Below, piece after piece: positions 1 to 64,000 of a stretch of 64,000 nt of DNA. Position 1 is the stretch's first letter; each line of letters opens with the position of its first letter. Origin of the DNA: Rufibacter glacialis (GTDB lineage: Bacteria; Bacteroidota; Bacteroidia; Cytophagales; Hymenobacteraceae); assembly GCF_008271745.1 (NCBI RefSeq), contig NZ_VKKZ01000021.1:186001-250000 (forward strand), read 5' to 3'. A program made the position numbers and the translations under genes. The notes beneath the pieces are model-generated. The model was not told the DNA's origin. It did no database searches and worked only from the letters and a program-made list of their open reading frames with translations.

Positions 1-637
1 CCAAGAGGTACCCCATGGCCACGCCTGCCCCTATGCGGTACAGCAGATCATACCACAGCCAATGCACCAGCCAGTTCTCAGGCGCCAGGCCATAGGTGGC
101 CAGGGCAATGGCCAGCCAGGTAAACGGGAAGGCCATGCTGTCATTCAGCCCGGCCTCGGCGGTAAGCGAGAAACGGGGTGCGTCTTCCACTTCCTGGCTG
201 GGAGGGCCCACCTGCACATCAGAGGCCAGCACCGGGTCTGTGGGGGCCATGGCCGCCGCCAGCAACACCGCTGATGCCACTGAGAACCCCAGAAACTGCC
301 AGGCCAGCCAGGCCAGCGCGCCAATGCACAACAGCATGGTCCAACTCACCAGCCGGAGCGGCACCTGCCAACTGGCCCAGGAGACGCTCCGGTTGATCTT
401 GATACCCGTTCCCATGAGCGTGATGATGACGCATAGCTCTGAGAGCCGCAGCGTGAGGTCATTCTCGCGCAGCGGGTCAGGTTCCGGGAAGCCTAAGGGC
501 AGCTTGTACAACCCATACCCCACCACCACAAAAAGCATGGCGTAGGAGAAGGGCACTTTCTTGAACCAAATAGGCAACCAAGCCATGGCCAGCGCCGCGG
601 CACCGATGACCACAAAAGAGAGCAGGTAAATGTCCAT
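1..637 (-). CDS. Na+/H+ (cation:proton) antiporter, N-terminal part
   Basis: Partial gene: 212 residues are visible from an ATG at 637 and the frame runs off the left edge. The protein is very hydrophobic with several membrane segments. PTDPV at residues 132-136 matches the DPV segment of CPA-family antiporters, and EAGLND at 161-166 carries the Asn-Asp pair expected for proton/cation exchange. From family knowledge it would exchange cytoplasmic Na+ or K+ for H+ at the inner membrane. Which cation and which CPA subgroup cannot be decided without the C-terminus. A strong hairpin at 810-864 separates it from kynU, which is transcribed in the same direction upstream. Confidence 0.85.
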   Translation of the reverse strand, partial: MDIYLLSFVVIGAAALAMAWLPIWFKKVPFSYAMLFVVVGYGLYKLPLGFPEPDPLRENDLTLRLSELCVIITLMGTGIKINRSVSWASWQVPLRLVSWTMLLCIGALAWLAWQFLGFSVASAVLLAAAMAPTDPVLASDVQVGPPSQEVEDAPRFSLTAEAGLNDSMAFPFTWLAIALATYGLAPENWLVHWLWYDLLYRIGAGVAMGYLL

Positions 638-809
638 GGCAGGTAATTCTTCTGGAGGGGTAGGCGTAAAAAAATCACGAAACCTTATTACATACGGGAA
701 ACCTGCGCTTTTTCCTGCTATATTTTATAAAAAAAGGTCAAAATCACCCATAAATTTCTGTTCCATCTTTTTCTCCCTTTCTGACCTCTCCTCCCAAGCC
801 TATAAAATG

Positions 810-864
810 AAAAAGACCGTTTGGTGGCTGTTTTGTAGAAAACGGCCACCAAACGGTCTTTTTT
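810..864. terminator. bidirectional hairpin terminator
   Basis: A near-perfect inverted repeat of about 24 bp (left arm AAAAGACCGTTTGGTGGC, loop GTAG) is flanked by an A-run on the left and a T-run on the right, so it could terminate in both directions. It lies just past the kynU stop. The inner part (GGCTGTTTT/GAAAACGGCC) resembles the interspersed REP-like family of this window. Confidence 0.85.
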
Positions 865-918
865 AGGAAGAGCGAAAATCTATAAAAGCTTATACTTCCA
901 GGTTAGCTCGCCAAAAAA

Positions 919-2190
919 CTAGCTTCTGAAATGCTGCGCCAGGAACTGGCCAAACCGGTATACGTCTTCAAAGGTATTGTACATGGGCGTGGGGGCTACC
1001 CTGATCACGTTGGGCTCGCGCCAGTCCAGGATGAAGCCGTTGGCCATGAGCGTGTCAAACAGTTGGCGGCCGTTCTGGTGCACCAGCAGGGACAACTGGC
1101 AGCCTCTGGCCGAAGGTTCTTCTGGGGTGATTACCTCCAGGGCTGTTTTGGGTTGCTGCAATTCTTTGATCAGGAACTCCAGGTAGCCGGTGAGTTTTTC
1201 GCTTTTAGCCCGAAGATTGTCCATGCCAGCCTGGTCAAAGAGTTCCAAAGAGGCTTTGTGCACCGCCATGGGCAGCACCTGGCTGTTGGAAAGCTGCCAG
1301 CCATCGGCTCCGGCCATGGGAATAAAGCCTTTCTTCATCTGGAACCGCTGGCCCTGGTCATGGCCCCACCATCCCGCAAACCGGGGCAGGTCTGGGTTCT
1401 GCGCGTGCCGTTCATGCACAAACACCCCAGAGGTTCCCCCCGGGCCTGAGTTCAGGTATTTATAGGTACACCACACGGCAAAGTCCACGTTCCAGTCATG
1501 CAGGCGCAGGGTGACGTTGCCGGCAGCATGGGCCAGGTCAAACCCGCACATTGCTCCCACGGCATGGGCTTCCTGGGTAATGGCCGCCATGTCAAACACC
1601 TGCCCGGTGTAATAGTTCACACCGCCCATCATCACCAGCGCCAGTTCGCTTTCGTTTTCCCGGATGGTGGCCAGAATGTCTTCGGTGCGGAGGATGTGCT
1701 CGCCCGGCCGGGGGGCTACCTCCAGAATGGCTTCGTCTGGATTGAACCCGTGGAATTTCACCTGGCTTTCCAGGGCGTACTGATCAGAGGGGAAGGCGCC
1801 GGCCTCCGTGAGGATTTTGAACCGTTTGCCCTGCGGCCGATAGAAGGAAACCAACATAAGGTGCAGGTTCACGGTAAGTTGATTCATGACCACTACCTCT
1901 TCGGGCCTGGCACCCACTACCCGGGCGGTAGGCGCTGCCAGCAGGGTGTGGTACGTGAACCAGGGAGAGTCGCCGGTAAAATGGCCTTCCACGCCTAGTT
2001 CTGCCCATTTGGTCATTTCCTGCTCCAGGGCGGCACGGGCGGCTTTCGGCTGAAGGCCGAGGGAGTTGCCGCACAGGTACACCGTGTCGGTGCCGTTTTG
2101 CTGTGGAATAAAGTAGTGGTCTCTAAAGGAACGAAGGGAATCTGCCTGGTCCTGTGATTGGGCGTAGGCAAGCGTATTTTGGTAAGACAT
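919..2190 (-). CDS. kynU: kynureninase
   Basis: A 423-residue PLP enzyme hydrolysing L-kynurenine or 3-hydroxykynurenine to anthranilate or 3-hydroxyanthranilate plus alanine. The visible family signature runs YLCGNSLGL (38-46), FPSDQYA (133-139), FDLAHAAGN (217-225) and the PLP lysine K244 in CTYKYLNSGPGG. Length is normal for the family. It starts with ATG and is followed by a terminator hairpin. ACMSD lies 196 bp upstream in the same orientation, and the later steps of the same pathway (RidA-type deaminase, HAAO, ALDH) are within 9 kb. With HAAO nearby, 3-hydroxykynurenine is the likely substrate. Confidence 0.95.
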   Translation of the reverse strand: MSYQNTLAYAQSQDQADSLRSFRDHYFIPQQNGTDTVYLCGNSLGLQPKAARAALEQEMTKWAELGVEGHFTGDSPWFTYHTLLAAPTARVVGARPEEVVVMNQLTVNLHLMLVSFYRPQGKRFKILTEAGAFPSDQYALESQVKFHGFNPDEAILEVAPRPGEHILRTEDILATIRENESELALVMMGGVNYYTGQVFDMAAITQEAHAVGAMCGFDLAHAAGNVTLRLHDWNVDFAVWCTYKYLNSGPGGTSGVFVHERHAQNPDLPRFAGWWGHDQGQRFQMKKGFIPMAGADGWQLSNSQVLPMAVHKASLELFDQAGMDNLRAKSEKLTGYLEFLIKELQQPKTALEVITPEEPSARGCQLSLLVHQNGRQLFDTLMANGFILDWREPNVIRVAPTPMYNTFEDVYRFGQFLAQHFRS

Positions 2191-2290
2191 GAAGTTCTTT
2201 AACTAGCTGGGTGGAACGGTTGGCTAAATTACCTAACAGGCGTTAGACTACCATATACTTTTGAGGAAACTCTACGGCCGCGTTTACCAG

Positions 2291-2329
2291 CCGTTTTGGT
2301 CCTGTTTTAGAAGAACAAGCCCTAACCCC
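2291..2329. repeat. REP-like interspersed palindrome
   Basis: An imperfect copy in the kynU-ACMSD gap (CCGTTTTGGTCCTGTTTTAG followed by an AAGCCCTAACCCC arm). The arms are degenerate compared with the best copy at 48550-48603. Confidence 0.45.
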
Positions 2330-2386
2330 ACCTTTTTGTTTTAGCCGGGGAACCTAACCTATTTTAAGCCCGGCTTCCCCCAGAGG

Positions 2387-3439
2387 TCACCCTTGCCTGG
2401 CCTGCGTCCGGACCTGCCCCATAAACCGCTCTTTCTCCAGCCCCAGCCACTGCAGAGCTGAGCCGCTCAAGAGCATTTCCTTCACCTCCTGGGTATAGGG
2501 CATGGATTCAATCAACTTGCCGGGTTCCAGTTCACCCAGCGGGAAAGGGTAATCTGAGCCCAAGGCTACTTTGTCGGCCCCGAACTGCTTTACCACGAAG
2601 TCAAGGGTAGTAGGGCAGTGCACCAGGGAGTCTATCCAGAACTTGCCCACGTAGTTCTCGGGGGCTACGGGGTTGTCTACGGCGCAAAGGTCGGGGCGCA
2701 CGTCAAAACCGTGCTGGATACGCCCCAGCGTGAACGGGAACGAACCGCCGCCGTGCGCAAAAGCCAGCCGGAGTTTAGGCAACCGTTCCAGCACCCCCCC
2801 GAAGATAAGGGAGCAGATGGCGCGGGAAGTCTCGGCGGGCATGCTCACGAGCCAGGGCAGCCAGTACTTGCGCATCTTCTTTTCACCCATCATGTCCCAG
2901 GGGTGCACAAAGACGGCGGCTCCCAGATCAGCGGCCGCCTCAAAGATGGGGAACAGCGCGGCATCATCCAGGTTGATATCGTTTATGTTGGAACCGATCT
3001 GCACGCCCGCCAGCCCCAGTTCCTTCACGCAGCGCTCCAGTTCCTTGATGGCCAGCCCCGCGTCTTGCATGGGCAGGGTGCCCAGGCCCACAAACCGCGT
3101 GGGGTAGCGGGCCACCACACCGGCGATATGGTCGTTGAGAATCTTGGAGAGGTCCCAGGTGTGCTCGGGCTTGGCCCAGTAGTTGAACATGACCGGCACC
3201 GTGCTCAGCACCTGCACCTGCACCCCGTGCTGGTCGCACTCCCGCATGCGGGCGGCGGGGTCCCAGCTGTTTTCCTGGATTTCCCTGAAGAACCGGTCAT
3301 CCAGCATCATGCGGGCGCAGCAGGGCTTGTGGTGCTCCAGCCGCACGAAGCCGCCATACCCGTACCGCTCCCGCAGGTCGGGCCATTTCTCCGGCAGGAT
3401 GTGCGTATGGATGTCTATTTTAAGCGGTTGATGCGACAT
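2387..3439 (-). CDS. 2-amino-3-carboxymuconate-6-semialdehyde decarboxylase (ACMSD-type amidohydrolase)
   Basis: A 350-residue TIM-barrel amidohydrolase. In the ACMSD family it decarboxylates the HAAO product to 2-aminomuconate semialdehyde, diverting flux away from quinolinate and NAD. Visible metal-site residues are H11xH13 (DIHTHILPE), H179 (VHPWDMMG), H229 (AHGGG) and D296 ([10 protein letters not shown]). The ATG at 3439 is preferred over longer in-frame options because residues before MSHQP are unlike the family, which begins just before the metal-binding HxH. It is divergent from the RidA-type gene. Other amidohydrolase-2 decarboxylases are possible on sequence alone, but the kynurenine neighbours make ACMSD the best call. 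Confidence 0.9.
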
Positions 3440-3654
3440 GGAAAACAAGACAAACAAGTAAGAACGGTTGCTCAACTTACGAAAACTCTGGCACATAGTC
3501 TTGCCAGCACGACGACACGGCTCTTTTTCGGCTTTCTTTTGGCAAAACAGGCCCAAAACTTCCGACTTGCCTCCTTCTGTCACCCGAGTTTTTGGTATAT
3601 GTGCATCAGGTTAGATAAACTTACGGCATCATTCACCTTATACCTTATTACACC

Positions 3655-4038
3655 ATGACCCGTCAATTATTCTCCTCCGGCGCTCCCTGGGAAACCAGCG
3701 TAGGCTACTCGCGCGCCGTGAAAGTAGGCCCCCTGGTAGAAGTGGCCGGCACCACCGCCGTGGAGAACGGGCAAGTCATAGGCCCCCACGACCCGTATGC
3801 CCAAACCGTGTGTATTCTGCAGAAGATAGAGCGGGTCTTGCAGGAGGCCGGGGTTTCTCTGAAGGACGTGGTGCGCACCCGCATGTTCGTGACCGATATA
3901 AGCCAATGGGAGGAAGTGGGCCGGGCGCATGGGGAGTTCTTCAAAGACATCAGGCCGGTGACTACCATGGTAGAGGTGAAGGCCCTCATTGATCCTGCCC
4001 TTCTGGTGGAGATAGAAGCCACTGCCTACTGCACCTGA
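3655..4038 (+). CDS. RidA/YjgF family deaminase, probable 2-aminomuconate deaminase
   Basis: A 127-residue protein of the RidA (YER057c/UK114) fold. The pattern [15 protein letters not shown] near the start and [10 protein letters not shown] (73-81, with an arginine at the carboxylate-binding position) are typical. RidA proteins deaminate enamines and imines; in 2-nitrobenzoate and tryptophan catabolism a member of this family is 2-aminomuconate deaminase. Its position between ACMSD and the aldehyde dehydrogenase and HAAO genes suggests that role, but this is inference, since generic RidA also fits. It is divergent from ACMSD across a 215-bp gap. Confidence 0.85.
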
Positions 4039-4247
4039 CTCACTTTATAGGCCGTTTTTCAAAAGCAACCTAGAAATCCAGCATGCTCGGTTTAGTCTCT
4101 TTATCAACAGATTAAGTTTTATCCAAAATAAACGAGCCTAACTTGCAATCCTATGCGTTTTACACCTGTTTATTTGAGAATACCGCAAAAAGTAAGTAGG
4201 TTGGAGAAAAGTAGGAAACTGATTCCCCCCTCTTTTCCCTCCTGCCT

Positions 4248-5108
4248 ATGGAAACCGTACTTGTTTTAGGTGGCACCGGCAGCCTAGGCGCCAGCATACT
4301 GGAAGTGCTGAAACACCAGCCTTACCGGATACGCGCCACGGCCCGCACCGCCCTGAAAGCAGAGCAGCTACAACCCTCCGTAGATGAAGTGGTGGTCTGT
4401 GACCCTACCCAACCAGAGACCCTTACGCCCCAGCTAGTACAGGGCGTGGATTACATTATTTCGGCGCTGGGCAAAAGCCTTCGTCTCTCAGACCCCAGCC
4501 GCACCTCGTTCCATGAGGTGAATTTCCAGGGTAACCTGAACGTGCTCCAACTGGCCTTGGCCCATGCCCCGCACCTGAAGAAATTTGTGTACGTGGGCGC
4601 TTTCAGCGGAGAGCAGCACCCCAAAGTGGCGTATTTCAAAGCCCATGAGGATTTCGCGCGGGCCCTGCAGGCCAGCCGCCTGCCCGCCACCATCATCAAA
4701 CCACCCGCCCTTTTCTCTACCTTCCTGGACCTGCTGCCCATGGCCCGCAAAGGGAAACTGGCCTCTATCGGGCCCGGGGAGGGTATCACGAACCCCATCC
4801 ATGAGCACGAGGTGGCCGAGGCCTGCGTACGGGCGCTCACCCAACCCGAGACCACGGTGGAACTGGGCGGACCCGTGACGTATTCCCGGCGGGAACTGGT
4901 GCAACTCATTGGCAAGGCCGCAGGCAAACGCACCCCCGTGCCGCAGGTACCATATTGGGTGGTGCAGTCTTTTCTGCCGGTGGTGCGCCTGGTGAACCGG
5001 TCGCTTTATGAGAAGGCCGCCTTTTTTGTGGAGGTGACCAAACGGGACTGCGTAGCGCCTTTCAGGGGCACGCGTACGCTGGAAGATTATTTAGCCGAAC
5101 ATGTATAG
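4248..5108 (+). CDS. NAD(P)-binding NmrA-like / atypical SDR protein
   Basis: A 286-residue protein with an N-terminal Rossmann fold: VLVLGGTGSLGAS (residues 4-16) holds the GxxGxxG dinucleotide loop. It belongs to the extended or atypical SDR group (NmrA/complex-I-chaperone-like). The region at about 115-140 has the YVGAF...AYFKAHE arrangement seen there. The substrate cannot be predicted. It lies between the RidA gene and yebC with no operonic spacing to the first (about 210 bp) and 65 bp to the second. It could act in redox metabolism or as a binding protein only. Confidence 0.75.
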   Translation: METVLVLGGTGSLGASILEVLKHQPYRIRATARTALKAEQLQPSVDEVVVCDPTQPETLTPQLVQGVDYIISALGKSLRLSDPSRTSFHEVNFQGNLNVLQLALAHAPHLKKFVYVGAFSGEQHPKVAYFKAHEDFARALQASRLPATIIKPPALFSTFLDLLPMARKGKLASIGPGEGITNPIHEHEVAEACVRALTQPETTVELGGPVTYSRRELVQLIGKAAGKRTPVPQVPYWVVQSFLPVVRLVNRSLYEKAAFFVEVTKRDCVAPFRGTRTLEDYLAEHV

Positions 5109-5173
5109 CAACTCTGTTGGGGCATCCGCCGTTTTTCCCGATATTTGCTTGTACTTCGTTTTAGAAAACCGCA

Positions 5174-5905
5174 ATGGGAAGAGCATTTGAGTTCCGGAAA
5201 GCCCGGAAAATGAAACGCTGGGACATGATGTCCAAGCAGTTCACCCGCATAGGGAAAGAGATTGTGATGGCTGTGAAGTCCGGCGGCCCTGACCCAGACA
5301 CCAACGCCCGCCTGCGGGTGTGCATCCAGAACGCCAAAGGGGTGAACATGCCCAAAGACCGCGTGGAAGCCGCCATCAAACGGGCCCAAGGCAAAGAGGA
5401 AAGCGATTACTCAGAAGTGGTATATGAAGGCTACGGCCCGCACGGCGTAGCCGTTCTGGTAGAGACCGCCACGGACAACGTGAACCGCACCGTGGCCAAC
5501 GTACGCATGCACTTCAACCGCACCGGCGGTGAGCTGGGCCGCACCGGCCAATTCGATTTTATCTTTGAGCGCAAGGGCGTGTTCCACCTGAACGGCGAAG
5601 GCCTGGACCTGGAAGAACTGGAACTGGACCTGATCGATTTCGGGCTGGAGAGCATTGACAAAGACGAAGAGGAGAACGAGATCATCATCCAAACCTCTTT
5701 CGCGGATTTTGGTGCCATGCAGAAAGCCCTGGAAGAGCGCGGCCTCCACGTGAAAACCTCTGAGCTGCAGCGCTACCCTACCGTGCTGAAAGAACTTTCC
5801 CCAGAGCAGCAGGAAGACATGACCAAGTTGCTGGACCGCCTGGAAGAAGACGATGACGTACAGGCCGTGTACCACAACATGAAAGAAGACCACGAAGAAG
5901 AATAA
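5174..5905 (+). CDS. YebC/PmpR (TACO1) family protein
   Basis: A 243-residue full-length YebC-family protein. The opening GRAFEFRKARKMKRWD and the segment with KDRVEAAIKRAQG (about residues 60-72) are characteristic. Family members were described as transcriptional regulators (PmpR), and TACO1/YebC proteins also relieve ribosome stalling at proline-rich stretches. Both roles are cytoplasmic. The C-terminus is acidic (EEDDD...EDHEEE). A GC-rich hairpin terminator follows 50 bp downstream. Confidence 0.93.
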   Translation: MGRAFEFRKARKMKRWDMMSKQFTRIGKEIVMAVKSGGPDPDTNARLRVCIQNAKGVNMPKDRVEAAIKRAQGKEESDYSEVVYEGYGPHGVAVLVETATDNVNRTVANVRMHFNRTGGELGRTGQFDFIFERKGVFHLNGEGLDLEELELDLIDFGLESIDKDEEENEIIIQTSFADFGAMQKALEERGLHVKTSELQRYPTVLKELSPEQQEDMTKLLDRLEEDDDVQAVYHNMKEDHEEE

Positions 5906-5910
5906 CCTGC

Positions 5911-5949
5911 GTTTGGAGCTTGTTTTGTAAAGAATGGCTCTGAAACGGC
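5911..5949. repeat. REP-like interspersed palindrome
   Basis: The copy has arms CGTTTGGAGCTTGTTTT and GGCTCTGAAACGGC, directly after the yebC stop and before its terminator. Confidence 0.45.
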
Positions 5950-5958
5950 TGCTATAGC

Positions 5959-5993
5959 AAAGGCCCGCTTTCTTTGGAGAAGGCGGGCCTTTG
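5959..5993 (+). terminator. hairpin terminator after yebC
   Basis: Stem AAAGGCCCGC / GCGGGCCTTT with a loop of about 13 nt. The T-tract is short, so it may be moderately efficient. It serves the rightward yebC gene and faces the leftward gene ending at 6029. Confidence 0.65.
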
Positions 5994-6028
5994 TGTTGAA
6001 TACCTAATAGGAATTTGCTACAATATGT

Positions 6029-6628
6029 CTATTTAGGAATTTCTACTTTGGCCTCTTTCCAGTTGAGGTTCGGGTATTCCACCTCAATCGTTTTATCAAG
6101 TTCCTCCTTATTATTTGTAAAAGAAACCAGCTCTTTATCAAAATGCCAGGTACCTAGGTAGTACACTGAGTTATCGGCCACCACAAAAGAGTATTGCTCT
6201 AAATCCTCTTTCTTAATTTCCCCTCTCCTTAGTTTATCAGCAACACTTGATGATTGCACACCTTTGTAGATATGCTCTGTAAACATCTGACCACCATACC
6301 ACTTGCTTTCAGTCCACCAGTAGCTAAGTATTTTATAGGTGCCCGGTTTCAGGAAGAAACAAAAAGTATTTTCCTTTGCTGATTTAAAGGTGGGTTTAAC
6401 TCTGAAACTGAAAATTTCTTTCGTCTCTGTATTCTGAATCCGGATATCCTGCGCAAACCCTCCACTACTGAAACCTAACCTTTGCACAAAGCTCCCATAA
6501 ATTACACCTACTTTCTCTTTTTTAGAGTCTTGTTTTGTAACTGATTTTAACTGCTTTATACTTTGCCCATTAGAAACCAGAGTTGTGAAGGTTAAAAGAA
6601 GGAATAGAAGCCCTGAAGTAAGTTTCAT
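6029..6628 (-). CDS. secreted hypothetical protein
   Basis: A 199-residue protein with a clear Sec signal peptide (residues 1-22, ending VSNGQS). I do not recognise the family. The mature part is rich in Lys, Glu, Trp and Tyr and looks like a small beta-rich periplasmic or surface protein (segments FCFFLKPGTYKILSYWW and VYYLGTWHFDKEL). Its bases are visibly more AT-rich than the flanking kynurenine genes, which may indicate recent acquisition. It has a good Bacteroidota-type promoter directly upstream (6662-6694). It stands alone on the minus strand between yebC and the NTF2-like gene. Confidence 0.7.
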   Translation of the reverse strand: MKLTSGLLFLLLTFTTLVSNGQSIKQLKSVTKQDSKKEKVGVIYGSFVQRLGFSSGGFAQDIRIQNTETKEIFSFRVKPTFKSAKENTFCFFLKPGTYKILSYWWTESKWYGGQMFTEHIYKGVQSSSVADKLRRGEIKKEDLEQYSFVVADNSVYYLGTWHFDKELVSFTNNKEELDKTIEVEYPNLNWKEAKVEIPK

Positions 6629-6661
6629 TTATTTTTTTATTGTATCTAACCAAATATCTTA

Positions 6662-6694
6662 CAAAGGTACTGAGGCCTTTTTAATTTGTACAAA
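6662..6694 (-). promoter_or_regulatory. Bacteroidota-type promoter of the secreted hypothetical gene
   Basis: Read on the minus strand: TTTG (6694-6691), 21-nt spacer, TACCTTTG (6669-6662), matching TTTG-N19-23-TAnnTTTG. The -33 TTTG is the edge of a half copy of the 87-bp GTCATCCTGA repeat (6691-6713). The start codon at 6628 would leave a leader of about 27 nt. Confidence 0.55.
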
Positions 6695-6713
6695 AGGTCC
6701 TTTCAGGATGACA
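6691..6713. repeat. half copy of the 87-bp GTCATCCTGA repeat
   Basis: The segment ending CCTTTCAGGATGACAAT matches the right end of the full element at 41071-41157 (CCTTCCAGGATGACAAT). No left half is present nearby. Confidence 0.55.
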
Positions 6714-6842
6714 ATGGAGCAGGAAAGTTTTCTCGTTTACCTATTGAGCTACCCGCCTGCCGGCTTCACCGCTACTGCCTACGGTACTTAAGCCACGCGC
6801 GGCGCGTGTACCACGTTATTCCTGGAGAAGACTTCGGCCTCC

Positions 6843-7226
6843 TTAGCTAATATCCTCCAACTTGATGATCTTATCTCTTGAAAAGGTAAAGACAGATTTC
6901 CCCTGCAACTTCAACGCATCACCCTTCTTTTGCCCGGTGGGAAAATCCATGGCCAGAACGGCATGATAGTCTAGCACCACTTCCGTTTGGTCATCTTGGT
7001 GATAGAAGGAAATAGGCGTTTGCTTTCTGGAAGAGAAGTAGGCCTTTGCCTGCTCGGCTTGCTGTTTGAAAGGATCTACTCCTTTTAAAGATAAATTGAC
7101 CTCGCCGTTCGCCACATTTTCAAAGACAATGTCCTCGCTGAAATGGGCCACCATTCCCTCTACATCAAACCGGTTGTAGCTTTCCAGATACTTAGTAATG
7201 ATCTGTTCTCTTTGAAGGTGATCCAT
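6843..7226 (-). CDS. NTF2/SnoaL-like domain protein
   Basis: 127 residues from the ATG at 7226 (MDHLQREQIITKYLESYN); an upstream TTG would add 11 residues but lacks the family look. The pattern of an N-terminal helix pair, YNRFDVEGMVAHFSEDIVFENV, then beta strands ending HAVLAMDFPTGQ...LQGKSVFTFSRDKIIKLEDIS is that of the NTF2-like cone fold (SnoaL, polyketide cyclase or limonene-epoxide hydrolase-like). Such domains can be catalytic or binding modules. No specific substrate is indicated. It sits just downstream of HAAO on the same strand, but a repeat-containing gap of 140 bp separates them. Confidence 0.75.
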   Translation of the reverse strand: MDHLQREQIITKYLESYNRFDVEGMVAHFSEDIVFENVANGEVNLSLKGVDPFKQQAEQAKAYFSSRKQTPISFYHQDDQTEVVLDYHAVLAMDFPTGQKKGDALKLQGKSVFTFSRDKIIKLEDIS

Positions 7227-7295
7227 TAGCGGCTGTGTTGTTTTATGTGCATCTGGCAATTAAGGGCCAAAAGATTAAGCGTAGCAATAGCCTGC

Positions 7296-7327
7296 CTAGT
7301 TCGCCCACAAGATTTTTTCAGGATGAC
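7296..7327. repeat. half copy of the 87-bp GTCATCCTGA repeat
   Basis: CTAGTTCGCCCACAAGAT followed by a TTTTTCAGGATGAC end matches the right half of the element at 41071-41157. It lies between HAAO and the NTF2-like gene. Confidence 0.65.
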
Positions 7328-7369
7328 AACGGGGGACAGAAAGCAGGTAAGAAGGGGCAATTTGACAAG

Positions 7370-7897
7370 TTACGGCGCCACTTCCGGTTTCGCCATCACT
7401 TCACCGCAGGTAGAGCAAGTGCGTTTCTCGTCTGAGGCCCAGAAGGAATTCATGACCACGGGTAACTGGCCTACTATATCGGAGACCGGGATAAACTCCT
7501 CGTGCAGTTTGGTGTGGCAGTTCTCACAGTACCACTGGAATCCGTCCAGTTCGCTTTCATCGCGGTAGCGTTCCATCACCAGACCCACGGTATTAGGCCC
7601 CCGGCGCGGAGAGTGCGGCACGTTGGGCGGAAGCAGGAAAATGTCACCCTCGTTGATGTGGATGTCTTTGAATTCGCCGTTGTCAATGACCTTGAGTACA
7701 ATGTCGCCCTCCAGCTGGAAGAAGAATTCCTCACCATTGTTGATGTGGTAATCTTTGCGCGAGTTGGGTCCGCCCACCACCATCACAATAAAGTCTTTGT
7801 TGTCTTTGTACACCTGTTGGTTGCCTACCGGCGGCTTGAGCAGGTGGCGGTGTTCCTCAATCCATTTCTTGAAGTTGAAGGCAGGTTGTAAGGCCAT
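7370..7897 (-). CDS. nbaC: 3-hydroxyanthranilate 3,4-dioxygenase
   Basis: A 175-residue cupin dioxygenase opening the 3-hydroxyanthranilate ring to 2-amino-3-carboxymuconate semialdehyde, the ACMSD substrate. The ATG at 7897 is chosen; a longer frame to 7972 adds residues unlike the family. Conserved residues are all visible: R47, Fe ligands H51, E57 and H95, substrate residues R99 and E110, and a C-terminal rubredoxin-like second metal site C124xxC127/C161xxC164. This is the bacterial two-metal form. It is transcribed opposite to the SDR and ALDH genes of the cluster. Confidence 0.95.
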   Translation of the reverse strand: MALQPAFNFKKWIEEHRHLLKPPVGNQQVYKDNKDFIVMVVGGPNSRKDYHINNGEEFFFQLEGDIVLKVIDNGEFKDIHINEGDIFLLPPNVPHSPRRGPNTVGLVMERYRDESELDGFQWYCENCHTKLHEEFIPVSDIVGQLPVVMNSFWASDEKRTCSTCGEVMAKPEVAP

Positions 7898-8155
7898 GGC
7901 AGTAGCGTTTGAGTAGAAAGTGCGTCTTTGGTTCAGGCCAGAGACTGCCCCAAGGTACGAAACCTCCTGCATAAAAGATAGACACCGCTTTTGGTCTCTT
8001 TTTTAGTAAACAGCTTGAAAACTACTGCTCCTCTTTTTCGACCTCATTACTTATTGCCTTGGTTTGTATACCTGACTGATGGAGGACGGCCCATCCCCAC
8101 TTCCATCTTTCTGCCCACCCCTTTTGTCTTTCTTTGGCGGCCGCACTTCTTTTTT

Positions 8156-8244
8156 GTTTTCCTGAAAAGAACTTCGTGGGCGAACCAGAAAAGCATTAAT
8201 AGAAGCGCCAGTACAGCTTGTCCGCAAGATCTTTCCAAGAGGAT
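8156..8244. repeat. degenerate full copy of the 87-bp GTCATCCTGA repeat
   Basis: The left side TTTTCCTGAAAAGAACTTCG with GTGGGCGAACCAG and the right side CAGCTTGTCCGCAAGATC with CTTTCCAAGAGGAT align end to end with the copy at 13641-13727. It is the only recognisable content of the 430-bp gap between HAAO and the SDR gene, apart from the GACTCAGAACTC repeat next to the SDR start. Confidence 0.6.
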
Positions 8245-8293
8245 AAGGGCGAGAAGAGGTACTTCACGGCTTTATTTCCTAATTTGACTACTT

Positions 8294-8324
8294 AGAACCC
8301 AAGACTCTAGACTCAGAACTCTTT
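8294..8324. repeat. left inverted repeat flanking the SDR gene
   Basis: The segment AAGACTCTAGACTCAGAACT lies 4-30 bp before the SDR start. Its reverse complement (AGTTCTGAGTCTAGAGTCTT) closely matches the tandem repeat directly after the SDR stop (9120-9153), so the gene is bracketed by inverted repeats. Confidence 0.6.
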
Positions 8325-8327
8325 ACC

Positions 8328-9116
8328 ATGGACTTGAATTTACAGCACAAGCACGCCGTGGTCTGCGGCAGTACCCAGGGCATAGGCAAAGCGGTGGCCC
8401 TGGAGTTAGCGCTTTTAGGCGCTACGGTCACGTTGGTAGCCCGCAACGAAGAACGCCTGCAGGAAACCCTGCAAGAACTTCCCACTGAATTTGGCCAACA
8501 GCACCAGTACGTGGTAGCCGATTTCAGCCGACCTCGGGAAGTGCAGGAGCGTTTAGAAGCTCATTTAGCCAAACTAGGCCAAGCGCACATCCTGGTGAAC
8601 AACACCGGCGGCCCCGCGGGCGGACCAGCTTTAGACGCTGCTCTGGAGGAATTTGAGAATGCCTTCGCGGCGCACCTGCTGTCTAACCACGTGCTGGTAC
8701 AGGCGGTGGTGCCGTACATGAAAGAGGCACAGTACGGCCGCATCATCAACATCATCTCTACCTCGGTGAAGCAGCCCATCAGAGGTTTGGGCGTTTCCAA
8801 CACCATCAGAGGTGCCGTGGCCAACTGGGCGAAGACGCTTTCCTTTGAACTGGCTCCCTTCGGGATTACGGTGAATAACGTGCTACCAGGCGCCACGCTC
8901 ACCGCCCGCCATCACTCGCTGATTGCAACCAGAATGCAGAAAACCGGTCTCCGCAGAGAAGAAATTGAAAAGGAGATGCTAGCCGGCATCCCAGCCAACC
9001 GGTTCGCGAAGCCAGCCGAGGTAGCCGCCGCCGCCGCGTTCCTGGCTTCTCCTGCCGCAGGCTACATCAACGGCATCAACGTACCCGTAGACGGTGGCCG
9101 GTTAGGGAACCTCTAA
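8328..9116 (+). CDS. SDR-family protein with altered catalytic site
   Basis: A 262-residue classical-SDR-sized protein. The cofactor loop CGSTQGIGKA (13-22), NNTGG (91-95) and the strand with S144-T145-S146 are present, and a C-terminal PVDGG motif closes the fold. At the position of the catalytic YxxxK the sequence reads S157-N-T-I-R161, so neither Tyr nor Lys is present; the ordinary hydride-transfer mechanism is doubtful. It lies between HAAO and the aldehyde dehydrogenase, suggesting a link with kynurenine catabolism, but no step can be assigned. Inverted repeats directly flank the coding sequence. Confidence 0.85.
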   Translation: MDLNLQHKHAVVCGSTQGIGKAVALELALLGATVTLVARNEERLQETLQELPTEFGQQHQYVVADFSRPREVQERLEAHLAKLGQAHILVNNTGGPAGGPALDAALEEFENAFAAHLLSNHVLVQAVVPYMKEAQYGRIINIISTSVKQPIRGLGVSNTIRGAVANWAKTLSFELAPFGITVNNVLPGATLTARHHSLIATRMQKTGLRREEIEKEMLAGIPANRFAKPAEVAAAAAFLASPAAGYINGINVPVDGGRLGNL

Positions 9117-9119
9117 AGG

Positions 9120-9153
9120 GAGTTCTGAGTCTTGAGTTCTGAGTCTTGAGTCT
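9120..9153. repeat. tandem GAGTTCTGAGTCTT repeat, right flank of SDR
   Basis: Two exact 14-bp units GAGTTCTGAGTCTT plus a partial third (GAGTCT) begin four bases after the SDR stop codon. The unit is the reverse complement of sequence found just before the SDR start. Confidence 0.8.
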
Positions 9154-9191
9154 GCAAAAGATTGTTACCTACTCCAACATGGGAGGAAGTT

Positions 9192-9412
9192 GCGTTTTGG
9201 GCTTGTTTTCCGGAACACAGGCTCAAAACGGAAAACAGCAGAATCCCCCTCTCCCTGGAGGGAGAGGGCTAGGGTGAGGGGGCAGCGGCGGTTTCAAGAC
9301 TAAAGCTTCTCCGGTTTGTTACAGTTTTTTTTAAGGATTGTTGTTTCATGGGGAAGACTTTCCTGTTTGGAAGCTAACTCCCCCCTCATCCTACCCTTCT
9401 CCCTCAGGGAGA
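9192..9412. repeat. repeat-rich gap: REP-like copy plus inverted CCCTCTCCC elements
   Basis: The 386-bp gap between the SDR and aldehyde dehydrogenase genes holds no gene. It contains a REP-like copy (9192-9231, arms GCGTTTTGGGCTTGTTTTCC and CAGGCTCAAAACGG). It also has two oppositely oriented copies of a GAGGGAGAGGG / CCCTTCTCCCTC element (about 9243-9282 and 9379-9412) of a kind common between genes in many bacteria. Confidence 0.6.
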
Positions 9413-9502
9413 AGGAACGCCGCCTTTACTTCTTGAAGCTGATGGTTGTAAAGGGAAGTAGTTTCGTCCAGCGTTTTATGTCTAACCTCTAGCGCCTTTT
9501 CT

Positions 9503-10945
9503 ATGCTGCACCTCCAGAACTTCCTCAACGGTACTTTCGTGGCTCCGGTCTCGGGTGCGTACCTGCCCAACCTCAATCCGGCTACCGGGGAAGTGTATGC
9601 GCAGATCCCGGATTCTGACGAGCGTGATGTGCAGGTGGCGGTAGAGGCGGCGCAGGCGGCGTTTCCGGCTTGGTCTGGGCTATCAGCCGAAAAACGGGGC
9701 CGTTTTCTCATAAAGCTCTCTGAACTGATTGACCAGAACCTGGAGCGGTTGGCGGAGGCCGAGACCACGGATAATGGCAAGCCGCTCTCGCTTTCCCGTA
9801 CCGTAGACATCCCCAGGGCCAGCAGCAACCTGTATTTCTTCGGCACCGGCGGGCCACACTTCGCCTCTGAGGCCCACACCATGGAAGGCGTGGCCGTGAA
9901 TTACACCGTGCGCAAGCCGCTGGGCGTGGTGGCCTGTATTTCCCCGTGGAACCTTCCGCTGTATCTGTTCACCTGGAAGATTGCCCCGGCCCTGGCCGCC
10001 GGGAACTGCGTAGTAGCCAAGCCCTCAGAAATCACGCCCTACACCGCCCATCTGCTGGCCGAACTCTGCGTGGAGGCCGGCTTACCCCCGGGCGTGCTGA
10101 ACATCGTGCACGGCACCGGTCCCAAAGCCGGCGCTGCCCTATGCGAACACCCCGAGGTAAAGGCCATTTCCTTCACCGGAGGCACCCAAACCGGTAAAAC
10201 CATTGCGCGCATGGCAGCGCCGATGTTCAAGAAACTGTCGCTGGAACTGGGCGGCAAGAACGCCACCGTCATCTTCGCGGATTGTGACTTCGAGAAAACG
10301 GTGAACACCGCCGTACAGGCTGCCTTCGCCAATCAGGGCCAGATCTGCCTCTGCGGCTCGCGTATTCTGGTGGAGCGTCCGCTGTATGACCGTTTCAAAG
10401 CCGCTTTCCTAAAACGAGTCGAAAACCTGACGGTAGGTGATCCCTTGGAGGAAGGTTCCCGCATGGGTGCCCTCATTTCCGAGGCGCATCTGCAGAAAGT
10501 GCAGGACTACATCGCCTTGGCGCAGGAAGAAGGCGGCACCCTGCTCACCGGTGGCGAACGCGTGCAATTGGAGGGCCGCTGCGCGAACGGCTTTTTCCTG
10601 CAACCCACCGTCTTTGAGAGCCTTCCCCACACCTGCCGCACCAACACCGAGGAGATCTTCGGGCCGGTGGTTACGCTCCTGCCCTTTGATACCGAGGAGG
10701 AAGCCCTTGCCTACGCCAACCACACCCAATACGGCCTCGCCGCCTCCGTCTGGACTCAGGATCTGACCCGCGCTCACCGGGTAGCGCATCAGTTGCAAGC
10801 GGGCATTGTATGGGTGAACACCTGGCTCCTGCGCGATTTGCGCACCCCCTTTGGCGGCACCAAGCAAAGCGGCGTAGGCCGCGAAGGCGGTTGGGAAGCC
10901 CTCCGCTTCTTCACCGACCCGCAGAATGTGTGCATTAAGTTTTGA
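9503..10945 (+). CDS. aldehyde dehydrogenase, probable 2-aminomuconic semialdehyde dehydrogenase
   Basis: A 480-residue NAD-dependent aldehyde dehydrogenase. Visible active-site elements are SPWN (N150), FTGGTQTGK (224-232), general base E248 in LELGGKN, and nucleophile C282 in NQGQICLCGSR; the C-terminal PFGGTKQSGVGREGG is typical. Within a kynurenine cluster the expected substrate is 2-aminomuconate 6-semialdehyde, giving 2-aminomuconate for the RidA-type deaminase. 2-hydroxymuconic semialdehyde dehydrogenase is a close alternative. It is transcribed with the SDR gene. A 19-bp inverted repeat pair follows the stop. Confidence 0.9.
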   Translation: MLHLQNFLNGTFVAPVSGAYLPNLNPATGEVYAQIPDSDERDVQVAVEAAQAAFPAWSGLSAEKRGRFLIKLSELIDQNLERLAEAETTDNGKPLSLSRTVDIPRASSNLYFFGTGGPHFASEAHTMEGVAVNYTVRKPLGVVACISPWNLPLYLFTWKIAPALAAGNCVVAKPSEITPYTAHLLAELCVEAGLPPGVLNIVHGTGPKAGAALCEHPEVKAISFTGGTQTGKTIARMAAPMFKKLSLELGGKNATVIFADCDFEKTVNTAVQAAFANQGQICLCGSRILVERPLYDRFKAAFLKRVENLTVGDPLEEGSRMGALISEAHLQKVQDYIALAQEEGGTLLTGGERVQLEGRCANGFFLQPTVFESLPHTCRTNTEEIFGPVVTLLPFDTEEEALAYANHTQYGLAASVWTQDLTRAHRVAHQLQAGIVWVNTWLLRDLRTPFGGTKQSGVGREGGWEALRFFTDPQNVCIKF

Positions 10946-11036
10946 TTGAATGATTGAGAGAATGAATGAATAAGAGATTGAATGCTTTCTTGCCCCATAA
11001 TTCTCTCAATCATTCAATCTCTCAATCACTCATTAC
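10946..11036. repeat. 19-bp perfect inverted repeats between ALDH and DPP IV
   Basis: ATTGAATGATTGAGAGAAT, just after the ALDH stop, has an exact reverse complement (ATTCTCTCAATCATTCAAT) about 35 bp further on, followed by related ATTCAATCTC/TCAATCACTC units. The pair could form a cruciform or a long mRNA hairpin. There is no T-tract, so a plain terminator is unlikely. Confidence 0.8.
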
Positions 11037-11043
11037 CTAATAA

Positions 11044-13281
11044 ATGCCTACTTTTAAGGCTAAGAACTTTCTAACAAACCGAATGAAACATAGAATGAAC
11101 CGCTGGCTGATAGCGGCGTGCTGCCTGGTGATGGCGGTGAGCGCCCAGGCCCAGCAGAAACGCGACTTTGATTTGGACGACATTTTCCGGAAAGGCACCT
11201 TCCAGGCCAAATCAGTCTATGGAGTGAACTGGATGCGAAATGGTCAGTATTACTCGTCGCAGGTAGCGGACCAGAAAAACCAGGCCGTAGACGTGGTGCA
11301 GGTAGACGTGACCACCGGCCAGCCCGTGAGCACCCTCATTGAGGGCGAAGAAATCAAGGTAGACGGCAAGACCCTGGCGTATGACAACTACAGCTTCAGC
11401 GCCGATGAGACCAAAATCCTGTTTGAGACTGAGCACGAGCCCATCTACCGCCGCAGCAGCAAAGGCCATTTCTACGTGTATGACCGTGCCAGCAAGAAAC
11501 TACAGAAACTGAGCCAGGGCGGCAAGCAGAGCTACGCCACCTTCTCTCCAGACAACAAGTACGTGGCCTTCATGCGTGACAACAACCTGTTCTACGTAGA
11601 CCTGGCCACCATGCAGGAGCGCCAGATCACCACCGACGGGAAGTGGAACTTTATCATAAACGGGGGCACGGATTGGGTGTACGAAGAGGAATTCAGCTTC
11701 GCGCAGGCCTTCTTCTGGTCGCCGCAGGGAGACCAGATCGCCTTCTACAAGTTTGATGAGAGCCAGGTACCCGAGTACAACATGCAGATGTGGGGCCCAC
11801 TCTACCCGCAGGACTACAAGTTCAAGTACCCCAAGGCCGGTGAGAAAAACGCCACGGTGGCTATCTACACCTTCCACCTGGGTTCCGGCAAAACCACCAA
11901 GATGGAAACCGGCACTGAGCCGGAACAGTACATCCCGCGCATCAACTGGACTAACACGCCCAACATGCTCTCCATCCGGCGCATGAACCGTCTGCAGAAC
12001 ACCCTGGAGATCCTGCACGCCAACACCCAGACTGGCCAGAGCAAGGTGATCCTGAAAGAGACCGACAAAGCCTACATTGACGTCACCGATGACCTGACGT
12101 ATCTGGCCAACGGCAAGCAGTTCGTGCACAGCTCAGAGAAAGACGGTTTCAACCACCTGTACCTGTATGACATGAACGGCAAACTGGTGCGCCAGATCAC
12201 CAAAGGCAATTGGGAAGTGAGCAACTTCTACGGCGTTGATGAGAAGAACGGCCTGGTCTATTTCACTTCTACCGAGGTGTCTCCGTTGGAGCGCCACCTG
12301 TACAGCATGGGACTGAACGGCAAGAACAAGAGACCCCTCACGCCCGCCAAAGGCACGCACACCATCAACCTGAGCCGCGACTTCAAATACTACCTGGACT
12401 ATCACTCCACCATCACCTCGCCCACCGTGGTCAGCCTGCATACCTCAGACGGAAAGCAGATCAAAGTCCTGGAGAGCAATGAGAACCTGAAGAACACCCT
12501 GGCCAGCTACAACATGCCCAAGCCCGAGTTCTTCCAGTTCAAGACCTCTGAGAACGTGACCCTGAACGGCTACACCATCAAGCCCACAGACTTCGACCCG
12601 AACAAGAAATACCCGGTCTTGATGTTCCAATACAGCGGCCCCGGCAGCCAGGAAGTGGTAGACAGCTGGAGAGGCCGCAATTACCTGTGGCACAGCTACC
12701 TCACCAAGCAAGGCTACGTGATTGCCGTGATTGACAACCGGGGCACCGGCGGCCGCGGTGCAGCGTTTAAGAAGATGACCTACGGCAACCTGGGCCACTA
12801 TGAGATCCTTGACCAGATGGAAGGCGCCAAACACCTGGGCGGCCTGCCCTATATTGACAAAAGTCGCATAGGTATCTGGGGCTGGAGCTTTGGGGGCTAC
12901 ATGAGTTCCCTGGCCATCACCAAAGGAGCAGACCTTTTCAAAGCAGCCATTGCCGTGGCACCGGTGACCAACTGGCGCTTCTATGACACCATCTACACCG
13001 AGCGTTTCCTGAAAACGCCGCAGGAAAACCCAGACGGCTATGACAAGAACTCCCCGGTATTCTACGCAGACCGCTTGAAGGGCAAGTACCTGCTCATCCA
13101 TGGCACCGGCGATGACAACGTGCATTTCCAGAACGCTGTGGAGATGGCCAATGCCCTCGTCAAAGCCAACCGCCCGTTTGAGAGCGCCTACTACCCTAAC
13201 CGGAACCACGGCATCAGCGGCGGCAACACCAGCATCCACCTGTTCACCAAAATGACGGAATTCATCCAGCGGAACCTGTAG
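11044..13281 (+). CDS. prolyl oligopeptidase family S9 / dipeptidyl-peptidase IV
   Basis: A 745-residue secreted serine peptidase removing X-Pro dipeptides. The N-terminus is hydrophobic and ends MAVSAQAQQ, a Sec signal; alternative in-frame ATGs at 11083 and 11095 would give a more compact signal. The DPP IV beta-propeller (with DWVYEEEFSFAQ around residue 215, the double-Glu motif that binds the substrate N-terminus) precedes the catalytic domain. The catalytic triad is S615 in GWSFGGYM, D690/D691 in GTGDDNVHF and H722 in NRNHGISGG. It probably acts in the periplasm or at the surface in peptide scavenging. It stands alone, followed by a terminator. Confidence 0.93.
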   Translation: MPTFKAKNFLTNRMKHRMNRWLIAACCLVMAVSAQAQQKRDFDLDDIFRKGTFQAKSVYGVNWMRNGQYYSSQVADQKNQAVDVVQVDVTTGQPVSTLIEGEEIKVDGKTLAYDNYSFSADETKILFETEHEPIYRRSSKGHFYVYDRASKKLQKLSQGGKQSYATFSPDNKYVAFMRDNNLFYVDLATMQERQITTDGKWNFIINGGTDWVYEEEFSFAQAFFWSPQGDQIAFYKFDESQVPEYNMQMWGPLYPQDYKFKYPKAGEKNATVAIYTFHLGSGKTTKMETGTEPEQYIPRINWTNTPNMLSIRRMNRLQNTLEILHANTQTGQSKVILKETDKAYIDVTDDLTYLANGKQFVHSSEKDGFNHLYLYDMNGKLVRQITKGNWEVSNFYGVDEKNGLVYFTSTEVSPLERHLYSMGLNGKNKRPLTPAKGTHTINLSRDFKYYLDYHSTITSPTVVSLHTSDGKQIKVLESNENLKNTLASYNMPKPEFFQFKTSENVTLNGYTIKPTDFDPNKKYPVLMFQYSGPGSQEVVDSWRGRNYLWHSYLTKQGYVIAVIDNRGTGGRGAAFKKMTYGNLGHYEILDQMEGAKHLGGLPYIDKSRIGIWGWSFGGYMSSLAITKGADLFKAAIAVAPVTNWRFYDTIYTERFLKTPQENPDGYDKNSPVFYADRLKGKYLLIHGTGDDNVHFQNAVEMANALVKANRPFESAYYPNRNHGISGGNTSIHLFTKMTEFIQRNL

Positions 13282-13300
13282 GACCAACCTGATTAAAAGC

Positions 13301-13337
13301 AAAAGCGCCGGCTCCGTTAATGGGCTGGCGCTTTTTG
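13301..13337 (+). terminator. hairpin terminator after DPP IV
   Basis: Stem AAAAGCGCC(G)G / C(T)GGCGCTTTTT with a loop of about 13 nt and a T-run, 20 bp past the DPP IV stop. Confidence 0.8.
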
Positions 13338-13407
13338 TGTTTTGATATTATTGGTGATGGGCTTGTTTTACGGAAGCAGGCTAAAAGCGGAATTTTTATC
13401 TTCTGCC

Positions 13408-13539
13408 GTAGAGACTAGGCACTGCCTTGTCTCCTGCGCATTGCTTTCGATTTGTTTTCACGCATTTCCTAGCCTGGTGCTAACTGGTGCTAAAAAGGTT
13501 CCGGAATGCGTAAGAGACAAGGCAGTGCCTGGTCTCTAC
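13408..13539. repeat. GTAGAGAC-bounded interspersed element (132 bp)
   Basis: The left end GTAGAGACTAGGCACTGCC with TTGTCTC and the right end GAGACAAGGCAGTGCCTGG with TCTCTAC are inverted repeats, each itself nearly palindromic around GGCACTGCC. A second element with the same ends lies at 56199-56322. Confidence 0.8.
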
Positions 13540-13580
13540 AGATTCACCAATTCCATAAAGCTCTTCCACACTTATTCAGG

Positions 13581-13605
13581 CTGGCGCGAACTAGTAGTTC
13601 GTGTC
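13581..13605 (+). repeat. CTGGCGCGA...TCGTG palindromic element
   Basis: CTGGCGCGAACTAGTAGTTC with GTGTC; the core CGAACTAGTAGTTCG is a palindrome. Related copies are at 13825-13848 (reverse), 41307-41332 and 63078-63102 (reverse). Confidence 0.6.
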
Positions 13606-13640
13606 TGCACGCCTGGCAGCCAAATAGCTTCCCCTCTTTT

Positions 13641-13727
13641 GTCATCCTGAAAGGATCTTGTGGGAGAACTAGAACAGCTTGTAGCTAACGCCTTTGCAGT
13701 TCACCTACAAGATCTTTCCAAGATGAC
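13641..13727. repeat. 87-bp GTCATCCTGA element, full copy
   Basis: It begins GTCATCCTGAAAGGATCTTG and ends CAAGATCTTTCCAAGATGAC, imperfect inverted ends of about 30 bp around a less conserved centre. It has the same length as the copy at 41071-41157. Confidence 0.85.
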
Positions 13728-13824
13728 AGAAAAAAGGAAGAAAGGCCTTAAGGGGTGAAAGGCATTATCAGTCCAGATACCTGAATCTGGGTACAGTGAG
13801 AAAAATCTTCTGGAATGCGCCCTG

Positions 13825-13848
13825 ACACGAGCGGCAAGCTTGCGCCAG
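13825..13848 (-). repeat. CTGGCGC element, reverse copy
   Basis: Read on the minus strand it is CTGGCGCAAGCTTGCCGC with TCGTGT, with a GCAAGCTTGC core palindrome in place of the variable centre of the other copies. Confidence 0.55.
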
Positions 13849-13986
13849 CGGGTGCTGCGGCAAGAACTCCCGACCAGTTTAGAGGCTGTTTTCTAAGAAT
13901 GCCACTTAAACGCACCTCAAAGCCCTAACCACACCTCCTCTATTTAGAAGCTTATTTCAGAAAAATAACCGCTAAAAGCATTGGCC

Positions 13987-14949
13987 TTAGCCCTGGAAGC
14001 TGGCGCGTTGCAGGCGGTCGTTGATGGCGCGGCCCAGGCCTTGCTCGGGCATGGGCTCTGCCAGAATGAGGTCAATGGGCTGCTCGTCTAAGGTGCGCAG
14101 CGCAGAGAACAGGGAGCGGGCGGCCTCGCCAAGATCCCCGGAAGCGGAAAGCTGGATCTGCTGGCCAATGGGTACCTGGGGAAAGTTCTTTTTCAGGGAA
14201 ATGACGCCTATCCGGGCTCCATCTACTAACGGCAGGTTCGCTTCAATGCTGCCCAGCAGCACCTTCTTGCGGGGTGAATAATGGCTGCTGAGCATGCCGG
14301 GCGCGGTAGGGTTAGACGAAGACGTCTTGATGCGGGCCTTGGAGATATGCACCACCTCTTCCAGTTCTTCCAGGGCCAGACCGCCCAGGCGCAGGACCTC
14401 TACTTCATCACCGTTCAGGCTGAGAATGGTAGACTCAATACCCACGGCGCAGGCCCCTCCGTCTAAGATGTAGGGAATACGGCTGCCCAGTTGGTCCTGC
14501 ACGTGTTGCGCGGTGGTGGGGCTCACATACCCGAACGGGTTGGCACTGGGCGCAGCCACCGGAAAAGGCAGCTGCCGAAGCAAGTCAAGGGTAAGCGGGT
14601 GACGCGGAATACGCACGCCCACAGAGTCATGGCCCGAGGTGACCAGAAACGGCACACGCTCCCCCTTGGGCAGAATCAGCGTGAGCGGTCCCGGCCAGAA
14701 ACGCTCAGCCAGCACATAGGCGACATCCGGCACCTCCCGCACAATGCCTGCTATCTCAGACACGGCAAAGGTGTGCACAATGAGCGGGTCAAAGGCGGGC
14801 CGGTTCTTGGCTTCAAAGATCTTTACTACGGCGGCCTCGTCAAAGGCGTTGGCGGCCAGGCCATACACGGTTTCCGTGGGAATGGCGACCAGTTTGCCCT
14901 GGGAAAGAAAGGTTGCGGCCCGCTGTATGTCTTTGCCTATGTCTGCCAT
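13987..14949 (-). CDS. L-threonylcarbamoyladenylate synthase (Sua5/YwlC/YrdC)
   Basis: 320 residues from the ATG at 14949; the TTG seven codons upstream overlaps a promoter-like TAGCTTTG box and is rejected. It makes threonylcarbamoyl-AMP from threonine, bicarbonate and ATP for the t6A modification of ANN-decoding tRNAs. The N-terminal YrdC domain shows LVAIPTETVYGLAANA (about 22-37), KNRPAFDPLIVH and FWPGPLTLIL; SAPSANPFGYVSPT-type residues follow. A C-terminal Sua5 domain (about 200-320) makes it the long form. It is monocistronic and convergent with DPP IV. Confidence 0.93.
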   Translation of the reverse strand: MADIGKDIQRAATFLSQGKLVAIPTETVYGLAANAFDEAAVVKIFEAKNRPAFDPLIVHTFAVSEIAGIVREVPDVAYVLAERFWPGPLTLILPKGERVPFLVTSGHDSVGVRIPRHPLTLDLLRQLPFPVAAPSANPFGYVSPTTAQHVQDQLGSRIPYILDGGACAVGIESTILSLNGDEVEVLRLGGLALEELEEVVHISKARIKTSSSNPTAPGMLSSHYSPRKKVLLGSIEANLPLVDGARIGVISLKKNFPQVPIGQQIQLSASGDLGEAARSLFSALRTLDEQPIDLILAEPMPEQGLGRAINDRLQRASFQG

Positions 14950-14967
14950 GTCTGTAGATTGATCTTG

Positions 14968-14975
14968 CAAAGCTA
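14968..14975 (-). promoter_or_regulatory. -7 box TAGCTTTG upstream of the Sua5 gene
   Basis: It matches TAnnTTTG on the minus strand, 18 bp before the chosen ATG. No clear TTTG -33 partner is seen at the expected distance, so support is moderate. The predicted leader would be about 10 nt. Confidence 0.4.
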
Positions 14976-15127
14976 CTACGTTACCTGCTCATTTTCAGCT
15001 AGCCTCAGGTTAAGTTTCTGTTTAGTGGCCGTTTCCCAAAAATGAGTCGCAAACAAAAAGGATAACGCAGGGGCGTAGGCTACAGCCGCAGACAGCTGTA
15101 GGTCCCCCGGATGCTCCGAAGTCTTAT

Positions 15128-15193
15128 TGGCCGCTTTACCCAAAACAGCCCCTAAACAGAAAGCCCCGCGTGGTAGGCGGGGCTTTCTGTTTA
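15128..15193 (-). terminator. hairpin terminator downstream of cysteine desulfurase
   Basis: A perfect 17-bp stem at 15153-15193 (TAAACAGAAAGCCCCGC, loop GTGGTAG) lies 24 bp past the desulfurase stop. Directly beside it at 15128-15157 is a REP-like half (CGCTTTACCCAAAACAGCCC), and the outer stem arm merges with it. Confidence 0.75.
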
Positions 15194-15216
15194 GTTTATA
15201 AGCAAAGGTTTTCAGA

Positions 15217-16359
15217 TTATACCGTCTCTTTCTGGTAGAGTTTGGCCAGAGTGGCCACTGCGTAGTCAATCTCGTCTGCGGTGTTGTATTTGCTGAAGGA
15301 GAACCGCACGTTGCCTCTTTCCATGTCGGCGCCAATGGCCCGCAGTACATGGGAACCCAGGTCTACCCCGCTGGTGCAGGCGCTGCCGCCCGAGGCCGAG
15401 ACTTTGTTGATGTCCAGGTTGAAGAGCAGCATCTCATTCATTTCTGAGGCCGGCAAACTCACGTTCAGGACGGTGTACAGGCTCTTGTCGCCTTCGGCCG
15501 AAAGGCCGTTGAACTGCACGTCTTCTATCTGCTCGCGCAGTTTGGTGATCATGCGGTCTTTGAGGCCCTGGATGTGCCGGTGGTGCTCGTCCATGTCCCG
15601 GTAGGCGATCTCCAGCGCTTTGGCCAGACCAATGATGCCGTACACGTTCTCAGTGCCGCCGCGCATGTTGCGCTCCTGTGACCCGCCCTGGATCAACGGA
15701 TGGATCTTGATAGCAGAGTCAACATAGATAAAGCCCACGCCTTTTGGTCCGTGGAACTTATGCGCGGACCCCACCAGGAAATTCGCCCCCAATGCTTGCA
15801 CATCATGCCGGTAATGTCCCATGGTTTGCACCGTGTCTGAGTGCAGCACGGCGCCATACTTCTGGCAGATCTCTGAGATAGTCTGTAGGTCATTTAGGTT
15901 GCCCAGCTCGTTGTTGGCGTGCATGAGCGAGACCAAGGTGCGCGGCTGCGCCGAAAGGGTGGCTTCCAGATGCGCCAGGTCCAGCGCACCAGCGGCGTCT
16001 ACCCGCAGCATGGTCAGTTCTACCTCGCCGTTCTTTTCCAGCACTTCCAGCGAATGCAAAACCGCGTGGTGTTCCAGCGGTGAAGAGATGGCGTGTTTGA
16101 TGCCCAGGCTCTTTACCGTGCAGATAATGGCCAGGTTATCGGCCTCGGTACCGCCCGAGGTGAAGAACACCTCAGAGGGCGAGGCGTTGATCAGGCCCGC
16201 CACTGTTTTTCGGGCACCTTCAATGGCGGCCCGCACCTGCCTGCCGTGCGCGTGTATAGACGATGGGTTTCCGTAGTGCTCCAGCATAAAGGGAGCCATT
16301 ACCTCAAAAACTTCTTTATCAAGGGGCGTAGTAGCCGCATTATCTAAATATACACGCAT
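15217..16359 (-). CDS. cysteine desulfurase (NifS/IscS family)
   Basis: A 380-residue class V aminotransferase-fold PLP enzyme that takes sulfur from cysteine for Fe-S clusters and tRNA thiolation. The PLP lysine is K201 in VGSAHKFHGPKG, H97/H98 lie in SPLEHHAV, and the catalytic cysteine is C328 in ASGGSACTSG. The long, flexible active-site-loop type (group I, IscS/NifS-like) is indicated by the GSACTSG segment. It starts at YLDNAATTPLD as usual. No scaffold (iscU) or ferredoxin gene is adjacent, so the partner system lies elsewhere. Confidence 0.93.
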   Translation of the reverse strand: MRVYLDNAATTPLDKEVFEVMAPFMLEHYGNPSSIHAHGRQVRAAIEGARKTVAGLINASPSEVFFTSGGTEADNLAIICTVKSLGIKHAISSPLEHHAVLHSLEVLEKNGEVELTMLRVDAAGALDLAHLEATLSAQPRTLVSLMHANNELGNLNDLQTISEICQKYGAVLHSDTVQTMGHYRHDVQALGANFLVGSAHKFHGPKGVGFIYVDSAIKIHPLIQGGSQERNMRGGTENVYGIIGLAKALEIAYRDMDEHHRHIQGLKDRMITKLREQIEDVQFNGLSAEGDKSLYTVLNVSLPASEMNEMLLFNLDINKVSASGGSACTSGVDLGSHVLRAIGADMERGNVRFSFSKYNTADEIDYAVATLAKLYQKETV

Positions 16360-16461
16360 GGCAGATCTTAGTTTTTACAACAACAGCAGGTGAAACAGGT
16401 ACGGTTCATAAGAAGGTGTCCTGAAAATAAGGTAAGGTTACTTTTAAGTAAAAGGTATGGG

Positions 16462-17856
16462 TTACTCAGACTTTTCTGAGATGATCTCTTTGATGTCACC
16501 AATGATCTTGTTGGCCAGGTGGTCAGCCGTAGACAGGCTGTCAGACTCGGCGTAGATCCGGATGATGGGCTCCGTGTTAGATTTGCGCAGGTGCACCCAC
16601 TCTTTGTTGAACTCGATCTTCACGCCATCAATGGTGTTCACCGGCTGCTTGGCATAGTGCTTCTGCACTCGGGAAAGTACCGCGTCTACATCAATGTCTT
16701 TGGTGAGCTCTATCTTGTTCTTGGAGATATGGTAGTTGGGGTACTTGGCCCGCAACCGTGACATGCTCAACCCGGTTTTGGCCAGGTGCGACAGGAACAG
16801 CGCGATACCCACCAAGGCATCACGGCCGTAGTGCAGCTCTGGGTAAATGATGCCCCCGTTGCCTTCGCCGCCTATAACGGCGTTTTGCTCCTTCATCATG
16901 TTCACCACGTTCACCTCGCCCACGGCTGAGGCGAAGTATTGGCCACCGGCTTTCTCGGTGACATCGCGCAGGGCGCGGGTAGAGGAAAGGTTAGAAACGG
17001 TATTGCCTACCTGGTGCTGCAACACGTAGTCGGCTACGGCTACCAGGGTGTATTCTTCGCCGAACATGCTGCCGTCTTCGTTGACCAGGGCCAAACGGTC
17101 CACGTCTGGGTCTACCACAATGCCCAGATCAAACTTCCCTTTCTCCATGAGACGGGAAATCTCGCCCAAGTTCTCGGGCAAGGGCTCTGGGTTGTGGGCG
17201 AAGTTACCGGTGGGGTCACAGTGCAGTTTCTCAATGTGTTCTACGCCCAGGGCCTCCAGCAGCATTGGCACGGCAAACCCTCCGCTGGAATTCACGGCGT
17301 CTACCACCACTTTGAACTTCTTCGCTTTGATGGCTTCCATGTCTACCAAAGGCAGGTCTAAGACCGCTTTGATATGTTTTTTAAGGAATTTATCGCTTTG
17401 GGTGTATTTGCCCAGTTTGGAAACCTCCGCGAATTGGAAAGACTCCTGCTCGGCTAATTCCAGCACCAATTTACCTTCGGCGTCATTGATGAACTCGCCG
17501 TGCTGGTTTAAAAGTTTGAGGGCGTTCCACTGCTTGGGGTTGTGGCTGGCCGTGAGGATGATTCCGCCGCCGGCTTTCTTGGCCGGTACCGCCATCTCTA
17601 CCGTGGGGGTGGTAGAAAGGCCCAGATCAATCACATTGATGCCCAAGCCTTGTAGCGTAGCGGCCACCAACCTGTTCACCATTTCACCAGAAAGACGGGC
17701 ATCACGGCCTATTATGATAGTATTGTTATTGGTGGTCTGCAGTACCCAGGTGCCAAATGCCGCAGCAAATTTCACCACATCTACCGGCGTTAGGGCTTGC
17801 CCTACTTCTCCTCCAATTGTACCTCTGATTCCTGATATTGATTTTATAAGTGCCAC
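16462..17856 (-). CDS. glmM: phosphoglucosamine mutase / phosphohexomutase
   Basis: 464 residues from a GTG at 17856 (MALIKSISGIRGTIGG), preceded by AAGGAATCT as a likely ribosome site; an upstream TTG would add eight residues with no support. It converts glucosamine-6-P to glucosamine-1-P for UDP-GlcNAc synthesis. The catalytic serine S104 is in LTASHNPKQWNALK, the Mg-binding loop is DPDVDRLALV (about 240-250), and the phosphate loop with RKSNTEPIIRIYAE is near the C-terminus. Phosphomannomutase or phosphoglucomutase activity cannot be excluded from sequence alone. Confidence 0.88.
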   Translation of the reverse strand: MALIKSISGIRGTIGGEVGQALTPVDVVKFAAAFGTWVLQTTNNNTIIIGRDARLSGEMVNRLVAATLQGLGINVIDLGLSTTPTVEMAVPAKKAGGGIILTASHNPKQWNALKLLNQHGEFINDAEGKLVLELAEQESFQFAEVSKLGKYTQSDKFLKKHIKAVLDLPLVDMEAIKAKKFKVVVDAVNSSGGFAVPMLLEALGVEHIEKLHCDPTGNFAHNPEPLPENLGEISRLMEKGKFDLGIVVDPDVDRLALVNEDGSMFGEEYTLVAVADYVLQHQVGNTVSNLSSTRALRDVTEKAGGQYFASAVGEVNVVNMMKEQNAVIGGEGNGGIIYPELHYGRDALVGIALFLSHLAKTGLSMSRLRAKYPNYHISKNKIELTKDIDVDAVLSRVQKHYAKQPVNTIDGVKIEFNKEWVHLRKSNTEPIIRIYAESDSLSTADHLANKIIGDIKEIISEKSE

Positions 17857-18708
17857 AGATTCCTTTTTTTGAACACACAAAAGTAGTGAAATAGAAATGA
17901 ATCAACACAATGAAGAAGACAAACGTGCCGCCTGCCACGGTTATTAAAACAATATTATTTTCATCTTCTATCCTCTGTTCAGCACCCTGGAAGGCATGGT
18001 CTTAACTCCCAATCAGCCATTGCTTTCTGCGCAAGGCCAAAAGGATTTCCTGTTCAGAAAAGAGCCAGGCAGAGACGGAGGGCATTTCTTTCAGGTCCCC
18101 TTTTCATAAAATAGGCTAAAAACAGGGCGCCCCAAGAGAATAGCAACCGTTCTACCAAACCACCCAGAAAAGTTTAGCCGTGCGCCTGTTTCTTGGTCAG
18201 GAACCGGTTACGAGTAAGTACCTGAGAAACGGGGAAAGACGGTGGGCTGCTCTGCCTAGGCTGCATGAATGGGGCCTTGTAAGGTTCTTGCCAAAGGCCC
18301 CACCCGCTGTTCCTTTTTCTGGTGCCTTTTCTATTTAGTCACAGCTACCACTGACAACCTTTTACCCCATTCCTGCGTTGTGGCGGTACTTCCAACCGAT
18401 CTTCCCCTTTGCCTGATGAGCTTTTCACCGGCCATTTGATAAGGGGTAAAAGAAAAATATTTTTTTTCTTCCTGGGTTTATGGAATCCGCATACCACATG
18501 CATCTAAGTAGAAAATAAATCGTTCTGCGCTTTGACCAGGTCCAGGCAAGAACGTAACCTGTTCCTCGCCTCTTTTTCCTAAAACGGGCTGAAAACAGGT
18601 TGGCACAAACTACCTGACCGGTAAAAATTTACGGTTTATTGTGTTACTAAAAGATCAAGAAAGTATGCGTAGCTGCTAAATTCCTAACATTACGTTTATC
18701 TTTGCTAA
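17857..18708. other. 850-bp gene-free gap with hairpins; possible structured RNA
   Basis: No gene is supported between the divergent glmM and mazG. Two degenerate REP-like copies occur (about 18095-18128 and 18567-18602). Other structure includes a hairpin GGGGCCTT/AAGGCCCC at 18271-18301. There is also a 10-bp inverted pair CTTTTACCCC (about 18359) / GGGGTAAAAG (about 18443) closed by an A/T-rich run ending in eight T. No match to the core motifs of tmRNA, RNase P RNA or SRP RNA was seen. Confidence 0.5.
18697..18704 (+). promoter_or_regulatory. -7 box TATCTTTG of mazG
   Basis: A perfect TAnnTTTG ends only 4 bp before the mazG ATG. If used, transcription would start at or within a few bases of the start codon, giving a leaderless or nearly leaderless mRNA. 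No good -33 TTTG is seen. Confidence 0.45.
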
Positions 18709-19521
18709 ATGGAACACCCTGCAGCACCCGCTTACTCTCGCCAGGCCCAGCTAGACGCTTTCAACCGTTTACTGGACATTCTGGACGATTTACGGGAGAA
18801 ATGTCCCTGGGACAGAAAGCAAACCATGGAGACCCTTAGGCACCTTACCATTGAGGAAACCTATGAGCTTTCAGAGGCGATTCTAACCCAGGACATGCCT
18901 GAGATCAAGAAGGAGTTAGGTGACGTACTGCTACACCTGGTTTTCTATGCCAAGATTGCTTCTGAGAAAGGGGCCTTTGATTTGGCTGAGGTGTTGAATG
19001 CCCAATGTGACAAGCTGGTTTTCCGGCACCCCCACATTTATGGTGACGCCAAAGCCGAGACAGAGGAAGAGGTAAAGCAGAACTGGGAAAGCCTGAAGTT
19101 GAAAGAAGGCAATAAATCAGTTTTGGAAGGCGTTCCTTCGTCGCTCCCGTCCATGGTGAAAGCCATGCGCATTCAAGAGAAGGCCCGCGGGGTTGGATTT
19201 GACTGGGATGAACCATCAAAGGTTTGGGAGAAGGTAGAAGAGGAGCTGGCTGAATTCAAAGCTGAGTTTGACAAGCCCCACCTCACCCCGGAAGACAAGG
19301 CCCATGCCACCGCAGAGCTAGGCGATGTGTTCTTTTCCCTGATCAACTTTGCCCGATTCCTGGACCTGAACCCAGAAGAAGCCTTGGCTAAAACAAACCA
19401 GAAGTTCATCAAACGGTTCCAGTACCTGGAAAAAGCGGCCGCAGCCCAGGGAAAAAAACTCAGTGAGATGACCTTGGCAGAGATGGACGTGTATTGGGAA
19501 CAAGCCAAAACCCAACCTTAG
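18709..19521 (+). CDS. mazG: nucleoside triphosphate pyrophosphohydrolase
   Basis: A 270-residue two-domain MazG that hydrolyses NTPs, including damaged ones, to NMP and PPi. In the N-terminal domain LREKCPWDRKQTMETLR is followed by the metal-site motif EETYELSEAI (EExxE) and KKELGDVLLHLVFYA. The C-terminal domain repeats the pattern with EKVEEELAEFKAE...HATAELGDVFFSLINFARF. Length and arrangement match the E. coli-type housekeeping enzyme. It is monocistronic with a TATCTTTG box right before the start. Confidence 0.94.
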   Translation: MEHPAAPAYSRQAQLDAFNRLLDILDDLREKCPWDRKQTMETLRHLTIEETYELSEAILTQDMPEIKKELGDVLLHLVFYAKIASEKGAFDLAEVLNAQCDKLVFRHPHIYGDAKAETEEEVKQNWESLKLKEGNKSVLEGVPSSLPSMVKAMRIQEKARGVGFDWDEPSKVWEKVEEELAEFKAEFDKPHLTPEDKAHATAELGDVFFSLINFARFLDLNPEEALAKTNQKFIKRFQYLEKAAAAQGKKLSEMTLAEMDVYWEQAKTQP

Positions 19522-19569
19522 CCAGAGGGCTTGAATAGAAGAATTTCAAAATATACCCTAAATAGATTG

Positions 19570-19577
19570 TACTTTTG
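19570..19577 (+). promoter_or_regulatory. -7 box TACTTTTG of the exbB-tonB operon
   Basis: It fits TAnnTTTG, with a TTTC about 22 bp upstream as a weak -33 match. It would give a 5' leader of about 200 nt before ExbB, rich in A/T with ACAACTAA-like segments near the start. The long leader may carry regulation. Confidence 0.45.
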
Positions 19578-19785
19578 CAATAAATTTTCGAGCATAATTT
19601 GATATTTTGCGTTTAAATCCCTAGGCTTGTATTTAGGTTGCTCCTACACTTCACTTATTCTATGGGCGGTTTAAGCGGCTCAGTGGAATTTTTAATGTCA
19701 AAAGAGCATTTAACTTTTCAACAACCAATTTTTTTTAACAACTAACACAGTAACACAAACAACTAAACCTAAATTTTTAGACACA

Positions 19786-20640
19786 ATGGAAAAAAAGAGT
19801 GCACCTGCAGCTGCAAAACCAGTACAAAAAGAAGGCAAAGCAGGCTCAATGTTTGCAAGCATCGTAATTCCAGTGGCCATCATTGCCGCCGTATTGATTT
19901 ATCTTTACATTCTTGGTAACCCCGCTAACTTTGAAGGCGGTGATAACGCTAACCACCCACTTCCAGGCAATTACCTGGGCCAGGTGTACAAAGGAGGTTT
20001 CATTGTACCAATCTTGATCGCGATCAACATCTTGGTATTGGCTTTCTCTATTGAGCGTTTCATGACCATCAGCAAAGCAAAAGGTGGTAAAGGCCTTGAG
20101 CAGTTCGTGCGCAATGTGCGCCAGAAAATGAATGTAAATGACATCAATGGCGCCATCGCTATCTGCGACCAACAAAAAGGTTCAGTAGGTAACGTGGTAA
20201 AAGCAGGCTTGCTGAAATACCAAGAAATGCACAATGAGCATGGTATGACCAAAGATCAGCGTATCCTGGCTATCCAGAAGGAGATTGAAGAAGCTACTGC
20301 TCTTGAGTTGCCTTTGCTGGAGAAAAACCTGGTGATCATCTCTACTATTGCCTCAACTTCTACCCTGGTAGGTCTGATTGGAACAGTATTGGGTATGATT
20401 AAAGCGTTCGCGGCTCTTGCAACTGCAAGTGGTGCTCCAGATGCTACGCAGCTGGCAAACGGTATCTCTGAGGCCTTGATCAACACGGCTCTTGGTATTA
20501 CAGGTTCTGCCATTGCTATCGTTGCGTACAACTACTTCACCAGCAAGATTGATGAGTTGACGTACAGCATTGATGAGGCTTCTTACAGCATCATTCAGAC
20601 GTATGCCGCTCAGCACACTGAGAACAACAACAGAATCTAG
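19786..20640 (+). CDS. ExbB/TolQ/MotA-type proton channel protein
   Basis: A 284-residue inner-membrane protein with three predicted membrane spans (about 23-45, 70-92, and a pair of segments around 180-260). The region TIASTSTLVGLIGTVLGMIKAFAALA carries the conserved Thr-Gly pattern of MotA/TolQ/ExbB channels. With ExbD it uses the proton gradient to energise TonB. It begins a tightly spaced operon with two exbD genes and tonB. Codon use is high-expression-like and less GC-rich than neighbouring regions. Confidence 0.93.
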   Translation: MEKKSAPAAAKPVQKEGKAGSMFASIVIPVAIIAAVLIYLYILGNPANFEGGDNANHPLPGNYLGQVYKGGFIVPILIAINILVLAFSIERFMTISKAKGGKGLEQFVRNVRQKMNVNDINGAIAICDQQKGSVGNVVKAGLLKYQEMHNEHGMTKDQRILAIQKEIEEATALELPLLEKNLVIISTIASTSTLVGLIGTVLGMIKAFAALATASGAPDATQLANGISEALINTALGITGSAIAIVAYNYFTSKIDELTYSIDEASYSIIQTYAAQHTENNNRI

Positions 20641-20668
20641 TTGAACTTTCTAGTAGAAGGAAGATAAA

Positions 20669-21271
20669 ATGCCAAAAGTAAAACCACACAGAAGCTCCCC
20701 CTCCCTGGACATGACGCCCATGGTGGACTTGGCATTCCTTCTGGTAACGTTCTTCATGCTTATTTCGAAGTTCGCACCAGAAGAAGTGCTGGTAGTGGAC
20801 ACACCATCTGCCACCTCAGAGATCAAAGCACCAGATGCCAACATCATCACCATCAGTATTGGTAATGATGAGCGGGTGTTCTTAGGGGTAGATGACAAAG
20901 CCACTAAATTGAGAATGATAGACAAGATCAGTGAGAAATACGGCGTAGGCTTCACACAACCAGAAAAAGATGTATTCGCTTCTCTGGGCTCGTTTGGCGT
21001 TCCTATTTCTCAGCTGAAGTCTTTTCTAGCTCTGAGCCCCGAGGATCAGAAAAAGGTAAACCAACCGGGTATTCCTATTGATTCTGTTAGAAATGAGTTG
21101 GGTGACCTGGTGCAATTAGCCCGTTACTCTAACCCCCAGTCTATTGTAGCCATCAAAGGAGATCAAGGTGCGGGTTATCCGGTAGCTGGTCGTGTGATTG
21201 AGATCTTGCAAGACAAGAACGTGAACCGTTTCAATCTCATCACAGATATGGAAGTTAAACCTCGTAATTAA
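20669..21271 (+). CDS. ExbD/TolR biopolymer transport protein (first copy)
   Basis: A 200-residue protein. The N-terminal cytoplasmic stretch is followed by SLDMTPMVDLAFLLVTFFML, where the membrane aspartate of the DMTPMVDL motif is the proton-carrying residue of ExbD. A periplasmic domain of about 160 residues follows, longer than classical ExbD. AAGGAAG lies 7 bp before the ATG. It is 28 bp after ExbB. The second ExbD paralog follows by 18 bp, so the motor may use an ExbD heteromer. Confidence 0.92.
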   Translation: MPKVKPHRSSPSLDMTPMVDLAFLLVTFFMLISKFAPEEVLVVDTPSATSEIKAPDANIITISIGNDERVFLGVDDKATKLRMIDKISEKYGVGFTQPEKDVFASLGSFGVPISQLKSFLALSPEDQKKVNQPGIPIDSVRNELGDLVQLARYSNPQSIVAIKGDQGAGYPVAGRVIEILQDKNVNRFNLITDMEVKPRN

Positions 21272-21289
21272 TAACGAAAGGGAAACGAG

Positions 21290-21826
21290 ATGGCAGAAAT
21301 ACAACAGCAAGGCGGCGGCGACGAAGGCGGTAAAAAACGGGCCAAGAAAGGCTCTACCAAGGTGGACATGACCCCCATGGTAGACTTAGGCTTCCTGTTG
21401 CTTACCTTCTTCGTAATGACCACCACTTTGGCCAAGCCGCAGATCATGGAGATCAACATGCCGGTGAAACCAAAGGACAGACAAGAGCAGAACGAACTGA
21501 AGGCCTCTAATGCTTTCACCGTTCTTCTTGGAGGCGATAACCGAATCTTCTATTACCGTGGTCTTCACCAGCCTAACATGAACATCATCCCTGATGTGGA
21601 AGAGAGTGACTGGTCAGCCAAGGGTATTAGAAAAGTGGTATCTGAAGCGACAAAGGCGAACCCCAACCTGGTAGTACTTATCAAGGCCGATGAAACATCA
21701 AAGTATAAGAATCTGGTAGATATCTTAGATGAGATGAGCATCACCGGCACCCAGAAGTATGCCGTGGTAGAACTGGACAACGCAGATGCTACATTACTTA
21801 GAACCGCAGAAAAAGGAGGGCAATAA
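21290..21826 (+). CDS. ExbD/TolR biopolymer transport protein (second copy)
   Basis: A 178-residue paralog of the previous gene. The N-terminus is Gly/Lys-rich (GGGDEGGKKRAKKG), then KVDMTPMVDLGFLLLTFFVM with the same proton-path aspartate. The periplasmic part differs substantially from copy one, arguing for different roles rather than a recent duplication. Its stop overlaps the tonB start by one base (TAATG), so translation is likely coupled. Confidence 0.92.
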   Translation: MAEIQQQGGGDEGGKKRAKKGSTKVDMTPMVDLGFLLLTFFVMTTTLAKPQIMEINMPVKPKDRQEQNELKASNAFTVLLGGDNRIFYYRGLHQPNMNIIPDVEESDWSAKGIRKVVSEATKANPNLVVLIKADETSKYKNLVDILDEMSITGTQKYAVVELDNADATLLRTAEKGGQ

Positions 21827-22650
21827 TGGATAATCAACGTTTACAAACCGCTACGCTTGATGATATGGTCTTTGAAGGCCGTAACAAAGAGTATGGCGCG
21901 TACATGCTGCGTAAACTATATACGAAGCACGTGAACCGGGCGATTGTTATTGCAATCTTTCTTTTCGTTCTCTTCTTGAGTATTCCTTTGATCCAGTCTT
22001 TGTTCAAAGATGAAGAAGAGGTTGTAAAAGCACCGGTAGTTAAAGTAGTGGATTTGGCAGCTCCGCCTTCCGTAGAGAAGGTGGTACCACCACCGCCCCC
22101 ACCACCAGACGCACCACCACCACCACCACCCGTACGTTCTACCGTTAAATTTACCCCTCCGGTGGTAAAGAAAGACGAAGAAGTAGTGAAGGAAGAGATT
22201 CCTGACGTGAAGGAACTATCAAAAACTGACGCTGGTACTGAAACAGTAAAAGGTGATCCTACGGCGCCTCCTACTCTGGAAGGTATTGAGAACGGTACCG
22301 GTCCTGCTGGTCCGGTACAGGAAGTATTTGAAGACAAAGTTTACATTGCGGTAGAGAAGATGCCTGAGTTCCCCGGTGGACAAGCAGCCATGTTCAAATA
22401 CCTCAGCGACAAGTTCCGGATTCCATCTGCCGCCCAGCGTGCAGGTGCTGAAGGAACCGTAGTATTGAGCTTTGTAGTTGGACCAACCGGTGAGATCACT
22501 AACATTGAAGTAATGAAAGGCCTTGGTTATGGTCTAGATGAGGAAGCTGTACGTGTGATCAAGGGCATGCCTAAATGGAGCCCAGGTGAGCAGAACGGCC
22601 GTAAAGTATCTGTAAAATATACAGTGCCTTACCGTATCGTGATCAAGTAA
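21826..22650 (+). CDS. energy transducer TonB
   Basis: 274 residues. A cytoplasmic N-terminus of about 35 residues with GRNKEYGAYMLRK (common in Bacteroidota TonB) is followed by one membrane helix (about 39-60), a Pro-rich periplasmic linker (PPPPPPPDAPPPPPPV around 87-102) and a C-terminal TonB domain (about 175-274, MPEFPGG...GTVVLSFVV...YRIVIK). It transmits motor energy to TonB-dependent outer-membrane receptors. AAGGAGG eight bases upstream is an unusually strong Shine-Dalgarno for this phylum. A terminator follows, closing the four-gene unit. Confidence 0.94.
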   Translation: MDNQRLQTATLDDMVFEGRNKEYGAYMLRKLYTKHVNRAIVIAIFLFVLFLSIPLIQSLFKDEEEVVKAPVVKVVDLAAPPSVEKVVPPPPPPPDAPPPPPPVRSTVKFTPPVVKKDEEVVKEEIPDVKELSKTDAGTETVKGDPTAPPTLEGIENGTGPAGPVQEVFEDKVYIAVEKMPEFPGGQAAMFKYLSDKFRIPSAAQRAGAEGTVVLSFVVGPTGEITNIEVMKGLGYGLDEEAVRVIKGMPKWSPGEQNGRKVSVKYTVPYRIVIK

Positions 22651-22673
22651 CCGTTTCACTTGCTCTAAAAAGT

Positions 22674-22730
22674 AAGAACTCCGGAGACAGCCATTCCTAC
22701 AAGAATGGCCCGTCTCCGGAGTTCTTTTTT
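22674..22730 (+). terminator. hairpin terminator after tonB
   Basis: Long stem AAGAACTCCGGAGAC...GTCTCCGGAGTTCTT, with an inner CCATT/AATGG stem and a T6 tail. Confidence 0.9.
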
Positions 22731-22786
22731 ACCCTCGGCCTGAAATTACGTAGTTCTATTTAAAGCCACCTCTTATCAGCAGCCTC

Positions 22787-23044
22787 ATGAATTACTCTAG
22801 AAGACCCCTGCGCGAACGCCAAACCAGCACCTATGAAAACATCATGAAGTATGTCTCCATGTTAATGGTACTTCTATACTTTGGCTTTGGTTTATACGTT
22901 CTACTATCCAGCCCACAACAGATACCTTTCCCCAGAGAATATAAAATAATATTAGGCGGACTGCTCCTTTTCTACGGTTTTATTAGATTTGTGCGTGCGT
23001 ATCAACAATATTTTAAAAAATCCAGACGTAATGAAGAAGATTAA
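22787..23044 (+). CDS. small two-helix membrane protein
   Basis: 85 residues, unrecognised family. A basic N-terminus (RRPLRERQ), two membrane segments (about 22-42 and 51-67), a short loop with IPFPREYK between them, and a basic C-terminal tail (KKSRRNEED) are visible. Its end overlaps the start of the PstS-like gene by 14 bp, implying translational coupling and a shared function. The order exbB-exbD-exbD-tonB, small protein, PstS-like, TPR suggests an envelope role, which is inference. Confidence 0.75.
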   Translation: MNYSRRPLRERQTSTYENIMKYVSMLMVLLYFGFGLYVLLSSPQQIPFPREYKIILGGLLLFYGFIRFVRAYQQYFKKSRRNEED

Positions 23045-23978
23045 TCTTTTGACTTTTCTGTGCACCGCAGGTATAGCTTTGGCTACCTTCTCCTGTGGCC
23101 AGTCTGGCAACGCCCCCGTAGATTCACCTACTTCCGGCTCTATTAAGATCACCGTAGATGAATCATTTGCCCCTATTGTAGACGCCCAGATCCAGATGTT
23201 CCAAAACCTGTACAAATATGCCAAGGTACAGGCGGTGTATAAGCCAGAGGTGCAGGTGGTACAGGACCTGCTTACTGACACGGTGCGGTTCGCTATTATG
23301 GCCAGACAATTGAATGACCAGGAGAAGGCTGAGTTTGCCAAATTGAAGATCACCCCCAGGGTCAACAAGATTGCGGTAGATGGTGTTGCCCTTATCTTAA
23401 ACAAGGCAAATACAGACACCACGCTTACCATGCAGCAGGTACGGGATATCTTCACGGGTAGAAAAACCACCTGGAAACAGCTTGATCCAACTGCCTCCAA
23501 TGGCAAGATCACCATTGTCTTTGACAATGGAAATTCCAGCACTGCCCGGTTCATCCAGGATTCTATCAACCTTGGAAAGCCGCTGCCCCCCAACAGCTAT
23601 GCCTCTACCTCCAACTCAAACCTGGTTGACTACGTAGCAGAAAATCAGAACGCGATTGGGGTCATTGGCGTCAACTGGATCAGTGACCGCCATGACAGTA
23701 CGGCTATCAGCTTCCTGAACAAGGTAAACGTGGTAGGCATCAGCGTAAAGGAAAACCCCACGTCTGAAGATGATTATGTGCAACCCTACCAAGGATATCT
23801 GGCGCAAGGAACTTATCCACTACGCAGAGAGGTTTTTATTGTAAGTAAAGAAGCTCGGGCAGGACTTGGCACAGGTTTTGCATCCTTCATTACCGGAGAC
23901 AAGGGACAAAGGATTATCTTAAAATCAGGTTTAGTGCCCGCATCCATGCCAGTTCGCATAGTAGGGTTCAGACAATAA
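23031..23978 (+). CDS. PstS-like phosphate-binding lipoprotein
   Basis: 315 residues from the ATG at 23031. The start is set by a lipoprotein signal with a FSC lipobox (C22). The body is a periplasmic binding protein of the PstS/PBP-like-2 class: SIKITVDESFAPIVDAQI near the N-terminus, MQQVRDIFTGRKTTW in the middle, and SSTARFIQDS, which resembles the anion-binding loop. No pstC, pstA or pstB gene is adjacent, so this is not a standard phosphate transporter operon. It may be a sensor, scavenger or TonB-motor accessory; the ligand is unproven. Confidence 0.85.
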   Translation: MKKINLLTFLCTAGIALATFSCGQSGNAPVDSPTSGSIKITVDESFAPIVDAQIQMFQNLYKYAKVQAVYKPEVQVVQDLLTDTVRFAIMARQLNDQEKAEFAKLKITPRVNKIAVDGVALILNKANTDTTLTMQQVRDIFTGRKTTWKQLDPTASNGKITIVFDNGNSSTARFIQDSINLGKPLPPNSYASTSNSNLVDYVAENQNAIGVIGVNWISDRHDSTAISFLNKVNVVGISVKENPTSEDDYVQPYQGYLAQGTYPLRREVFIVSKEARAGLGTGFASFITGDKGQRIILKSGLVPASMPVRIVGFRQ

Positions 23979-24015
23979 ATCAATTAGAATTTCACTCACA
24001 CTAACAACCAAAACA

Positions 24016-25515
24016 ATGATTAAGAACTGGAAGACGTATGGTGTTTTAGCGGCTGCTTTCCTCTCTGCCGCTGGAGCTTCAGCACATAGCAATGGGTTGC
24101 GTTCTGGTAAGATTGAAAATAAGCTTTCATTGGCACAGTTCCCCCAGGAGCAAGCAGAATTTGCTACTTATGCTGTACAAGATAACTCCGCCGCAGGCTT
24201 GGTAAAACAAGGCAAAACCGCTTTGCAACAAAACAAGACTGCTGAAGCCCAACAGCTTTTTGACAAAGCGTTGGCCATGACCAAAAACAAAGACAACAAC
24301 ATCAAGATCCAGATTGGCGAGGCTTATGTGACTTCTGGGGTGAAAGACCTTTCTCCAGCCATTAAATTGCTGGAAGAAGCCGTAAGCAAAGACCCTAAGA
24401 ATGCCAATGCCTATGTGCTGTTAGGAGATGCCTATCTTCATAACAAAACTGTAGACGGCGGTAAGGCGATGGCCAATTATGACAAAGCAATAGCTGCTGA
24501 CGGCAAGTCGGCCAAGGCGCATTTACGCAAAGGCCAGCTTTATGTGCAGTCTCGTAACTTTACGCAAGCCAAAGAGGCGCTAGACGCCGCAGTGGCAGCT
24601 GACCCTAACTACGCTCCTACTTACCTGGAACTGGCTGAGCTTTACTACCGCGCCGAGCAGTATCCTAAGAGCTCTGAGTACATCAAGAAGTATGTGTCAA
24701 TGGCAGAGAACACGCCTGAGACCCGCGCTAAATATGCTTCTATCCTGTACCTGACCAAGGACTACGCCAATGCGATGAATGAGATCCAGTCGGTGTTGAA
24801 GTCTGATCCTAACAACATTGCCATGAACCGCTTGGTGGCTTATAACTACTATGACACCAAGCAGTATGACAAGGCTCTGGAAGCCATGACGGCGTACTTC
24901 AATAAATTTGATGAAAGCAAACGCATTCCATCAGATTATGAATACTACGCGAACATCCTGGTAGAGAACAAGAAGCCACAGGAAGCGGTAGCCCTCATTG
25001 AGAAAGCGAAACAATTAGACCCTAAGAACCCGCTGTATGATGATCTTCTGGCCAAGCAGTACCTAAGCCTTAAGAACTACCCTAAAGCGATTCAGGCCTA
25101 TAAATCTAAATTCGCCACCACGCCGCCTAATAACACAGACCTCTTCTACTATGGCTATACCCATGAGTTGAACGATGATTATAAGACGGCAGATAGCGTG
25201 TATACCCTTATCACCACCAACAACCCTACGTATGCGTACGGTCACTTCTGGAGAGCCCGGGCTAATTCAAACCTGGACCCAGACACCAAATTAGGCTTGG
25301 CCAAACCGCATTATGAGGAGTTTATCAAATTGACCTCTGGTGATAAAGAGAAATACAAAAAAGACCTGATCACCGCGAACAATTACCTGGGCTATTACTA
25401 CTATCTGAAGAAAGACAAAGCCAATGCCACTAAGCACTGGCAGGAGGTAAAAACGTTGGATCCAACCAATGCAGATGCCACCAACGGTCTGAATGGCTTA
25501 AAGGCAATGAAATAA
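24016..25515 (+). CDS. TPR-repeat periplasmic protein
   Basis: 499 residues with an N-terminal signal sequence (LAAAFLSAAGASAHS) and many tetratricopeptide repeats from about 65 to 495, for example KSAKAHLRKGQLYVQSRNF and AKQLDPKNPLYDDLLAK. Such proteins scaffold protein complexes. It follows the PstS-like gene by 37 bp, so they probably share a transcript, and ends at a strong terminator. The specific partner is unknown. Confidence 0.85.
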   Translation: MIKNWKTYGVLAAAFLSAAGASAHSNGLRSGKIENKLSLAQFPQEQAEFATYAVQDNSAAGLVKQGKTALQQNKTAEAQQLFDKALAMTKNKDNNIKIQIGEAYVTSGVKDLSPAIKLLEEAVSKDPKNANAYVLLGDAYLHNKTVDGGKAMANYDKAIAADGKSAKAHLRKGQLYVQSRNFTQAKEALDAAVAADPNYAPTYLELAELYYRAEQYPKSSEYIKKYVSMAENTPETRAKYASILYLTKDYANAMNEIQSVLKSDPNNIAMNRLVAYNYYDTKQYDKALEAMTAYFNKFDESKRIPSDYEYYANILVENKKPQEAVALIEKAKQLDPKNPLYDDLLAKQYLSLKNYPKAIQAYKSKFATTPPNNTDLFYYGYTHELNDDYKTADSVYTLITTNNPTYAYGHFWRARANSNLDPDTKLGLAKPHYEEFIKLTSGDKEKYKKDLITANNYLGYYYYLKKDKANATKHWQEVKTLDPTNADATNGLNGLKAMK

Positions 25516-25529
25516 GCAACCCATCAACA

Positions 25530-25574
25530 AGGCATAAAAAAAGCCCCCAATCTCTGGGGGCTTTTTTTATGCCT
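25530..25574 (+). terminator. hairpin terminator after the TPR gene
   Basis: AGGCATAAAAAAAGCCCCC / GGGGGCTTTTTTTATGCCT, a near-perfect stem with A and T runs, so it may act in both directions. Confidence 0.9.
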
Positions 25575-25682
25575 TATTTTCTACAAATTAACCGTAAAAC
25601 GACTGGGGAAAGAAAGCAAACTATCTGGACTTTATTGCCACCAGATGATTGGAACACAGAAAAGGAGCTGCAATAAGTAGGT

Positions 25683-25727
25683 GCTGTTTTACCCGTACAT
25701 TTCATAAAACAGCCTTGAAACCTACCC
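25683..25727. repeat. REP-like interspersed palindrome
   Basis: GCTGTTTTACCCGTACATTT with CATAAAACAGCC; the arms GGTGCTGTTTTA and TAAAACAGCC are inverted. It lies between the TPR terminator and the RluD-type gene stop. Confidence 0.5.
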
Positions 25728-25805
25728 GTTCGTCTTTGATATCCTTTCCTGCCTGAATAACTACGGCCGCACTCCATAAAGCCGCGCCTCCTGTTACTGA
25801 TAAGC

Positions 25806-26879
25806 TTAGGCCTGTATTCTATTCTGGAGCACCTGACCGTATTGCCGCCACCGTTCAAGCCCCGCCACAAAGTCTTCAGGTAAGTCAGATTCAAAGAAGA
25901 TAAACTTCCGGCTTATGGGATGGATAAAGCCCAAGGACTTGGCATGAAGCGCCTGCCGGGGCAATACCTGAAAGGTATTCTGCACAAAAGCTTTATAGGA
26001 ACCCGTCAATTGGCCTTTTACTACCTTGTCGCCGCCGTAGGTGCTGTCGTTGAACAGGGGATGTCCCAGATGCTTCATATGGGCCCTGATCTGGTGGGTG
26101 CGGCCCGTTTCCAGGTTACATTTGACTAAACTGCAGTACGTGAAGCTTTCCAGCACCTCATAATGCGTGACAGCCGGCTTGCCGAATTCGCCATCTGGGT
26201 AAACGGCCATAACCTTGCGGTCTTTCAGGCTCCGCCCGATGTGCCCCACAATGGTGCCTTTCGCCTGCGCAGGCACTCCCCAAACCAACGCATAGTACGT
26301 ACGCTCAATGGAGTGGTCAAAGAACTGGCGCGCCAGAAAAGACATAGCCAGTTCGGTCTTGGCAATGACCAAAAGGCCCGAGGTATCCTTGTCAATGCGG
26401 TGCACCAGACCTGGCCGTATCTCGCCGTTCCTATGGGTGGGTAAGTTCTGCAAGTAGTACACCAGGCCATTCACCAAGGTGCCAGACCAGTTGTTATAGG
26501 CAGGGTGCACCACCATTCCTGCTGGCTTGTTGATCATCATCAGTTCCTCATCTTCATAGATGATATTGAGAGGAATGTCTTCGGGTACAACGTCTGTCTC
26601 TCTGGGCGGGGTCGCCAATGTGACGGTGATGACATCAAAGGGCTTAACCTTGTAACTGGCTTTGGTTGGCTGGGCATTTACCCGCACAGATTCGGCCTTG
26701 ATGGCCTCCTGCAACTTATTGCGGGTCACATTGGGTAATCGGTCCATCAGGAATTTGTCAAGGCGCAGCAAGGCTTGCCCTTTGTCTACCTGTATGCGGT
26801 GGTGCTCAAACAACTCATCAGAGTCAGCACTGGCTAAGTCCTCCAACTCCTCTTCAAAAGCCTCAGGTGATTCCTCCAT
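25806..26879 (-). CDS. RluA-family pseudouridine synthase (RluD-like)
   Basis: 357 residues. An N-terminal S4 RNA-binding domain (about 35-82) is followed by the catalytic domain with GMVVHPAYNN and HRIDKDTSGLLV, where D163 is the catalytic aspartate. It isomerises uridines in 23S rRNA (RluD-type) or other RNAs; the exact target is not determined by sequence. An acidic N-terminal extension (EESPEAFEEELEDLASADSD) precedes the S4 domain. It lies downstream of the ompH terminator, and a TATTTTTG box at 26911-26918 could serve as its own promoter. Confidence 0.9.
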   Translation of the reverse strand: MEESPEAFEEELEDLASADSDELFEHHRIQVDKGQALLRLDKFLMDRLPNVTRNKLQEAIKAESVRVNAQPTKASYKVKPFDVITVTLATPPRETDVVPEDIPLNIIYEDEELMMINKPAGMVVHPAYNNWSGTLVNGLVYYLQNLPTHRNGEIRPGLVHRIDKDTSGLLVIAKTELAMSFLARQFFDHSIERTYYALVWGVPAQAKGTIVGHIGRSLKDRKVMAVYPDGEFGKPAVTHYEVLESFTYCSLVKCNLETGRTHQIRAHMKHLGHPLFNDSTYGGDKVVKGQLTGSYKAFVQNTFQVLPRQALHAKSLGFIHPISRKFIFFESDLPEDFVAGLERWRQYGQVLQNRIQA

Positions 26880-26917
26880 GTGTTTCCTTGGTGTTTTCTG
26901 TAATATGGCACAAAAAT

Positions 26918-26952
26918 AAAGAGCCGGTGACGAAATACGTCACCGGCTCTTT
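26918..26952 (-). terminator. hairpin terminator after the bamA-ompH block
   Basis: A perfect 15-bp stem AAAGAGCCGGTGACG / CGTCACCGGCTCTTT, followed on the minus strand by ATTTTT. Confidence 0.88.
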
Positions 26953-26972
26953 CACTTATAAGGCTGTTGTCC

Positions 26973-27590
26973 TTATTTTTTCTTTTTAACAGGGGCCGTA
27001 GTGGCAGGAGTGGCGGCTTTAGGGGCAGCATTGGCACCCGGAGTCACCGTAGAGGCAGCAGGAGAACCTTTAGGAGCCGGAGTCACCCCCAGGTCTTTCA
27101 ACACCAGGTCAGTAAAGCTGTTGCCATCTTCAGGGCCATACAACAAAGCTTCAGCGGTAAAGATGTGCGTATAGGCGTTCTCTTTCGCTACTTTGTCAAT
27201 AGACTTCTGGATTTTGGTCATTACAGGCTCTAACGCAGACTGCTCTTTCTTCTGCAGAGAAGCATCAGCGTTCCGTTGGAACTCCTCAATAGAAGCCTGC
27301 AGGGTAGTCAATTCTTTTTCTCTATCAGCTCTTACTACGTCTGTCATGGTAGGAGCTCCTTTTTTGTACGCTTCTACTTTCTCCTGATAAGACTTGTATT
27401 TGTTCTGAAGCTCTTTCTCTAATTGGCTACTATGGGCTTTCAGGTCAGACTCAATTTGGCGGCTCTCTGGAAGCTGGCTAATAATGTAGTTTGCATTGGT
27501 ATAGCCAATTTTTACGTTTCCTGTCTGTGCAAAAGAAGCCACACTTACTAGTAAAAAAGCGGCTACCAACAGAGATTTCAATTTGTTCAT
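26973..27590 (-). CDS. OmpH/Skp family periplasmic chaperone (second of tandem pair)
   Basis: 205 residues with a Sec signal peptide (LLVAAFLLVSVASFAQT). A mostly helical coiled-coil body (about 45-120) is of the Skp type, which holds unfolded outer-membrane proteins for delivery to BamA. KIGYTNANYIISQLPES is the family start. The C-terminus is an Ala/Pro/Thr-rich tail ending in KKKK, unusual compared with enterobacterial Skp. The other OmpH gene is 20 bp upstream and bamA precedes that. Confidence 0.9.
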   Translation of the reverse strand: MNKLKSLLVAAFLLVSVASFAQTGNVKIGYTNANYIISQLPESRQIESDLKAHSSQLEKELQNKYKSYQEKVEAYKKGAPTMTDVVRADREKELTTLQASIEEFQRNADASLQKKEQSALEPVMTKIQKSIDKVAKENAYTHIFTAEALLYGPEDGNSFTDLVLKDLGVTPAPKGSPAASTVTPGANAAPKAATPATTAPVKKKK

Positions 27591-27609
27591 TTTAATTTGC
27601 TTAGTTTGT

Positions 27610-28293
27610 TTAATTGTTTTTCTTTTTAACCGGTGTTGCCTGACGTTTAGGTTCTACCTTTTTGTTTGTTGGATTGGCTGGCGTGGTAGCCCCTTCTGGC
27701 AAGGGAGGTACATCTGCCGGATCTTCTTTCAAAGCGTCAGCCGGACGGGCACCTGCGGTGTTCTGCTCTTTAGAGGCCAATCCTAGCTCTTCCAAGACTA
27801 ACTCTGTGTAATCATGCCGGGGATCTGTGTACAACATCACCACATCTCCAGATTTGTCAAACATAAAGTTCAAGCCTCTAGCCCTCACAATCTTCTCCAC
27901 CGCCTCAAACAGTTGATCCTGGGCTGGTCTTACCAGTTCCTGACGTCTTTTAAACAAAGCGCCTTCAAACCCAAACATCTTCCGCTGAAACTCCCGTAGC
28001 TCTGTGTCTTTGCGGGTCAACTCCTCCTGACGCTTTACCTTCATGTCTGGCGTTAAGAGGATCTCCTCAGCCTGATAACTCTTTTGAAGCTTTTCAAGTT
28101 CCGCCCGCATGTTTTCAATTTCCTTCTGCCATGTCTGAGAGAGCTTTTCTACCTCAGCCTGGGCATTGGAATATGCGGGCATTTTCTGCAAGATAAAACC
28201 AGAATCAATATAGCCAAAGCGTTGGGCACTGGCTTCTTTTCCGAAGAGAAGAAACATTCCCACTAATAAAACGCAGCCTAATTTCTTCATCAT
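27610..28293 (-). CDS. OmpH/Skp family periplasmic chaperone (first of tandem pair)
   Basis: 227 residues. The signal peptide is CVLLVGMFLLFGKEASA, then QRFGYIDSGFILQKMPAYSNAQAEVEKLSQ and a long charged coiled coil, as in Skp/OmpH. The C-terminal tail is again Pro/Ala-rich and ends in basic residues. It is located 29 bp after bamA. The tandem arrangement is common in Bacteroidota, and the two copies differ enough to suggest distinct clients or a hetero-oligomer. Confidence 0.9.
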   Translation of the reverse strand: MMKKLGCVLLVGMFLLFGKEASAQRFGYIDSGFILQKMPAYSNAQAEVEKLSQTWQKEIENMRAELEKLQKSYQAEEILLTPDMKVKRQEELTRKDTELREFQRKMFGFEGALFKRRQELVRPAQDQLFEAVEKIVRARGLNFMFDKSGDVVMLYTDPRHDYTELVLEELGLASKEQNTAGARPADALKEDPADVPPLPEGATTPANPTNKKVEPKRQATPVKKKNN

Positions 28294-28322
28294 TTTTATC
28301 TAAACAAATTCTGTTCCAATAA

Positions 28323-30899
28323 TTACCTGATCTGCTGGCCTATGATAAAGTGGAACTGACCACCACTTGCCCCAGGCAAACCTGGAACGGTATCCAGTCC
28401 CCAACCATAGTCAAAGCCTAACAAACCAAAAGCCGCCATAAACACCCGGGCGCCTACCCCTACAGAACGATACAGCTTGAATGGATCGTATTCACGGTAG
28501 CTGCCAAAGTTGTTACCCGCCTCGGCAAAGCCCAGGACAAACACTGTTGCGGCTGGGTTCAAGGAGATAGGGTACCGTAGTTCTGCCACGTATTTGTTGA
28601 AGGCAACCCCACCCGCCGCATTAGGGCTGATGCTTTGGTCTTCATATCCTCTTAACCCTACATAGTCGGTAGCCACAATAAACGAACCACCTCCTAAACC
28701 AGAGCCCCCTAACTTGAAGCGCTCGAACGGTCCAATTTCCCCATCAGATCCGTAGGTACCGATAAACCCGAAGTGGGCCCGTGTATTCAACACCAGTTTT
28801 CCGTTTCCGCTCAGTGAATGGAACCAGGAGGCATCAAACATCCATTTATGGAACTCAATCCACTGGAAGTTATTCACGGTGCTCTTGAACAGTGAATAAG
28901 GTGGGGTAAAGGTCACGTTCAAACCAATAGAAGAGCCGGAACGGGTATAGGTTGGGTTGTCAATGCTGGACCGGGCAAAGGAAGTGATAAAGGAGATGTT
29001 GTTGGCATCTCTGATCTTATCCGCTTCAGAATACCCTCTAAAGATGGTAGAGCCATTGCTCATGTTGTACCGGAAGTACGACAACGAGTTACTTATATTG
29101 AAGTAATCATCTGGCCACCGTAGTCTTCTACCCAGGTTAACACTTGCCCCTGTAATGTCAATGAAGGCTTCTTTCAACTGGTTGAGCTCATCTCTTTCAT
29201 TGAATCTCTGGATGGACTTGCTCAGACTAACTGTTAAGGAGTTGGGTCTGCGGCCACCTAACCAAGGTTCTGTGAATGACAGGGAGTAAGACTGGTACCG
29301 CTTGCCGTTTGCCTGAATATTAAGGGCAAGGCGCTGTCCGTCACCGGATGGTACTGGTCTCCACTCTTTCCAGTCAGTGGCTTTGCGCAAAGAGAAGTTG
29401 TTCAGGACTAGACCTACCGTACCCACGGCGCCCAGACCACCACCCCAACCACCGGAAAGGGTGATTTGGTCATTTGGCCTTTCCTCTACCGTGTACCGGA
29501 TGTCAACGGTTCCATTCTCAGGATTTGGGATAGGCTCCATCCCGATTTTCTCAGGGTCAAAATACCCCAGGTTGGAAAGTTCCCGCTGAGAGCGGATCAA
29601 CGCAGACCGGCTGAAGTTCTGCCCCGGCAACGTACGCAGTTCCCGCAAAATCACGTGGTCACTGGTCTTGGTGTTTCCAGAAACGGTAACGGAATTCACG
29701 GTAGCCTGCGAGCCTTCACTCAAACGTAGTTCAATGTCAATGGAGTCACCTACCACGGCCACCTCTACAGGTTCAATCTGGAAAAACAGGTAACCATCAT
29801 CCATGTACAAGGAAGTGACGTCGTTCCCGGTTGGGTTATAGTTCAATCGTTTGTCTAGTTCCTCGCGGTTGTAGACATCGCCTTTCTCCAGGCCTAACAC
29901 CCGGGCCAGCGTGGCATCATCATACAAATAGTTCCCACTCCAGCTGATGTTGCGGTAATAGTATTTCTTGCCTTCATCCACCACAATCTGAATGCCGATG
30001 CGGTCATCGCTTATTTTGTAGATAGAATCAGAGACAATGGTAGCATCACGGTAGCCTTCTTTGTTATAGAAGTCAATCAGAAGCTTCTTGTCTTCTTCGT
30101 ACTCCGTTTTGTTGAACTTACCACCGGTAAATACTTTATAGAACTTCTTTTCTTTGGTTTTCTTCAGTTGGCGTTTCAGCTTGTTCTCACTGAACCCTTC
30201 CTCCTCTTTCCAGAGGCCGGCAATCTTGCTTCCAAAACCACCATCTTCTACTGATTCGCCGGCAGCGTTGATGCGCTCAATGTCTAGTTCGCCAATGCGT
30301 ACTTTCTCTCCTTTGTCTACCTTGATCTCCAGGGCAACGCTGTTAGCGATCACAGAATCCGGCGTTTGCCGGATCACCACTTGCGCATTAAGGTACCCTT
30401 TGTCTTGGAAAAACTTCTGTACGGTGGTGCGGGTAGAATTAAGAAGTGCATCTGTCACTACCCTTCCTTTATTAAGGGAAATCTTTTTCTGCAGATCCTC
30501 TGCCTGTGACTTAGAGGTGCCTGAGAAATCAAAACGGGACAGGCGAGGGCGCTCTGTCAGGAAAAAATCAAGGAATATCTTATTTCCTTCAATCTTAGTG
30601 GCCCGCACATCCACGCCACCCAGAATACCCTGATCCCAGAGCTTCTGAATAGCGCTACTGATGGCATCACCGGGCACGTCAATCTCATCTCCTACTTTCA
30701 ACCCCGTAAGGGAAATCAACGTAGTAGGATCTAAGAATTTGGCTCCGCTTACGGTTATGCCGCCAATCTCGTATTTCTTAGGGTTTGCGTAATCTATAGA
30801 GGTTGCCGCATTGCTGTTGCCAACACCTAGTCTGATTTGCGCAGTGGCAGTTATACCAGACGTTACTAAGAGGCATAACAGCCAAAAATACTTACTCAT
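28323..30899 (-). CDS. bamA: outer membrane protein assembly factor BamA
   Basis: 858 residues: a signal peptide, then about five POTRA domains (about 45-440), then a 16-strand Omp85 barrel. The early segment EIGGITVSGAKFLDPTTL is a typical POTRA 1 start, and VEERPNDQITLSGGWGGG marks entry to the barrel. It inserts beta-barrel proteins into the outer membrane. The ATG overlaps the uppS stop by one base (TAATG), indicating coupling. It is followed by two OmpH chaperones, its functional partners. Confidence 0.95.
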   Translation of the reverse strand: MSKYFWLLCLLVTSGITATAQIRLGVGNSNAATSIDYANPKKYEIGGITVSGAKFLDPTTLISLTGLKVGDEIDVPGDAISSAIQKLWDQGILGGVDVRATKIEGNKIFLDFFLTERPRLSRFDFSGTSKSQAEDLQKKISLNKGRVVTDALLNSTRTTVQKFFQDKGYLNAQVVIRQTPDSVIANSVALEIKVDKGEKVRIGELDIERINAAGESVEDGGFGSKIAGLWKEEEGFSENKLKRQLKKTKEKKFYKVFTGGKFNKTEYEEDKKLLIDFYNKEGYRDATIVSDSIYKISDDRIGIQIVVDEGKKYYYRNISWSGNYLYDDATLARVLGLEKGDVYNREELDKRLNYNPTGNDVTSLYMDDGYLFFQIEPVEVAVVGDSIDIELRLSEGSQATVNSVTVSGNTKTSDHVILRELRTLPGQNFSRSALIRSQRELSNLGYFDPEKIGMEPIPNPENGTVDIRYTVEERPNDQITLSGGWGGGLGAVGTVGLVLNNFSLRKATDWKEWRPVPSGDGQRLALNIQANGKRYQSYSLSFTEPWLGGRRPNSLTVSLSKSIQRFNERDELNQLKEAFIDITGASVNLGRRLRWPDDYFNISNSLSYFRYNMSNGSTIFRGYSEADKIRDANNISFITSFARSSIDNPTYTRSGSSIGLNVTFTPPYSLFKSTVNNFQWIEFHKWMFDASWFHSLSGNGKLVLNTRAHFGFIGTYGSDGEIGPFERFKLGGSGLGGGSFIVATDYVGLRGYEDQSISPNAAGGVAFNKYVAELRYPISLNPAATVFVLGFAEAGNNFGSYREYDPFKLYRSVGVGARVFMAAFGLLGFDYGWGLDTVPGLPGASGGQFHFIIGQQIR

Positions 30900-31651
30900 T
30901 AAGAATGGGCTTTTTGTAATTGTTCGCTTGTCTTCCCAAAACGGCGTTCCCGCTGCTGGAAAGCAAGTATGGCTTCATAAAGATGTTCTTTCCTAAAGTC
31001 AGGCCACAAAAGTTCTGTGATATACAGCTCTGTATAGGCGAGCTGCCAAAGCAAGAAATTACTGATCCTTTGCTCCCCGCTGGTTCTGATCAAAAGTTCA
31101 GGGTCTGGCATGCCTGCGGTAGTCAAAAAGGTCTTTACCAGGTCCTCATTGATGGCCTCCGGCTCCAATTCCCCAGCCTTTACCTGAGCGGCAAGTTTCT
31201 GCATCACGTTCACCAACTCCCACCGGCCACTGTAGCTCAAGGCTAACACCAGAGTCATGCGGGTGTTCTGGCTTGTGAGGGCAATAGCTTCTTCCAGCTG
31301 CTTTCTGCACGCGTGAGGCAAAGCCGCTATATCTCCAATGGACTGCAACCGGATATTGTTTTTATTCAACGTCTCGGTCTCCTTGCGAATGGTGCTGACC
31401 AGTAACTGCATCAAGGCCTCTACTTCATACTTGGGTCTTGACCAGTTCTCTGTGGAAAAAGCGTAAAGCGTCAGATACTTAACCCCTAACTCAGCGGAAG
31501 CCTCTACTGTTTCGCGCACTGCGGTAATGGCGTTCTGATGGCCAAAAATCCTGAGATTGCCTTTTTTCTTTGCCCATCTTCCATTCCCGTCCATGATAAC
31601 GGCAACATGTTGGGGCAAATTGTCTATGTCTATCTTTTCCTTCAGGCTCAT
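30899..31651 (-). CDS. uppS: isoprenyl transferase (undecaprenyl diphosphate synthase)
   Basis: A 250-residue cis-prenyltransferase making undecaprenyl-PP, the lipid carrier for peptidoglycan and O-antigen. HVAVIMDGNGRWAKK contains the catalytic D21; LTLYAFSTENWSRP and RTSGEQRISNFLLWQLAY are conserved signatures. It is coupled to bamA by TAATG. It comes after the two DUF6089 genes in the same direction. Confidence 0.96.
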   Translation of the reverse strand: MSLKEKIDIDNLPQHVAVIMDGNGRWAKKKGNLRIFGHQNAITAVRETVEASAELGVKYLTLYAFSTENWSRPKYEVEALMQLLVSTIRKETETLNKNNIRLQSIGDIAALPHACRKQLEEAIALTSQNTRMTLVLALSYSGRWELVNVMQKLAAQVKAGELEPEAINEDLVKTFLTTAGMPDPELLIRTSGEQRISNFLLWQLAYTELYITELLWPDFRKEHLYEAILAFQQRERRFGKTSEQLQKAHS

Positions 31652-31704
31652 TAAAAAGAAATTTCAATGCAATTTAGGAAAAGCTTATCACATTATGCCT
31701 ATCC

Positions 31705-32508
31705 CTATTTCTCCTTCCTGCTTTTACCTGACGGAATGGGGCAGTTGATTTTATAGAACGTATAAGAAATGCTGATTCCATTATAGAAATACATGTCTCT
31801 GCTGTTGGGATTCATCACCTGCTCGTTCTGATCTACCAGATTATCAAAGGCATCGGTGACAAAAAGCCGCACCCCTGCCTCTGCCCCCAGGTTCCACCGT
31901 TCAGATAGCGCATACTTCACCCCCAGCCCCACTGGCACCGCAAAGGAGAAGCCGGTTCTATATGCCTGCTCCTTGTCTCTGGTCTCTGGATCTGGGTAGA
32001 TAATGGTGGGGTCTACCGCCGTGGTTTTATTGTTGTACACCAACCCGGCTAAACTCACGGTAAAATAAGGAGTCCACCGCACGGGGCGCCTGAAATCATA
32101 ATAGTCCATGAAGTTATAGTCAATGCCGCCACTCAGTTCAAGAAGGCTGGTTGTGACCGTTGCTTGCCTATACATAGACAAAGGCAGTTCCCGGGCCAGA
32201 AAGGAGGGATTATCTGTTAGGTCTTCATCTTCTGCGCGCACCCGGCCCACAAGCAGGGACGCTCGCCCCACCAGGGCGGTAGAGAGGTCTTTCTTATAGA
32301 AGAGGGTAAGCGCGGGCCGGTTACTCTTTAAGCGGTACCTGGGTGCTACTTCCCCTTTGTACACTACTCCTCCAATGCCAATTCCTACCTCACTGGTGGT
32401 TCTTGGCTGTCCTGTTTGTTGCTGCGCGTTAGCAGGTAATGCAAAAAAAACACTCCCTATTTGTACCAAGGTCCAAATAAGGAGTGCGCGTACTTTTCTT
32501 AAAACCAT
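31705..32508 (-). CDS. DUF6089 / PorG-like outer membrane protein (second copy)
   Basis: 267 residues with a signal peptide (SVFFALPANAQQ). TSEVGIGIGGVVYKGEVAP opens a small beta-barrel of the DUF6089 type, with VPVGLGVKYALSERWNLGAEAGVR typical of these barrels. PorG of the type IX secretion system belongs to this family, so this may be a T9SS or general outer-membrane component; that function is inferred. It is a diverged paralog of the gene just upstream (28 bp away). Confidence 0.8.
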   Translation of the reverse strand: MVLRKVRALLIWTLVQIGSVFFALPANAQQQTGQPRTTSEVGIGIGGVVYKGEVAPRYRLKSNRPALTLFYKKDLSTALVGRASLLVGRVRAEDEDLTDNPSFLARELPLSMYRQATVTTSLLELSGGIDYNFMDYYDFRRPVRWTPYFTVSLAGLVYNNKTTAVDPTIIYPDPETRDKEQAYRTGFSFAVPVGLGVKYALSERWNLGAEAGVRLFVTDAFDNLVDQNEQVMNPNSRDMYFYNGISISYTFYKINCPIPSGKSRKEK

Positions 32509-32536
32509 TTACTCAAAATCAAAAGGTGTTTCCGGA

Positions 32537-33481
32537 TTAACGGAATTTCGGGCCTCTTCTTGTTGGAGCTAAGATATAATTTAAGCTAAAGCCGGTAGTG
32601 ATGTACCAGTCATCATCAGAAACGTCTCCTCTTTGGTCTCCGTCAGCTCCATAACCCTGTATTCTTCTGAAACCATTCTCAGTGATAATTGGATAAGAGC
32701 TGGCTCTTGAGTTCTCAGCGCTTCTGTCAGAAAGAATGGCAGCCTCTTTGCTCAACTTACTTTTATCAGCATAAGATGAACTTACATCATCTAAGTAGTC
32801 AGTGAATGTCTTGCGCCAGGTGATCTCAAAACCAAGATCCCAGCTTCTAGCCAACTTGTATTTCACGCCAAGGCCAAAAGGAATGGCAAACTGGATTTTT
32901 TTGTAAGGATCTGGATAGTTACCTCCATTTGCATATTGTCCTTCAGTACCCAACGGCTGCAACTCATACCAACCGGCCGGCATTTCTTGACCATCATAAT
33001 AGGCTTTAGGGTTGTGGTGGAAAACGGCTACGCCTACAAAGGCATACGGAGTAAAGTCTGGGCGGCGAAGGTAGGTTCTGCGGTTCTCAAACAGATCTAC
33101 TACCCCGTGTACGCTTAATTCCTTGATGTCATTTCTGAAGCTGAGGTTCCGCTTGAACCTTGGCTCGTTCTCTGGCTCTGAGAAATTAGCGCTTTTGCTG
33201 TCATCTCCGGTGATCCTGCCCCAAGAAAGGGCGGCTCTACCAGAAATCCTGGGCGTGAACTTGCGGGTGAAGTTCACTGAAACGCTGGGGCGGGTGGAGT
33301 TCAAACGCAAACTGGTGAAATCAGACTCTGGCGTCACATCACCAAAGTAGTTCATGGCGTTCAAACTGATCCCTACACTGTTGTAAAGATTTCTCCTACT
33401 AAAACGCTGGGCCTCTGCCTCAGGAGCAGCAGCCATAAAGAGAATAAACAAGATTAAAGAAGTAGAGAAAAATTTTTTCAT
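32537..33481 (-). CDS. DUF6089 / PorG-like outer membrane protein (first copy)
   Basis: 314 residues from the ATG at 33481 (KKFFSTSLILFILFMAAAPEAEAQ is the signal). The barrel contains NSVGISLNAMNYFGDVTP, DFTPYAFVGVAVFHHNPKAY and IPFGLGVKYKLARSWDLGFE, all with the look of DUF6089. Position next to uppS and bamA is shared by many Bacteroidota. It has its own good promoter (33537-33566). The paralog downstream shares the motif order, so the pair probably arose by tandem duplication. Confidence 0.85.
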   Translation of the reverse strand: MKKFFSTSLILFILFMAAAPEAEAQRFSRRNLYNSVGISLNAMNYFGDVTPESDFTSLRLNSTRPSVSVNFTRKFTPRISGRAALSWGRITGDDSKSANFSEPENEPRFKRNLSFRNDIKELSVHGVVDLFENRRTYLRRPDFTPYAFVGVAVFHHNPKAYYDGQEMPAGWYELQPLGTEGQYANGGNYPDPYKKIQFAIPFGLGVKYKLARSWDLGFEITWRKTFTDYLDDVSSSYADKSKLSKEAAILSDRSAENSRASSYPIITENGFRRIQGYGADGDQRGDVSDDDWYITTGFSLNYILAPTRRGPKFR

Positions 33482-33536
33482 GCCATCAACTATTATTAAC
33501 AATTTAATTACAAAGCGCCTCTTTCACTGCAACGGA

Positions 33537-33566
33537 CAAAATTATGCTTTTTTTTATTACCGCAAA
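33537..33566 (-). promoter_or_regulatory. promoter of the PorG-like/uppS/bamA transcript
   Basis: Read on the minus strand: TTTG, 18-nt spacer, TAATTTTG, the full Bacteroidota primary-sigma pattern. It is followed by a leader of about 50 nt to the ATG at 33481. It would drive the downstream uppS-bamA-ompH genes. Confidence 0.65.
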
Positions 33567-33600
33567 CAGACAATAGGACTTTATTATATTTGAGTTTTAA

Positions 33601-34479
33601 TTAACCATTCCGCTGATCCAACCCCCAATGCATTTTAGTCCTAAGGGTAGTCAGAAAATTAATTTGATTCAATTTTACTAATCTGGCATTAAAATCCTCC
33701 CGTCTTACCGCCAGCTGGATGGTTGCATCTACTGGTTTAGACCGCGAATCTAATGACACCAAATACCTGGTACTCCGTCCTTCAATCTCAAAAGAAATTA
33801 CACTTTTATCAGAGACCACCAGGGGGCGCACGTTCAGGTTATGTGGGCATACGGGAGAGATTACAAAATTGTTTGTCTGCGGCATCATTACCGGCCCGCC
33901 ACAGGATAGTGAATATCCTGTGGAACCAGTAGGAGTTGCCACTATCAGGCCATCTGCCCAATAGGAGTTTAAATATTCCCCGTCAATGTACGTATGCACG
34001 GCAATCATGGAGGAGGTATCCCGCTTCAAAATCGAAAATTCATTCAACCCGAAGTTTTTCCCCTCAAAGACCTCCTGGTCGCTGTCCAGGTGAATAAGGG
34101 ATCTGTCTTCCAGCGTAAAATGCCCTTTCAGCAATGAGTCCAGCGCCATTTCCAGGTGGGCATATGGCACCGTAGCCAGAAAACCCAGCCGCCCCATGTT
34201 AATGCCCATAATAGGAATTTGCAAAGCCCCCACGTACGTCACCGCGTCCAGCAAGGTACCGTCACCGCCCAGGCTCAACATGTAGTTCACATCTTTGAGG
34301 CTGGTTTGGCGGGTGAATACCTCCGCCTGGGGCGGAATGCTGGCAAAAGGCGCCAATGACTCCACAAAGTGGTCTGCCACGGTCACCTGCACCCCTTCCC
34401 TGACCAAGATTTCAAATAGCCGGCGCACAAAAGGAATAACCTCTTCCTTCACAGGTTTACCAACTATCGCTATTTTCAT
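33601..34479 (-). CDS. NAD kinase
   Basis: A 292-residue enzyme phosphorylating NAD to NADP. The glycine-rich GGDGT loop is at 71-75 (MLSLGGDGTLLDAV), GINMGRLGFLA follows at about 92-102, and DGLIVATPTGSTGYSLSCGGP (about 178-198) is the conserved NAD-binding segment. Length is typical of the bacterial enzyme. It is downstream of the CBS gene by 78 bp and has a candidate promoter of its own. Confidence 0.95.
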   Translation of the reverse strand: MKIAIVGKPVKEEVIPFVRRLFEILVREGVQVTVADHFVESLAPFASIPPQAEVFTRQTSLKDVNYMLSLGGDGTLLDAVTYVGALQIPIMGINMGRLGFLATVPYAHLEMALDSLLKGHFTLEDRSLIHLDSDQEVFEGKNFGLNEFSILKRDTSSMIAVHTYIDGEYLNSYWADGLIVATPTGSTGYSLSCGGPVMMPQTNNFVISPVCPHNLNVRPLVVSDKSVISFEIEGRSTRYLVSLDSRSKPVDATIQLAVRREDFNARLVKLNQINFLTTLRTKMHWGLDQRNG

Positions 34480-34492
34480 CTTCCGTCTTGGT

Positions 34493-34527
34493 CAAAGATA
34501 CTGCAAAGCATTCAATATCAGAACAAA
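34493..34527 (-). promoter_or_regulatory. candidate promoter of NAD kinase
   Basis: TATCTTTG (34500-34493 read leftward) with a TTTG at 34527-34524, spacer 23 nt. It is 14 bp from the start codon, so the transcript leader would be very short. Confidence 0.5.
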
Positions 34528-34556
34528 TATATATTGCTACCGGTAATATTTAAAAT

Positions 34557-35222
34557 TTAGATATTCAGGTAACGCAAAAGCATGTCCAACCTGTCCTGAT
34601 CTTCCGGGGCACTGGAGGTATCTTGAAACTGAGCAGTTATTTTATACCCAAACCGTTCCAGGGTGGCCACAATGCGGGAAAGATCTGACGTATTGATCTT
34701 GAGGGTGAGCTTTATCCTGAAGATGTCTGCCTCATCTGGTGAGACATAAGCACTTAATATCTTGGCGTTATTGGATTCTACCAACCTGCTTATCTCACTC
34801 AAGGAATAGTCCCGCTCTGCCATGCAAAGCACCAGAATACCGCCCTGGCCTTGCAGCGCAGACATCTGGCCAAACGCGGAGATGGTGTCATTCACTGTGA
34901 TAACGCCCAGGTATTCCTGCAAATCATCCAACACGGGCACTACCTGTACCTTGTTCTTGATAGCGAGCTCCATCACATTGTAGAAATGCTGGTTCTGCTG
35001 CACGTGCACGTGTTCATAATCAAAGGGAATGTTCTCCAGGACCATGTCTGGGTTCTTAGCCTCCAGCACATTCTCCTCAGTGACCAAGCCTAAGTATTTG
35101 CGGTTTTTCACCACGGGCAACTGGTTCAGCCGGAACTCATCCATCCAACGCACGGCTTTTTCGCCGGTGTCAGAGAGTTTGAGGGGGGGAACCATCTGGT
35201 TTATCAGTTCTTCAGCGATCAT
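34557..35222 (-). CDS. CBS-domain protein
   Basis: 221 residues: two CBS domains (about 1-120) that usually bind adenine nucleotides, then an ACT-like C-terminal region (about 130-205, ILVLCMAERDYSLSEISRLV). No enzymatic domain is attached, so it is probably an energy-sensing regulatory protein. Its start overlaps the end of the upstream hydrolase by 11 bp, which implies translational coupling. It is commonly seen beside nadK in Bacteroidota. Confidence 0.85.
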   Translation of the reverse strand: MIAEELINQMVPPLKLSDTGEKAVRWMDEFRLNQLPVVKNRKYLGLVTEENVLEAKNPDMVLENIPFDYEHVHVQQNQHFYNVMELAIKNKVQVVPVLDDLQEYLGVITVNDTISAFGQMSALQGQGGILVLCMAERDYSLSEISRLVESNNAKILSAYVSPDEADIFRIKLTLKINTSDLSRIVATLERFGYKITAQFQDTSSAPEDQDRLDMLLRYLNI

Positions 35223-35982
35223 ACACAGCAGTCTTTATCAGGAATCTCTCTAAGATACTGTTAAAGGCCTCCGGATGTTCCATCATAGGTGCGTGGCAGC
35301 AATGGTCTATGAAGTGCAGTTCAGAATTCTGGATCAATCTATTGAACTCATGCGCCACCATGGGCGGCGTGATGGTATCATTCAAGCCCCAGATCAGCAG
35401 GGTTGGCGCCGTGATGCCCCCCAGGTCTTTGCCCAGGTTATTGCGCTGCGCAGACTTGGCAATGGAGATGATCCTGAGCACTTTGGGGTTGCTGTTGGTG
35501 ATGTCAAACACTTCATCTACCAGTTCCTGGGTAGCCACGGCCGGATCATAGAACGTGTATTCAATGCGTTCCTTCACAAAACCATAGTTCCCGCGCTTAG
35601 GGAAAGAACCGCCCATAGAATCTTCAAACAAACCAGAGCTGCCGGTTAAAACCAGGCGCTTTACGCACTCCGGGCGCTTGAGGGCAAACTCCAGAGCCAC
35701 ATGGCCGCCCAATGAGTTGCCCAATAAGGTCAAATCAGACAGTTGCTTGTAAGAAATAAAGTCTTCCACGAACTCAACCAGGCCCGGCACACTGGCCTGC
35801 GGCAACGGCATCTCATAGAGGGGCATGAGCGGAATCACCACCCGGTAATTTTTATGAAAATAAGAGACCACTCCCTGCCAATTACTAAGCGCGCCAAACA
35901 GCCCATGAAGGAGCAACAGCACTTCGCCCTCGCCTTCATCTATGTACTCAAACCCGCCTTCCTTCTTGATTTCCAAGTTCAT
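35212..35982 (-). CDS. alpha/beta hydrolase
   Basis: 256 residues. LLLLHGLFGALSNWQ gives the oxyanion region, S90 in LLGNSLGGHVALEF is the nucleophile, and the likely catalytic His is in HCCHAPMMEHPEAF near the C-terminus. The substrate is unknown. It heads a leftward run (hydrolase, CBS, NAD kinase). It shares the HGLFG...NWQ start with the YbfF-like hydrolase at 39275, although the two differ greatly elsewhere. Confidence 0.85.
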   Translation of the reverse strand: MNLEIKKEGGFEYIDEGEGEVLLLLHGLFGALSNWQGVVSYFHKNYRVVIPLMPLYEMPLPQASVPGLVEFVEDFISYKQLSDLTLLGNSLGGHVALEFALKRPECVKRLVLTGSSGLFEDSMGGSFPKRGNYGFVKERIEYTFYDPAVATQELVDEVFDITNSNPKVLRIISIAKSAQRNNLGKDLGGITAPTLLIWGLNDTITPPMVAHEFNRLIQNSELHFIDHCCHAPMMEHPEAFNSILERFLIKTAVYDR

Positions 35983-36017
35983 GTGAGAAAATCGCTAGTA
36001 ATGATCGTAAGTAGAAA

Positions 36018-36593
36018 CTAATATAGGGTTGTAATATTAGCAATATTCACCCAATTTCTGAGCATTTCCAGTCCGTGTTGGGTGAGGGCCGCCTCTGGGT
36101 GAAACTGCAGGGCGTAAAGCGGCAGGTGCGCGTGCCGAAACGCCATCAATTCCCCCTCGGTCGTGTGGGCCAGCGGCACCAACGTAGCGGGCGCTTCCTG
36201 CACCACCAGAGAATGGTAGCGCACTACCGGTACTTTTTCTGGCAGGCCCGCAAAGATAGGGTCCGGCGCGCAGTGGATCTGGGAGACCTTGCCGTGCATC
36301 GGCCGCAGGCCTTTCTCTACTTTGGCCCCGAAGAATTGGCCCAAGGCCTGGTGCCCCAGACAGATCCCCAGCATAGGCAGCCGGTCATGGTAAAAGTCAA
36401 TCACGGCTGGCATCACCCCGGCCTTCTCCGGCGTGCCCGGCCCCGGCGACAGCACAATTCCCTCTAACGGCAAAGCCTGCAATTCAGCCAACGGGACATC
36501 ATTCCGGCGCACCTCCACCGCTACCCCTAATTGCCTGAAATAGTCATAGAGGTTGTAGGTAAAGGAATCAAAATTATCTAAGAGCAACAGCAC
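36018..36593 (-). CDS. glutamine amidotransferase, TrpG/PabA type
   Basis: 191 residues from a GTG start (LLLLDNFDSFTYNLYDYFRQLG). Class I glutaminase: C78 in LGICLGHQALGQ with H165 and E167 in FHPEAALTQHG. It supplies ammonia to anthranilate synthase or aminodeoxychorismate synthase. The synthase partner (TrpE/PabB) is not adjacent, so tryptophan versus folate assignment is open. Two REP-like palindromes lie upstream. Confidence 0.9.
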   Translation of the reverse strand: MLLLLDNFDSFTYNLYDYFRQLGVAVEVRRNDVPLAELQALPLEGIVLSPGPGTPEKAGVMPAVIDFYHDRLPMLGICLGHQALGQFFGAKVEKGLRPMHGKVSQIHCAPDPIFAGLPEKVPVVRYHSLVVQEAPATLVPLAHTTEGELMAFRHAHLPLYALQFHPEAALTQHGLEMLRNWVNIANITTLY

Positions 36594-36629
36594 AGAGAGG
36601 GAAACGCAACGAAGAGGAAAAAAGATATT

Positions 36630-36743
36630 CCTGTTTCAGGCCCGCTTTTTAACATACAGGCCCAAAACAGGAAATAAAATCAAGTAACTAACCAGCGGAG
36701 CCGCCGTTTTAGGGCTGGTTTACAGAAAACAAGGCCTAAACCC
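36630..36743. repeat. two REP-like palindromes in tandem
   Basis: Copy A 36630-36671 (CCTGTTTCAGGCCCGCTTTT ... CAGGCCCAAAACAGG). Copy B 36704-36743 (CCGTTTTAGGGCTGGTTTAC ... AAACAAGGCCTAAACCC). They lie between the amidotransferase start and the cvpA stop. Confidence 0.6.
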
Positions 36744-36768
36744 AGAGCTCCTCTACCCTGCCCGCCTG

Positions 36769-37278
36769 CTAGGCAAAAGACTCCAGGGCCTCGCGGCCGA
36801 AGGGGATAATCCATTGCACAAAAGCCCAGGCATTAGGGGCGGCCTCCAGGTAATAGGGGTACACCTCAGACTCACGCACCGTGTGCAGCGCCGTGTCTAA
36901 ACCGGTGGCGTTGGCAAAATAAACGAGCAGGCAGATGGCCAAGGCCCATTTACCGCCGCCCAGCACGGCCCCTATCACATTGTCCAGCAGTCCCAGCGGG
37001 GTTAAATGCACCCCTTTTTTGACCATCTTGCCCACGGCCCGTACGGCAAACCCGATGCCTATGAACACTAGCAGGAAGGGCAGAAACGGCAGAAATCCGG
37101 CGCTCTCGCCCAGCCATTCATGAATGGGCGGTGTCACCAGCCCCACCAGCTTCATCCCGAACACGGTGATCAGGACAAAGGTGGCCAGGGAAGCCACCTC
37201 CAGGATTAGGCCTTTAAAATAGCCTTTGAAGGCGCCGTACGCCACGGGCAACAGCAGGAAAAGGTCAAACGTGCTCAC
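36769..37278 (-). CDS. CvpA family membrane protein
   Basis: 169 residues from GTG with four hydrophobic helices, the usual CvpA topology. The opening STFDLFLLLPVAYGAFKGYFKG has the family's glycine-containing first-loop pattern (GxxxGxxxG-like). CvpA proteins affect colicin V production and envelope homeostasis, but the mechanism is unknown. It is 14 bp downstream of the YqeY gene. Confidence 0.85.
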   Translation of the reverse strand: MSTFDLFLLLPVAYGAFKGYFKGLILEVASLATFVLITVFGMKLVGLVTPPIHEWLGESAGFLPFLPFLLVFIGIGFAVRAVGKMVKKGVHLTPLGLLDNVIGAVLGGGKWALAICLLVYFANATGLDTALHTVRESEVYPYYLEAAPNAWAFVQWIIPFGREALESFA

Positions 37279-37292
37279 GTATGAGAGGTTCC

Positions 37293-37754
37293 TTAGGCGT
37301 TGGTGTTGTTCAAAAGGGCATTCACAGCGTTGGAGATGGCGCGGCCGTCGGCCTGGCCCGCCAGTTCGCGGGAAGCCACGCCCATCACCTTGCCCATGTC
37401 TGAGGGCCCCAGGGCACCTACGCGTTGGATGATCTCCAGCAGGCGCTCGCGCAGATCGCCTTCGTCCAGTTGCTGCGGCAGGAACTCCTCAATGATGGCC
37501 AGCTCGGCCAGCTCAATCTCCTCCAGGTCGGGGCGGGACTGGGTGCGGTACACCTCAGCCGACTCGCGGCGCTGCTTGGCGGCCTTGGTCAACAGCTTCA
37601 GCTCTGTGTCTGGGGTAAGGGCCTGCACGCCGCCTTTCTCGGTCTCGGCCAGCAGAATCTGGGATTTGATGCCCCGCAAGGCTTGCAGACGGGTTTTGTC
37701 TTTGGCCAACATGGCTTGCTTGATACCGGCTTCTACTTTTTCTTTCAGGCTCAT
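37293..37754 (-). CDS. GatB/YqeY domain protein
   Basis: 153 residues, stand-alone YqeY. The helical domain resembles the tail of GatB, with RLQALRGIKSQILLAETEKGG near the start and the C-terminal pattern DMGKVMGVASRELAGQADGRAISNAV. It is thought to bind tRNA or assist amidotransferase-type reactions; the function is not established. It is expressed with the cvpA gene. Confidence 0.92.
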   Translation of the reverse strand: MSLKEKVEAGIKQAMLAKDKTRLQALRGIKSQILLAETEKGGVQALTPDTELKLLTKAAKQRRESAEVYRTQSRPDLEEIELAELAIIEEFLPQQLDEGDLRERLLEIIQRVGALGPSDMGKVMGVASRELAGQADGRAISNAVNALLNNTNA

Positions 37755-37797
37755 AGTTTATTTAGTAAAGGTGCCGCGGCACCCGGGTCAGAAATCA

Positions 37798-37832
37798 TTT
37801 AGGAATGGGACGCTAAGTTTCTTTTATCTTTG
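37798..37832 (+). promoter_or_regulatory. promoter of pdxJ
   Basis: TATCTTTG at 37825-37832 is a perfect TAnnTTTG, with TTTA at 37798-37801 as a -33 match (spacer 23). A leader of about 30 nt precedes the ATG at 37870. Confidence 0.55.
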
Positions 37833-37869
37833 CCAAATCCTTCAGGAAGAACGTTAACGCAAAAGCAAC

Positions 37870-38586
37870 ATGACGAAACTGAGCGTAAATATAAATAAAA
37901 TAGCCACGCTACGGAACGCCCGCGGCGGCAACCGCCCAAATGTGGTACAAACGGCGCTGGATTGCGAACGGTTTGGCGCCCAAGGCATCACCGTGCACCC
38001 CCGGCCCGATGAACGGCATATCCGGTTTCAGGATGTATACGACCTGAAGGGCGTAGTGACTACCGAGTTCAACATTGAGGGCAATCCCACGCCTGACTTC
38101 ATCAAACTGGTGCTGTCTGTGAAGCCCGAACAGGTGACCCTGGTGCCAGACGCCCCAGACGCCATCACCTCCAACGCCGGTTGGGACACCATCAAGCACA
38201 AAGACTTTCTGGTAGACGTCATTGCCAAGTTCAAAGCCCACGGCATCCGGACTTCCATTTTCGTAGACCCCATCAATGCCCAGGTAGAAGGCGCCGCCCA
38301 CACCGGCACCGACCGCATTGAACTTTATACCGAGGCCTACGCCCACCACTACCACACCCACCGCGAAGCCGCCGTGCAACCTTACGCCGAGGCTGCGCGC
38401 GTGGCGCAGCAGTGCGGCCTGGGCTTGAACGCCGGCCATGACCTGGACCTGGACAACCTCAAGTACCTGAAAGAACAGTTACCTAACCTGGCTGAGGTCT
38501 CTATTGGGCACGCCCTGATCTGTGACGCGCTGTATTACGGCCTGGAGAATACCATCCAACTGTACCTGCGCCAACTCAACTCCTAA
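37870..38586 (+). CDS. pdxJ: pyridoxine 5'-phosphate synthase
   Basis: 238 residues. The N-terminal [20 protein letters not shown] and [13 protein letters not shown] are the PdxJ signature; TIM barrel. It condenses 1-deoxyxylulose-5-P and 3-amino-2-oxopropyl phosphate to pyridoxine-5-P, indicating the DXP-dependent vitamin B6 route. PLP is needed by several enzymes here (KynU, cysteine desulfurase, alanine racemase). Confidence 0.96.
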
Positions 38587-38657
38587 ATGACAGGCTTCTC
38601 TTTTTCCTTCTGTTTTCAGAAAAGCAGCAGCAGAACGCGACGTAACTGGGTTGGCTT

Positions 38658-39236
38658 ATGCTAGGCGTGCTGTTTAAGATAGCGGCCTTTGTGGTGGCGG
38701 CGCACTACGCCGTGCGGTTCTTCGACTGGCTTTTCAAGAAACAGCAGCGGGTGTATTTCCTCTCGCCCATGCGCCAATTCAAGATGGTGTTCTGGTCTTT
38801 GCTGAGCTTCTGGCTGGGCGGCTCCATGCTGGGCCTGCTGCTGCGGGACCAGACAGACACGCCCCTGGAACAAGGCATTGCCCTGGGTTTAGGAGTAGTG
38901 CTGTTCCTCTTCGCGCTGCCCACCTTGCTGGTGCACGTGCAGTACTGGCGCCATGAGCGGGAAAACGCCCTGGAATTGGAAAAAGAAACCCAAAGCGCGC
39001 TGCTGCTGCAACCCAGCGGCAAGTACCTGCTCACCCCGCAGCAGGTCAGGCAGATCACCCATACGAAAAGTTCGTCCCAGCGCTTTTTCTGGAGCTCGTA
39101 CCACTACCTCACGCTTTCCCTGGCAGACGGCCGGCAAGTGAAAATCACCTCGTTGTTACTGGATGTAGAGCAACTGAAGGCGCTCTGGCCCCGCGTACCC
39201 TGCCAGACCAGAACGAAATGGATCTGTTTTCTGTAA
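38658..39236 (+). CDS. membrane-anchored hypothetical protein
   Basis: 192 residues, family unrecognised. Three hydrophobic segments lie in the first half (about 4-22, 44-61 and 74-96), then a soluble C-terminal region from about 105. It sits between pdxJ and the YbfF-like hydrolase with gaps of 71 and 38 bp, so co-transcription is plausible. REP-like sequence lies just before it and just after it. Confidence 0.7.
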   Translation: MLGVLFKIAAFVVAAHYAVRFFDWLFKKQQRVYFLSPMRQFKMVFWSLLSFWLGGSMLGLLLRDQTDTPLEQGIALGLGVVLFLFALPTLLVHVQYWRHERENALELEKETQSALLLQPSGKYLLTPQQVRQITHTKSSSQRFFWSSYHYLTLSLADGRQVKITSLLLDVEQLKALWPRVPCQTRTKWICFL

Positions 39237-39250
39237 AACAGACCTAAAAC
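39223..39250. repeat. REP-like palindrome overlapping a gene end
   Basis: ATCTGTTTTCTGTAAAACAG with ACCTAAAAC. The copy overlaps the last codons of the membrane protein (C-terminal ICFL), so part of this protein's tail is encoded by the repeat. Confidence 0.55.
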
Positions 39251-39274
39251 CCGCATACCCAACCGCTCAATTCT

Positions 39275-40042
39275 ATGGAATTAAATTATAAACTTTTAGG
39301 CGAAGGCCAGCCTTTACTTATTCTGCACGGCCTTTTTGGCACTTTAGACAACTGGCAAACCCTGGGCCGCGAGTTCTCCAAGACCTACCAGGTCTACCTG
39401 ATTGACCTGCGCAACCACGGCCGCTCGCCGCATTCAGAGGAGTTCAGCTACCAACTCATGACTGATGATATTCTGGAGTTCATAGAGCAGCACCAACTGC
39501 AGGCCCCCATGATCATTGGCCACTCCATGGGCGGCAAAGTAGCCATGAACTTCGCGCTGCAGCACCCAGACCAGCTCTCTAAGCTACTGGTAGCGGACAT
39601 TGCACCCAAGTACTACCCGCCGCACCATGATGATATCCTGGAGGGGTTCCGCTCCATTGACCTGGCTTCTATCCAGAACCGGCAAGAAGCCGATGACCAA
39701 CTGGCCGTGAAGGTAAGCGACTATGGCACCCGCCAGTTCCTGCTCAAGAACCTGTACCGCCAAGAAGACAACAGCTTTGGCTGGCGCCTGAACCTGGACG
39801 CCATTGAGCGGAACTTGGACCAAGTGCTGAGTGATATTGTCTCTGAGACGCCTTTCACCAAGCCCACGCTTTTCCTGCGGGGAAGTAATTCGCGCTACAT
39901 CAAACCAGAGCAGGATCTGCCCCAGATTCAGGCCCTTTTCCCGCAGGCGACTATCCAAACCATTGAGAACGCCGGGCACTGGCTCCACGCTGAGCAACCC
40001 CAGGAGTTCTACCGGTTGGCCATGGAATTCCTGCAGGCATAA
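39275..40042 (+). CDS. alpha/beta hydrolase, YbfF-like esterase
   Basis: 255 residues. LLILHGLFGTLDNWQTLGR and IDLRNHGRSPHSEEFSY are characteristic of the YbfF/ABHD11 esterase group. The nucleophile is S84 in IIGHSMGGKVAMNFA, and the catalytic His is in NAGHWLHAEQP. It likely cleaves short-chain acyl esters, including acyl-CoA or acyl-ACP-like substrates in the group; the natural substrate is unknown. Confidence 0.9.
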   Translation: MELNYKLLGEGQPLLILHGLFGTLDNWQTLGREFSKTYQVYLIDLRNHGRSPHSEEFSYQLMTDDILEFIEQHQLQAPMIIGHSMGGKVAMNFALQHPDQLSKLLVADIAPKYYPPHHDDILEGFRSIDLASIQNRQEADDQLAVKVSDYGTRQFLLKNLYRQEDNSFGWRLNLDAIERNLDQVLSDIVSETPFTKPTLFLRGSNSRYIKPEQDLPQIQALFPQATIQTIENAGHWLHAEQPQEFYRLAMEFLQA

Positions 40043-40243
40043 AACCTGCTTTTCAGAACCTGGCGTAGGTGCACCTCTGGCAATTCAAGTTGAAGGCTAA
40101 TTTTTCTGTTGAATCCCGACCGTAAACGAGGAAAGCGCCTGAACCAGGATCTGGTGGGCGAACAGGCAATAATCTAGATGATAAAAGTGGACTCAGCTGC
40201 TTCCCCTGTTTTAAGCCGCTTTTAGATAAAATACCTAATAAAC

Positions 40244-40963
40244 ATGAGTACTCCCGCCAAAGGCACTCTTTTCCTGATTCCTACCGTGCTGGCTGAGGAC
40301 ACGGCCTCTGCGGTGATCTGCCGGCAGGTGGCGGAGGTGACAGCTCACCTGAAATATTTCCTGGTGGAGAATGCCCGCACCGCCCGCCGCTACATCAAAT
40401 CCATTGCCCCCTCGCAGACCATTGAAGAACTGCAGATCACAGTCATTGACAAGAATTCCTCAGATGCGGAGCTAACGGCGGCCCTCAAGCCCTTATTGGC
40501 CGGCCAGGACGCCGGAGTAATCTCAGAGGCGGGCTGCCCCGGCGTGGCCGACCCGGGGGCGGAACTAGCCCGGTTGGCACACCAGCACGGGGTAAAGGTG
40601 GTGCCGCTGGTAGGGCCTTCGGCGATCTTGATGGGGCTGATGGCCTCGGGCTTCAACGGCCAGTCTTTTGCCTTCCACGGGTACCTGCCCATTGAGAAGC
40701 GTGACCGCATTCTGGCCTTGAAAGGGCTGGAGAAAGAGATGGCGATGAAAGACCAGACCCAGATTTTTATGGAAACGCCCTACCGCAACAAGCAGATGAT
40801 AGAAGATTTGCTCCAGCACCTGAACAAAAACACCAAGCTCTGCATAGCGGCCAACATCACGGGCTCCAATGAATTCATCAAAACCCTGCGTGTAGCCGAC
40901 TGGAAAGGGAAAGTACCGGACCTGCATAAACAACCCGCCGTCTTCCTCATCTATAAGCGCTGA
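40244..40963 (+). CDS. RsmI-like SAM-dependent methyltransferase
   Basis: 239 residues of the tetrapyrrole-methylase fold (SAM-binding). The family motif SEAGCPGVADPGAELARLAH is at about 92-111, and the C-terminal PYRNKQMIEDLLQHL part also fits. RsmI 2'-O-methylates C1402 of 16S rRNA. This shorter Bacteroidota form lacks the C-terminal extension of E. coli RsmI (about 286 residues), so the precise target should be treated as likely rather than certain. Confidence 0.85.
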   Translation: MSTPAKGTLFLIPTVLAEDTASAVICRQVAEVTAHLKYFLVENARTARRYIKSIAPSQTIEELQITVIDKNSSDAELTAALKPLLAGQDAGVISEAGCPGVADPGAELARLAHQHGVKVVPLVGPSAILMGLMASGFNGQSFAFHGYLPIEKRDRILALKGLEKEMAMKDQTQIFMETPYRNKQMIEDLLQHLNKNTKLCIAANITGSNEFIKTLRVADWKGKVPDLHKQPAVFLIYKR

Positions 40964-41070
40964 TCCTACCCCGTCGTTTTAGAGCTATTTTCAGAAAACA
41001 GGTCCAAAAGAAGCAGCCAAGAACCTGAATTAAAAACAAGGTCAGGAACAAGCATACCTACTTTCTCTCT

Positions 41071-41157
41071 GTCATCCTGAAAGGATCTTGGTGGCGAACG
41101 GCAAATGCATTCCATAAGTGCCTTTCTAGTTCGCCCACAAGATCCTTCCAGGATGAC
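41071..41157. repeat. 87-bp GTCATCCTGA element, full copy
   Basis: The left end is GTCATCCTGAAAGGATCTTG and the right end CAAGATCCTTCCAGGATGAC, with an inner GGCGAAC / GTTCGCC pair. It is the best-preserved copy. Confidence 0.88.
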
Positions 41158-41306
41158 AATATGTTTTATTTGTCCTCTTACCTACAAACGTTGATTTCTC
41201 TCCTCGTTTAAGAGCTATTTTTAGAATATAGACCAGAAAAGGAATAGCGACAAATTGTGTTTACAAAGTAGACGCAACAATTATTAGCTTGCCGGTTATT
41301 AGTTTG

Positions 41307-41360
41307 CTGGCGCGAGCCTTCAGACTCGTGCCTATGGATGCTGCGAGTCTCCAGACTCGC
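41307..41360. repeat. CTGGCGCGAG palindromic elements (two adjacent)
   Basis: CTGGCGCGAGCCTTCAGACT with CGTGCC, then GCGAGTCTCCAGACTCGC, a nearly perfect palindrome, within 60 bp. Confidence 0.7.
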
Positions 41361-41401
41361 TGGGAACCACCATCTGAAGCTTAACCCATCCGCTCCCGTG
41401 C

Positions 41402-41445
41402 AAATAGAAAGGGTAGAGAACCGCAGTTCTCTACCCTTTCTATTT
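41402..41445. terminator. bidirectional hairpin terminator
   Basis: A perfect 20-bp stem AAATAGAAAGGGTAGAGAAC with loop CGCA lies between convergent genes (RsmI-like and the EnvC-like operon). It is A-rich on one side and T-rich on the other. Confidence 0.85.
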
Positions 41446-41485
41446 CTATCCCGTTTTTGTCAAAAAGGCCGCTAAATAGGAATGC

Positions 41486-42871
41486 TTATTTAGGCATGAG
41501 CCAGCCTTGGGGGTTCAGGTTCGTTTGGTTTTTCCAGATCTGGAACTGCAGTTCTGAGGTACCCTCGGCATCAGTGTAGACGGTGCCAATGGTTTCTTTC
41601 GCGCCTATCTCCTGGCCTTCGGTCACGCTCACCGTGCGGAGCTTGGCGTAGACGGTAAAGTACTCACCGTGCTGCACCATCACAATGTTGTTCATGCCAG
41701 GGATAGTATGCACCGCCAGCACCTTGCCCCCGAAAATGGCCCGCACCCGCTCGTTGGCTCCGGTCTGGATGTCAATGCCGCGATTTTCCACTACCACGCC
41801 TTTCAGCACCGGGTGCGCCTGGCGCCCGAAGCGCTGGGAAATGAACCCGCGCTCTACGGGCCAGGCAAAGCGGCCTTTGTTCCCGGCAAAACTGTTGGAC
41901 AGGACGGCGGCCTCTGGGGTAAGGGTCACCCGGTCACGGCGGGTGGCAGTGGCCGCGGGTTTCTCGGCGGCAGGCTCTGGGGCTGGTTTCCCTGCCGCGG
42001 CGGCGGCTCTGGCGGCGGCCGCCGCTTCACGGGCGGCTTTGGCTTTGGCAGCTGCCTCGGCGGCACGGGCCGCCCGGGCAATCTCTTCCCGCACAATGTT
42101 GGCAATCAATTTATCTAACTGCCGTACCGCCTGCTGCCGACGTTCCACCTCCTCTTTCAGAGACTGCTCCTGCTGACTCAACTGCTGAATGACCTTGTCT
42201 TGCTGGTCATGCATGGAAAGCAGGTTGTTGTTTTCCTTCAGCTGTACCGTGAGCAGGCTTTTCTTCTGCTGTTTCTGCGAGGTAAGGGTATTGAGCTGCT
42301 GGTTCAGGTTCTGTTGCAGAGCCTCAATGGCTGCCGCCTGGTTTTTACGGGCCTCGGTGTACTGGCGCAGGTAGCGCATGCGCCGCATCATCTGGTTGAA
42401 AGAATCAGAGGCGAACAGAAACATGAGCTTGTTGTAGCTGTTGGCGGTCTTGGAGGCGGCATAGATAAGCCGGGCGTACTCTTTCTTCAGGCGCTGCAGA
42501 TCGGTTTGGGCATCGGCTACTTTCTCCTCGGTGGTGCGCAGGTCGCGGTTGAGGTAGGTGATCTCTGAGGAGATGTTGTTGATGACGCCTTTCTGCACCG
42601 TGATCTTTTCCTTGATCACGTTGAGCTGCCCCAGTGAGGCCTGTTTCTTCTGGGCGGTCTGCTCCAGGATACGGTTGGCTTCCTGAATACGCTTGAGGTT
42701 CGCGTTTTTCTCGCGCTCCAACTGGGCTTTGCTTTTTACGGGTGTTTTCTTCTTGGCAGACGCGTTAGAAGAGGGACGGGAGGTCTTCTTCTGCTGCGCC
42801 TCTGCAGAAGTCAACCCAATCAAGAAAAAGAATAAAAAAAGATAAAGAAGCCCCGCCCTATTTACGTTCAT
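41486..42871 (-). CDS. EnvC-like protein: coiled coil plus degenerate M23 (LytM) domain
   Basis: 461 residues: signal peptide (LFFFLIGLTSAEAQQ), long coiled coil (about 45-285), Ala-rich linker, then a C-terminal LytM/M23 fold (about 335-461). The zinc ligands of active M23 peptidases are not conserved: HxxxD reads N363-RGI-D367, the YAHL segment has K410, and the HxH pair near the C-terminus is E440-L-Q442. By analogy to EnvC/NlpD it probably activates a cell-wall amidase rather than cutting peptidoglycan itself. It is last in a six-gene operon; its start overlaps the DUF4292 stop by 14 bp. Confidence 0.88.
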   Translation of the reverse strand: MNVNRAGLLYLFLFFFLIGLTSAEAQQKKTSRPSSNASAKKKTPVKSKAQLEREKNANLKRIQEANRILEQTAQKKQASLGQLNVIKEKITVQKGVINNISSEITYLNRDLRTTEEKVADAQTDLQRLKKEYARLIYAASKTANSYNKLMFLFASDSFNQMMRRMRYLRQYTEARKNQAAAIEALQQNLNQQLNTLTSQKQQKKSLLTVQLKENNNLLSMHDQQDKVIQQLSQQEQSLKEEVERRQQAVRQLDKLIANIVREEIARAARAAEAAAKAKAAREAAAAARAAAAAGKPAPEPAAEKPAATATRRDRVTLTPEAAVLSNSFAGNKGRFAWPVERGFISQRFGRQAHPVLKGVVVENRGIDIQTGANERVRAIFGGKVLAVHTIPGMNNIVMVQHGEYFTVYAKLRTVSVTEGQEIGAKETIGTVYTDAEGTSELQFQIWKNQTNLNPQGWLMPK

Positions 42872-43619
42872 AGTTCGAAGGTACTGAAAAAGGGAAATCC
42901 AGAGAAGAATCTGCCGTGGAAACCTGATTATGTTTCACCACCACAATAGAGGTCTTGGCTGTGTTTCCCTCGGGCTGCTGGATCGTGAGCAGCAAAGATT
43001 TAGCGAAAGGGCGCCCGTTCAACTCCTCAAATTCCTGGTAGTCTACGGTCATCAGGTCTTTGTTGGCCAGGTTGCGTACCTCGGTGCGCTTAAGCTTGAA
43101 GCGGGTGGTGTCTATCATCTGGTCAATCTGCAGCTGGCCCCGCACCTGCCGCACGTTCTGCACCGGACCGTCTTGCTTGAACTTCTCCTGCTGGGCATCG
43201 CCGGGCACATAATTGCCTATGAGCAGTTCCTGAAGCGTTTTGAAATCAACGTCAACGTTGTAGCGTTTGGCCAGCAGGGCAAATGACCCTATCAGGGTTT
43301 CATTCTGCACCTTGTTCACCATGTACACCGAGTCTGGGGTGATTTTAAGGCGGGCTACCTCAAACCCCAGTTTTTGCACCGAAGCCCAGATCACCTCGTC
43401 TTTTTTCATGCGCAGGGTGATGTTGGCACTCAGGCCGCTGTTCTCACTCTGCACTTTTCCTTTGGCTGAGAAGTAGGTGTAATCTGTATTGACAACGCTT
43501 ACCTTGTTCATGGTTTCCGGTGACACTCCGGCAGCGGGCCCAGAGGCTACTTTTCTCTGACACCCTACCAATACCAGCAAACTCATACCCAGGGCGTAGA
43601 TAACGCTACTTCTATTCAT
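42858..43619 (-). CDS. DUF4292 lipoprotein
   Basis: 253 residues from the ATG at 43619 (NRSSVIYALGMSLLVLVGCQ, lipobox before the Cys). The DUF4292 pattern includes YTYFSAKGKVQSENSG and DSVYMVNKVQNE; the expected fold is a beta-sheet groove like LolA/LolB lipid-binding proteins, which is inference. It may take part in lipoprotein or lipid handling at the outer membrane. It overlaps the TPR gene at its 5' side (8 bp) and the EnvC-like gene at its 3' side. Confidence 0.82.
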   Translation of the reverse strand: MNRSSVIYALGMSLLVLVGCQRKVASGPAAGVSPETMNKVSVVNTDYTYFSAKGKVQSENSGLSANITLRMKKDEVIWASVQKLGFEVARLKITPDSVYMVNKVQNETLIGSFALLAKRYNVDVDFKTLQELLIGNYVPGDAQQEKFKQDGPVQNVRQVRGQLQIDQMIDTTRFKLKRTEVRNLANKDLMTVDYQEFEELNGRPFAKSLLLTIQQPEGNTAKTSIVVVKHNQVSTADSSLDFPFSVPSNYERK

Positions 43620-45369
43620 ATAGTTTTTTGTCTTTAATCTTCTTGCTGATGCCTTCTGAGGCACCGCCCACCTGGTTGGCCCGTACCCATTGTTTCAGCG
43701 CCAAATCACGCTGGCCTAATTGGTAGAGCACATCACCATAGTGTTCAATGATAGTAGCGTCTGAAGAACCCGCCACTGCTTTTTCTAAAAGTTTTTTAGC
43801 TCCCTGGTAATCTTTGAGCTTGTACAGCACCCAGGCATAGGTATCTAGGTACGTTGGATTATCAGGGAATTGGGCCACTAAGGCTCCTGCCATGGCTTTG
43901 GCCTTGGCCAGGTTTTGCCCCCGCACAGAAAGGAAGTAGCTGTAGTTGTTCAGGGCGTGCGGATTGCTGGGGTCTACGGCAAGTACCGCTTCATAGGCCT
44001 GGTCTGAGAGCGCGAACTGCTCTAAGGAGTGGTAGGCATCCCCTAACTGCAGGTTGAACTGCAACTGCAGGTCTTTGTTACTTCCAGCCAGCCGTCTTCC
44101 ATATTCCAATGACTTGGTGGCTTTGGGGTAGTTCTTGCCAATGAGATGGGCCGTGCCGTTGTAAAACCAGAACATGGGCTGGTTAGGAAAGAACTCCAGC
44201 GCCCGCTCTGAGTGGACAATGAGGGAGTCGTTCTGGTTCAGTTCCCCGTCTAGGAGCACGATCTGCTGCCAGATCTTGTAATGCCCCGGATCTAAGGCCA
44301 CCGCCTTGAGGTAATGGTCACGGGCGGGTAATTTCTGGTTGGCGTTCACGTAGATGTCACCGGCCACGGCAAAGGCTTTGGCTTCCCGGGGGTGCGCCTT
44401 GGTGGTCAGCTCGGCCAGTTTCATGGCCTGGGCCGCTACTTTATCGTTGGGCAGCCGCCGGATGTAATCTACCAGGATCTTCACCTTGGAGTCAATGTCC
44501 AGAGAAGGATTTCCGAAGGCCAGTTCCAGCTGGGCATCTGCCTCAGCAGTCTTGCCTTGCTGTTGCAGCAGGTCGGCCAGCATCAGGCGCCCATAGGCAT
44601 TGTCAGGGGCTACCCGCAAGGCCTTCTCCGCCATTTTGATGGCATCTACGGTCTTCTTGTTCGCGGCCAAGATCTCGGCCTGGGCCAATAGATAGCGGAC
44701 TTCCTCTGGTTTGGAGGAGATGAGGTTATCTCCTTCCTGAAGCGCCTTTACCAGGTTGTTCTGCTTGAGGTAGATTTGCTGCTTTTTAAAGGAGATTTCC
44801 TCAATCAGGCCGTATTTCTGCTCAATCTTATCCAGAGTGCGCAAGGCATCTTCCAGGCGGTTCTTGGCCAGGTACAGGTCGGTGAGGTTGAAGAGGTATT
44901 GTTCAGTGTTAGGGAGCTCTTGGGTAAGCCGAGCGTAGACTTTGATGGCATTGTCATACTCCTGCTGGTTCGTGTAAATCTGGGCCAGCAGCAGATGGTA
45001 ATAGGCATTCTTGGGTTGCAGCTCCAGGGCAGCTTTGGCAAAGGGCAGAGCGCCCCGCACGTTGCCCAGCAGCAGGCTGGTTTCCGCTAATTTGTAATTG
45101 ACCGCCGCGTTGTTGGGGCTGATGGCGTACGTCCGCTGGAAACGGTCAAGGGCTTTGTTATACTCCTCCAGCACGAAGAACTTCATGCCTTCCAGAAAAT
45201 AGGACTCACTTAGCTGCTGCTCCTGCGGGCTCAAGCTAAGGGAAGGTGCTCCGGCGGTTTGCACCGCCGTCTCCTTCTCTTTCTTGCGCTCAGATTGGGC
45301 ATAGCTTTTTTCTCCCGCCACTACCAACCCGCACAAAGCGGCCACTATCGTGAGTCCTCTTTTCAACAT
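43612..45369 (-). CDS. TPR-repeat protein (tetratricopeptide scaffold)
   Basis: 585 residues with a signal peptide (IVAALCGLVVAGEKSYAQS) and about a dozen TPR units from about 50 to 575, such as NPHALNNYSYFLSVRGQN and NPTYLDTYAWVLYKLKDY. It is likely periplasmic or outer-membrane associated. Gene order (nucleotidyltransferase, TPR, DUF4292, EnvC-like) with overlaps suggests these proteins work together in envelope assembly. Confidence 0.88.
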   Translation of the reverse strand: MLKRGLTIVAALCGLVVAGEKSYAQSERKKEKETAVQTAGAPSLSLSPQEQQLSESYFLEGMKFFVLEEYNKALDRFQRTYAISPNNAAVNYKLAETSLLLGNVRGALPFAKAALELQPKNAYYHLLLAQIYTNQQEYDNAIKVYARLTQELPNTEQYLFNLTDLYLAKNRLEDALRTLDKIEQKYGLIEEISFKKQQIYLKQNNLVKALQEGDNLISSKPEEVRYLLAQAEILAANKKTVDAIKMAEKALRVAPDNAYGRLMLADLLQQQGKTAEADAQLELAFGNPSLDIDSKVKILVDYIRRLPNDKVAAQAMKLAELTTKAHPREAKAFAVAGDIYVNANQKLPARDHYLKAVALDPGHYKIWQQIVLLDGELNQNDSLIVHSERALEFFPNQPMFWFYNGTAHLIGKNYPKATKSLEYGRRLAGSNKDLQLQFNLQLGDAYHSLEQFALSDQAYEAVLAVDPSNPHALNNYSYFLSVRGQNLAKAKAMAGALVAQFPDNPTYLDTYAWVLYKLKDYQGAKKLLEKAVAGSSDATIIEHYGDVLYQLGQRDLALKQWVRANQVGGASEGISKKIKDKKLYE

Positions 45370-45385
45370 AACTTAATCCTCCTGT

Positions 45386-46393
45386 CTAGCCACGCAGGGT
45401 ATTGTAGTCGCCTAAGCTCAAGTCTGACGGCATTCCTTCATATACAACGTGATTGCCTACCATTGAGTTAGCAATATGCGCATGGTTTATTTTGGTGCTT
45501 TCCTGCACAATGCTGTTGCTGATCACGGACCCGGTTACCTGGGTGTTGTTCCCTATGGAAACGTGCGGACCTACCACAGAATTGTTCAACACCACGTTTT
45601 CTCCCAGATAAACCGGCGGAATAATCACGCTGTTGTTCACTTGGGCCGAACCGGATACCAAACCTTCTTCATCCTGGATATACTCCAGGTACCGCTGGTT
45701 CGTGAACACGGTAGAATCTTTGTTTCCGCAGTCCAGCCACTCAGAGATCTGGCCGGGGATGAACACCGATCCTTTGCTCTTCATGTTCTCCAGGGCGTTG
45801 GTGATCTGGTACTCGCCTTTGTCTTTGATGTCGTTATCCAGCAGGTACTGCAACTCGCTGCGCAGGTACTCGCCGTCTTTGAAATAGTAGATGCCAATGA
45901 TGGCTAAGTCAGACACGAAGTCCTGTGGTTTCTCCACAAACTCGGTGATATGACCAGCTTCGTTCAGCTTTACCACGCCAAACGGACGCGGGTCTTCTAC
46001 TTTCTGCACCCAGATGGTACCTTCAGCAGAGGTATCCAGCTTGAAATCTGCTTTGAACAAGGTATCGGCGAAGGCCACTACCACGTTTCCTTTCAAGGCG
46101 CTCTGGGCGCACAAGATGGCGTGGGCGGTACCCAGCGGTTGATCCTGGTAGTGGATAGAACCTACGGCACCCACAGACTCTGCGATCTTCATTAACCGCG
46201 CTTCTACTTCTTTCCCAAAGTTACCAATGATAAAGGCTACTTCTTCAATGGGCTCCTGGCACACCTTGGCAATGTCTTCCACCAACCGCTGCACGATTGG
46301 TTTACCCGCAATTGGGATAAGGGGTTTAGGAACTGTAAGGGTGTGCGGGCGCATACGTTTGCCCATGCCGGCCATTGGTACAATGATTCTCAT
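45386..46393 (-). CDS. sugar-phosphate nucleotidyltransferase
   Basis: 335 residues. The nucleotide loop GMGKRMRP (9-16) and PKPLIP (22-27) form the glucose-1-phosphate thymidylyltransferase/uridylyltransferase signature. The C-terminal third (about 250-330) has left-handed beta-helix hexapeptide repeats (VYLGENVVLNNSVVGPHVSIG), typical of the trimeric type. Substrate (dTTP/UTP and sugar) is not fixed by sequence. Neighbours (flippase, dUTPase) suggest surface-polysaccharide precursor supply. Confidence 0.88.
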   Translation of the reverse strand: MRIIVPMAGMGKRMRPHTLTVPKPLIPIAGKPIVQRLVEDIAKVCQEPIEEVAFIIGNFGKEVEARLMKIAESVGAVGSIHYQDQPLGTAHAILCAQSALKGNVVVAFADTLFKADFKLDTSAEGTIWVQKVEDPRPFGVVKLNEAGHITEFVEKPQDFVSDLAIIGIYYFKDGEYLRSELQYLLDNDIKDKGEYQITNALENMKSKGSVFIPGQISEWLDCGNKDSTVFTNQRYLEYIQDEEGLVSGSAQVNNSVIIPPVYLGENVVLNNSVVGPHVSIGNNTQVTGSVISNSIVQESTKINHAHIANSMVGNHVVYEGMPSDLSLGDYNTLRG

Positions 46394-46516
46394 AGTGTCT
46401 CTTAAATAGGTTGCTTAAGTATGGCCTACCTACGGGTTTTTCCAGATTTAGATATGCTAATCTCCCGTTTGCAGGCTATTTCCTCGAAAATATAGTAAAA
46501 ACCGAAGATAGCCAAT

Positions 46517-46963
46517 TTATTGTTTACCCGTGCTGCCGTACCCGCCGGCCCCACGCTGGGTTTCAGTCAGCTCTTCTACGGCCTGCCAGGCCACGCGCTC
46601 GTAGCGCGCCACTACCATCTGCGCGATCCGCTCCCCGTCTTCCACCACAAAATCAGTGTCTGAGAGATTGACCAATAATACCTTGATCTCGCCGCGGTAG
46701 TCAGCGTCAATGGTGCCGGGACTGTTTACAACGGAAATGCCGTGTTTGAAAGCCAGGCCGCTGCGGGGCCTGATCTGGGCCTCGTGCCCCTCTGGTAGTT
46801 CAATACAAATCCCGGTGGGGATAAGCGTGCGCTGCAAGGGCTTCAGGGTCACAGACGCCTCCAGATTGGCTCTAAGGTCTAACCCAGCAGAGTGTTCCGT
46901 GGCGTAGGCGGGCAGCGGGTGCTTGCCCAGGTTGATGACGTTAACGGGGAGAGTTGTATTCAT
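46517..46963 (-). CDS. dut: deoxyuridine 5'-triphosphate nucleotidohydrolase
   Basis: A 148-residue trimeric dUTPase with all five motifs: AGLDLRA (26-32), RPRSGLA (65-71), [11 protein letters not shown] (83-93), ERIAQ (111-115) and [10 protein letters not shown] (137-146). It converts dUTP to dUMP, keeping uracil out of DNA. It lies 19 bp after the flippase gene in the same operon. Confidence 0.97.
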
Positions 46964-46982
46964 AGGAAGCTAATATACGGAA

Positions 46983-48482
46983 TTATCTATTTACCTGCCG
47001 CTGCAGAGGCTTTTCCACCACCCATACCACCGCTAAAAATACCGCACACAGCCCCAGGTGGTAGGCTTGCCGCAGCCAGAAGTTCTCCATTTCCCAGGCA
47101 TAAGCCAGCCAGATAAGGCCTGAAGCCAGTAACAGGTACCCAAAAATAGCTTTAATGGGGTAAGGCACCGGGAAATACTTCTGCCCAATGGCGTAGCACA
47201 CCACCGCCATGGAAAAGTAGCAGAGAAACGCGGCAATGGCACTGCCCATGTAGCCCAGCACCGGAATCAGCAGATAATTGGCCACCACCGTGACAATGGC
47301 TCCAAAGATGGTGATGTACGTACCGTAGTGGGTCTTGTCAGTGAGCTTGAACCAGACGGTGAGGTTGTAGTAGACACCGTTGAACAGGTAGGCCAGCAGC
47401 AGCACCGGCACTATTTCTAATCCCGTCCGGTACTCTTCCTGCCCCAGGAAATACTGGAAGATGTCCAGGTTGGCACTGATCCCCAAATAGGCCAAGGCGC
47501 ACACAATCACAAACCACCGCATGACCACGGCAAAAGTGGCAGGGGAATTCTTATCCTGCGCCTGCGCAAAGAAGAACGGTTCCGCCGAATATCGGAAGGC
47601 CTGGATCATGAGGCTCATCATGATGGCCAGCTTATAAGTGGCTCCAAACACGCCCACCGCCTGTTTATTGGTTACCCCTGGATAAAAGCCTTCGGGCAGC
47701 CAATGCTCCAACATAACCCTAGAGAGCATCTCATTGGTAGCCCCAGCCAGCCCCATGACCAGTATAGGAAAGGCGTACCCTAGCATAGGCTTCATCTGGC
47801 CCAGATCTAACTTAAACCGGAAATCAGAGAACTCGCGCCACAGCATGGGAATGAACAACAGGTTGGCTACCATGTTCACCAGAAAGATATACCCAACCCC
47901 TAAGGTTGGGTCATAGATGGCTTCTATCAGTGGCCGTAGTTCCGCCAGGTATTTCCCTTCATACACCTGCTGGCAGAATACGAGGAAAAAAAGGTTTCCG
48001 CCAATCACCAGGAAAATGTTGACCAGCCTGATCACCGCAAACCGGATGGCCTGGTTCTCTAACCGCAACCGGGCAAACGGAATAGCGGAGAGGGCATCAA
48101 CCGCCATGGTAATGGCTAGCCAAATAATATACTTTTCCTTACCAGGATAGTCTAAGGCAGCGGCAATGGATGCTGCGTTAAGTAGAATAAGAACTGTTAG
48201 AAGAAGACTGGAAACCAGAATGAGCGTCTGCACCTTGTGGTAGAGTTCTCTCCTGTCCACCCCTGGCTTGTTGGCAAACCTGAAAAAGGCCGTTTCCATG
48301 CCATAGGTGTAGACAATATTCAGGAAGGCCACAATAGCGTAGAGATAGGTGACGACACCGTATTCTTCACGCTCAAAGACGGTGGTGTACAGGGGCACCA
48401 ACAGATAGTTCAGGGCGCGGCCCACAATGCTGCTGAGTCCGTAGGCTGCGGTCTGCCCTACCAGTTTCTTAGCTAAACTCAT
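46983..48482 (-). CDS. polysaccharide flippase (Wzx/MOP type)
   Basis: A 499-residue protein with 12-14 membrane helices. AAYGLSSIVGRALNYLLVPLYT at the start and the hydrophobic helix pattern fit the MOP superfamily, which flips lipid-linked oligosaccharides. It is the first gene of the leftward dut-nucleotidyltransferase-TPR-DUF4292-EnvC operon. It could also act on lipid II (MurJ-like role), which sequence alone cannot decide. Confidence 0.9.
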   Translation of the reverse strand: MSLAKKLVGQTAAYGLSSIVGRALNYLLVPLYTTVFEREEYGVVTYLYAIVAFLNIVYTYGMETAFFRFANKPGVDRRELYHKVQTLILVSSLLLTVLILLNAASIAAALDYPGKEKYIIWLAITMAVDALSAIPFARLRLENQAIRFAVIRLVNIFLVIGGNLFFLVFCQQVYEGKYLAELRPLIEAIYDPTLGVGYIFLVNMVANLLFIPMLWREFSDFRFKLDLGQMKPMLGYAFPILVMGLAGATNEMLSRVMLEHWLPEGFYPGVTNKQAVGVFGATYKLAIMMSLMIQAFRYSAEPFFFAQAQDKNSPATFAVVMRWFVIVCALAYLGISANLDIFQYFLGQEEYRTGLEIVPVLLLAYLFNGVYYNLTVWFKLTDKTHYGTYITIFGAIVTVVANYLLIPVLGYMGSAIAAFLCYFSMAVVCYAIGQKYFPVPYPIKAIFGYLLLASGLIWLAYAWEMENFWLRQAYHLGLCAVFLAVVWVVEKPLQRQVNR

Positions 48483-48549
48483 AGTTGGTTAGGCAAGGGA
48501 ATGGTGCCAGGAAAGGAAGTAGGCAAGGGATAGAAGTTTCTTATTTACA

Positions 48550-48603
48550 CCTACTCCCGATTTTAGCCGCTTTTCTGAAAAACAGGCTAAAATCGGGAGT
48601 AGG
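48550..48603. repeat. best REP-like palindrome (19-bp perfect arms)
   Basis: CCTACTCCCGATTTTAGCC and its exact reverse complement flank GCTTTTCTGAAAAACA. It is the best-preserved copy of the REP-like family. It lies between crotonase and flippase genes and could also act as a terminator. Confidence 0.8.
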
Positions 48604-48631
48604 CAATGATTTAAATGGGAGCGAGTGTATC

Positions 48632-49414
48632 TTATACTCCTTTGAAGGCTGGCTTGCGCTTCTCTAAAAAGGCCGAGGTGCCTTCTTTGAAGTCATCTGA
48701 CCCGCAGCAGCGGCTGAAGGAGTTGGCCTCGGTCTGGTAGCCGTTCTCTTCTTTGTCATACCAGGCGTTCACGCAGTCCACGATCATGCCTACGGCCAAC
48801 GGCGCTTTGGCCACAATCTTCTGCATGATCTCCAAACATTTGGCGTTCAGTTCTTCCAGGGTGGTCACGTGGTTCACCAAGCCTATCTCCTTGGCCTCTG
48901 CCGCAGAGATCAGGTCTCCGGTCATCATGAGTTCCATGGCTTTGCCTTTGCCCACCAATTGGGTTAGGCGCTGGGTTCCGCCGTACCCGGGGATAAGCCC
49001 AAGGTTTACTTCCGGCTGCCCAAAGCGGGCATTCTCGCTGGCGACTCTGATGTGGCAGGCCATGGCTAACTCACAGCCTCCGCCTAAGGCGAACCCGTTC
49101 ACGGCAGCAATGACTGGTTTAGGGCATTCCTCAATCATGGAGAAAACGTCCTGGCCCCGTTCCGCGAAACGGCGCCCGTTCACCTCGTTCAGTTCCGCGA
49201 TCTCTGAAATATCGGCCCCGGCCACAAAGGCCTTCTCCCCGCTTCCCGTCAGGATTACCCCCCGCACTTCGGTATCATCATACACTTCCTGGAAGGCGCT
49301 GTTGATTTCCTTTACCGTCTCAATGTTGAGGGCATTCATCTTGTTAGGACGATTTACCGTGATAAACAAAATACCGCCTTTGTTTTCCAGCAGAAGGTTA
49401 TTGTAATGGGCCAT
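48632..49414 (-). CDS. enoyl-CoA hydratase/isomerase (crotonase family)
   Basis: 260 residues. The oxyanion loop is AFVAGADISE (62-71), and the acid-base pair is E135 in GQPEVNLGLIPG and E161 in GKAMELMMTGD, so it is a true hydratase type. ALGGGCELAMA (109-119) is the typical CoA pocket. It hydrates trans-2-enoyl-CoA (C4-type) in fatty-acid or amino-acid degradation. There are no adjacent partners of beta-oxidation. Confidence 0.93.
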   Translation of the reverse strand: MAHYNNLLLENKGGILFITVNRPNKMNALNIETVKEINSAFQEVYDDTEVRGVILTGSGEKAFVAGADISEIAELNEVNGRRFAERGQDVFSMIEECPKPVIAAVNGFALGGGCELAMACHIRVASENARFGQPEVNLGLIPGYGGTQRLTQLVGKGKAMELMMTGDLISAAEAKEIGLVNHVTTLEELNAKCLEIMQKIVAKAPLAVGMIVDCVNAWYDKEENGYQTEANSFSRCCGSDDFKEGTSAFLEKRKPAFKGV

Positions 49415-49657
49415 GTTCTATTGTCTAAACGTCTGTTTTTCCCAAAAATAAGAACCGCAAATATAAAGAAATCCACACAGAATATTTCTCTTGTGGGGGT
49501 CCCTTTAAAAATACTCTTCATGCCGCCCTTTCCCGGCTTAAACCTTAGGAAAGTATAAAAATATTCTTCAACTTAACCTTGTCTTTGCGGAACAGTTCTC
49601 TGCCGTTTACCGTTACCCAGAATATAATATTTCCACCCCCTCAGCCCTTATTATCGG

Positions 49658-50089
49658 ATGACACGATTCCTAAGATACATTGCCTTTGCAATGACGCTTG
49701 TCTTGTTGGGCGCGAACGCGTCTGAGGCCAAGGCGCAAAAGCCCCGCAAGGGAAAGCGTGAAGCGGCCCGGCGCGGCCCTGAAGGCATCAAGAAAGGCCA
49801 GGTTGGCACGGGCAACTTTGAGCGCACCATGCTGCTGGAGCGGCAGAAAGCCGTGGCCTCTGCCAAGACCAGCGGTGGCATGTACTCCGGCCCGCGGTAC
49901 TCCATGCCAGATAACAAATATGACACGGGCGTAGGAAGGTTCTCTACGGGTTCTTACAAAAACAAGGCGACCTCTAAAAGAGCCACTAAAACTCGCAAGT
50001 CCAAGCGCCTCATTGACCAGGACAACCCCAACGGTAAGCTTTACCAGCAGAGCCTTAACAAGCGCAACCGTAAATTTTTGATTTTCTAA
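49658..50089 (+). CDS. small secreted basic hypothetical protein
   Basis: 143 residues with a signal peptide (RYIAFAMTLVLLGANASEAKAQ). The mature part is very basic, with RKGKREAARRGPEGIKK and KNKATSKRATKTRKSKRL. No family is recognised. The composition suggests a nucleic-acid- or anionic-polymer-binding, mostly disordered protein. A TTGTCTTTGC stretch about 80 bp upstream could be a promoter. A strong hairpin follows. Confidence 0.65.
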   Translation: MTRFLRYIAFAMTLVLLGANASEAKAQKPRKGKREAARRGPEGIKKGQVGTGNFERTMLLERQKAVASAKTSGGMYSGPRYSMPDNKYDTGVGRFSTGSYKNKATSKRATKTRKSKRLIDQDNPNGKLYQQSLNKRNRKFLIF

Positions 50090-50107
50090 TCTCTGCCAGC
50101 TGCTACA

Positions 50108-50161
50108 GCTATAAACAGGAAAGCCTCTTCTACCCGTAGAAGGGGCTTTCCTGTTTATAGC
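50108..50161 (+). terminator. hairpin terminator after the small secreted protein
   Basis: A perfect 18-bp stem GCTATAAACAGGAAAGCC / GGCTTTCCTGTTTATAGC, with an inner TTCT/AGAA pair. Confidence 0.85.
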
Positions 50162-50226
50162 CCTTTTTCCAGAAACCTGGCCTAAAACAAAACCTGTGAA
50201 AGGTGCGTGCTGAGCCGCCCTTGGCA

Positions 50227-50427
50227 GAGACACTCGTAGGACCTGCGGACACTACGAGGTCTTTCTGAGAAACGGGATAGCGGCGGAAAAGAACTTCCCT
50301 TGGTTAAAAATGCACCAGTTGTTTTACGGCTCTTTTATTCTAAATGAGGCAGAAAAGGACCAGCACCTGAACCAAATAGCTCTAACTCAAAAGACCTCGT
50401 AGTGTCCGCAGGTCCTACGAGTGTCTC
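50227..50427. repeat. 38-bp perfect inverted repeat pair
   Basis: Copy 1 is 50227-50264 (starting GAGACACTCGTAGGACCTGC) and copy 2 is 50390-50427 (starting AAAGACCTCGTAGTGTCCGC). They are exact reverse complements of each other over 38 bp with 125 bp between. Each copy also has CTCGTAG/CTACGAG ends that can form a small hairpin. Confidence 0.92.
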
Positions 50428-50429
50428 CG

Positions 50430-50656
50430 CCCATAGCCTTGCCTGTACAACTCTCTCTCCTGGCCATTCCCAAGAATCCATAGTCTCTTACGTGCCATTG
50501 TTGGTGGTATCACCAACAATCCTTTATCAGGCACTTTTATCAGGCACTTTCCAAAAACCACCATCAGACTGAAATGGATAGGAGTTGGTGGTGAGAACAC
50601 CAACAACGGCACCCCTTTCCCGACTTTATTCTGAAAAACGAGCCTAAAGCCCCCAA
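50430..50656. other. remaining repeat-rich gap: GTTGGTG hairpins, tandem 13-mer, REP-like copy
   Basis: ATTGTTGGTG...CACCAACAAT (about 50497-50520) and GTTGGTGGTGAGAACACCAAC (about 50586-50608) are palindromic elements. TTTATCAGGCACT is present twice in tandem (about 50523-50548). REP-like copies are at about 50320-50359 and 50622-50653. No gene is supported in the 50162-50656 interval. Confidence 0.65.
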
Positions 50657-50659
50657 ACA

Positions 50660-50692
50660 AAAAGCCCCACCTGGGTAGGCGGGGCTCTCTTT
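50660..50692 (-). terminator. hairpin terminator after infB
   Basis: Minus-strand stem AGCCCCGCC / GGTGGGGCT followed by TTTTTG, about 20 bp past the infB stop. Confidence 0.8.
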
Positions 50693-50711
50693 TTATGTGA
50701 AACGGGGCAGG

Positions 50712-53700
50712 TTAAAGTGTCCGTTTGATTTCACGCTCTTCGTAGGCCTCAATGATATCTCCTTGCTGAAGATCATTGAAGTTCTTGATACTGATACCGC
50801 ACTCGTAGCCTTGGCGTACCTCAGAGGCATCGTCTTTGAAGCGTTTCAGAGCCAGGATCTCACCGGAGTGTACCACGATCCCATCACGCACCAATCGGAT
50901 TTTCGAGTTCCGGGTGATGGTACCATCTGTGACCATACAGCCGGCAATGGTGCCCACCTTGGTGATCTTGAACACCTCGCGTACCTCTACGTTGGCCATC
51001 ACCACCTCTTGAACGGTTGGTGCCAACATACCTTCCATGGCGTCTTTCAACTCATTGATGGCATTGTAGATGATAGAGTACAGGCGGATATCGATTTGCT
51101 CGTTCTCTGCCAGTTTGCGGGCATTCACGGATGGACGTACCTGGAAACCAATGATGATGGCATCTGAGGCCGAAGCCAACAGTACGTCTGACTCTGAGAT
51201 CTGGCCTACGCCTTTGCTCAGGATGTTCACCTGCACCTCTTCGGTAGACAGTTTCAGTAAGGAGTCAGAAAGTGCCTCCACAGAACCATCCACGTCACCG
51301 CGTACAATCACATTCAGTTCCTTGAAGGTACCAATGGCCAAACGACGACCGATCTCATCAAGGGTGATGTGTTTCTTGGTACGCATGCTCTGCTCACGCT
51401 GCAACTGCTGGCGGCTCACGGCAATCTCACGGGCTTCACGCTCCGTCTCCATCACCACGAACTTGTCACCGGCTTGCGGCGCCCCGTCAATCCCCAACAC
51501 CTGGATAGGCATGGAAGGACCGGCTTTCTTATGGCGGCGGCCCAACACGTCGGTCATGGCTTTCACCCTTCCGTAATGCGAACCAGCTACCAGAATATCC
51601 CCTATTTGCAGGGTTCCGGTTTGTACCAGCACGGTAGCCACGTAGCCACGGCCTTTATCCAGGGCGGCTTCAATCACGGTACCCACCGCACGGCGTTCTG
51701 GGTTGGCTTTCAGATCCAGTAATTCGGCTTCCAGCAACACTTTCTCCAACAGCTCGTCAATTCCTTGTCCGGTCTTAGCTGAGATCTCCTGGGACTGGTA
51801 CTTACCACCCCACTCTTCCACCAATACGTTCAACTGGGCAAGTTCCTCACGGATTTTGTCTGGGTTGGCGGTTGGTTTATCAACTTTGTTGATGGCAATC
51901 ACGATAGGCGACCCGGCCGCTTGCGCGTGGTTCAGGGCTTCCTTCGTCTGTGGCATCACGCTGTCGTCAGCAGCTACCACAATGATTACCACGTCTGTCA
52001 CCTTGGCACCACGGGCACGCATGGCGGTAAAGGCCTCGTGACCCGGAGTATCCAGGAACGTGATGTCTTTTCCGGCCTCAGTGGTCACCTGGTAGGCGCC
52101 AATGTGCTGCGTGATTCCCCCCGCCTCACCGGCGGTTACCTTGGTTCTTCTTATGTAGTCAAGCAAAGAGGTTTTACCGTGGTCAACGTGACCCATGATG
52201 GTCACAATTGGAGCCCGCGGCCGCAGATCCTCTTCGGCATCGTCCTCTTCAATTCCAATGTTCTCCTCTTCCTCCGCAGAAGCGAACTGCACGTCATAAC
52301 CGAATTCATCGGCAATGATGGTGATGGCTTCAGCGTCAAGGCGCTGGTTGATAGACACGAACATACCCAGGTTCATACAGGTCTTGATCACGTCGTTCAC
52401 GCTCACGTCCATCAGGGCGGCCAAGTCATTGGCTGACACGAACTCCGTTACGCGAAGGATCTTAGACTCCAGCTGTTCCTGTAATCTGCGCTCATCTGCG
52501 GCATCTGCCACGGCAGAGCGTTTTTCTCTCCGGTATTTGGCGCGGTTTCCTTGGTTTCCGCCTTTGCCTCCGCTCAAGCGGGCCAGAGTGGCCTTGATCT
52601 GATCCTGGATTTCCTTGTCCGTTAATTCAGCACGTGGCGCATTGGGTGCACCCGTCCGCTGTCCTGGTCCGCCGGGGCGCTGGCCTGGGCCTCCGCCGCC
52701 TGGACGGTTGCCTTGGTAGCCACCGCCAGCAGGACGGTTGCCTTGCTGGGCTCCACCGGCTCCGCCTTGGCGGTTAGCGGCTTGGCCTGTTCCTAACGGA
52801 CGGTTACTGGTGGCTCTATCACCGGCGCGGTGTCCTTGCGGAGCAGCCGGGTTAGTACCGCCTTGGGCACCGGTTTTAGGTACTTCAATGCGTTTGCGTT
52901 TCTTCTTGTCTCCGCCGCCTTGGCCTGGCTGGCCGGGCGTGCCTGGCTGGTTGCCCCGCCGGCGCTCATCTGAAGATGCCACCGGTTTGCCGCCCTTGCC
53001 ACGACCACCGCTTACCGGTAATTCAATCTTACCAAGTACGGTCAAGCCTTTCAGCTGGTCTGCCTGGGCTTTGATGGTTTCTTTTGGAGCCTCTGGTGTA
53101 CTTGCCTCAGCTGGTTCATCGGGTTTTGAATGAGCAGCAGCAGGGGCCGGAGCTGGGCTAGCGGCTGCGGCTGGTGCCGAAGCCACCGGGGCTGGAGCCG
53201 CTGGTTGCTGGGCCTCTGGAGCCGGCGCTTTAGGCGCTTCCGCCACTGGGGCTGGCGCAGGTGCTGCCACTGGTGCAGCAGGCGCAGGGGTTGGTTCCAC
53301 TGGCGCTGGCGCAGCGGGTTTCTCTACCGCAACGGGGGCCTCAGGAGCCTTTGCTTCTACCGGAGCGGGAGCGGGAGCCGCTGCCGGGGCTGCTGCCACG
53401 GGTTGCGCGGGCGCAACAGGTTTCTCTGCTGCCGGGGCTTCAGGCGCTTTTGCTTCTACCGGTGCCTCTGCCGGCTTGGCCGGTTGGGCCACAGGCGCCT
53501 GGGCTGCCGGAGCCGCAGGGGCTGGAGCCTGCTTGGGAACTGGTCTGCCTTTGGCATCCAACTCAATCTTACCCAGGATTTTGATACCGGGCAAAGAAGA
53601 CGCAGGCGTAGCCGCCGCGGCTGGTTCTGGAGCAGGCGCCTGCACCGCTGGTGCGGCGGGCTTGGGCTGCTCTGCCGGCTGCGTTCTCACCTGGTTGGAT

Positions 53701-53987
53701 TTGATAAACATTTCCGGCTCAGGCTCCGGTTGCTGCTTCTTAGGCTCTGGGCGCTCCTCTGGTTGCGGCTTCTTCCCAGGAAGGTTCAGATCTGCCGCCT
53801 CGGCCTTGGCCTGCATAGAGGAAGCAAACTCTTTCGACAGCATATTGAACTGCTCCGGGGTAATTTTTGAAGTAGGTTTATTCTCGATCTCAACCCCTTT
53901 TTTCCCCAGGAATTCCACTACCGTGGAAAGGCTGATGTTCAAAGTGGTTGCTACCTGTTTAAGCCTCATCGTTCTTTCTTCTGACAT
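50712..53987 (-). CDS. infB: translation initiation factor IF-2
   Basis: 1091 residues from the ATG at 53987 (a TTG two codons upstream is possible). N-terminal domain: [25 protein letters not shown] (helix-turn-helix-like IF2-N, about 7-30). A very long Pro/Ala/Glu-rich low-complexity region (about 85-310) and a Gly/Arg/Gln-rich segment (about 340-460) follow. The second IF2-N region is at about 510-560, the GTPase G1 GHVDHGKT at about 600, then C1/C2 domains. It delivers initiator tRNA to the 30S subunit. It is the third gene of rimP-nusA-infB. Confidence 0.96.
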
Positions 53988-54077
53988 GTTCAAATATGCT
54001 GTTATAATTTACTTTTAGTAGTTACTTGTTTCTTACTCATTAAAAAGGATGGGTGGCCTTGACGACTTCGCGTTTTT

Positions 54078-54112
54078 GTCCTCTTCCCCGGAAAATAGGC
54101 CAAAAATGGCAC
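54078..54112. repeat. REP-like palindrome between nusA and infB
   Basis: CCTCTTCCCCGGAAAATAGG with CCAAAAATGGC. It is a weak, degenerate copy of the family, inside the operon between nusA and infB. Confidence 0.4.
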
Positions 54113-54157
54113 CCACCCTCCAGTAAGGTCAAATAACCCGGCACATAAAGCGCACCA

Positions 54158-55411
54158 CTAGTTGTTTTCTTCTGAATCAAACTCTTGGCGGATGATCTGG
54201 AGCAAATCCTCTACGGTCTCTTCTTCAAGCTCCGTACGGCGCACCAAATCTTCCTTGCTGACGGCCATCACGCTGCGGGCTGTATCCAGACCAATGCGCT
54301 TCAGTTCGTCAATCACCCAGCTTTCAATCTCGTCAGAGAATTCAGTCAGGTCAATATCCTCGTCAAACTCCTCGGCTTCGCGGAACACGTCAATCTCCAG
54401 GCCTACCAGTTTACTGGCCAGCTTGATGTTCTGCCCGCCTTTACCAATGGCCAGGGAAACCTGGTCTGGTTTCAGGAACACAGAGGCGCGTCCGGTTTCT
54501 TCGTTTATCTTGATGCTGCTGATCTTGGCAGGGCTCAGCGCCCGCTGGATGTACAGCTCCATGTTGTCTGTGTAGTTGATCACGTCAATGTTCTCGTTCT
54601 CCAACTCCCGCACAATGGTGTGGATACGCGAACCTTTCATGCCCACGCAAGCTCCTACCGGGTCAATACGGTCATCATACGACTCCACGGCCACCTTGGC
54701 GCGCTCACCTGGCTCGCGCACGATCTTCTTGATGGTGATGAGGCCGTCAAAGATCTCGGGCACTTCGCCTTCAAACAGACGCTCCAGGAATTGTGGAGAG
54801 GTACGGGAAAGAATGATCTTTGGGTTACCGTTGATGATCTCCACGCGCTGCACCACCGCCCGCACCACGTCACCTTTGCGGTAACGGTCTTTGGGGATCT
54901 GCTCAGATTTAGGGATCAGCAACTCGTTGTCTTCTGAGTCCAGGATCAACACCTCGCGGTTCCATACCTGATAGACCTCGCCGGAGATGATCTCCCCTAC
55001 CTGGTCTTTGTATTTCTGGTACAGCAAGTCTTTCTCCAGGTCTTTCACGCGCTGAATAAGGGTCTGGCGCGCTGTCAGCACGGCTCTACGGCCGAAGTCT
55101 TCCAGCTTGATCAGCTCAGAAACCTCTTCCCCTACTTCAAAGTCGGGCTCAATCTTGCGGGCCTCAGAAAGGCTGATCTTGTCATCGTCCCAGATATCCT
55201 CTGAGTTATCGTCTACGATCTCGCGGTTACGCCAAATCTCCAAGTCGCCTTTCTCTACGTTCAGGATGATGTCAAAATTCTCATCTGTCGTCCACTTCTT
55301 CCGGATCATAGTGCGGAACACGTCCTCCAAGATCCGCATCATGGTAGGGCGGTCAATGTTCTTGAATTTAGCGAACTCCGCAAACGACTCGATTAATATT
55401 GAACTATCCAT
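54158..55411 (-). CDS. nusA: transcription termination/antitermination factor NusA
   Basis: 417 residues: N-terminal RNAP-binding domain (about 1-125), S1 domain (about 130-200), two KH domains (about 205-340; GACVGMKGSRIHTIVRELENENIDV and SLAIGKGGQNIKLASKLVG) and a short acidic C-terminal part. It controls pausing and termination and pairs with rimP (upstream) and infB (downstream), a conserved bacterial operon. No second C-terminal AR repeats as in E. coli are apparent. Confidence 0.96.
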   Translation of the reverse strand: MDSSILIESFAEFAKFKNIDRPTMMRILEDVFRTMIRKKWTTDENFDIILNVEKGDLEIWRNREIVDDNSEDIWDDDKISLSEARKIEPDFEVGEEVSELIKLEDFGRRAVLTARQTLIQRVKDLEKDLLYQKYKDQVGEIISGEVYQVWNREVLILDSEDNELLIPKSEQIPKDRYRKGDVVRAVVQRVEIINGNPKIILSRTSPQFLERLFEGEVPEIFDGLITIKKIVREPGERAKVAVESYDDRIDPVGACVGMKGSRIHTIVRELENENIDVINYTDNMELYIQRALSPAKISSIKINEETGRASVFLKPDQVSLAIGKGGQNIKLASKLVGLEIDVFREAEEFDEDIDLTEFSDEIESWVIDELKRIGLDTARSVMAVSKEDLVRRTELEEETVEDLLQIIRQEFDSEENN

Positions 55412-55418
55412 GTCTTTC

Positions 55419-55892
55419 TTATTTAAAAGAGATTACAATCTGCGCTTTCACAATGTCTACGTAGGGCACTTTCACGGGCTCCTGCAAAGACACCTTATGT
55501 TTCTGTTTTACCTCTTCGGCAAATAAAATTCCGTCTTCCACTACTTCCTGCAGCACCCCCACTTTCTCTCCGCCTGCCGCCAAGGTGATCTTGATGTTGC
55601 GGCCCACGTTCTTGGCGTACTGGCGGGCCTCCGTAAGGGGATAGTCTACGCCTGGTGAGGAAACCTCAATGGAATACTCCATCTCTTCGCCGTACACCTC
55701 CTCAATCTTCTTGGACACCCGACGGCTGATCTTGGCGCACTGCTGGATGGTGATCCCCTGGTCGCCATCGGCTAGAATGGTCACCTTGGGCCGCACCGGT
55801 GTATCTGACACCTGTACTGACACCAGGAACAAGTCTGGCTCCGGCAACGCTTCCTGCGCAAAATCTGTTATTGTTTTCTGATCTAAGGCCAT
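55419..55892 (-). CDS. rimP: ribosome maturation factor RimP
   Basis: 157 residues from the ATG at 55892 (ALDQKTITDFAQEALPEPD); 33 extra upstream codons in the open frame lack family similarity and overlap the promoter. The core contains the RimP pattern EEMEYSIEVSSPGVDYPLTEARQYAKN. It assists 30S subunit assembly. It starts the rimP-nusA-infB operon and lies 7 bp before nusA. Confidence 0.92.
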   Translation of the reverse strand: MALDQKTITDFAQEALPEPDLFLVSVQVSDTPVRPKVTILADGDQGITIQQCAKISRRVSKKIEEVYGEEMEYSIEVSSPGVDYPLTEARQYAKNVGRNIKITLAAGGEKVGVLQEVVEDGILFAEEVKQKHKVSLQEPVKVPYVDIVKAQIVISFK

Positions 55893-55956
55893 TCGTGCTC
55901 TGGATAACAAATAAAAAGGGGGACTCTCTCGTCCCCTCCATTTCACTTTAATCGCA

Positions 55957-55987
55957 CAAATGTACAAACAAATCCACTGAAACACAA
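55957..55987 (-). promoter_or_regulatory. promoter of the rimP-nusA-infB operon
   Basis: Minus strand: TTGT, 19-nt spacer, TACATTTG. The -7 box is a perfect TAnnTTTG. It predicts a leader of about 60 nt to the rimP ATG. Confidence 0.6.
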
Positions 55988-55992
55988 GCAAC

Positions 55993-56365
55993 AGCGCATT
56001 ATGTACGCGTTAAGATATTATCTGGTGAGAACTGAGAGAAGAAAATACCCAAAACCCATAGCCATAGAACCCAAGGACGCAGGGCTTTCTATATAGGAAT
56101 TAACCTATTGGCTGGGTGAATAGTTCAACGGGCTTATGCTAGATTGAGCCTCTTTTTTAGGAAAAAAGGCAAAAAGCAGCTTCTGAATAGTGAACCCCGT
56201 AGAGACCAGGCACAGTTTTACTCCACGAACTACAGTTTTCAGCAACGGTTGCTTTTGCTTCACGAAATGCAATGACCGAGACCGAAGGCTAACGCTGAGA
56301 CAAGGCAGTGCCTTGTCTCTACCATTTTTGAACCTATTTCCCCAAAATTTGGCTAAAAACGCTTT
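55993..56365. other. repeat-rich gap upstream of rimP
   Basis: There is no gene. REP-like copies lie at about 56148-56178 and 56330-56360, and a GTAGAGAC-bounded element at 56199-56322. Confidence 0.75.
56199..56322. repeat. GTAGAGAC-bounded interspersed element (124 bp)
   Basis: The left end GTAGAGACCAGGCACAG and right end GAGACAAGGCAGTGCCTTG with TCTCTAC are the same inverted ends as the element at 13408-13539. The inner sequence has diverged. Confidence 0.78.
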
Positions 56366-58525
56366 CTAAGAGAACAACCGGAACACCAGGAACGCAGAGC
56401 CATACGCCAGGCCTGTCATATACAACAACTGCAGGATAGGCCATTTCCAGCCTTTGGTTTCGCGGTACACCACGGCCAGGGTGCTCATGCATTGCATGGC
56501 AAAAACGTAGAAGATGAGCAGCGAGAAAGCCCGGGCCGGGGTGAAGAACGGCTGTCCGTTGGCATCTTTCTCGGCCATCAGTTTTTCTTTCACGGTAGAG
56601 ATGTTCTCAGAATCACCCACGCTGTAAATGGTGGAGATAGTGCCTACAAACACCTCGCGGGCGGCAAAAGAAGTCAGCAGCGCAATCCCGATTTTCCAGT
56701 CATAGCCCAACGGACGGATGGCCGGCTCTATGAATTTCCCAAACTGCCCGGCGTAGGAAGCCTCTAACTTCTGCCCACCAATGTGCGCCTCCGCGTCGGC
56801 CTCGTTCAGGTCCAAGGTGGTGAGTTCAGCAGTAGCCCGTTCCTCTGCTTGCTGCATGGCGTTGCCGGGACCATAGGAAGACAACACCCACAAGATCACG
56901 GAGATGGCCAGAATGACTTTACCGGCCTGGAACACGAACGCCTTCACTTTCTCTACAATGGTGAGGCCCACGTTTTTCCAGCGCGGCATCTTGTAGGTAG
57001 GGAACTCCATGATGAAGTAACTGCGCTCTTTCGTTTTCAGCACCCATTTGAGCAAAGCCGCCGAAAAGATAGCCGCTAGAAAACCGATGAGATATAAACT
57101 CATCAGCACCAGTCCCTGCAAGCTCAAAAAGCCTAGGTAATAGGTTTCTGGCACCACCAGCGCAATCATGATGGTGTAGATGGGCAGACGCGCCGAGCAG
57201 CTCATGAGCGGCGTCACGAAGATGGTGATCATGCGGTCTTTCCAGGAGTCAATAGTACGGGTGGCCATGATGGCCGGCACCGCGCAGGCCACGCCTGAGA
57301 TAAGGGGCACCACGCTCTTGCCGTTCAGCCCGAACTTGCGCATGATCTTGTCCATAAGGAAGGTAACGCGGGCCATGTAACCGGTCTCTTCCAGAATAGC
57401 GATAAAAGCGAACAGCAGGGCAATCTGCGGAATAAAGATCAAAACGCCGCCCAAACCGGCCAACACCCCATCGGTGAGCAAGTCTACCAGCGGCCCATCT
57501 GCCTGGGTATGGATCCAGGCGTTCAGGGTGGCTACGCCCGTGTCTATCAGATCCATGGGGTAGGCTGCCCAGGCGAAAATAGCCTGGAAGATCATGAACA
57601 GTACCCCGAAGAAAATAAGGTAGCCAAACACTTTATGCGTGAGCACCTGGTCTAGCTTGTTGCTGAACTGCTCGTTGTTCTCCGCTTTGGTCACGCGCAT
57701 GGCGTCCAGCAGCAGGCCATTGATGCGGGTATACCGGTCAATGGTCTCAGAGGCCTGCAAAGCCTGGGACTGAAAGCCGTACTGTTTCACCAACTCCCCA
57801 ATATACTGCTTGTCGTCTTCTGACAGGAAGGAAAGTTTGTGGTATTGGTGGGCGTAGTGCCAGGCCAGGTAATCATTGCTGAGCTCAAAGTAGTAGCGGA
57901 TCTGGCGCACCATGACCAGCAGGTGCTCCGGGATCTGGAAAAAGGTAGACTTAGGGGCCTCCAGTTCCTGGGAGAGGAGGATCTTCAGCGCCGCCAGGCC
58001 GCTCCCGGTACGGCCGTTGACCGGAATCACGGGCACACCCAGTTCCTGCTGCAACTCCGCCAGGTCAATCTTGACGCCATGCTTCTCCGCCACGTCCATC
58101 ATGTTCAGGGCCAGCACCGCCGGAATCTGGAGATCCGCGAGCTGGGTAAACAGCAGCAGGTTGCGTTTCAGGTTAGCGGCATCTGCGGTGATGATAAGCG
58201 CGTCTGGGTAAGAGTCGGCTTTTTTATCGTGTAAAAGGTCAATGATGACCTTCTCATCTAATGATTTGGGATAGAGGCTGTAGGTGCCGGGCAGATCAAT
58301 GACCTGGGCCTTGAGGCTGGGGGTCAGCTGACTGATGCCGGTTTTCTTGTCCACGGTCACCCCAGGGAAGTTCCCCACCTTTTGGTTCAGCCCGGTCAGG
58401 TGGTTGAACAGCGAGGACTTCCCGGAATTGGGATTGCCGATCAAAGCGATCTTGGCAACCTTGCGGGAAGAAGCAGTGGTGGTATGGGGCACAGAGGCGG
58501 GAGGCGGCGCAAGAACTTGTGACAT
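56366..58525 (-). CDS. feoB: ferrous iron transporter FeoB
   Basis: 719 residues. The N-terminal G domain has G1 GNPNSGKS (30-37), G3 DLPG (77-80) and further NMMD/NGRTG motifs, followed by a GDI-like helical domain. Then come about 8-10 membrane helices with nucleoside-recognition gate segments (GGVLIFIPQIALLFAF). It imports Fe2+ across the inner membrane. The stop is near a repeat-rich gap. It is co-transcribed with feoA just upstream (11-bp gap). Confidence 0.96.
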   Translation of the reverse strand: MSQVLAPPPASVPHTTTASSRKVAKIALIGNPNSGKSSLFNHLTGLNQKVGNFPGVTVDKKTGISQLTPSLKAQVIDLPGTYSLYPKSLDEKVIIDLLHDKKADSYPDALIITADAANLKRNLLLFTQLADLQIPAVLALNMMDVAEKHGVKIDLAELQQELGVPVIPVNGRTGSGLAALKILLSQELEAPKSTFFQIPEHLLVMVRQIRYYFELSNDYLAWHYAHQYHKLSFLSEDDKQYIGELVKQYGFQSQALQASETIDRYTRINGLLLDAMRVTKAENNEQFSNKLDQVLTHKVFGYLIFFGVLFMIFQAIFAWAAYPMDLIDTGVATLNAWIHTQADGPLVDLLTDGVLAGLGGVLIFIPQIALLFAFIAILEETGYMARVTFLMDKIMRKFGLNGKSVVPLISGVACAVPAIMATRTIDSWKDRMITIFVTPLMSCSARLPIYTIMIALVVPETYYLGFLSLQGLVLMSLYLIGFLAAIFSAALLKWVLKTKERSYFIMEFPTYKMPRWKNVGLTIVEKVKAFVFQAGKVILAISVILWVLSSYGPGNAMQQAEERATAELTTLDLNEADAEAHIGGQKLEASYAGQFGKFIEPAIRPLGYDWKIGIALLTSFAAREVFVGTISTIYSVGDSENISTVKEKLMAEKDANGQPFFTPARAFSLLIFYVFAMQCMSTLAVVYRETKGWKWPILQLLYMTGLAYGSAFLVFRLFS

Positions 58526-58536
58526 AGACTAAGCCT

Positions 58537-58746
58537 TTACTTTAACTTGATGGTAGCAGCTTCGTCTAAACGCAGGGAAAGGGTGTAATCGTTCACAATG
58601 ATGGTAATGGGATCGCCCAGGGGGGCGCGGCTGTTGAGTTTCACCTCTTCGCCGGGAATACAGCCCATCTCCAGCAGTTTCAAAGACATCTCAGGGTCGG
58701 TGAGGCAACAGATAATGCCTTTCTCCCCTATTTTCATATCCCGCAC
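58537..58746 (-). CDS. FeoA family protein
   Basis: 69 residues from a GTG at 58746; an ATG four codons later (58737) is also possible. Upstream in-frame residues are rich in Lys/Gln and do not fit the family. The SH3-like FeoA fold is marked by KIGEKGIICCLTDPEMSLKL and LEMGCIPGEEVKLNSRAPLGDP. It stimulates FeoB. A TATCTTTT sequence about 90 bp upstream may be a promoter. Confidence 0.88.
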   Translation of the reverse strand: MRDMKIGEKGIICCLTDPEMSLKLLEMGCIPGEEVKLNSRAPLGDPITIIVNDYTLSLRLDEAATIKLK

Positions 58747-58942
58747 ACTTTTCTGCTGTTCCTGCACCTTCTTCGCTTTATTTAGACTCTTTATAAACTG
58801 TTGCAAGGTACAAGGTGTTCCATTTGAATCCAAAAAGATACGCGCCTTTCCCTCGCCCTCGTCTATAATAGTTTCGTTTTCAGGCCCAAACCAGTATTTA
58901 TTCAGAAACCTTCAGGAGCAGAATCCTGCGGCTTGCCAGCTC

Positions 58943-61222
58943 CTATTTTTGAATAATATAATTATTATACAGCAATTTTTGGTTGGGCAATGGCCAGTAC
59001 ACTCCAGTGCCTACTGGTTTCAGCAGGAAGGAGCTTGCCCATATATCACTGCCCTCTAACCAGATCTTGACAGATTTTGCGGCAGGCAGTTTGGAAAGGG
59101 CAAGGTCAAGCTTCACCCAGCTTCCATACACTTCAAAGGAGGCAGCCCCAAGCACCCTTTCCTGAGCCAGCACGTTGCCCTGGTCATCTACTTGCTCATA
59201 GTGGAGCACTGGCAATTGCCGGTCAGCAGCGGCATTGCTCCAGACAGAGGCTTCCCACAGGGTGTCTTTTCCGGCCGGCAAAGCCCCGTTAAAAAGCACT
59301 AGAGGGCCTTTTCCCACCCGCAGGGCACCTTTCCCGAAAACGCCGGCCGTAGATTCGGCTCCCAATACGGTCCAAACAAAAGGCTTGTCCTGGCTTAGGC
59401 ACCAACTCCCTTTTTTAGGCAAGGCTGCTGAATCTTGAGCAAATTCCTGTGCTATACGCGCCTTTTCATTTTTGCGCAGCGCCTCTAGCGGCAACGTATA
59501 GAAGTCTAAGTTACCCTTCCTGAAAAGGAAGGAGGCTTTCTGCCGGAGTTGCTCCTCTGCGGAAGTTCTCTTTTCTGGGGTGACAATGAGCAGGAAAGGC
59601 TTTTGGTTAGGCAACTTCCCTAAGAGTGATTTCTCAATGAAGGCACTGCTCAGCAACTGGGCCTGGGCCAGCGCCTGAGCTTGCGAGGTGCGGGCCATCA
59701 TCATGGTAGCCAAAGGAAGCCCCGTCTGCAGAGACACCCGCATGCCTTCGTAAACTGATTTGTAGGGATAGCCTACGTCTATCTTCTCTGACCCAATGCA
59801 AAAGTAGGGCAAAGGCACGATGGCCTGAAACTCCTGGACTGCCTGCCCATGGGCTTCCAGCGCCTCCACCAGATTGTCTTCTTGCCCATTGAAGGAATAC
59901 CCCACCGGGAAAGCCCGCAGTGTCTGGAATTCTTTTTTGAGGAAAAAGACCGCATCAAGAGCCCATACAAACAAAGCGGCAGCCAGCACCGTAACGGCTA
60001 CCGTCTTGTTTACTCGCCGCAACCGTCGGTACAAAGCATACAACAAATAAGCCACCACGGAGGCGTACACATAATAGAAAGTCCAGGCAAAGCGGTACAG
60101 CACCCGGAACTGCTCCAGAAAAGGAGACCCTTCCACTATTTCCTCCAGACCATACTTAAGGGGGATGGCCATGGAAAACAAAAGCACTCCTACTGCCGGC
60201 CACACGCTCCATCGCAAGGCACGGGGAAATACCGGTTTCAACATAAGCTGGTATTTTTTCCTGAACACATACCGCAGCCCTTTCCCCACAAAGACCAGCA
60301 CGCAGAAAGTACCAATTATTCCCGCGTAGGCATAACTCACCTGGCGGGAATCCTGCAAGGTGGGGAACACCTTCTGCAGGAGAGGCAGGTAAAAAAGATC
60401 ATAGGGAAAGAAAATACCTTCCAGGTTCGCCCGGTGCACAAAGAAGCCTTCCGGGTGCTGGGGCCGGTCAGGCACCTGGTCTACGGCAGCCATAAACAGC
60501 AGGAACAACGCGCTGGGCAGCAATACCCCCACCAGCAGCTTTGCGGATACCTTGAATTGCTTCTCTTGCAGGGCATAGACCAGCGCCACCCCCACCCCAA
60601 AGAGCCCATTCATGGCCAGAAAATACACATGGATGAACCCGATCGCCAAAGAAACTGCCACATACGCTCCCCACCACTTCCACTCCCCTTGGTTTTCAAA
60701 GTATTTCATCAGCAAAAGCCAGGGCAGCAGCATCGCGAAGGTATAACTGAGCGCATACTGGAAGTCAAACTGTGTGCTCTGCGGGCTCATAGCCACCACC
60801 AATAGCGCCGTGGGCACCGTGTACCAACCCGGCAAATGGAACCTAAGCAATATCCGTTGCATAATCCAGGCCCCAATGGCGAGCGAGAAGATGGAAAACA
60901 GGTTCTGGCCGGCCGTTGCGTACTGCGCTATTGGCCAGACATAGTGGTGAATGAGGGCCAGCGGGAAGGAGAGCAGCGGCTGGTTATCTGAGAAAAGCGC
61001 AAGCTCCCCAAAGGGGTAGTTCATGCCCGTGAACCAAAGCCCCACATTATATTTCACGTAGTACGCCACCACGTAGTAATTCTTGATATGGTCCCCGTGC
61101 ATCTCAAACAGATACCGACCCGGATGCAGAATTACCTCTATGCCCACCACCGCTATAAAGAGAAGCAGCATAGCTCCCGCACTGATCAAGGCATATCTTC
61201 TGGCACCGTACTTATTATCCAT
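58943..61222 (-). CDS. large multi-pass membrane protein (GT-C-like)
   Basis: 759 residues; exact family not recognised. The N-terminal 440 residues hold about 11-12 membrane helices. A loop with HGDHIKNYYVVAYYVKYN (about 41-58) and SDNQPLLSFPLALIHHYVW is reminiscent of GT-C integral-membrane glycosyltransferases or YfhO-like proteins, although no catalytic motif is certain. The C-terminal third (about 440-759) is soluble and probably periplasmic. It is divergently transcribed from a GT2 glycosyltransferase, so both may act in glycan synthesis. Confidence 0.75.
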   Translation of the reverse strand: MDNKYGARRYALISAGAMLLLFIAVVGIEVILHPGRYLFEMHGDHIKNYYVVAYYVKYNVGLWFTGMNYPFGELALFSDNQPLLSFPLALIHHYVWPIAQYATAGQNLFSIFSLAIGAWIMQRILLRFHLPGWYTVPTALLVVAMSPQSTQFDFQYALSYTFAMLLPWLLLMKYFENQGEWKWWGAYVAVSLAIGFIHVYFLAMNGLFGVGVALVYALQEKQFKVSAKLLVGVLLPSALFLLFMAAVDQVPDRPQHPEGFFVHRANLEGIFFPYDLFYLPLLQKVFPTLQDSRQVSYAYAGIIGTFCVLVFVGKGLRYVFRKKYQLMLKPVFPRALRWSVWPAVGVLLFSMAIPLKYGLEEIVEGSPFLEQFRVLYRFAWTFYYVYASVVAYLLYALYRRLRRVNKTVAVTVLAAALFVWALDAVFFLKKEFQTLRAFPVGYSFNGQEDNLVEALEAHGQAVQEFQAIVPLPYFCIGSEKIDVGYPYKSVYEGMRVSLQTGLPLATMMMARTSQAQALAQAQLLSSAFIEKSLLGKLPNQKPFLLIVTPEKRTSAEEQLRQKASFLFRKGNLDFYTLPLEALRKNEKARIAQEFAQDSAALPKKGSWCLSQDKPFVWTVLGAESTAGVFGKGALRVGKGPLVLFNGALPAGKDTLWEASVWSNAAADRQLPVLHYEQVDDQGNVLAQERVLGAASFEVYGSWVKLDLALSKLPAAKSVKIWLEGSDIWASSFLLKPVGTGVYWPLPNQKLLYNNYIIQK

Positions 61223-61242
61223 GCTTTTCTTATTCTATCTGG

Positions 61243-61250
61243 CAAAGGTA
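61243..61250 (-). promoter_or_regulatory. -7 box TACCTTTG of the large membrane protein gene
   Basis: A perfect TAnnTTTG on the minus strand, about 20 bp before the ATG, with a weak TTG-type -33 match. The short leader suggests a near-leaderless mRNA. Confidence 0.45.
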
Positions 61251-61388
61251 AAGGGGTTGTTGCTAACAAGGCCCATAACCGCCTTCATGTACTACCCTAG
61301 CTTATTTGGTTGCAAGCTACTCTCTAAATATCTTTAATTTGCAGTGAATTAACCGCCCACGCCCATAGCCCCTGTATTTGACCTGGTA

Positions 61389-62087
61389 GTGCCCTGTTAT
61401 AACCCTGCTCCAGGCTGGGCTTATCACCTGTTGAGCAACTTCCAGAACTTGCAGGCGTGCTACCCTGACCTAGCCCTTCACCTGATTTTGGTGAACGACG
61501 GCTCTACCCGGGGCATTCTGCCCACTGACGTCGCGTTCCTGCAGGACCACCTGCGGCATTTTACGTATCTCCACCATGAGGCCAACCAAGGGAAAGGCTT
61601 TGCCGTGCGCAGAGGCGTGCAGGCAAGCGAGAACCCGTTGTGCCTGTACACTGATATTGACTTTCCCTACACTCTGGAGAGTATGGCCAAGATCATCAAT
61701 GGGTTGATGCAAGCCGAGGCAGATATCCTGGCGGGGGTTAGGGAAACCGAATATTATGCGCAGGTGCCGCCTATCAGAATTAAAATCTCGCAGGCCCTCC
61801 AGCTCCTCACCAAGCACCTGCTGCACCTGCCCATCAATGACACCCAATGCGGTCTGAAAGGGTTTAACCAGAAAGGAAAGCAGGTGTTTCTGAAAACCAA
61901 AACCAACCGCTACCTGTTTGACCTGGAGTTTATTTATCTTCTATCCAAAGCGCCTTCCCGCCCATCTATTCAGCCGGTGACCGTGGAGCTGAAACCGGAG
62001 GTTACCTTCTCCAGGATGGATGCGAAAATCCTTTTTCAGGAAAGCTTCAGTTTCCTGAAGATCCTATTCCGGTCCTCTGTAGATTAA
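61389..62087 (+). CDS. GT2 family glycosyltransferase
   Basis: At least 232 residues from a GTG at 61389. The homology clearly begins earlier: the eight codons before it read APVFDLVV, as in GT2 proteins that start (M)xxFDLVVPCYNP, but no ATG/GTG/TTG lies between the in-frame stop at 61350 and 61389. Motifs: VNDGST (35-40), EANQGKGFAVRRG and the metal-binding D89-x-D91 in YTDIDFP. It transfers a sugar to a lipid or glycan acceptor, possibly the dolichol-phosphate-type (DPM1/GtrB). It is divergent from the GT-C-like protein. Confidence 0.88.
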   Translation: MPCYNPAPGWAYHLLSNFQNLQACYPDLALHLILVNDGSTRGILPTDVAFLQDHLRHFTYLHHEANQGKGFAVRRGVQASENPLCLYTDIDFPYTLESMAKIINGLMQAEADILAGVRETEYYAQVPPIRIKISQALQLLTKHLLHLPINDTQCGLKGFNQKGKQVFLKTKTNRYLFDLEFIYLLSKAPSRPSIQPVTVELKPEVTFSRMDAKILFQESFSFLKILFRSSVD

Positions 62088-62181
62088 GCCCTTTTCCCAA
62101 AGGATAAATATCCCGGTTCCCTTAAGCCTACTTGCGCGCCTGCCGGATTTATCGTAAATTTCGTAAAACCAACAAAAAACC

Positions 62182-62931
62182 ATGTCCCTTTTCACATCCA
62201 ACAACCCCGCTCTTAAAGAAGAAGCGTTTACCCAATCGGCTGAAACGCAGCTGGTAGACGGACCCGCCATGACCCTGAACGGCACCATTGGCAAATCTGC
62301 CTTGCTGGTGGGCATCGTACTGGTCTTCGCGGTTTTTGCCTGGGATCTGTTTAGCATGATGGGCGTGCCCCTGCCCTTTTTGATCGCCATTCCGTTGGTG
62401 GGTGTGGGCCTGGCATTCCTGATTACTTTCAAGAAACATTGGGCGGCGTACATAGCCCCGGTGTACTGTGCCTTGCAAGGACTTTTCCTGGGCGGCGTTT
62501 CCGGCATGCTGGAACTGAAGTTCCCGGGTATCGCGAACCAGGCCATGCTATTGACCTTTACCGTGTTCGGTGCCATGCTGCTTTTGTACAGCACCCGTGT
62601 CATCAGAGCCACTGAACGGTTCAAGTCTATTATCATAACCGCCACCTTCGGGATTTTCTGTTATTACATGATCTCGTTTGTGTTGCAGTTCTTTGGCGTA
62701 GAGATGGCCTTGATTCACAGCAGCGGCATGGCAGGCATTATTTTCAGCTTGTTTGTGGTCATCATTGCGGCCATGAACCTGATCCTGGACTTTGACACCA
62801 TTGAGCAGGGCGTGGCTCACAGCGCCCCCAAGAACATGGAGTGGTATGCTGCCTTCGGCCTCACCGTCACCTTGATCTGGTTATACATTGAAATCCTGCG
62901 GTTGCTCTCTAAGCTCAACAGCCGCAACTAG
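62182..62931 (+). CDS. BI-1/YccA family membrane protein
   Basis: 249 residues with seven predicted membrane segments between about 37 and 240; FDTIEQGVAHSAPKNMEWYAAF holds the acidic pair of the Bax inhibitor-1 (TMBIM) family. Bacterial members (YccA, BsYetJ) modulate membrane proteases or transport Ca2+. A TAAATTTCG box before the start is a weak promoter candidate. The gene is followed by a terminator. Confidence 0.93.
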   Translation: MSLFTSNNPALKEEAFTQSAETQLVDGPAMTLNGTIGKSALLVGIVLVFAVFAWDLFSMMGVPLPFLIAIPLVGVGLAFLITFKKHWAAYIAPVYCALQGLFLGGVSGMLELKFPGIANQAMLLTFTVFGAMLLLYSTRVIRATERFKSIIITATFGIFCYYMISFVLQFFGVEMALIHSSGMAGIIFSLFVVIIAAMNLILDFDTIEQGVAHSAPKNMEWYAAFGLTVTLIWLYIEILRLLSKLNSRN

Positions 62932-62970
62932 GCCACTGAAAACGGGCTCTTTTTTAAAAAGCCTTCTATA

Positions 62971-63013
62971 AACAGAACAGCCACTGGACGACCTCCGGTG
63001 GCTGTTCTGTTTT
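62971..63013. terminator. hairpin terminator after the BI-1/YccA gene
   Basis: Stem AACAGAACAGCCAC / GTGGCTGTTCTGTT with a TTT tail. It lies between the BI-1 gene and the repeat-rich gap before alanine racemase, and may serve both. Confidence 0.75.
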
Positions 63014-63214
63014 ATACCTGATAGAATGTCATCTTGCTTGTGGCTCCCGGCGAGTCCGGAGACTCGCTTCATCCCTGGGCACGAGTTATAAACTCGCGCC
63101 AGTAGAGCCCGAGACAATAGTATCGCGCCAGTAGATTCTTCATCTGTGAGGTCTCCAAGACCTCACAGATTTCTGCGTTTCTCACCTGTTTCCGCAAAAA
63201 AACCGCTGAAACGG
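63014..63214. repeat. cluster of short palindromes before the alanine racemase end
   Basis: GCGAGTCCGGAGACTCGC (63050-63067), a reverse CTGGCGC element (63078-63102), ATCTGTGAGGTCTCCAAG with its inverted arm (63142-63170) and a REP-like copy (about 63184-63215) next to the alr stop codon. No gene. Confidence 0.7.
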
Positions 63215-64000
63215 CTACGCGTTGAAAAACACCCGCTTTACCCGCGTGCCTACGTTGGTGAGCAGCTCATACGGAATGGTGCCAATGCGCGCGGCCAGTT
63301 CAGTGAGCGGCAGCCCTTCCCCGAACACCAGCACCTCATCTCCAGCGCGTACGTCCAGGCCGGTTACGTCTACCATGCACATGTCCATGCACACACTCCC
63401 GATGAGGGGCGCCCGTTGTCCGTTGATGAGCACCTCGCCCACCCCGTTCCCGAAGCGGCGGTCATAGCCATCGGCGTAGCCGATAGCAATGGTGGCGGTC
63501 TGTTTGTCAGAGGAGGCTACTCCCCGGCGGCTGTAGCCCACGGTTTCACCCGCTTTTATAGATTTCACCTGTGATACGGTGGTCTTCAATTGGCCCACGG
63601 TCTGCAGGCTGCTTTGCTCCTGGCCAGCCGATTCTACGCCGTACAGGCCAATGCCCAATCGTACCATGTCAAAGGCAGCCTCCTGGCCAAACCGCACAAT
63701 GCCCGCCGAGTTGAGGATGTGCTTGGTCACGGGGTAGCCTAATTCCTTCTCTACCTGGGCAGCCATCTGCCTGAAAAGGGTGATCTGCTCCTGAGTGAAG
63801 TCATTGAAGAGGGCTTCATCGGCGCCGGCCAGGTGGCTGAACACGCTCTGCACGCGCACGTGTGGCATCTGGTCCAGCACGGTGAGGGCTTCTTCCAGCT
63901 CAGCGGCGTCAAACCCCAGGCGGTGCATGCCGGTGTCCAGCTTCAAGTGGATCTTGGGCGTTTTGCGGCTCTTTTTGGGAAAATAGTCCAGAAACTGGTG
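63215..64000 (-). CDS. alanine racemase, C-terminal part
   Basis: 261 residues of a PLP-dependent alanine racemase, cut by the right edge. It interconverts L- and D-alanine for peptidoglycan. The visible half contains the substrate-loop LDTGMHRLGF, the second-base tyrosine in GYSRRG, and SVCMDMCMVDVTG, which is the C-terminal beta domain. It ends RVKRVFFNA. In Bacteroidota this domain is often the C-terminal half of a MurF-alanine racemase fusion; the N-terminus beyond the window would decide. Confidence 0.93.
   Translation of the reverse strand, partial: HQFLDYFPKKSRKTPKIHLKLDTGMHRLGFDAAELEEALTVLDQMPHVRVQSVFSHLAGADEALFNDFTQEQITLFRQMAAQVEKELGYPVTKHILNSAGIVRFGQEAAFDMVRLGIGLYGVESAGQEQSSLQTVGQLKTTVSQVKSIKAGETVGYSRRGVASSDKQTATIAIGYADGYDRRFGNGVGEVLINGQRAPLIGSVCMDMCMVDVTGLDVRAGDEVLVFGEGLPLTELAARIGTIPYELLTNVGTRVKRVFFNA

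Follow-up and report, generated by a model that had tools for sequence, protein, structure and literature searches.

REP and BIME elements are small, interspersed, extragenic palindromes that stand behind genes in up to thousands of copies per genome. The REP/RAYT definition given in PMC3733652 includes a GTAG or CGTC tag, with the association to RAYT described there for the GTAG class only, and stem-loops are described in PMC1590033 as clustering at 3' ends. HIP1 of the cyanobacteria is a genome-wide iterated palindrome of one lineage, of debated role; it is an 8-bp word (GCGATCGC), which PMC4390886 links to methyltransferases. The phased A-tract signals of the nucleoid place A-tracts at the helical period and have been described as a periodicity of whole genomes. 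Neisseria uptake sequences are single-orientation words that are present in coding DNA too. They reach thousands of copies, a minority of them in terminator-like hairpins, and uptake sequences with species dialects are described for the Neisseriaceae in PMC3630211.

A repeat of Rufibacter glacialis and other Rufibacter species, here called the dyad, shares traits with each of these systems. It resembles REP and BIME elements in size, copy number, palindromic form, and place behind genes, but it has no GTAG/CGTC tag, no obligatory RAYT, and nearly fixed positions, and most dyads show no overall pairing constraint. As with the Neisseria uptake sequences, there are thousands of copies, species dialects, and a hairpin-forming, terminator-like minority, whereas the unit is a whole 40-bp dyad, and the sites of at least 15 bits in genomes G014 and G007 are almost all extragenic. 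The iteration throughout the genomes of one lineage recalls HIP1, although the Rufibacter dyad is a 40-bp boundary site. Its A-tracts also recur at the helical period, but as part of a defined, high-information site at fixed gene junctions.

The window, the whole 64-kb stretch of R. glacialis DNA that was analysed, had been reported in a first-pass annotation to contain over 20 copies of one imperfect palindrome. All 23 listed places overlap sites of a position-weight model at 13.5 bits or more. This recovery is partly circular because the model was seeded from those 23 copies before iterative training on 864 kb of R. glacialis (the window and two 400-kb stretches), and independent support for the family is provided by other genomes. 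The family proved larger than claimed: the model places 46 sites in the window, 38 of them intergenic, and the latter include 22 of the 23 listed copies and 16 that had not been listed, some of them weak. The annotation had put all but one copy outside genes, and the copy at 39215-39250 indeed straddles the end of the gene at 38658-39236. The excess over shuffled DNA that it had proposed as a test is clear: the window has 48 seed-arm matches, and five shuffles have 5-9. In the 864 kb of R. glacialis there are 592 sites, compared with 27 per 800 kb of dinucleotide-shuffled DNA at the same threshold, and 438 of the 592 lie outside predicted genes, as expected for the abundant, interspersed, extragenic family that had been described, although the non-genic share of the sequence is only 22-26%. 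At these looser thresholds, 154 of the 592 sites, and 29 of 167 in G007:1-400 kb, fall inside genes as predicted by a simple codon-bias script. Scaling 592 sites per 864 kb to 5.32 Mb and subtracting 5% for chance gives approximately 3,500 sites in the R. glacialis genome. No Rfam RNA family matched the 64-kb window above its gathering score.

The copies vary in quality, as had been noted. The copy at 48550 has the 19-bp perfect arms ascribed to it (19 perfect outer pairs counted), and nine folded copies comprise three strong hairpins (811, 36630, and 48550; z -4.95 to -11.0), three moderate ones (z -1.9 to -2.6), and three that are not hairpins (z -0.9 to +1.7). The sites of the window are listed below as 36 of the 38 intergenic sites (the weak sites 22999 and 62145 are omitted) and the site at 39215; gap occupancy refers to the orthologous gaps of genomes G005, G010, G011, and G015.

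709-744, plus strand: weak dyad site, 25.2 bits.
819-854, minus strand: dyad with extended perfect hairpin and A-/T-tracts, terminator-like, 34.9 bits; fold z -11; orthologous gap occupied in 4/4 relatives.
2293-2327, plus strand: dyad site, 30.2 bits; gap occupied in 2/4 relatives.
3524-3559, plus strand: dyad site, 32.6 bits; gap occupied in 2/2 relatives having it.
4043-4077, plus strand: weak dyad site, 25.7 bits.
4157-4192, plus strand: weak dyad site, 24.1 bits.
5911-5946, minus strand: dyad site directly behind a gene end, 34.4 bits.
7987-8022, minus strand: dyad site in a divergent gap, 31.3 bits; gap occupied in 4/4 relatives.
9194-9229, minus strand: dyad site, among the two strongest in the window, 40.5 bits.
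13353-13388, plus strand: dyad site, 25.2 bits; gap occupied in 4/4 relatives.
13877-13911, minus strand: dyad site, 27.3 bits.
13942-13977, plus strand: dyad site, 29.6 bits.
15020-15054, plus strand: dyad site, 28.9 bits; gap occupied in 3/3 relatives having it.
15122-15157, plus strand: dyad site adjoining a separate terminator hairpin (read from the sequence), 30.0 bits.
18088-18123, plus strand: dyad site, 33.0 bits; gap occupied in 4/4 relatives.
18561-18596, minus strand: dyad site, 37.6 bits; shares its gap with 18088-18123.
25565-25600, minus strand: dyad site in a convergent gap, 32.1 bits; gap occupied in 3/3 relatives having it.
25686-25721, plus strand: dyad site in a convergent gap, 30.8 bits.
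26882-26917, minus strand: dyad site beside a conserved separate terminator (4-species alignment), 27.1 bits; gap occupied in 3/3 relatives having it.
36633-36668, minus strand: dyad site with extended stem (5-species alignment), 34.1 bits; fold z -4.95.
36706-36741, plus strand: the strongest dyad site of the window, 41.4 bits; gap with 2-3 sites in all 5 species.
38601-38636, minus strand: dyad site in a 71-bp tandem gap, 24.7 bits; gap occupied in 4/4 relatives.
39215-39250, plus strand: dyad site straddling a gene end, 28.8 bits.
40208-40243, minus strand: dyad site, 34.7 bits; gap occupied in 3/4 relatives.
40976-41010, plus strand: dyad site in a convergent gap, 3-nt centre, 35.9 bits; gap occupied in 4/4 relatives.
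41206-41240, plus strand: dyad site in a convergent gap, 3-nt centre, 29.3 bits.
41442-41477, minus strand: dyad site in a convergent gap, 33.2 bits.
46467-46502, plus strand: dyad site directly behind a gene end (5-species alignment), 31.8 bits; gap occupied in 4/4 relatives.
48559-48594, minus strand: dyad with extended outer stem (the copy first described at 48550-48603), 37.0 bits; fold z -8.3.
50153-50188, plus strand: dyad site in a convergent gap, 36.9 bits; gap occupied in 4/4 relatives.
50321-50357, plus strand: dyad site in a convergent gap, 5-nt centre, 28.6 bits.
50615-50650, plus strand: dyad site adjoining a terminator (seen in the sequence), 24.8 bits.
54072-54107, minus strand: dyad site, 34.0 bits; gap occupied in 3/3 relatives having it.
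56141-56176, plus strand: dyad site, 26.1 bits; gap occupied in 4/4 relatives.
56325-56360, minus strand: dyad site, 27.2 bits; shares its gap with 56141-56176.
62938-62973, plus strand: weak dyad site, 21.5 bits.
63177-63212, minus strand: dyad site in a convergent gap, 34.2 bits; gap occupied in 3/4 relatives.

At 48559-48594, the outer ACTCCCG/CGGGAGT is kept in five species and the inner pairs are largely compensated. The gap of the strong site at 9194-9229 is without a site in two of the three relatives having it and holds a 13-bit match only in the third; this site is possibly young, or lost in the relatives. An intrinsic terminator (AGAGCCGGTGACG..CGTCACCGGCTCTTT) at about 26920-26952 is kept in four species, and the dyad adjoining it is more variable. 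The window also holds other repeats. An imperfect palindrome of about 100-110 bp (8139-8258, 13632-13728, and 41060-41159) is scattered in Rufibacter, with 34 nhmmer matches in the sampled DNA, several places being matched on both strands. An inverted repeat of about 200 bp (CCCCCTCTCCC...TCCCTCAGGGAGAAGG) at 9240-9445 has 20 nhmmer matches, both strands counted, 19 of them in R. glacialis, which is over-represented in the sampled DNA; pieces of it match other Rufibacter genomes too. A palindromic repeat (GTAGAGAC..AGGCACTGCCTTGTCTC) adjoins dyad sites at about 13400-13440, 56195-56215, and 56300-56325.

The dyad is a unit of approximately 40 bp, the halves of which face each other over a centre of usually 4 bp. 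The R. glacialis consensus is loose, approximately [CT]GTTTTnnGGCTGTTTT-NNNN-AAAACAGGCCnAAAC, and its arms do not form one perfect palindrome. The consensus of G014 and G007 is sharp (YCGTTTTTGGSCTRTTTT-CYRG-AAAAYAGSCCAAAAACGR), and its C-YR-G centre is a symmetric 4 bp. Within 400 kb of G014, counts of GTTTT..AAAAC are 22 for a gap of 4, 117 for a gap of 15, and 137 for a gap of 26, compared with 0-6 for each of the remaining 31 gap lengths from 0 to 33, and GTTTT..GTTTT peaks at 11 bp (58 vs 0-6). These peaks indicate that each half consists of two GTTTT words in direct repeat, spaced by one helical turn (11 bp), and that the halves are inverted, giving four words per site, two forward and two inverted, in an 11-bp register. 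The AA/TT steps are phased best at a period of 9.5-10, with a resultant of 7.73 against 3.61 for the same sites shuffled in G014 and 6.05 against 3.16 in R. glacialis. The A-tracts are thus phased as in curved DNA, and the phasing suggests that the dyad is curved. Lone half-sites outside dyads are near the shuffled level with 2 mismatches (114 vs 101-123); with 1 mismatch there are 13 against 4-6, and with none, 1 against 0.

When up to 150 candidates were scored per genome at E up to 1e-6, a sequence-only model derived from the window copies matched all 15 other Rufibacter genomes sampled, and it had no match in 13 genomes from other genera. The sharper model of G014 and G007 was run with stricter filters, scoring 41 candidates per genome at E up to 1e-5. 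It matched every one of the 16 Rufibacter genomes and, outside the genus, 8 of the family's 134 other genomes, with 1-5 matches in each of these 8. A near-perfect consensus pattern, searched in 84,980 species represented by one genome each, returned 24 stretches, every one from Rufibacter. The G014 and G007 genomes contain 168 and 167 sites per 400 kb (2 and 16 per 800 kb in shuffles), of which 161 and 138 are intergenic, and a second 400 kb of G007 contains 151. Scaled from the 400-kb stretches, the genome totals are approximately 1,830 sites in G014 and 1,650 in G007, so that copies per Rufibacter genome are estimated at 1,600 to 3,500. A 36-base pattern allowing up to 2 mismatches has 455 matches in the whole of G014 and none for its reversed control. 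For comparison with another genus, 100 kb of G016, a small sample, was searched de novo and yielded no analogous dyad, and two Rufibacter models gave 17 and 0 matches there against 14.5 and 1.25 in shuffled DNA. One 54-bp stretch with a G014 copy had no match in plasmid and phage collections, and the open-licence PMC literature on Rufibacter contained no account of such repeats among the matches listed.

The dyad occurs in species dialects, in which the middle of the arm varies by species and the GTTT words are constant. Models built on 80-120 kb samples with 43-85 sites each gave 23.5 bits and 72 sites per 100 kb for R. glacialis and 25-29 bits and 71-84 sites per 100 kb for G015, G011, and G010, and for G005, G014, and G007 they gave 36.4, 38.2, and 35.5 bits with 58, 45, and 43 sites per 100 kb. 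The arm of G005 is a distinct dialect, approximately CGTTTAGGGGCTGTTTT in the model of its 58 sites.

The location of the dyads relative to genes was examined with the G014 and G007 sites of at least 15 bits, only 10 of 316 of which are held by predicted genes. Dyads occupy 56 of 66 convergent gaps of at least 80 bp and 151 of 224 tandem gaps of at least 120 bp; none of the 101 tandem gaps under 40 bp, which have no room for a site, is occupied. A divergent gap holds a site in 40 of 69 cases when it measures at least 200 bp and in 0 of 25 when it is shorter. When only gaps of like length (80-120 bp) are compared, 17 of 18 convergent, 10 of 44 tandem, and 0 of 8 divergent ones contain a dyad. 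Many copies had been placed at gene ends, and the distribution of centres does have its peak shortly after stop codons, with 36 of the 73 centres in convergent gaps at a distance of 20-35 bp from the closer of the two stops. Dyads are infrequent in the stretch directly upstream of start codons: among the tandem-gap sites 31 of 188, and among the divergent-gap sites 6 of 45, have their centre within the last 80 bp ahead of one. Dyad sites therefore mark the boundaries of transcription units. Counts bearing on whether dyads take the place of intrinsic terminators point both ways: compared with gene ends without a dyad, separate terminators are rarer at those with a near dyad in tandem gaps (14/117 vs 23/89) and commoner in convergent gaps (22/49 vs 9/35). 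The corresponding counts in G016, 5 of 10 convergent and 8 of 23 tandem ends, are few and not clearly different from Rufibacter.

These positions are old and conserved between species. Between G014:1-400 kb and G007:2.89-3.29 Mb, 246 proteins are reciprocal best matches, with a median identity of 90.8%, and 200 neighbour pairs are conserved; 52 of these pairs were dropped because the gap was below 60 bp in both. The remaining 148 orthologous gaps have a site in both species in 81 cases, in neither in 65, and in one only in 2, so that 81 of 83 occupied gaps share a site; 9 of the 81 differ in site number. The most constrained arm columns are 93.1% identical in 67 single-site ortholog pairs, compared with 57.4% identity at 4-fold synonymous sites (32,787 sites). 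Random non-orthologous copies are 91.7% identical in these columns, which are thus at the motif's own limit. Orthologous copies are more similar than random pairs in the variable columns (67.3% vs 55.4%) and in the flanks at 30-45 bp (44.2% vs 25.6%), indicating true orthologs instead of re-insertions. Wide divergence of the flanks and of synonymous positions has left the dyad sequence in place at corresponding gene junctions. Between the window and G005, G010, G011, and G015, at a threshold of 12 bits at which chance matches number 3-13 per shuffled region, 130 gap comparisons gave 71 with a site in both, 42 in neither, 10 in the window only, and 7 in the relative only.

Selection on a hairpin should leave covariation between the arms, the second test that the first-pass annotation had proposed. 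Among 468 sites with a 4-nt centre in G014 and G007, nearly all core column pairs are without a pairing excess over column composition, and pairs 10 and 13 have a small one (z 2.5 and 3.6). An extended class with an outer stem of at least 4 bp comprises 65 sites (14%); these pair better in the core than the other 403 (15.4 vs 12.9 of 17) and more often have a T-run, defined as at least 5 T of 8 on either side (49% vs 13%). Pairing is 92.8% against 87.9% shuffled in the extended class (0 of 200 shuffles), 80.0% against 79.9% in the 403 others (54 of 200), and 79.1% against 79.2% in the 343 sites with an outer stem below 2 bp. Within the 403, pair 13 is above expectation (88% vs 82%, z 2.9) and pair 7 below (z -3.0). 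R. glacialis has a 1-point excess in 417 sites with fewer than 2 outer pairs (60.4% vs 59.4%; 0 of 200 shuffles). Double changes in 76 G014/G007 ortholog pairs follow the same division: 19 against 10.6 expected, 12 of them Watson-Crick to Watson-Crick, in 14 pairs with an extended member, and 37 against 36.3, 7 of them Watson-Crick, in the 62 without. A 57-row alignment, which contains extended copies, shows 81.3% pairing against 79.7% and 47 double changes against 32.0 (2 and 9 of 500 shuffles). A further alignment, chosen by eye and with one or more extended copies among its rows, entered none of the counts. Covariation is thus present in the extended minority and as the residual of about one point in R. 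glacialis, and is absent overall in the other 86% of the G014 and G007 sites. An RNA hairpin should moreover favour G.U over A.C mismatches in the transcription sense, but among non-extended tandem-gap sites read in that sense, the 158 of G014 and G007 have 165 G.U and 166 A.C and the 207 of R. glacialis have 306 and 291, which leaves no RNA-strand signature. The lack of overall covariation in the arms (403 of 468 sites) together with G.U not exceeding A.C indicates that the double-stranded sequence is selected; in most copies the constraint is on the sequence of both strands and not on base pairing. An RNA hairpin was rejected on these grounds as the general explanation for most copies, and the hairpin with T-run that characterises intrinsic terminators is not a feature of the family as a whole.

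The absence of a RAYT-type transposase from the window, which had been reported, was borne out, as no Y1/RAYT match lies within it. The search elsewhere that had been suggested found four PF01797 matches in R. glacialis, all outside the window. PF01797 Y1 matches, most of them weak, occur in 15 of 16 Rufibacter genomes; G007 has none at E up to 0.001, though approximately 1,650 sites are estimated for it. Genomes G017 and G018 have Y1 matches and no site by the window model or the G014 and G007 model at the thresholds used. Mobilisation by RAYT is not supported, and its maintaining the sites is unlikely, given the sites without a detected Y1 match in G007 and the Y1 matches without detected sites in G017 and G018. 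The REP tag, GTAG or CGTC at one end, is absent; the consensus ends in YCGTTTT..AAAACGR, and columns outside it are near background. Presence differs in only 2 of 148 gaps, and in 17 of 130 in the window set, which is unlike a mobile REP, and conserved stem-loop pairing is lacking in 403 of 468 sites and found in the extended 65. High copy number, extragenic and near gene ends, is the REP feature that the dyads do have. With four of the tested REP features failing and one present, the family is not filed as REP. The earlier description as REP-like accordingly stands for an abundant, extragenic palindrome in the form of a dyad and for the most part falls for a mobile hairpin, for RAYT, and for a structured RNA.

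The reading that we lean towards, with a little more confidence than doubt, is that the dyad acts in cis as double-stranded DNA and is fixed in Rufibacter at the boundaries of transcription units, thousands of them, where it is read by a protein and separates the units. The dyad is probably the docking site of a putative chromosome protein. Judging from anatomy and position, an abundant Rufibacter-specific dimer or tetramer may bind each dyad and bend it, and the bound dyad would separate neighbouring units as a roadblock or supercoil barrier, as its position suggests. The species dialects may reflect changes in the putative binding protein. In approximately 14% of dyads, the flanks pair as well, which makes them true hairpins; a T-run accompanies about half of these extended copies, which are probably also intrinsic terminators. 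A more specific version, a genus-specific insulator in which one architectural protein sits on 1,600-3,500 curved dyads in any unit orientation and co-evolves with their dialects, is proposed tentatively. Several observations count against the boundary-site reading: the residual pairing in R. glacialis, in pair 13 of the non-extended class, and in the 57-row alignment; the dyads of the long divergent gaps; those inside predicted genes at the looser thresholds; and the unequal site numbers in 9 of the 81 shared gaps. No binding protein emerged either: when 1,490 predicted proteins from the stretches sampled, a minor part of each genome, were filtered by charge and length, no candidate was convincing. 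HU-HIG proteins occur in 9 of 9 genomes tested from six genera and are therefore not distinctive.

An RNA-level function, in which a REP-like dyad is transcribed at mRNA 3' ends and its hairpin acts as a terminator or exonuclease shield, is unlikely. It would account for the peak of centres 20-35 bp behind stop codons, the 65 of 468 sites with an outer stem of at least 4 bp (49% with a T-run), the compensatory changes in the 48550 copy over five species, the pairing of the extended class above shuffles (92.8% vs 87.9%), and the small residual in R. glacialis. The remaining 86% of G014 and G007 sites, however, lack overall covariation, G.U is not favoured over A.C on the sense strand, separate terminators stand on either side of dyads, and the sites in 40 of 69 long divergent gaps would not be predicted by an element of 3' ends only. 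Slightly less likely still is an old mobile repeat (REP/MITE) that spread in the Rufibacter ancestor and was later partly domesticated. Similar interspersed palindromes nearly restricted to one genus, the mostly weak Y1 matches in 15 of 16 genomes, and the variation in site number in 9 of 81 shared gaps are consistent with such a history, yet G007 maintains its sites without a PF01797 match, G017 and G018 have Y1 matches and no site by either model at the thresholds used, and presence differs in only 2 of 148 gaps. Neutral leftovers, moreover, could not keep 93% arm identity at the divergence of G014 and G007. The family may have originated by spread and been captured for a function afterwards.

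Two functions at the DNA level that involve neither boundary separation nor RNA were also weighed. E. coli BIMEs bind gyrase, and a BIME-like loading site for topoisomerase or gyrase, wrapped or bent behind genes and absorbing positive supercoils, would agree with the symmetric 4-bp centre, the phased A-tracts, and the enrichment in convergent gaps. Gyrase is generally regarded as universal, whereas the dyad is nearly confined to one genus, and its information content of 23-38 bits appears high for a topoisomerase site; we regard this function as improbable. A DNA uptake signal spread by biased transformation is the least probable of the explanations considered, and highly so. Thousands of copies, helically phased T-tracts, and species dialects like those that PMC3630211 describes for the uptake sequences of Neisseriaceae speak for it, but half-sites outside dyads are near the shuffled level, predicted genes contain 10 of the 316 sites that reach 15 bits, and convergent gaps are strongly preferred over tandem and divergent gaps of equal length.

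Extragenic palindromes are usually taken for selfish hairpins or RNA elements. For the Rufibacter dyad, three tests that can be made without experiments, namely orthology of position despite high synonymous divergence, no overall covariation, and equal G.U and A.C counts, indicate that most copies are selected as double-stranded DNA. If one protein reads the dyads, Rufibacter would offer a tractable bacterial chromosome that is divided at most unit ends by one type of site, as well as a case in which the specificity of a protein has shifted over thousands of sites between species.
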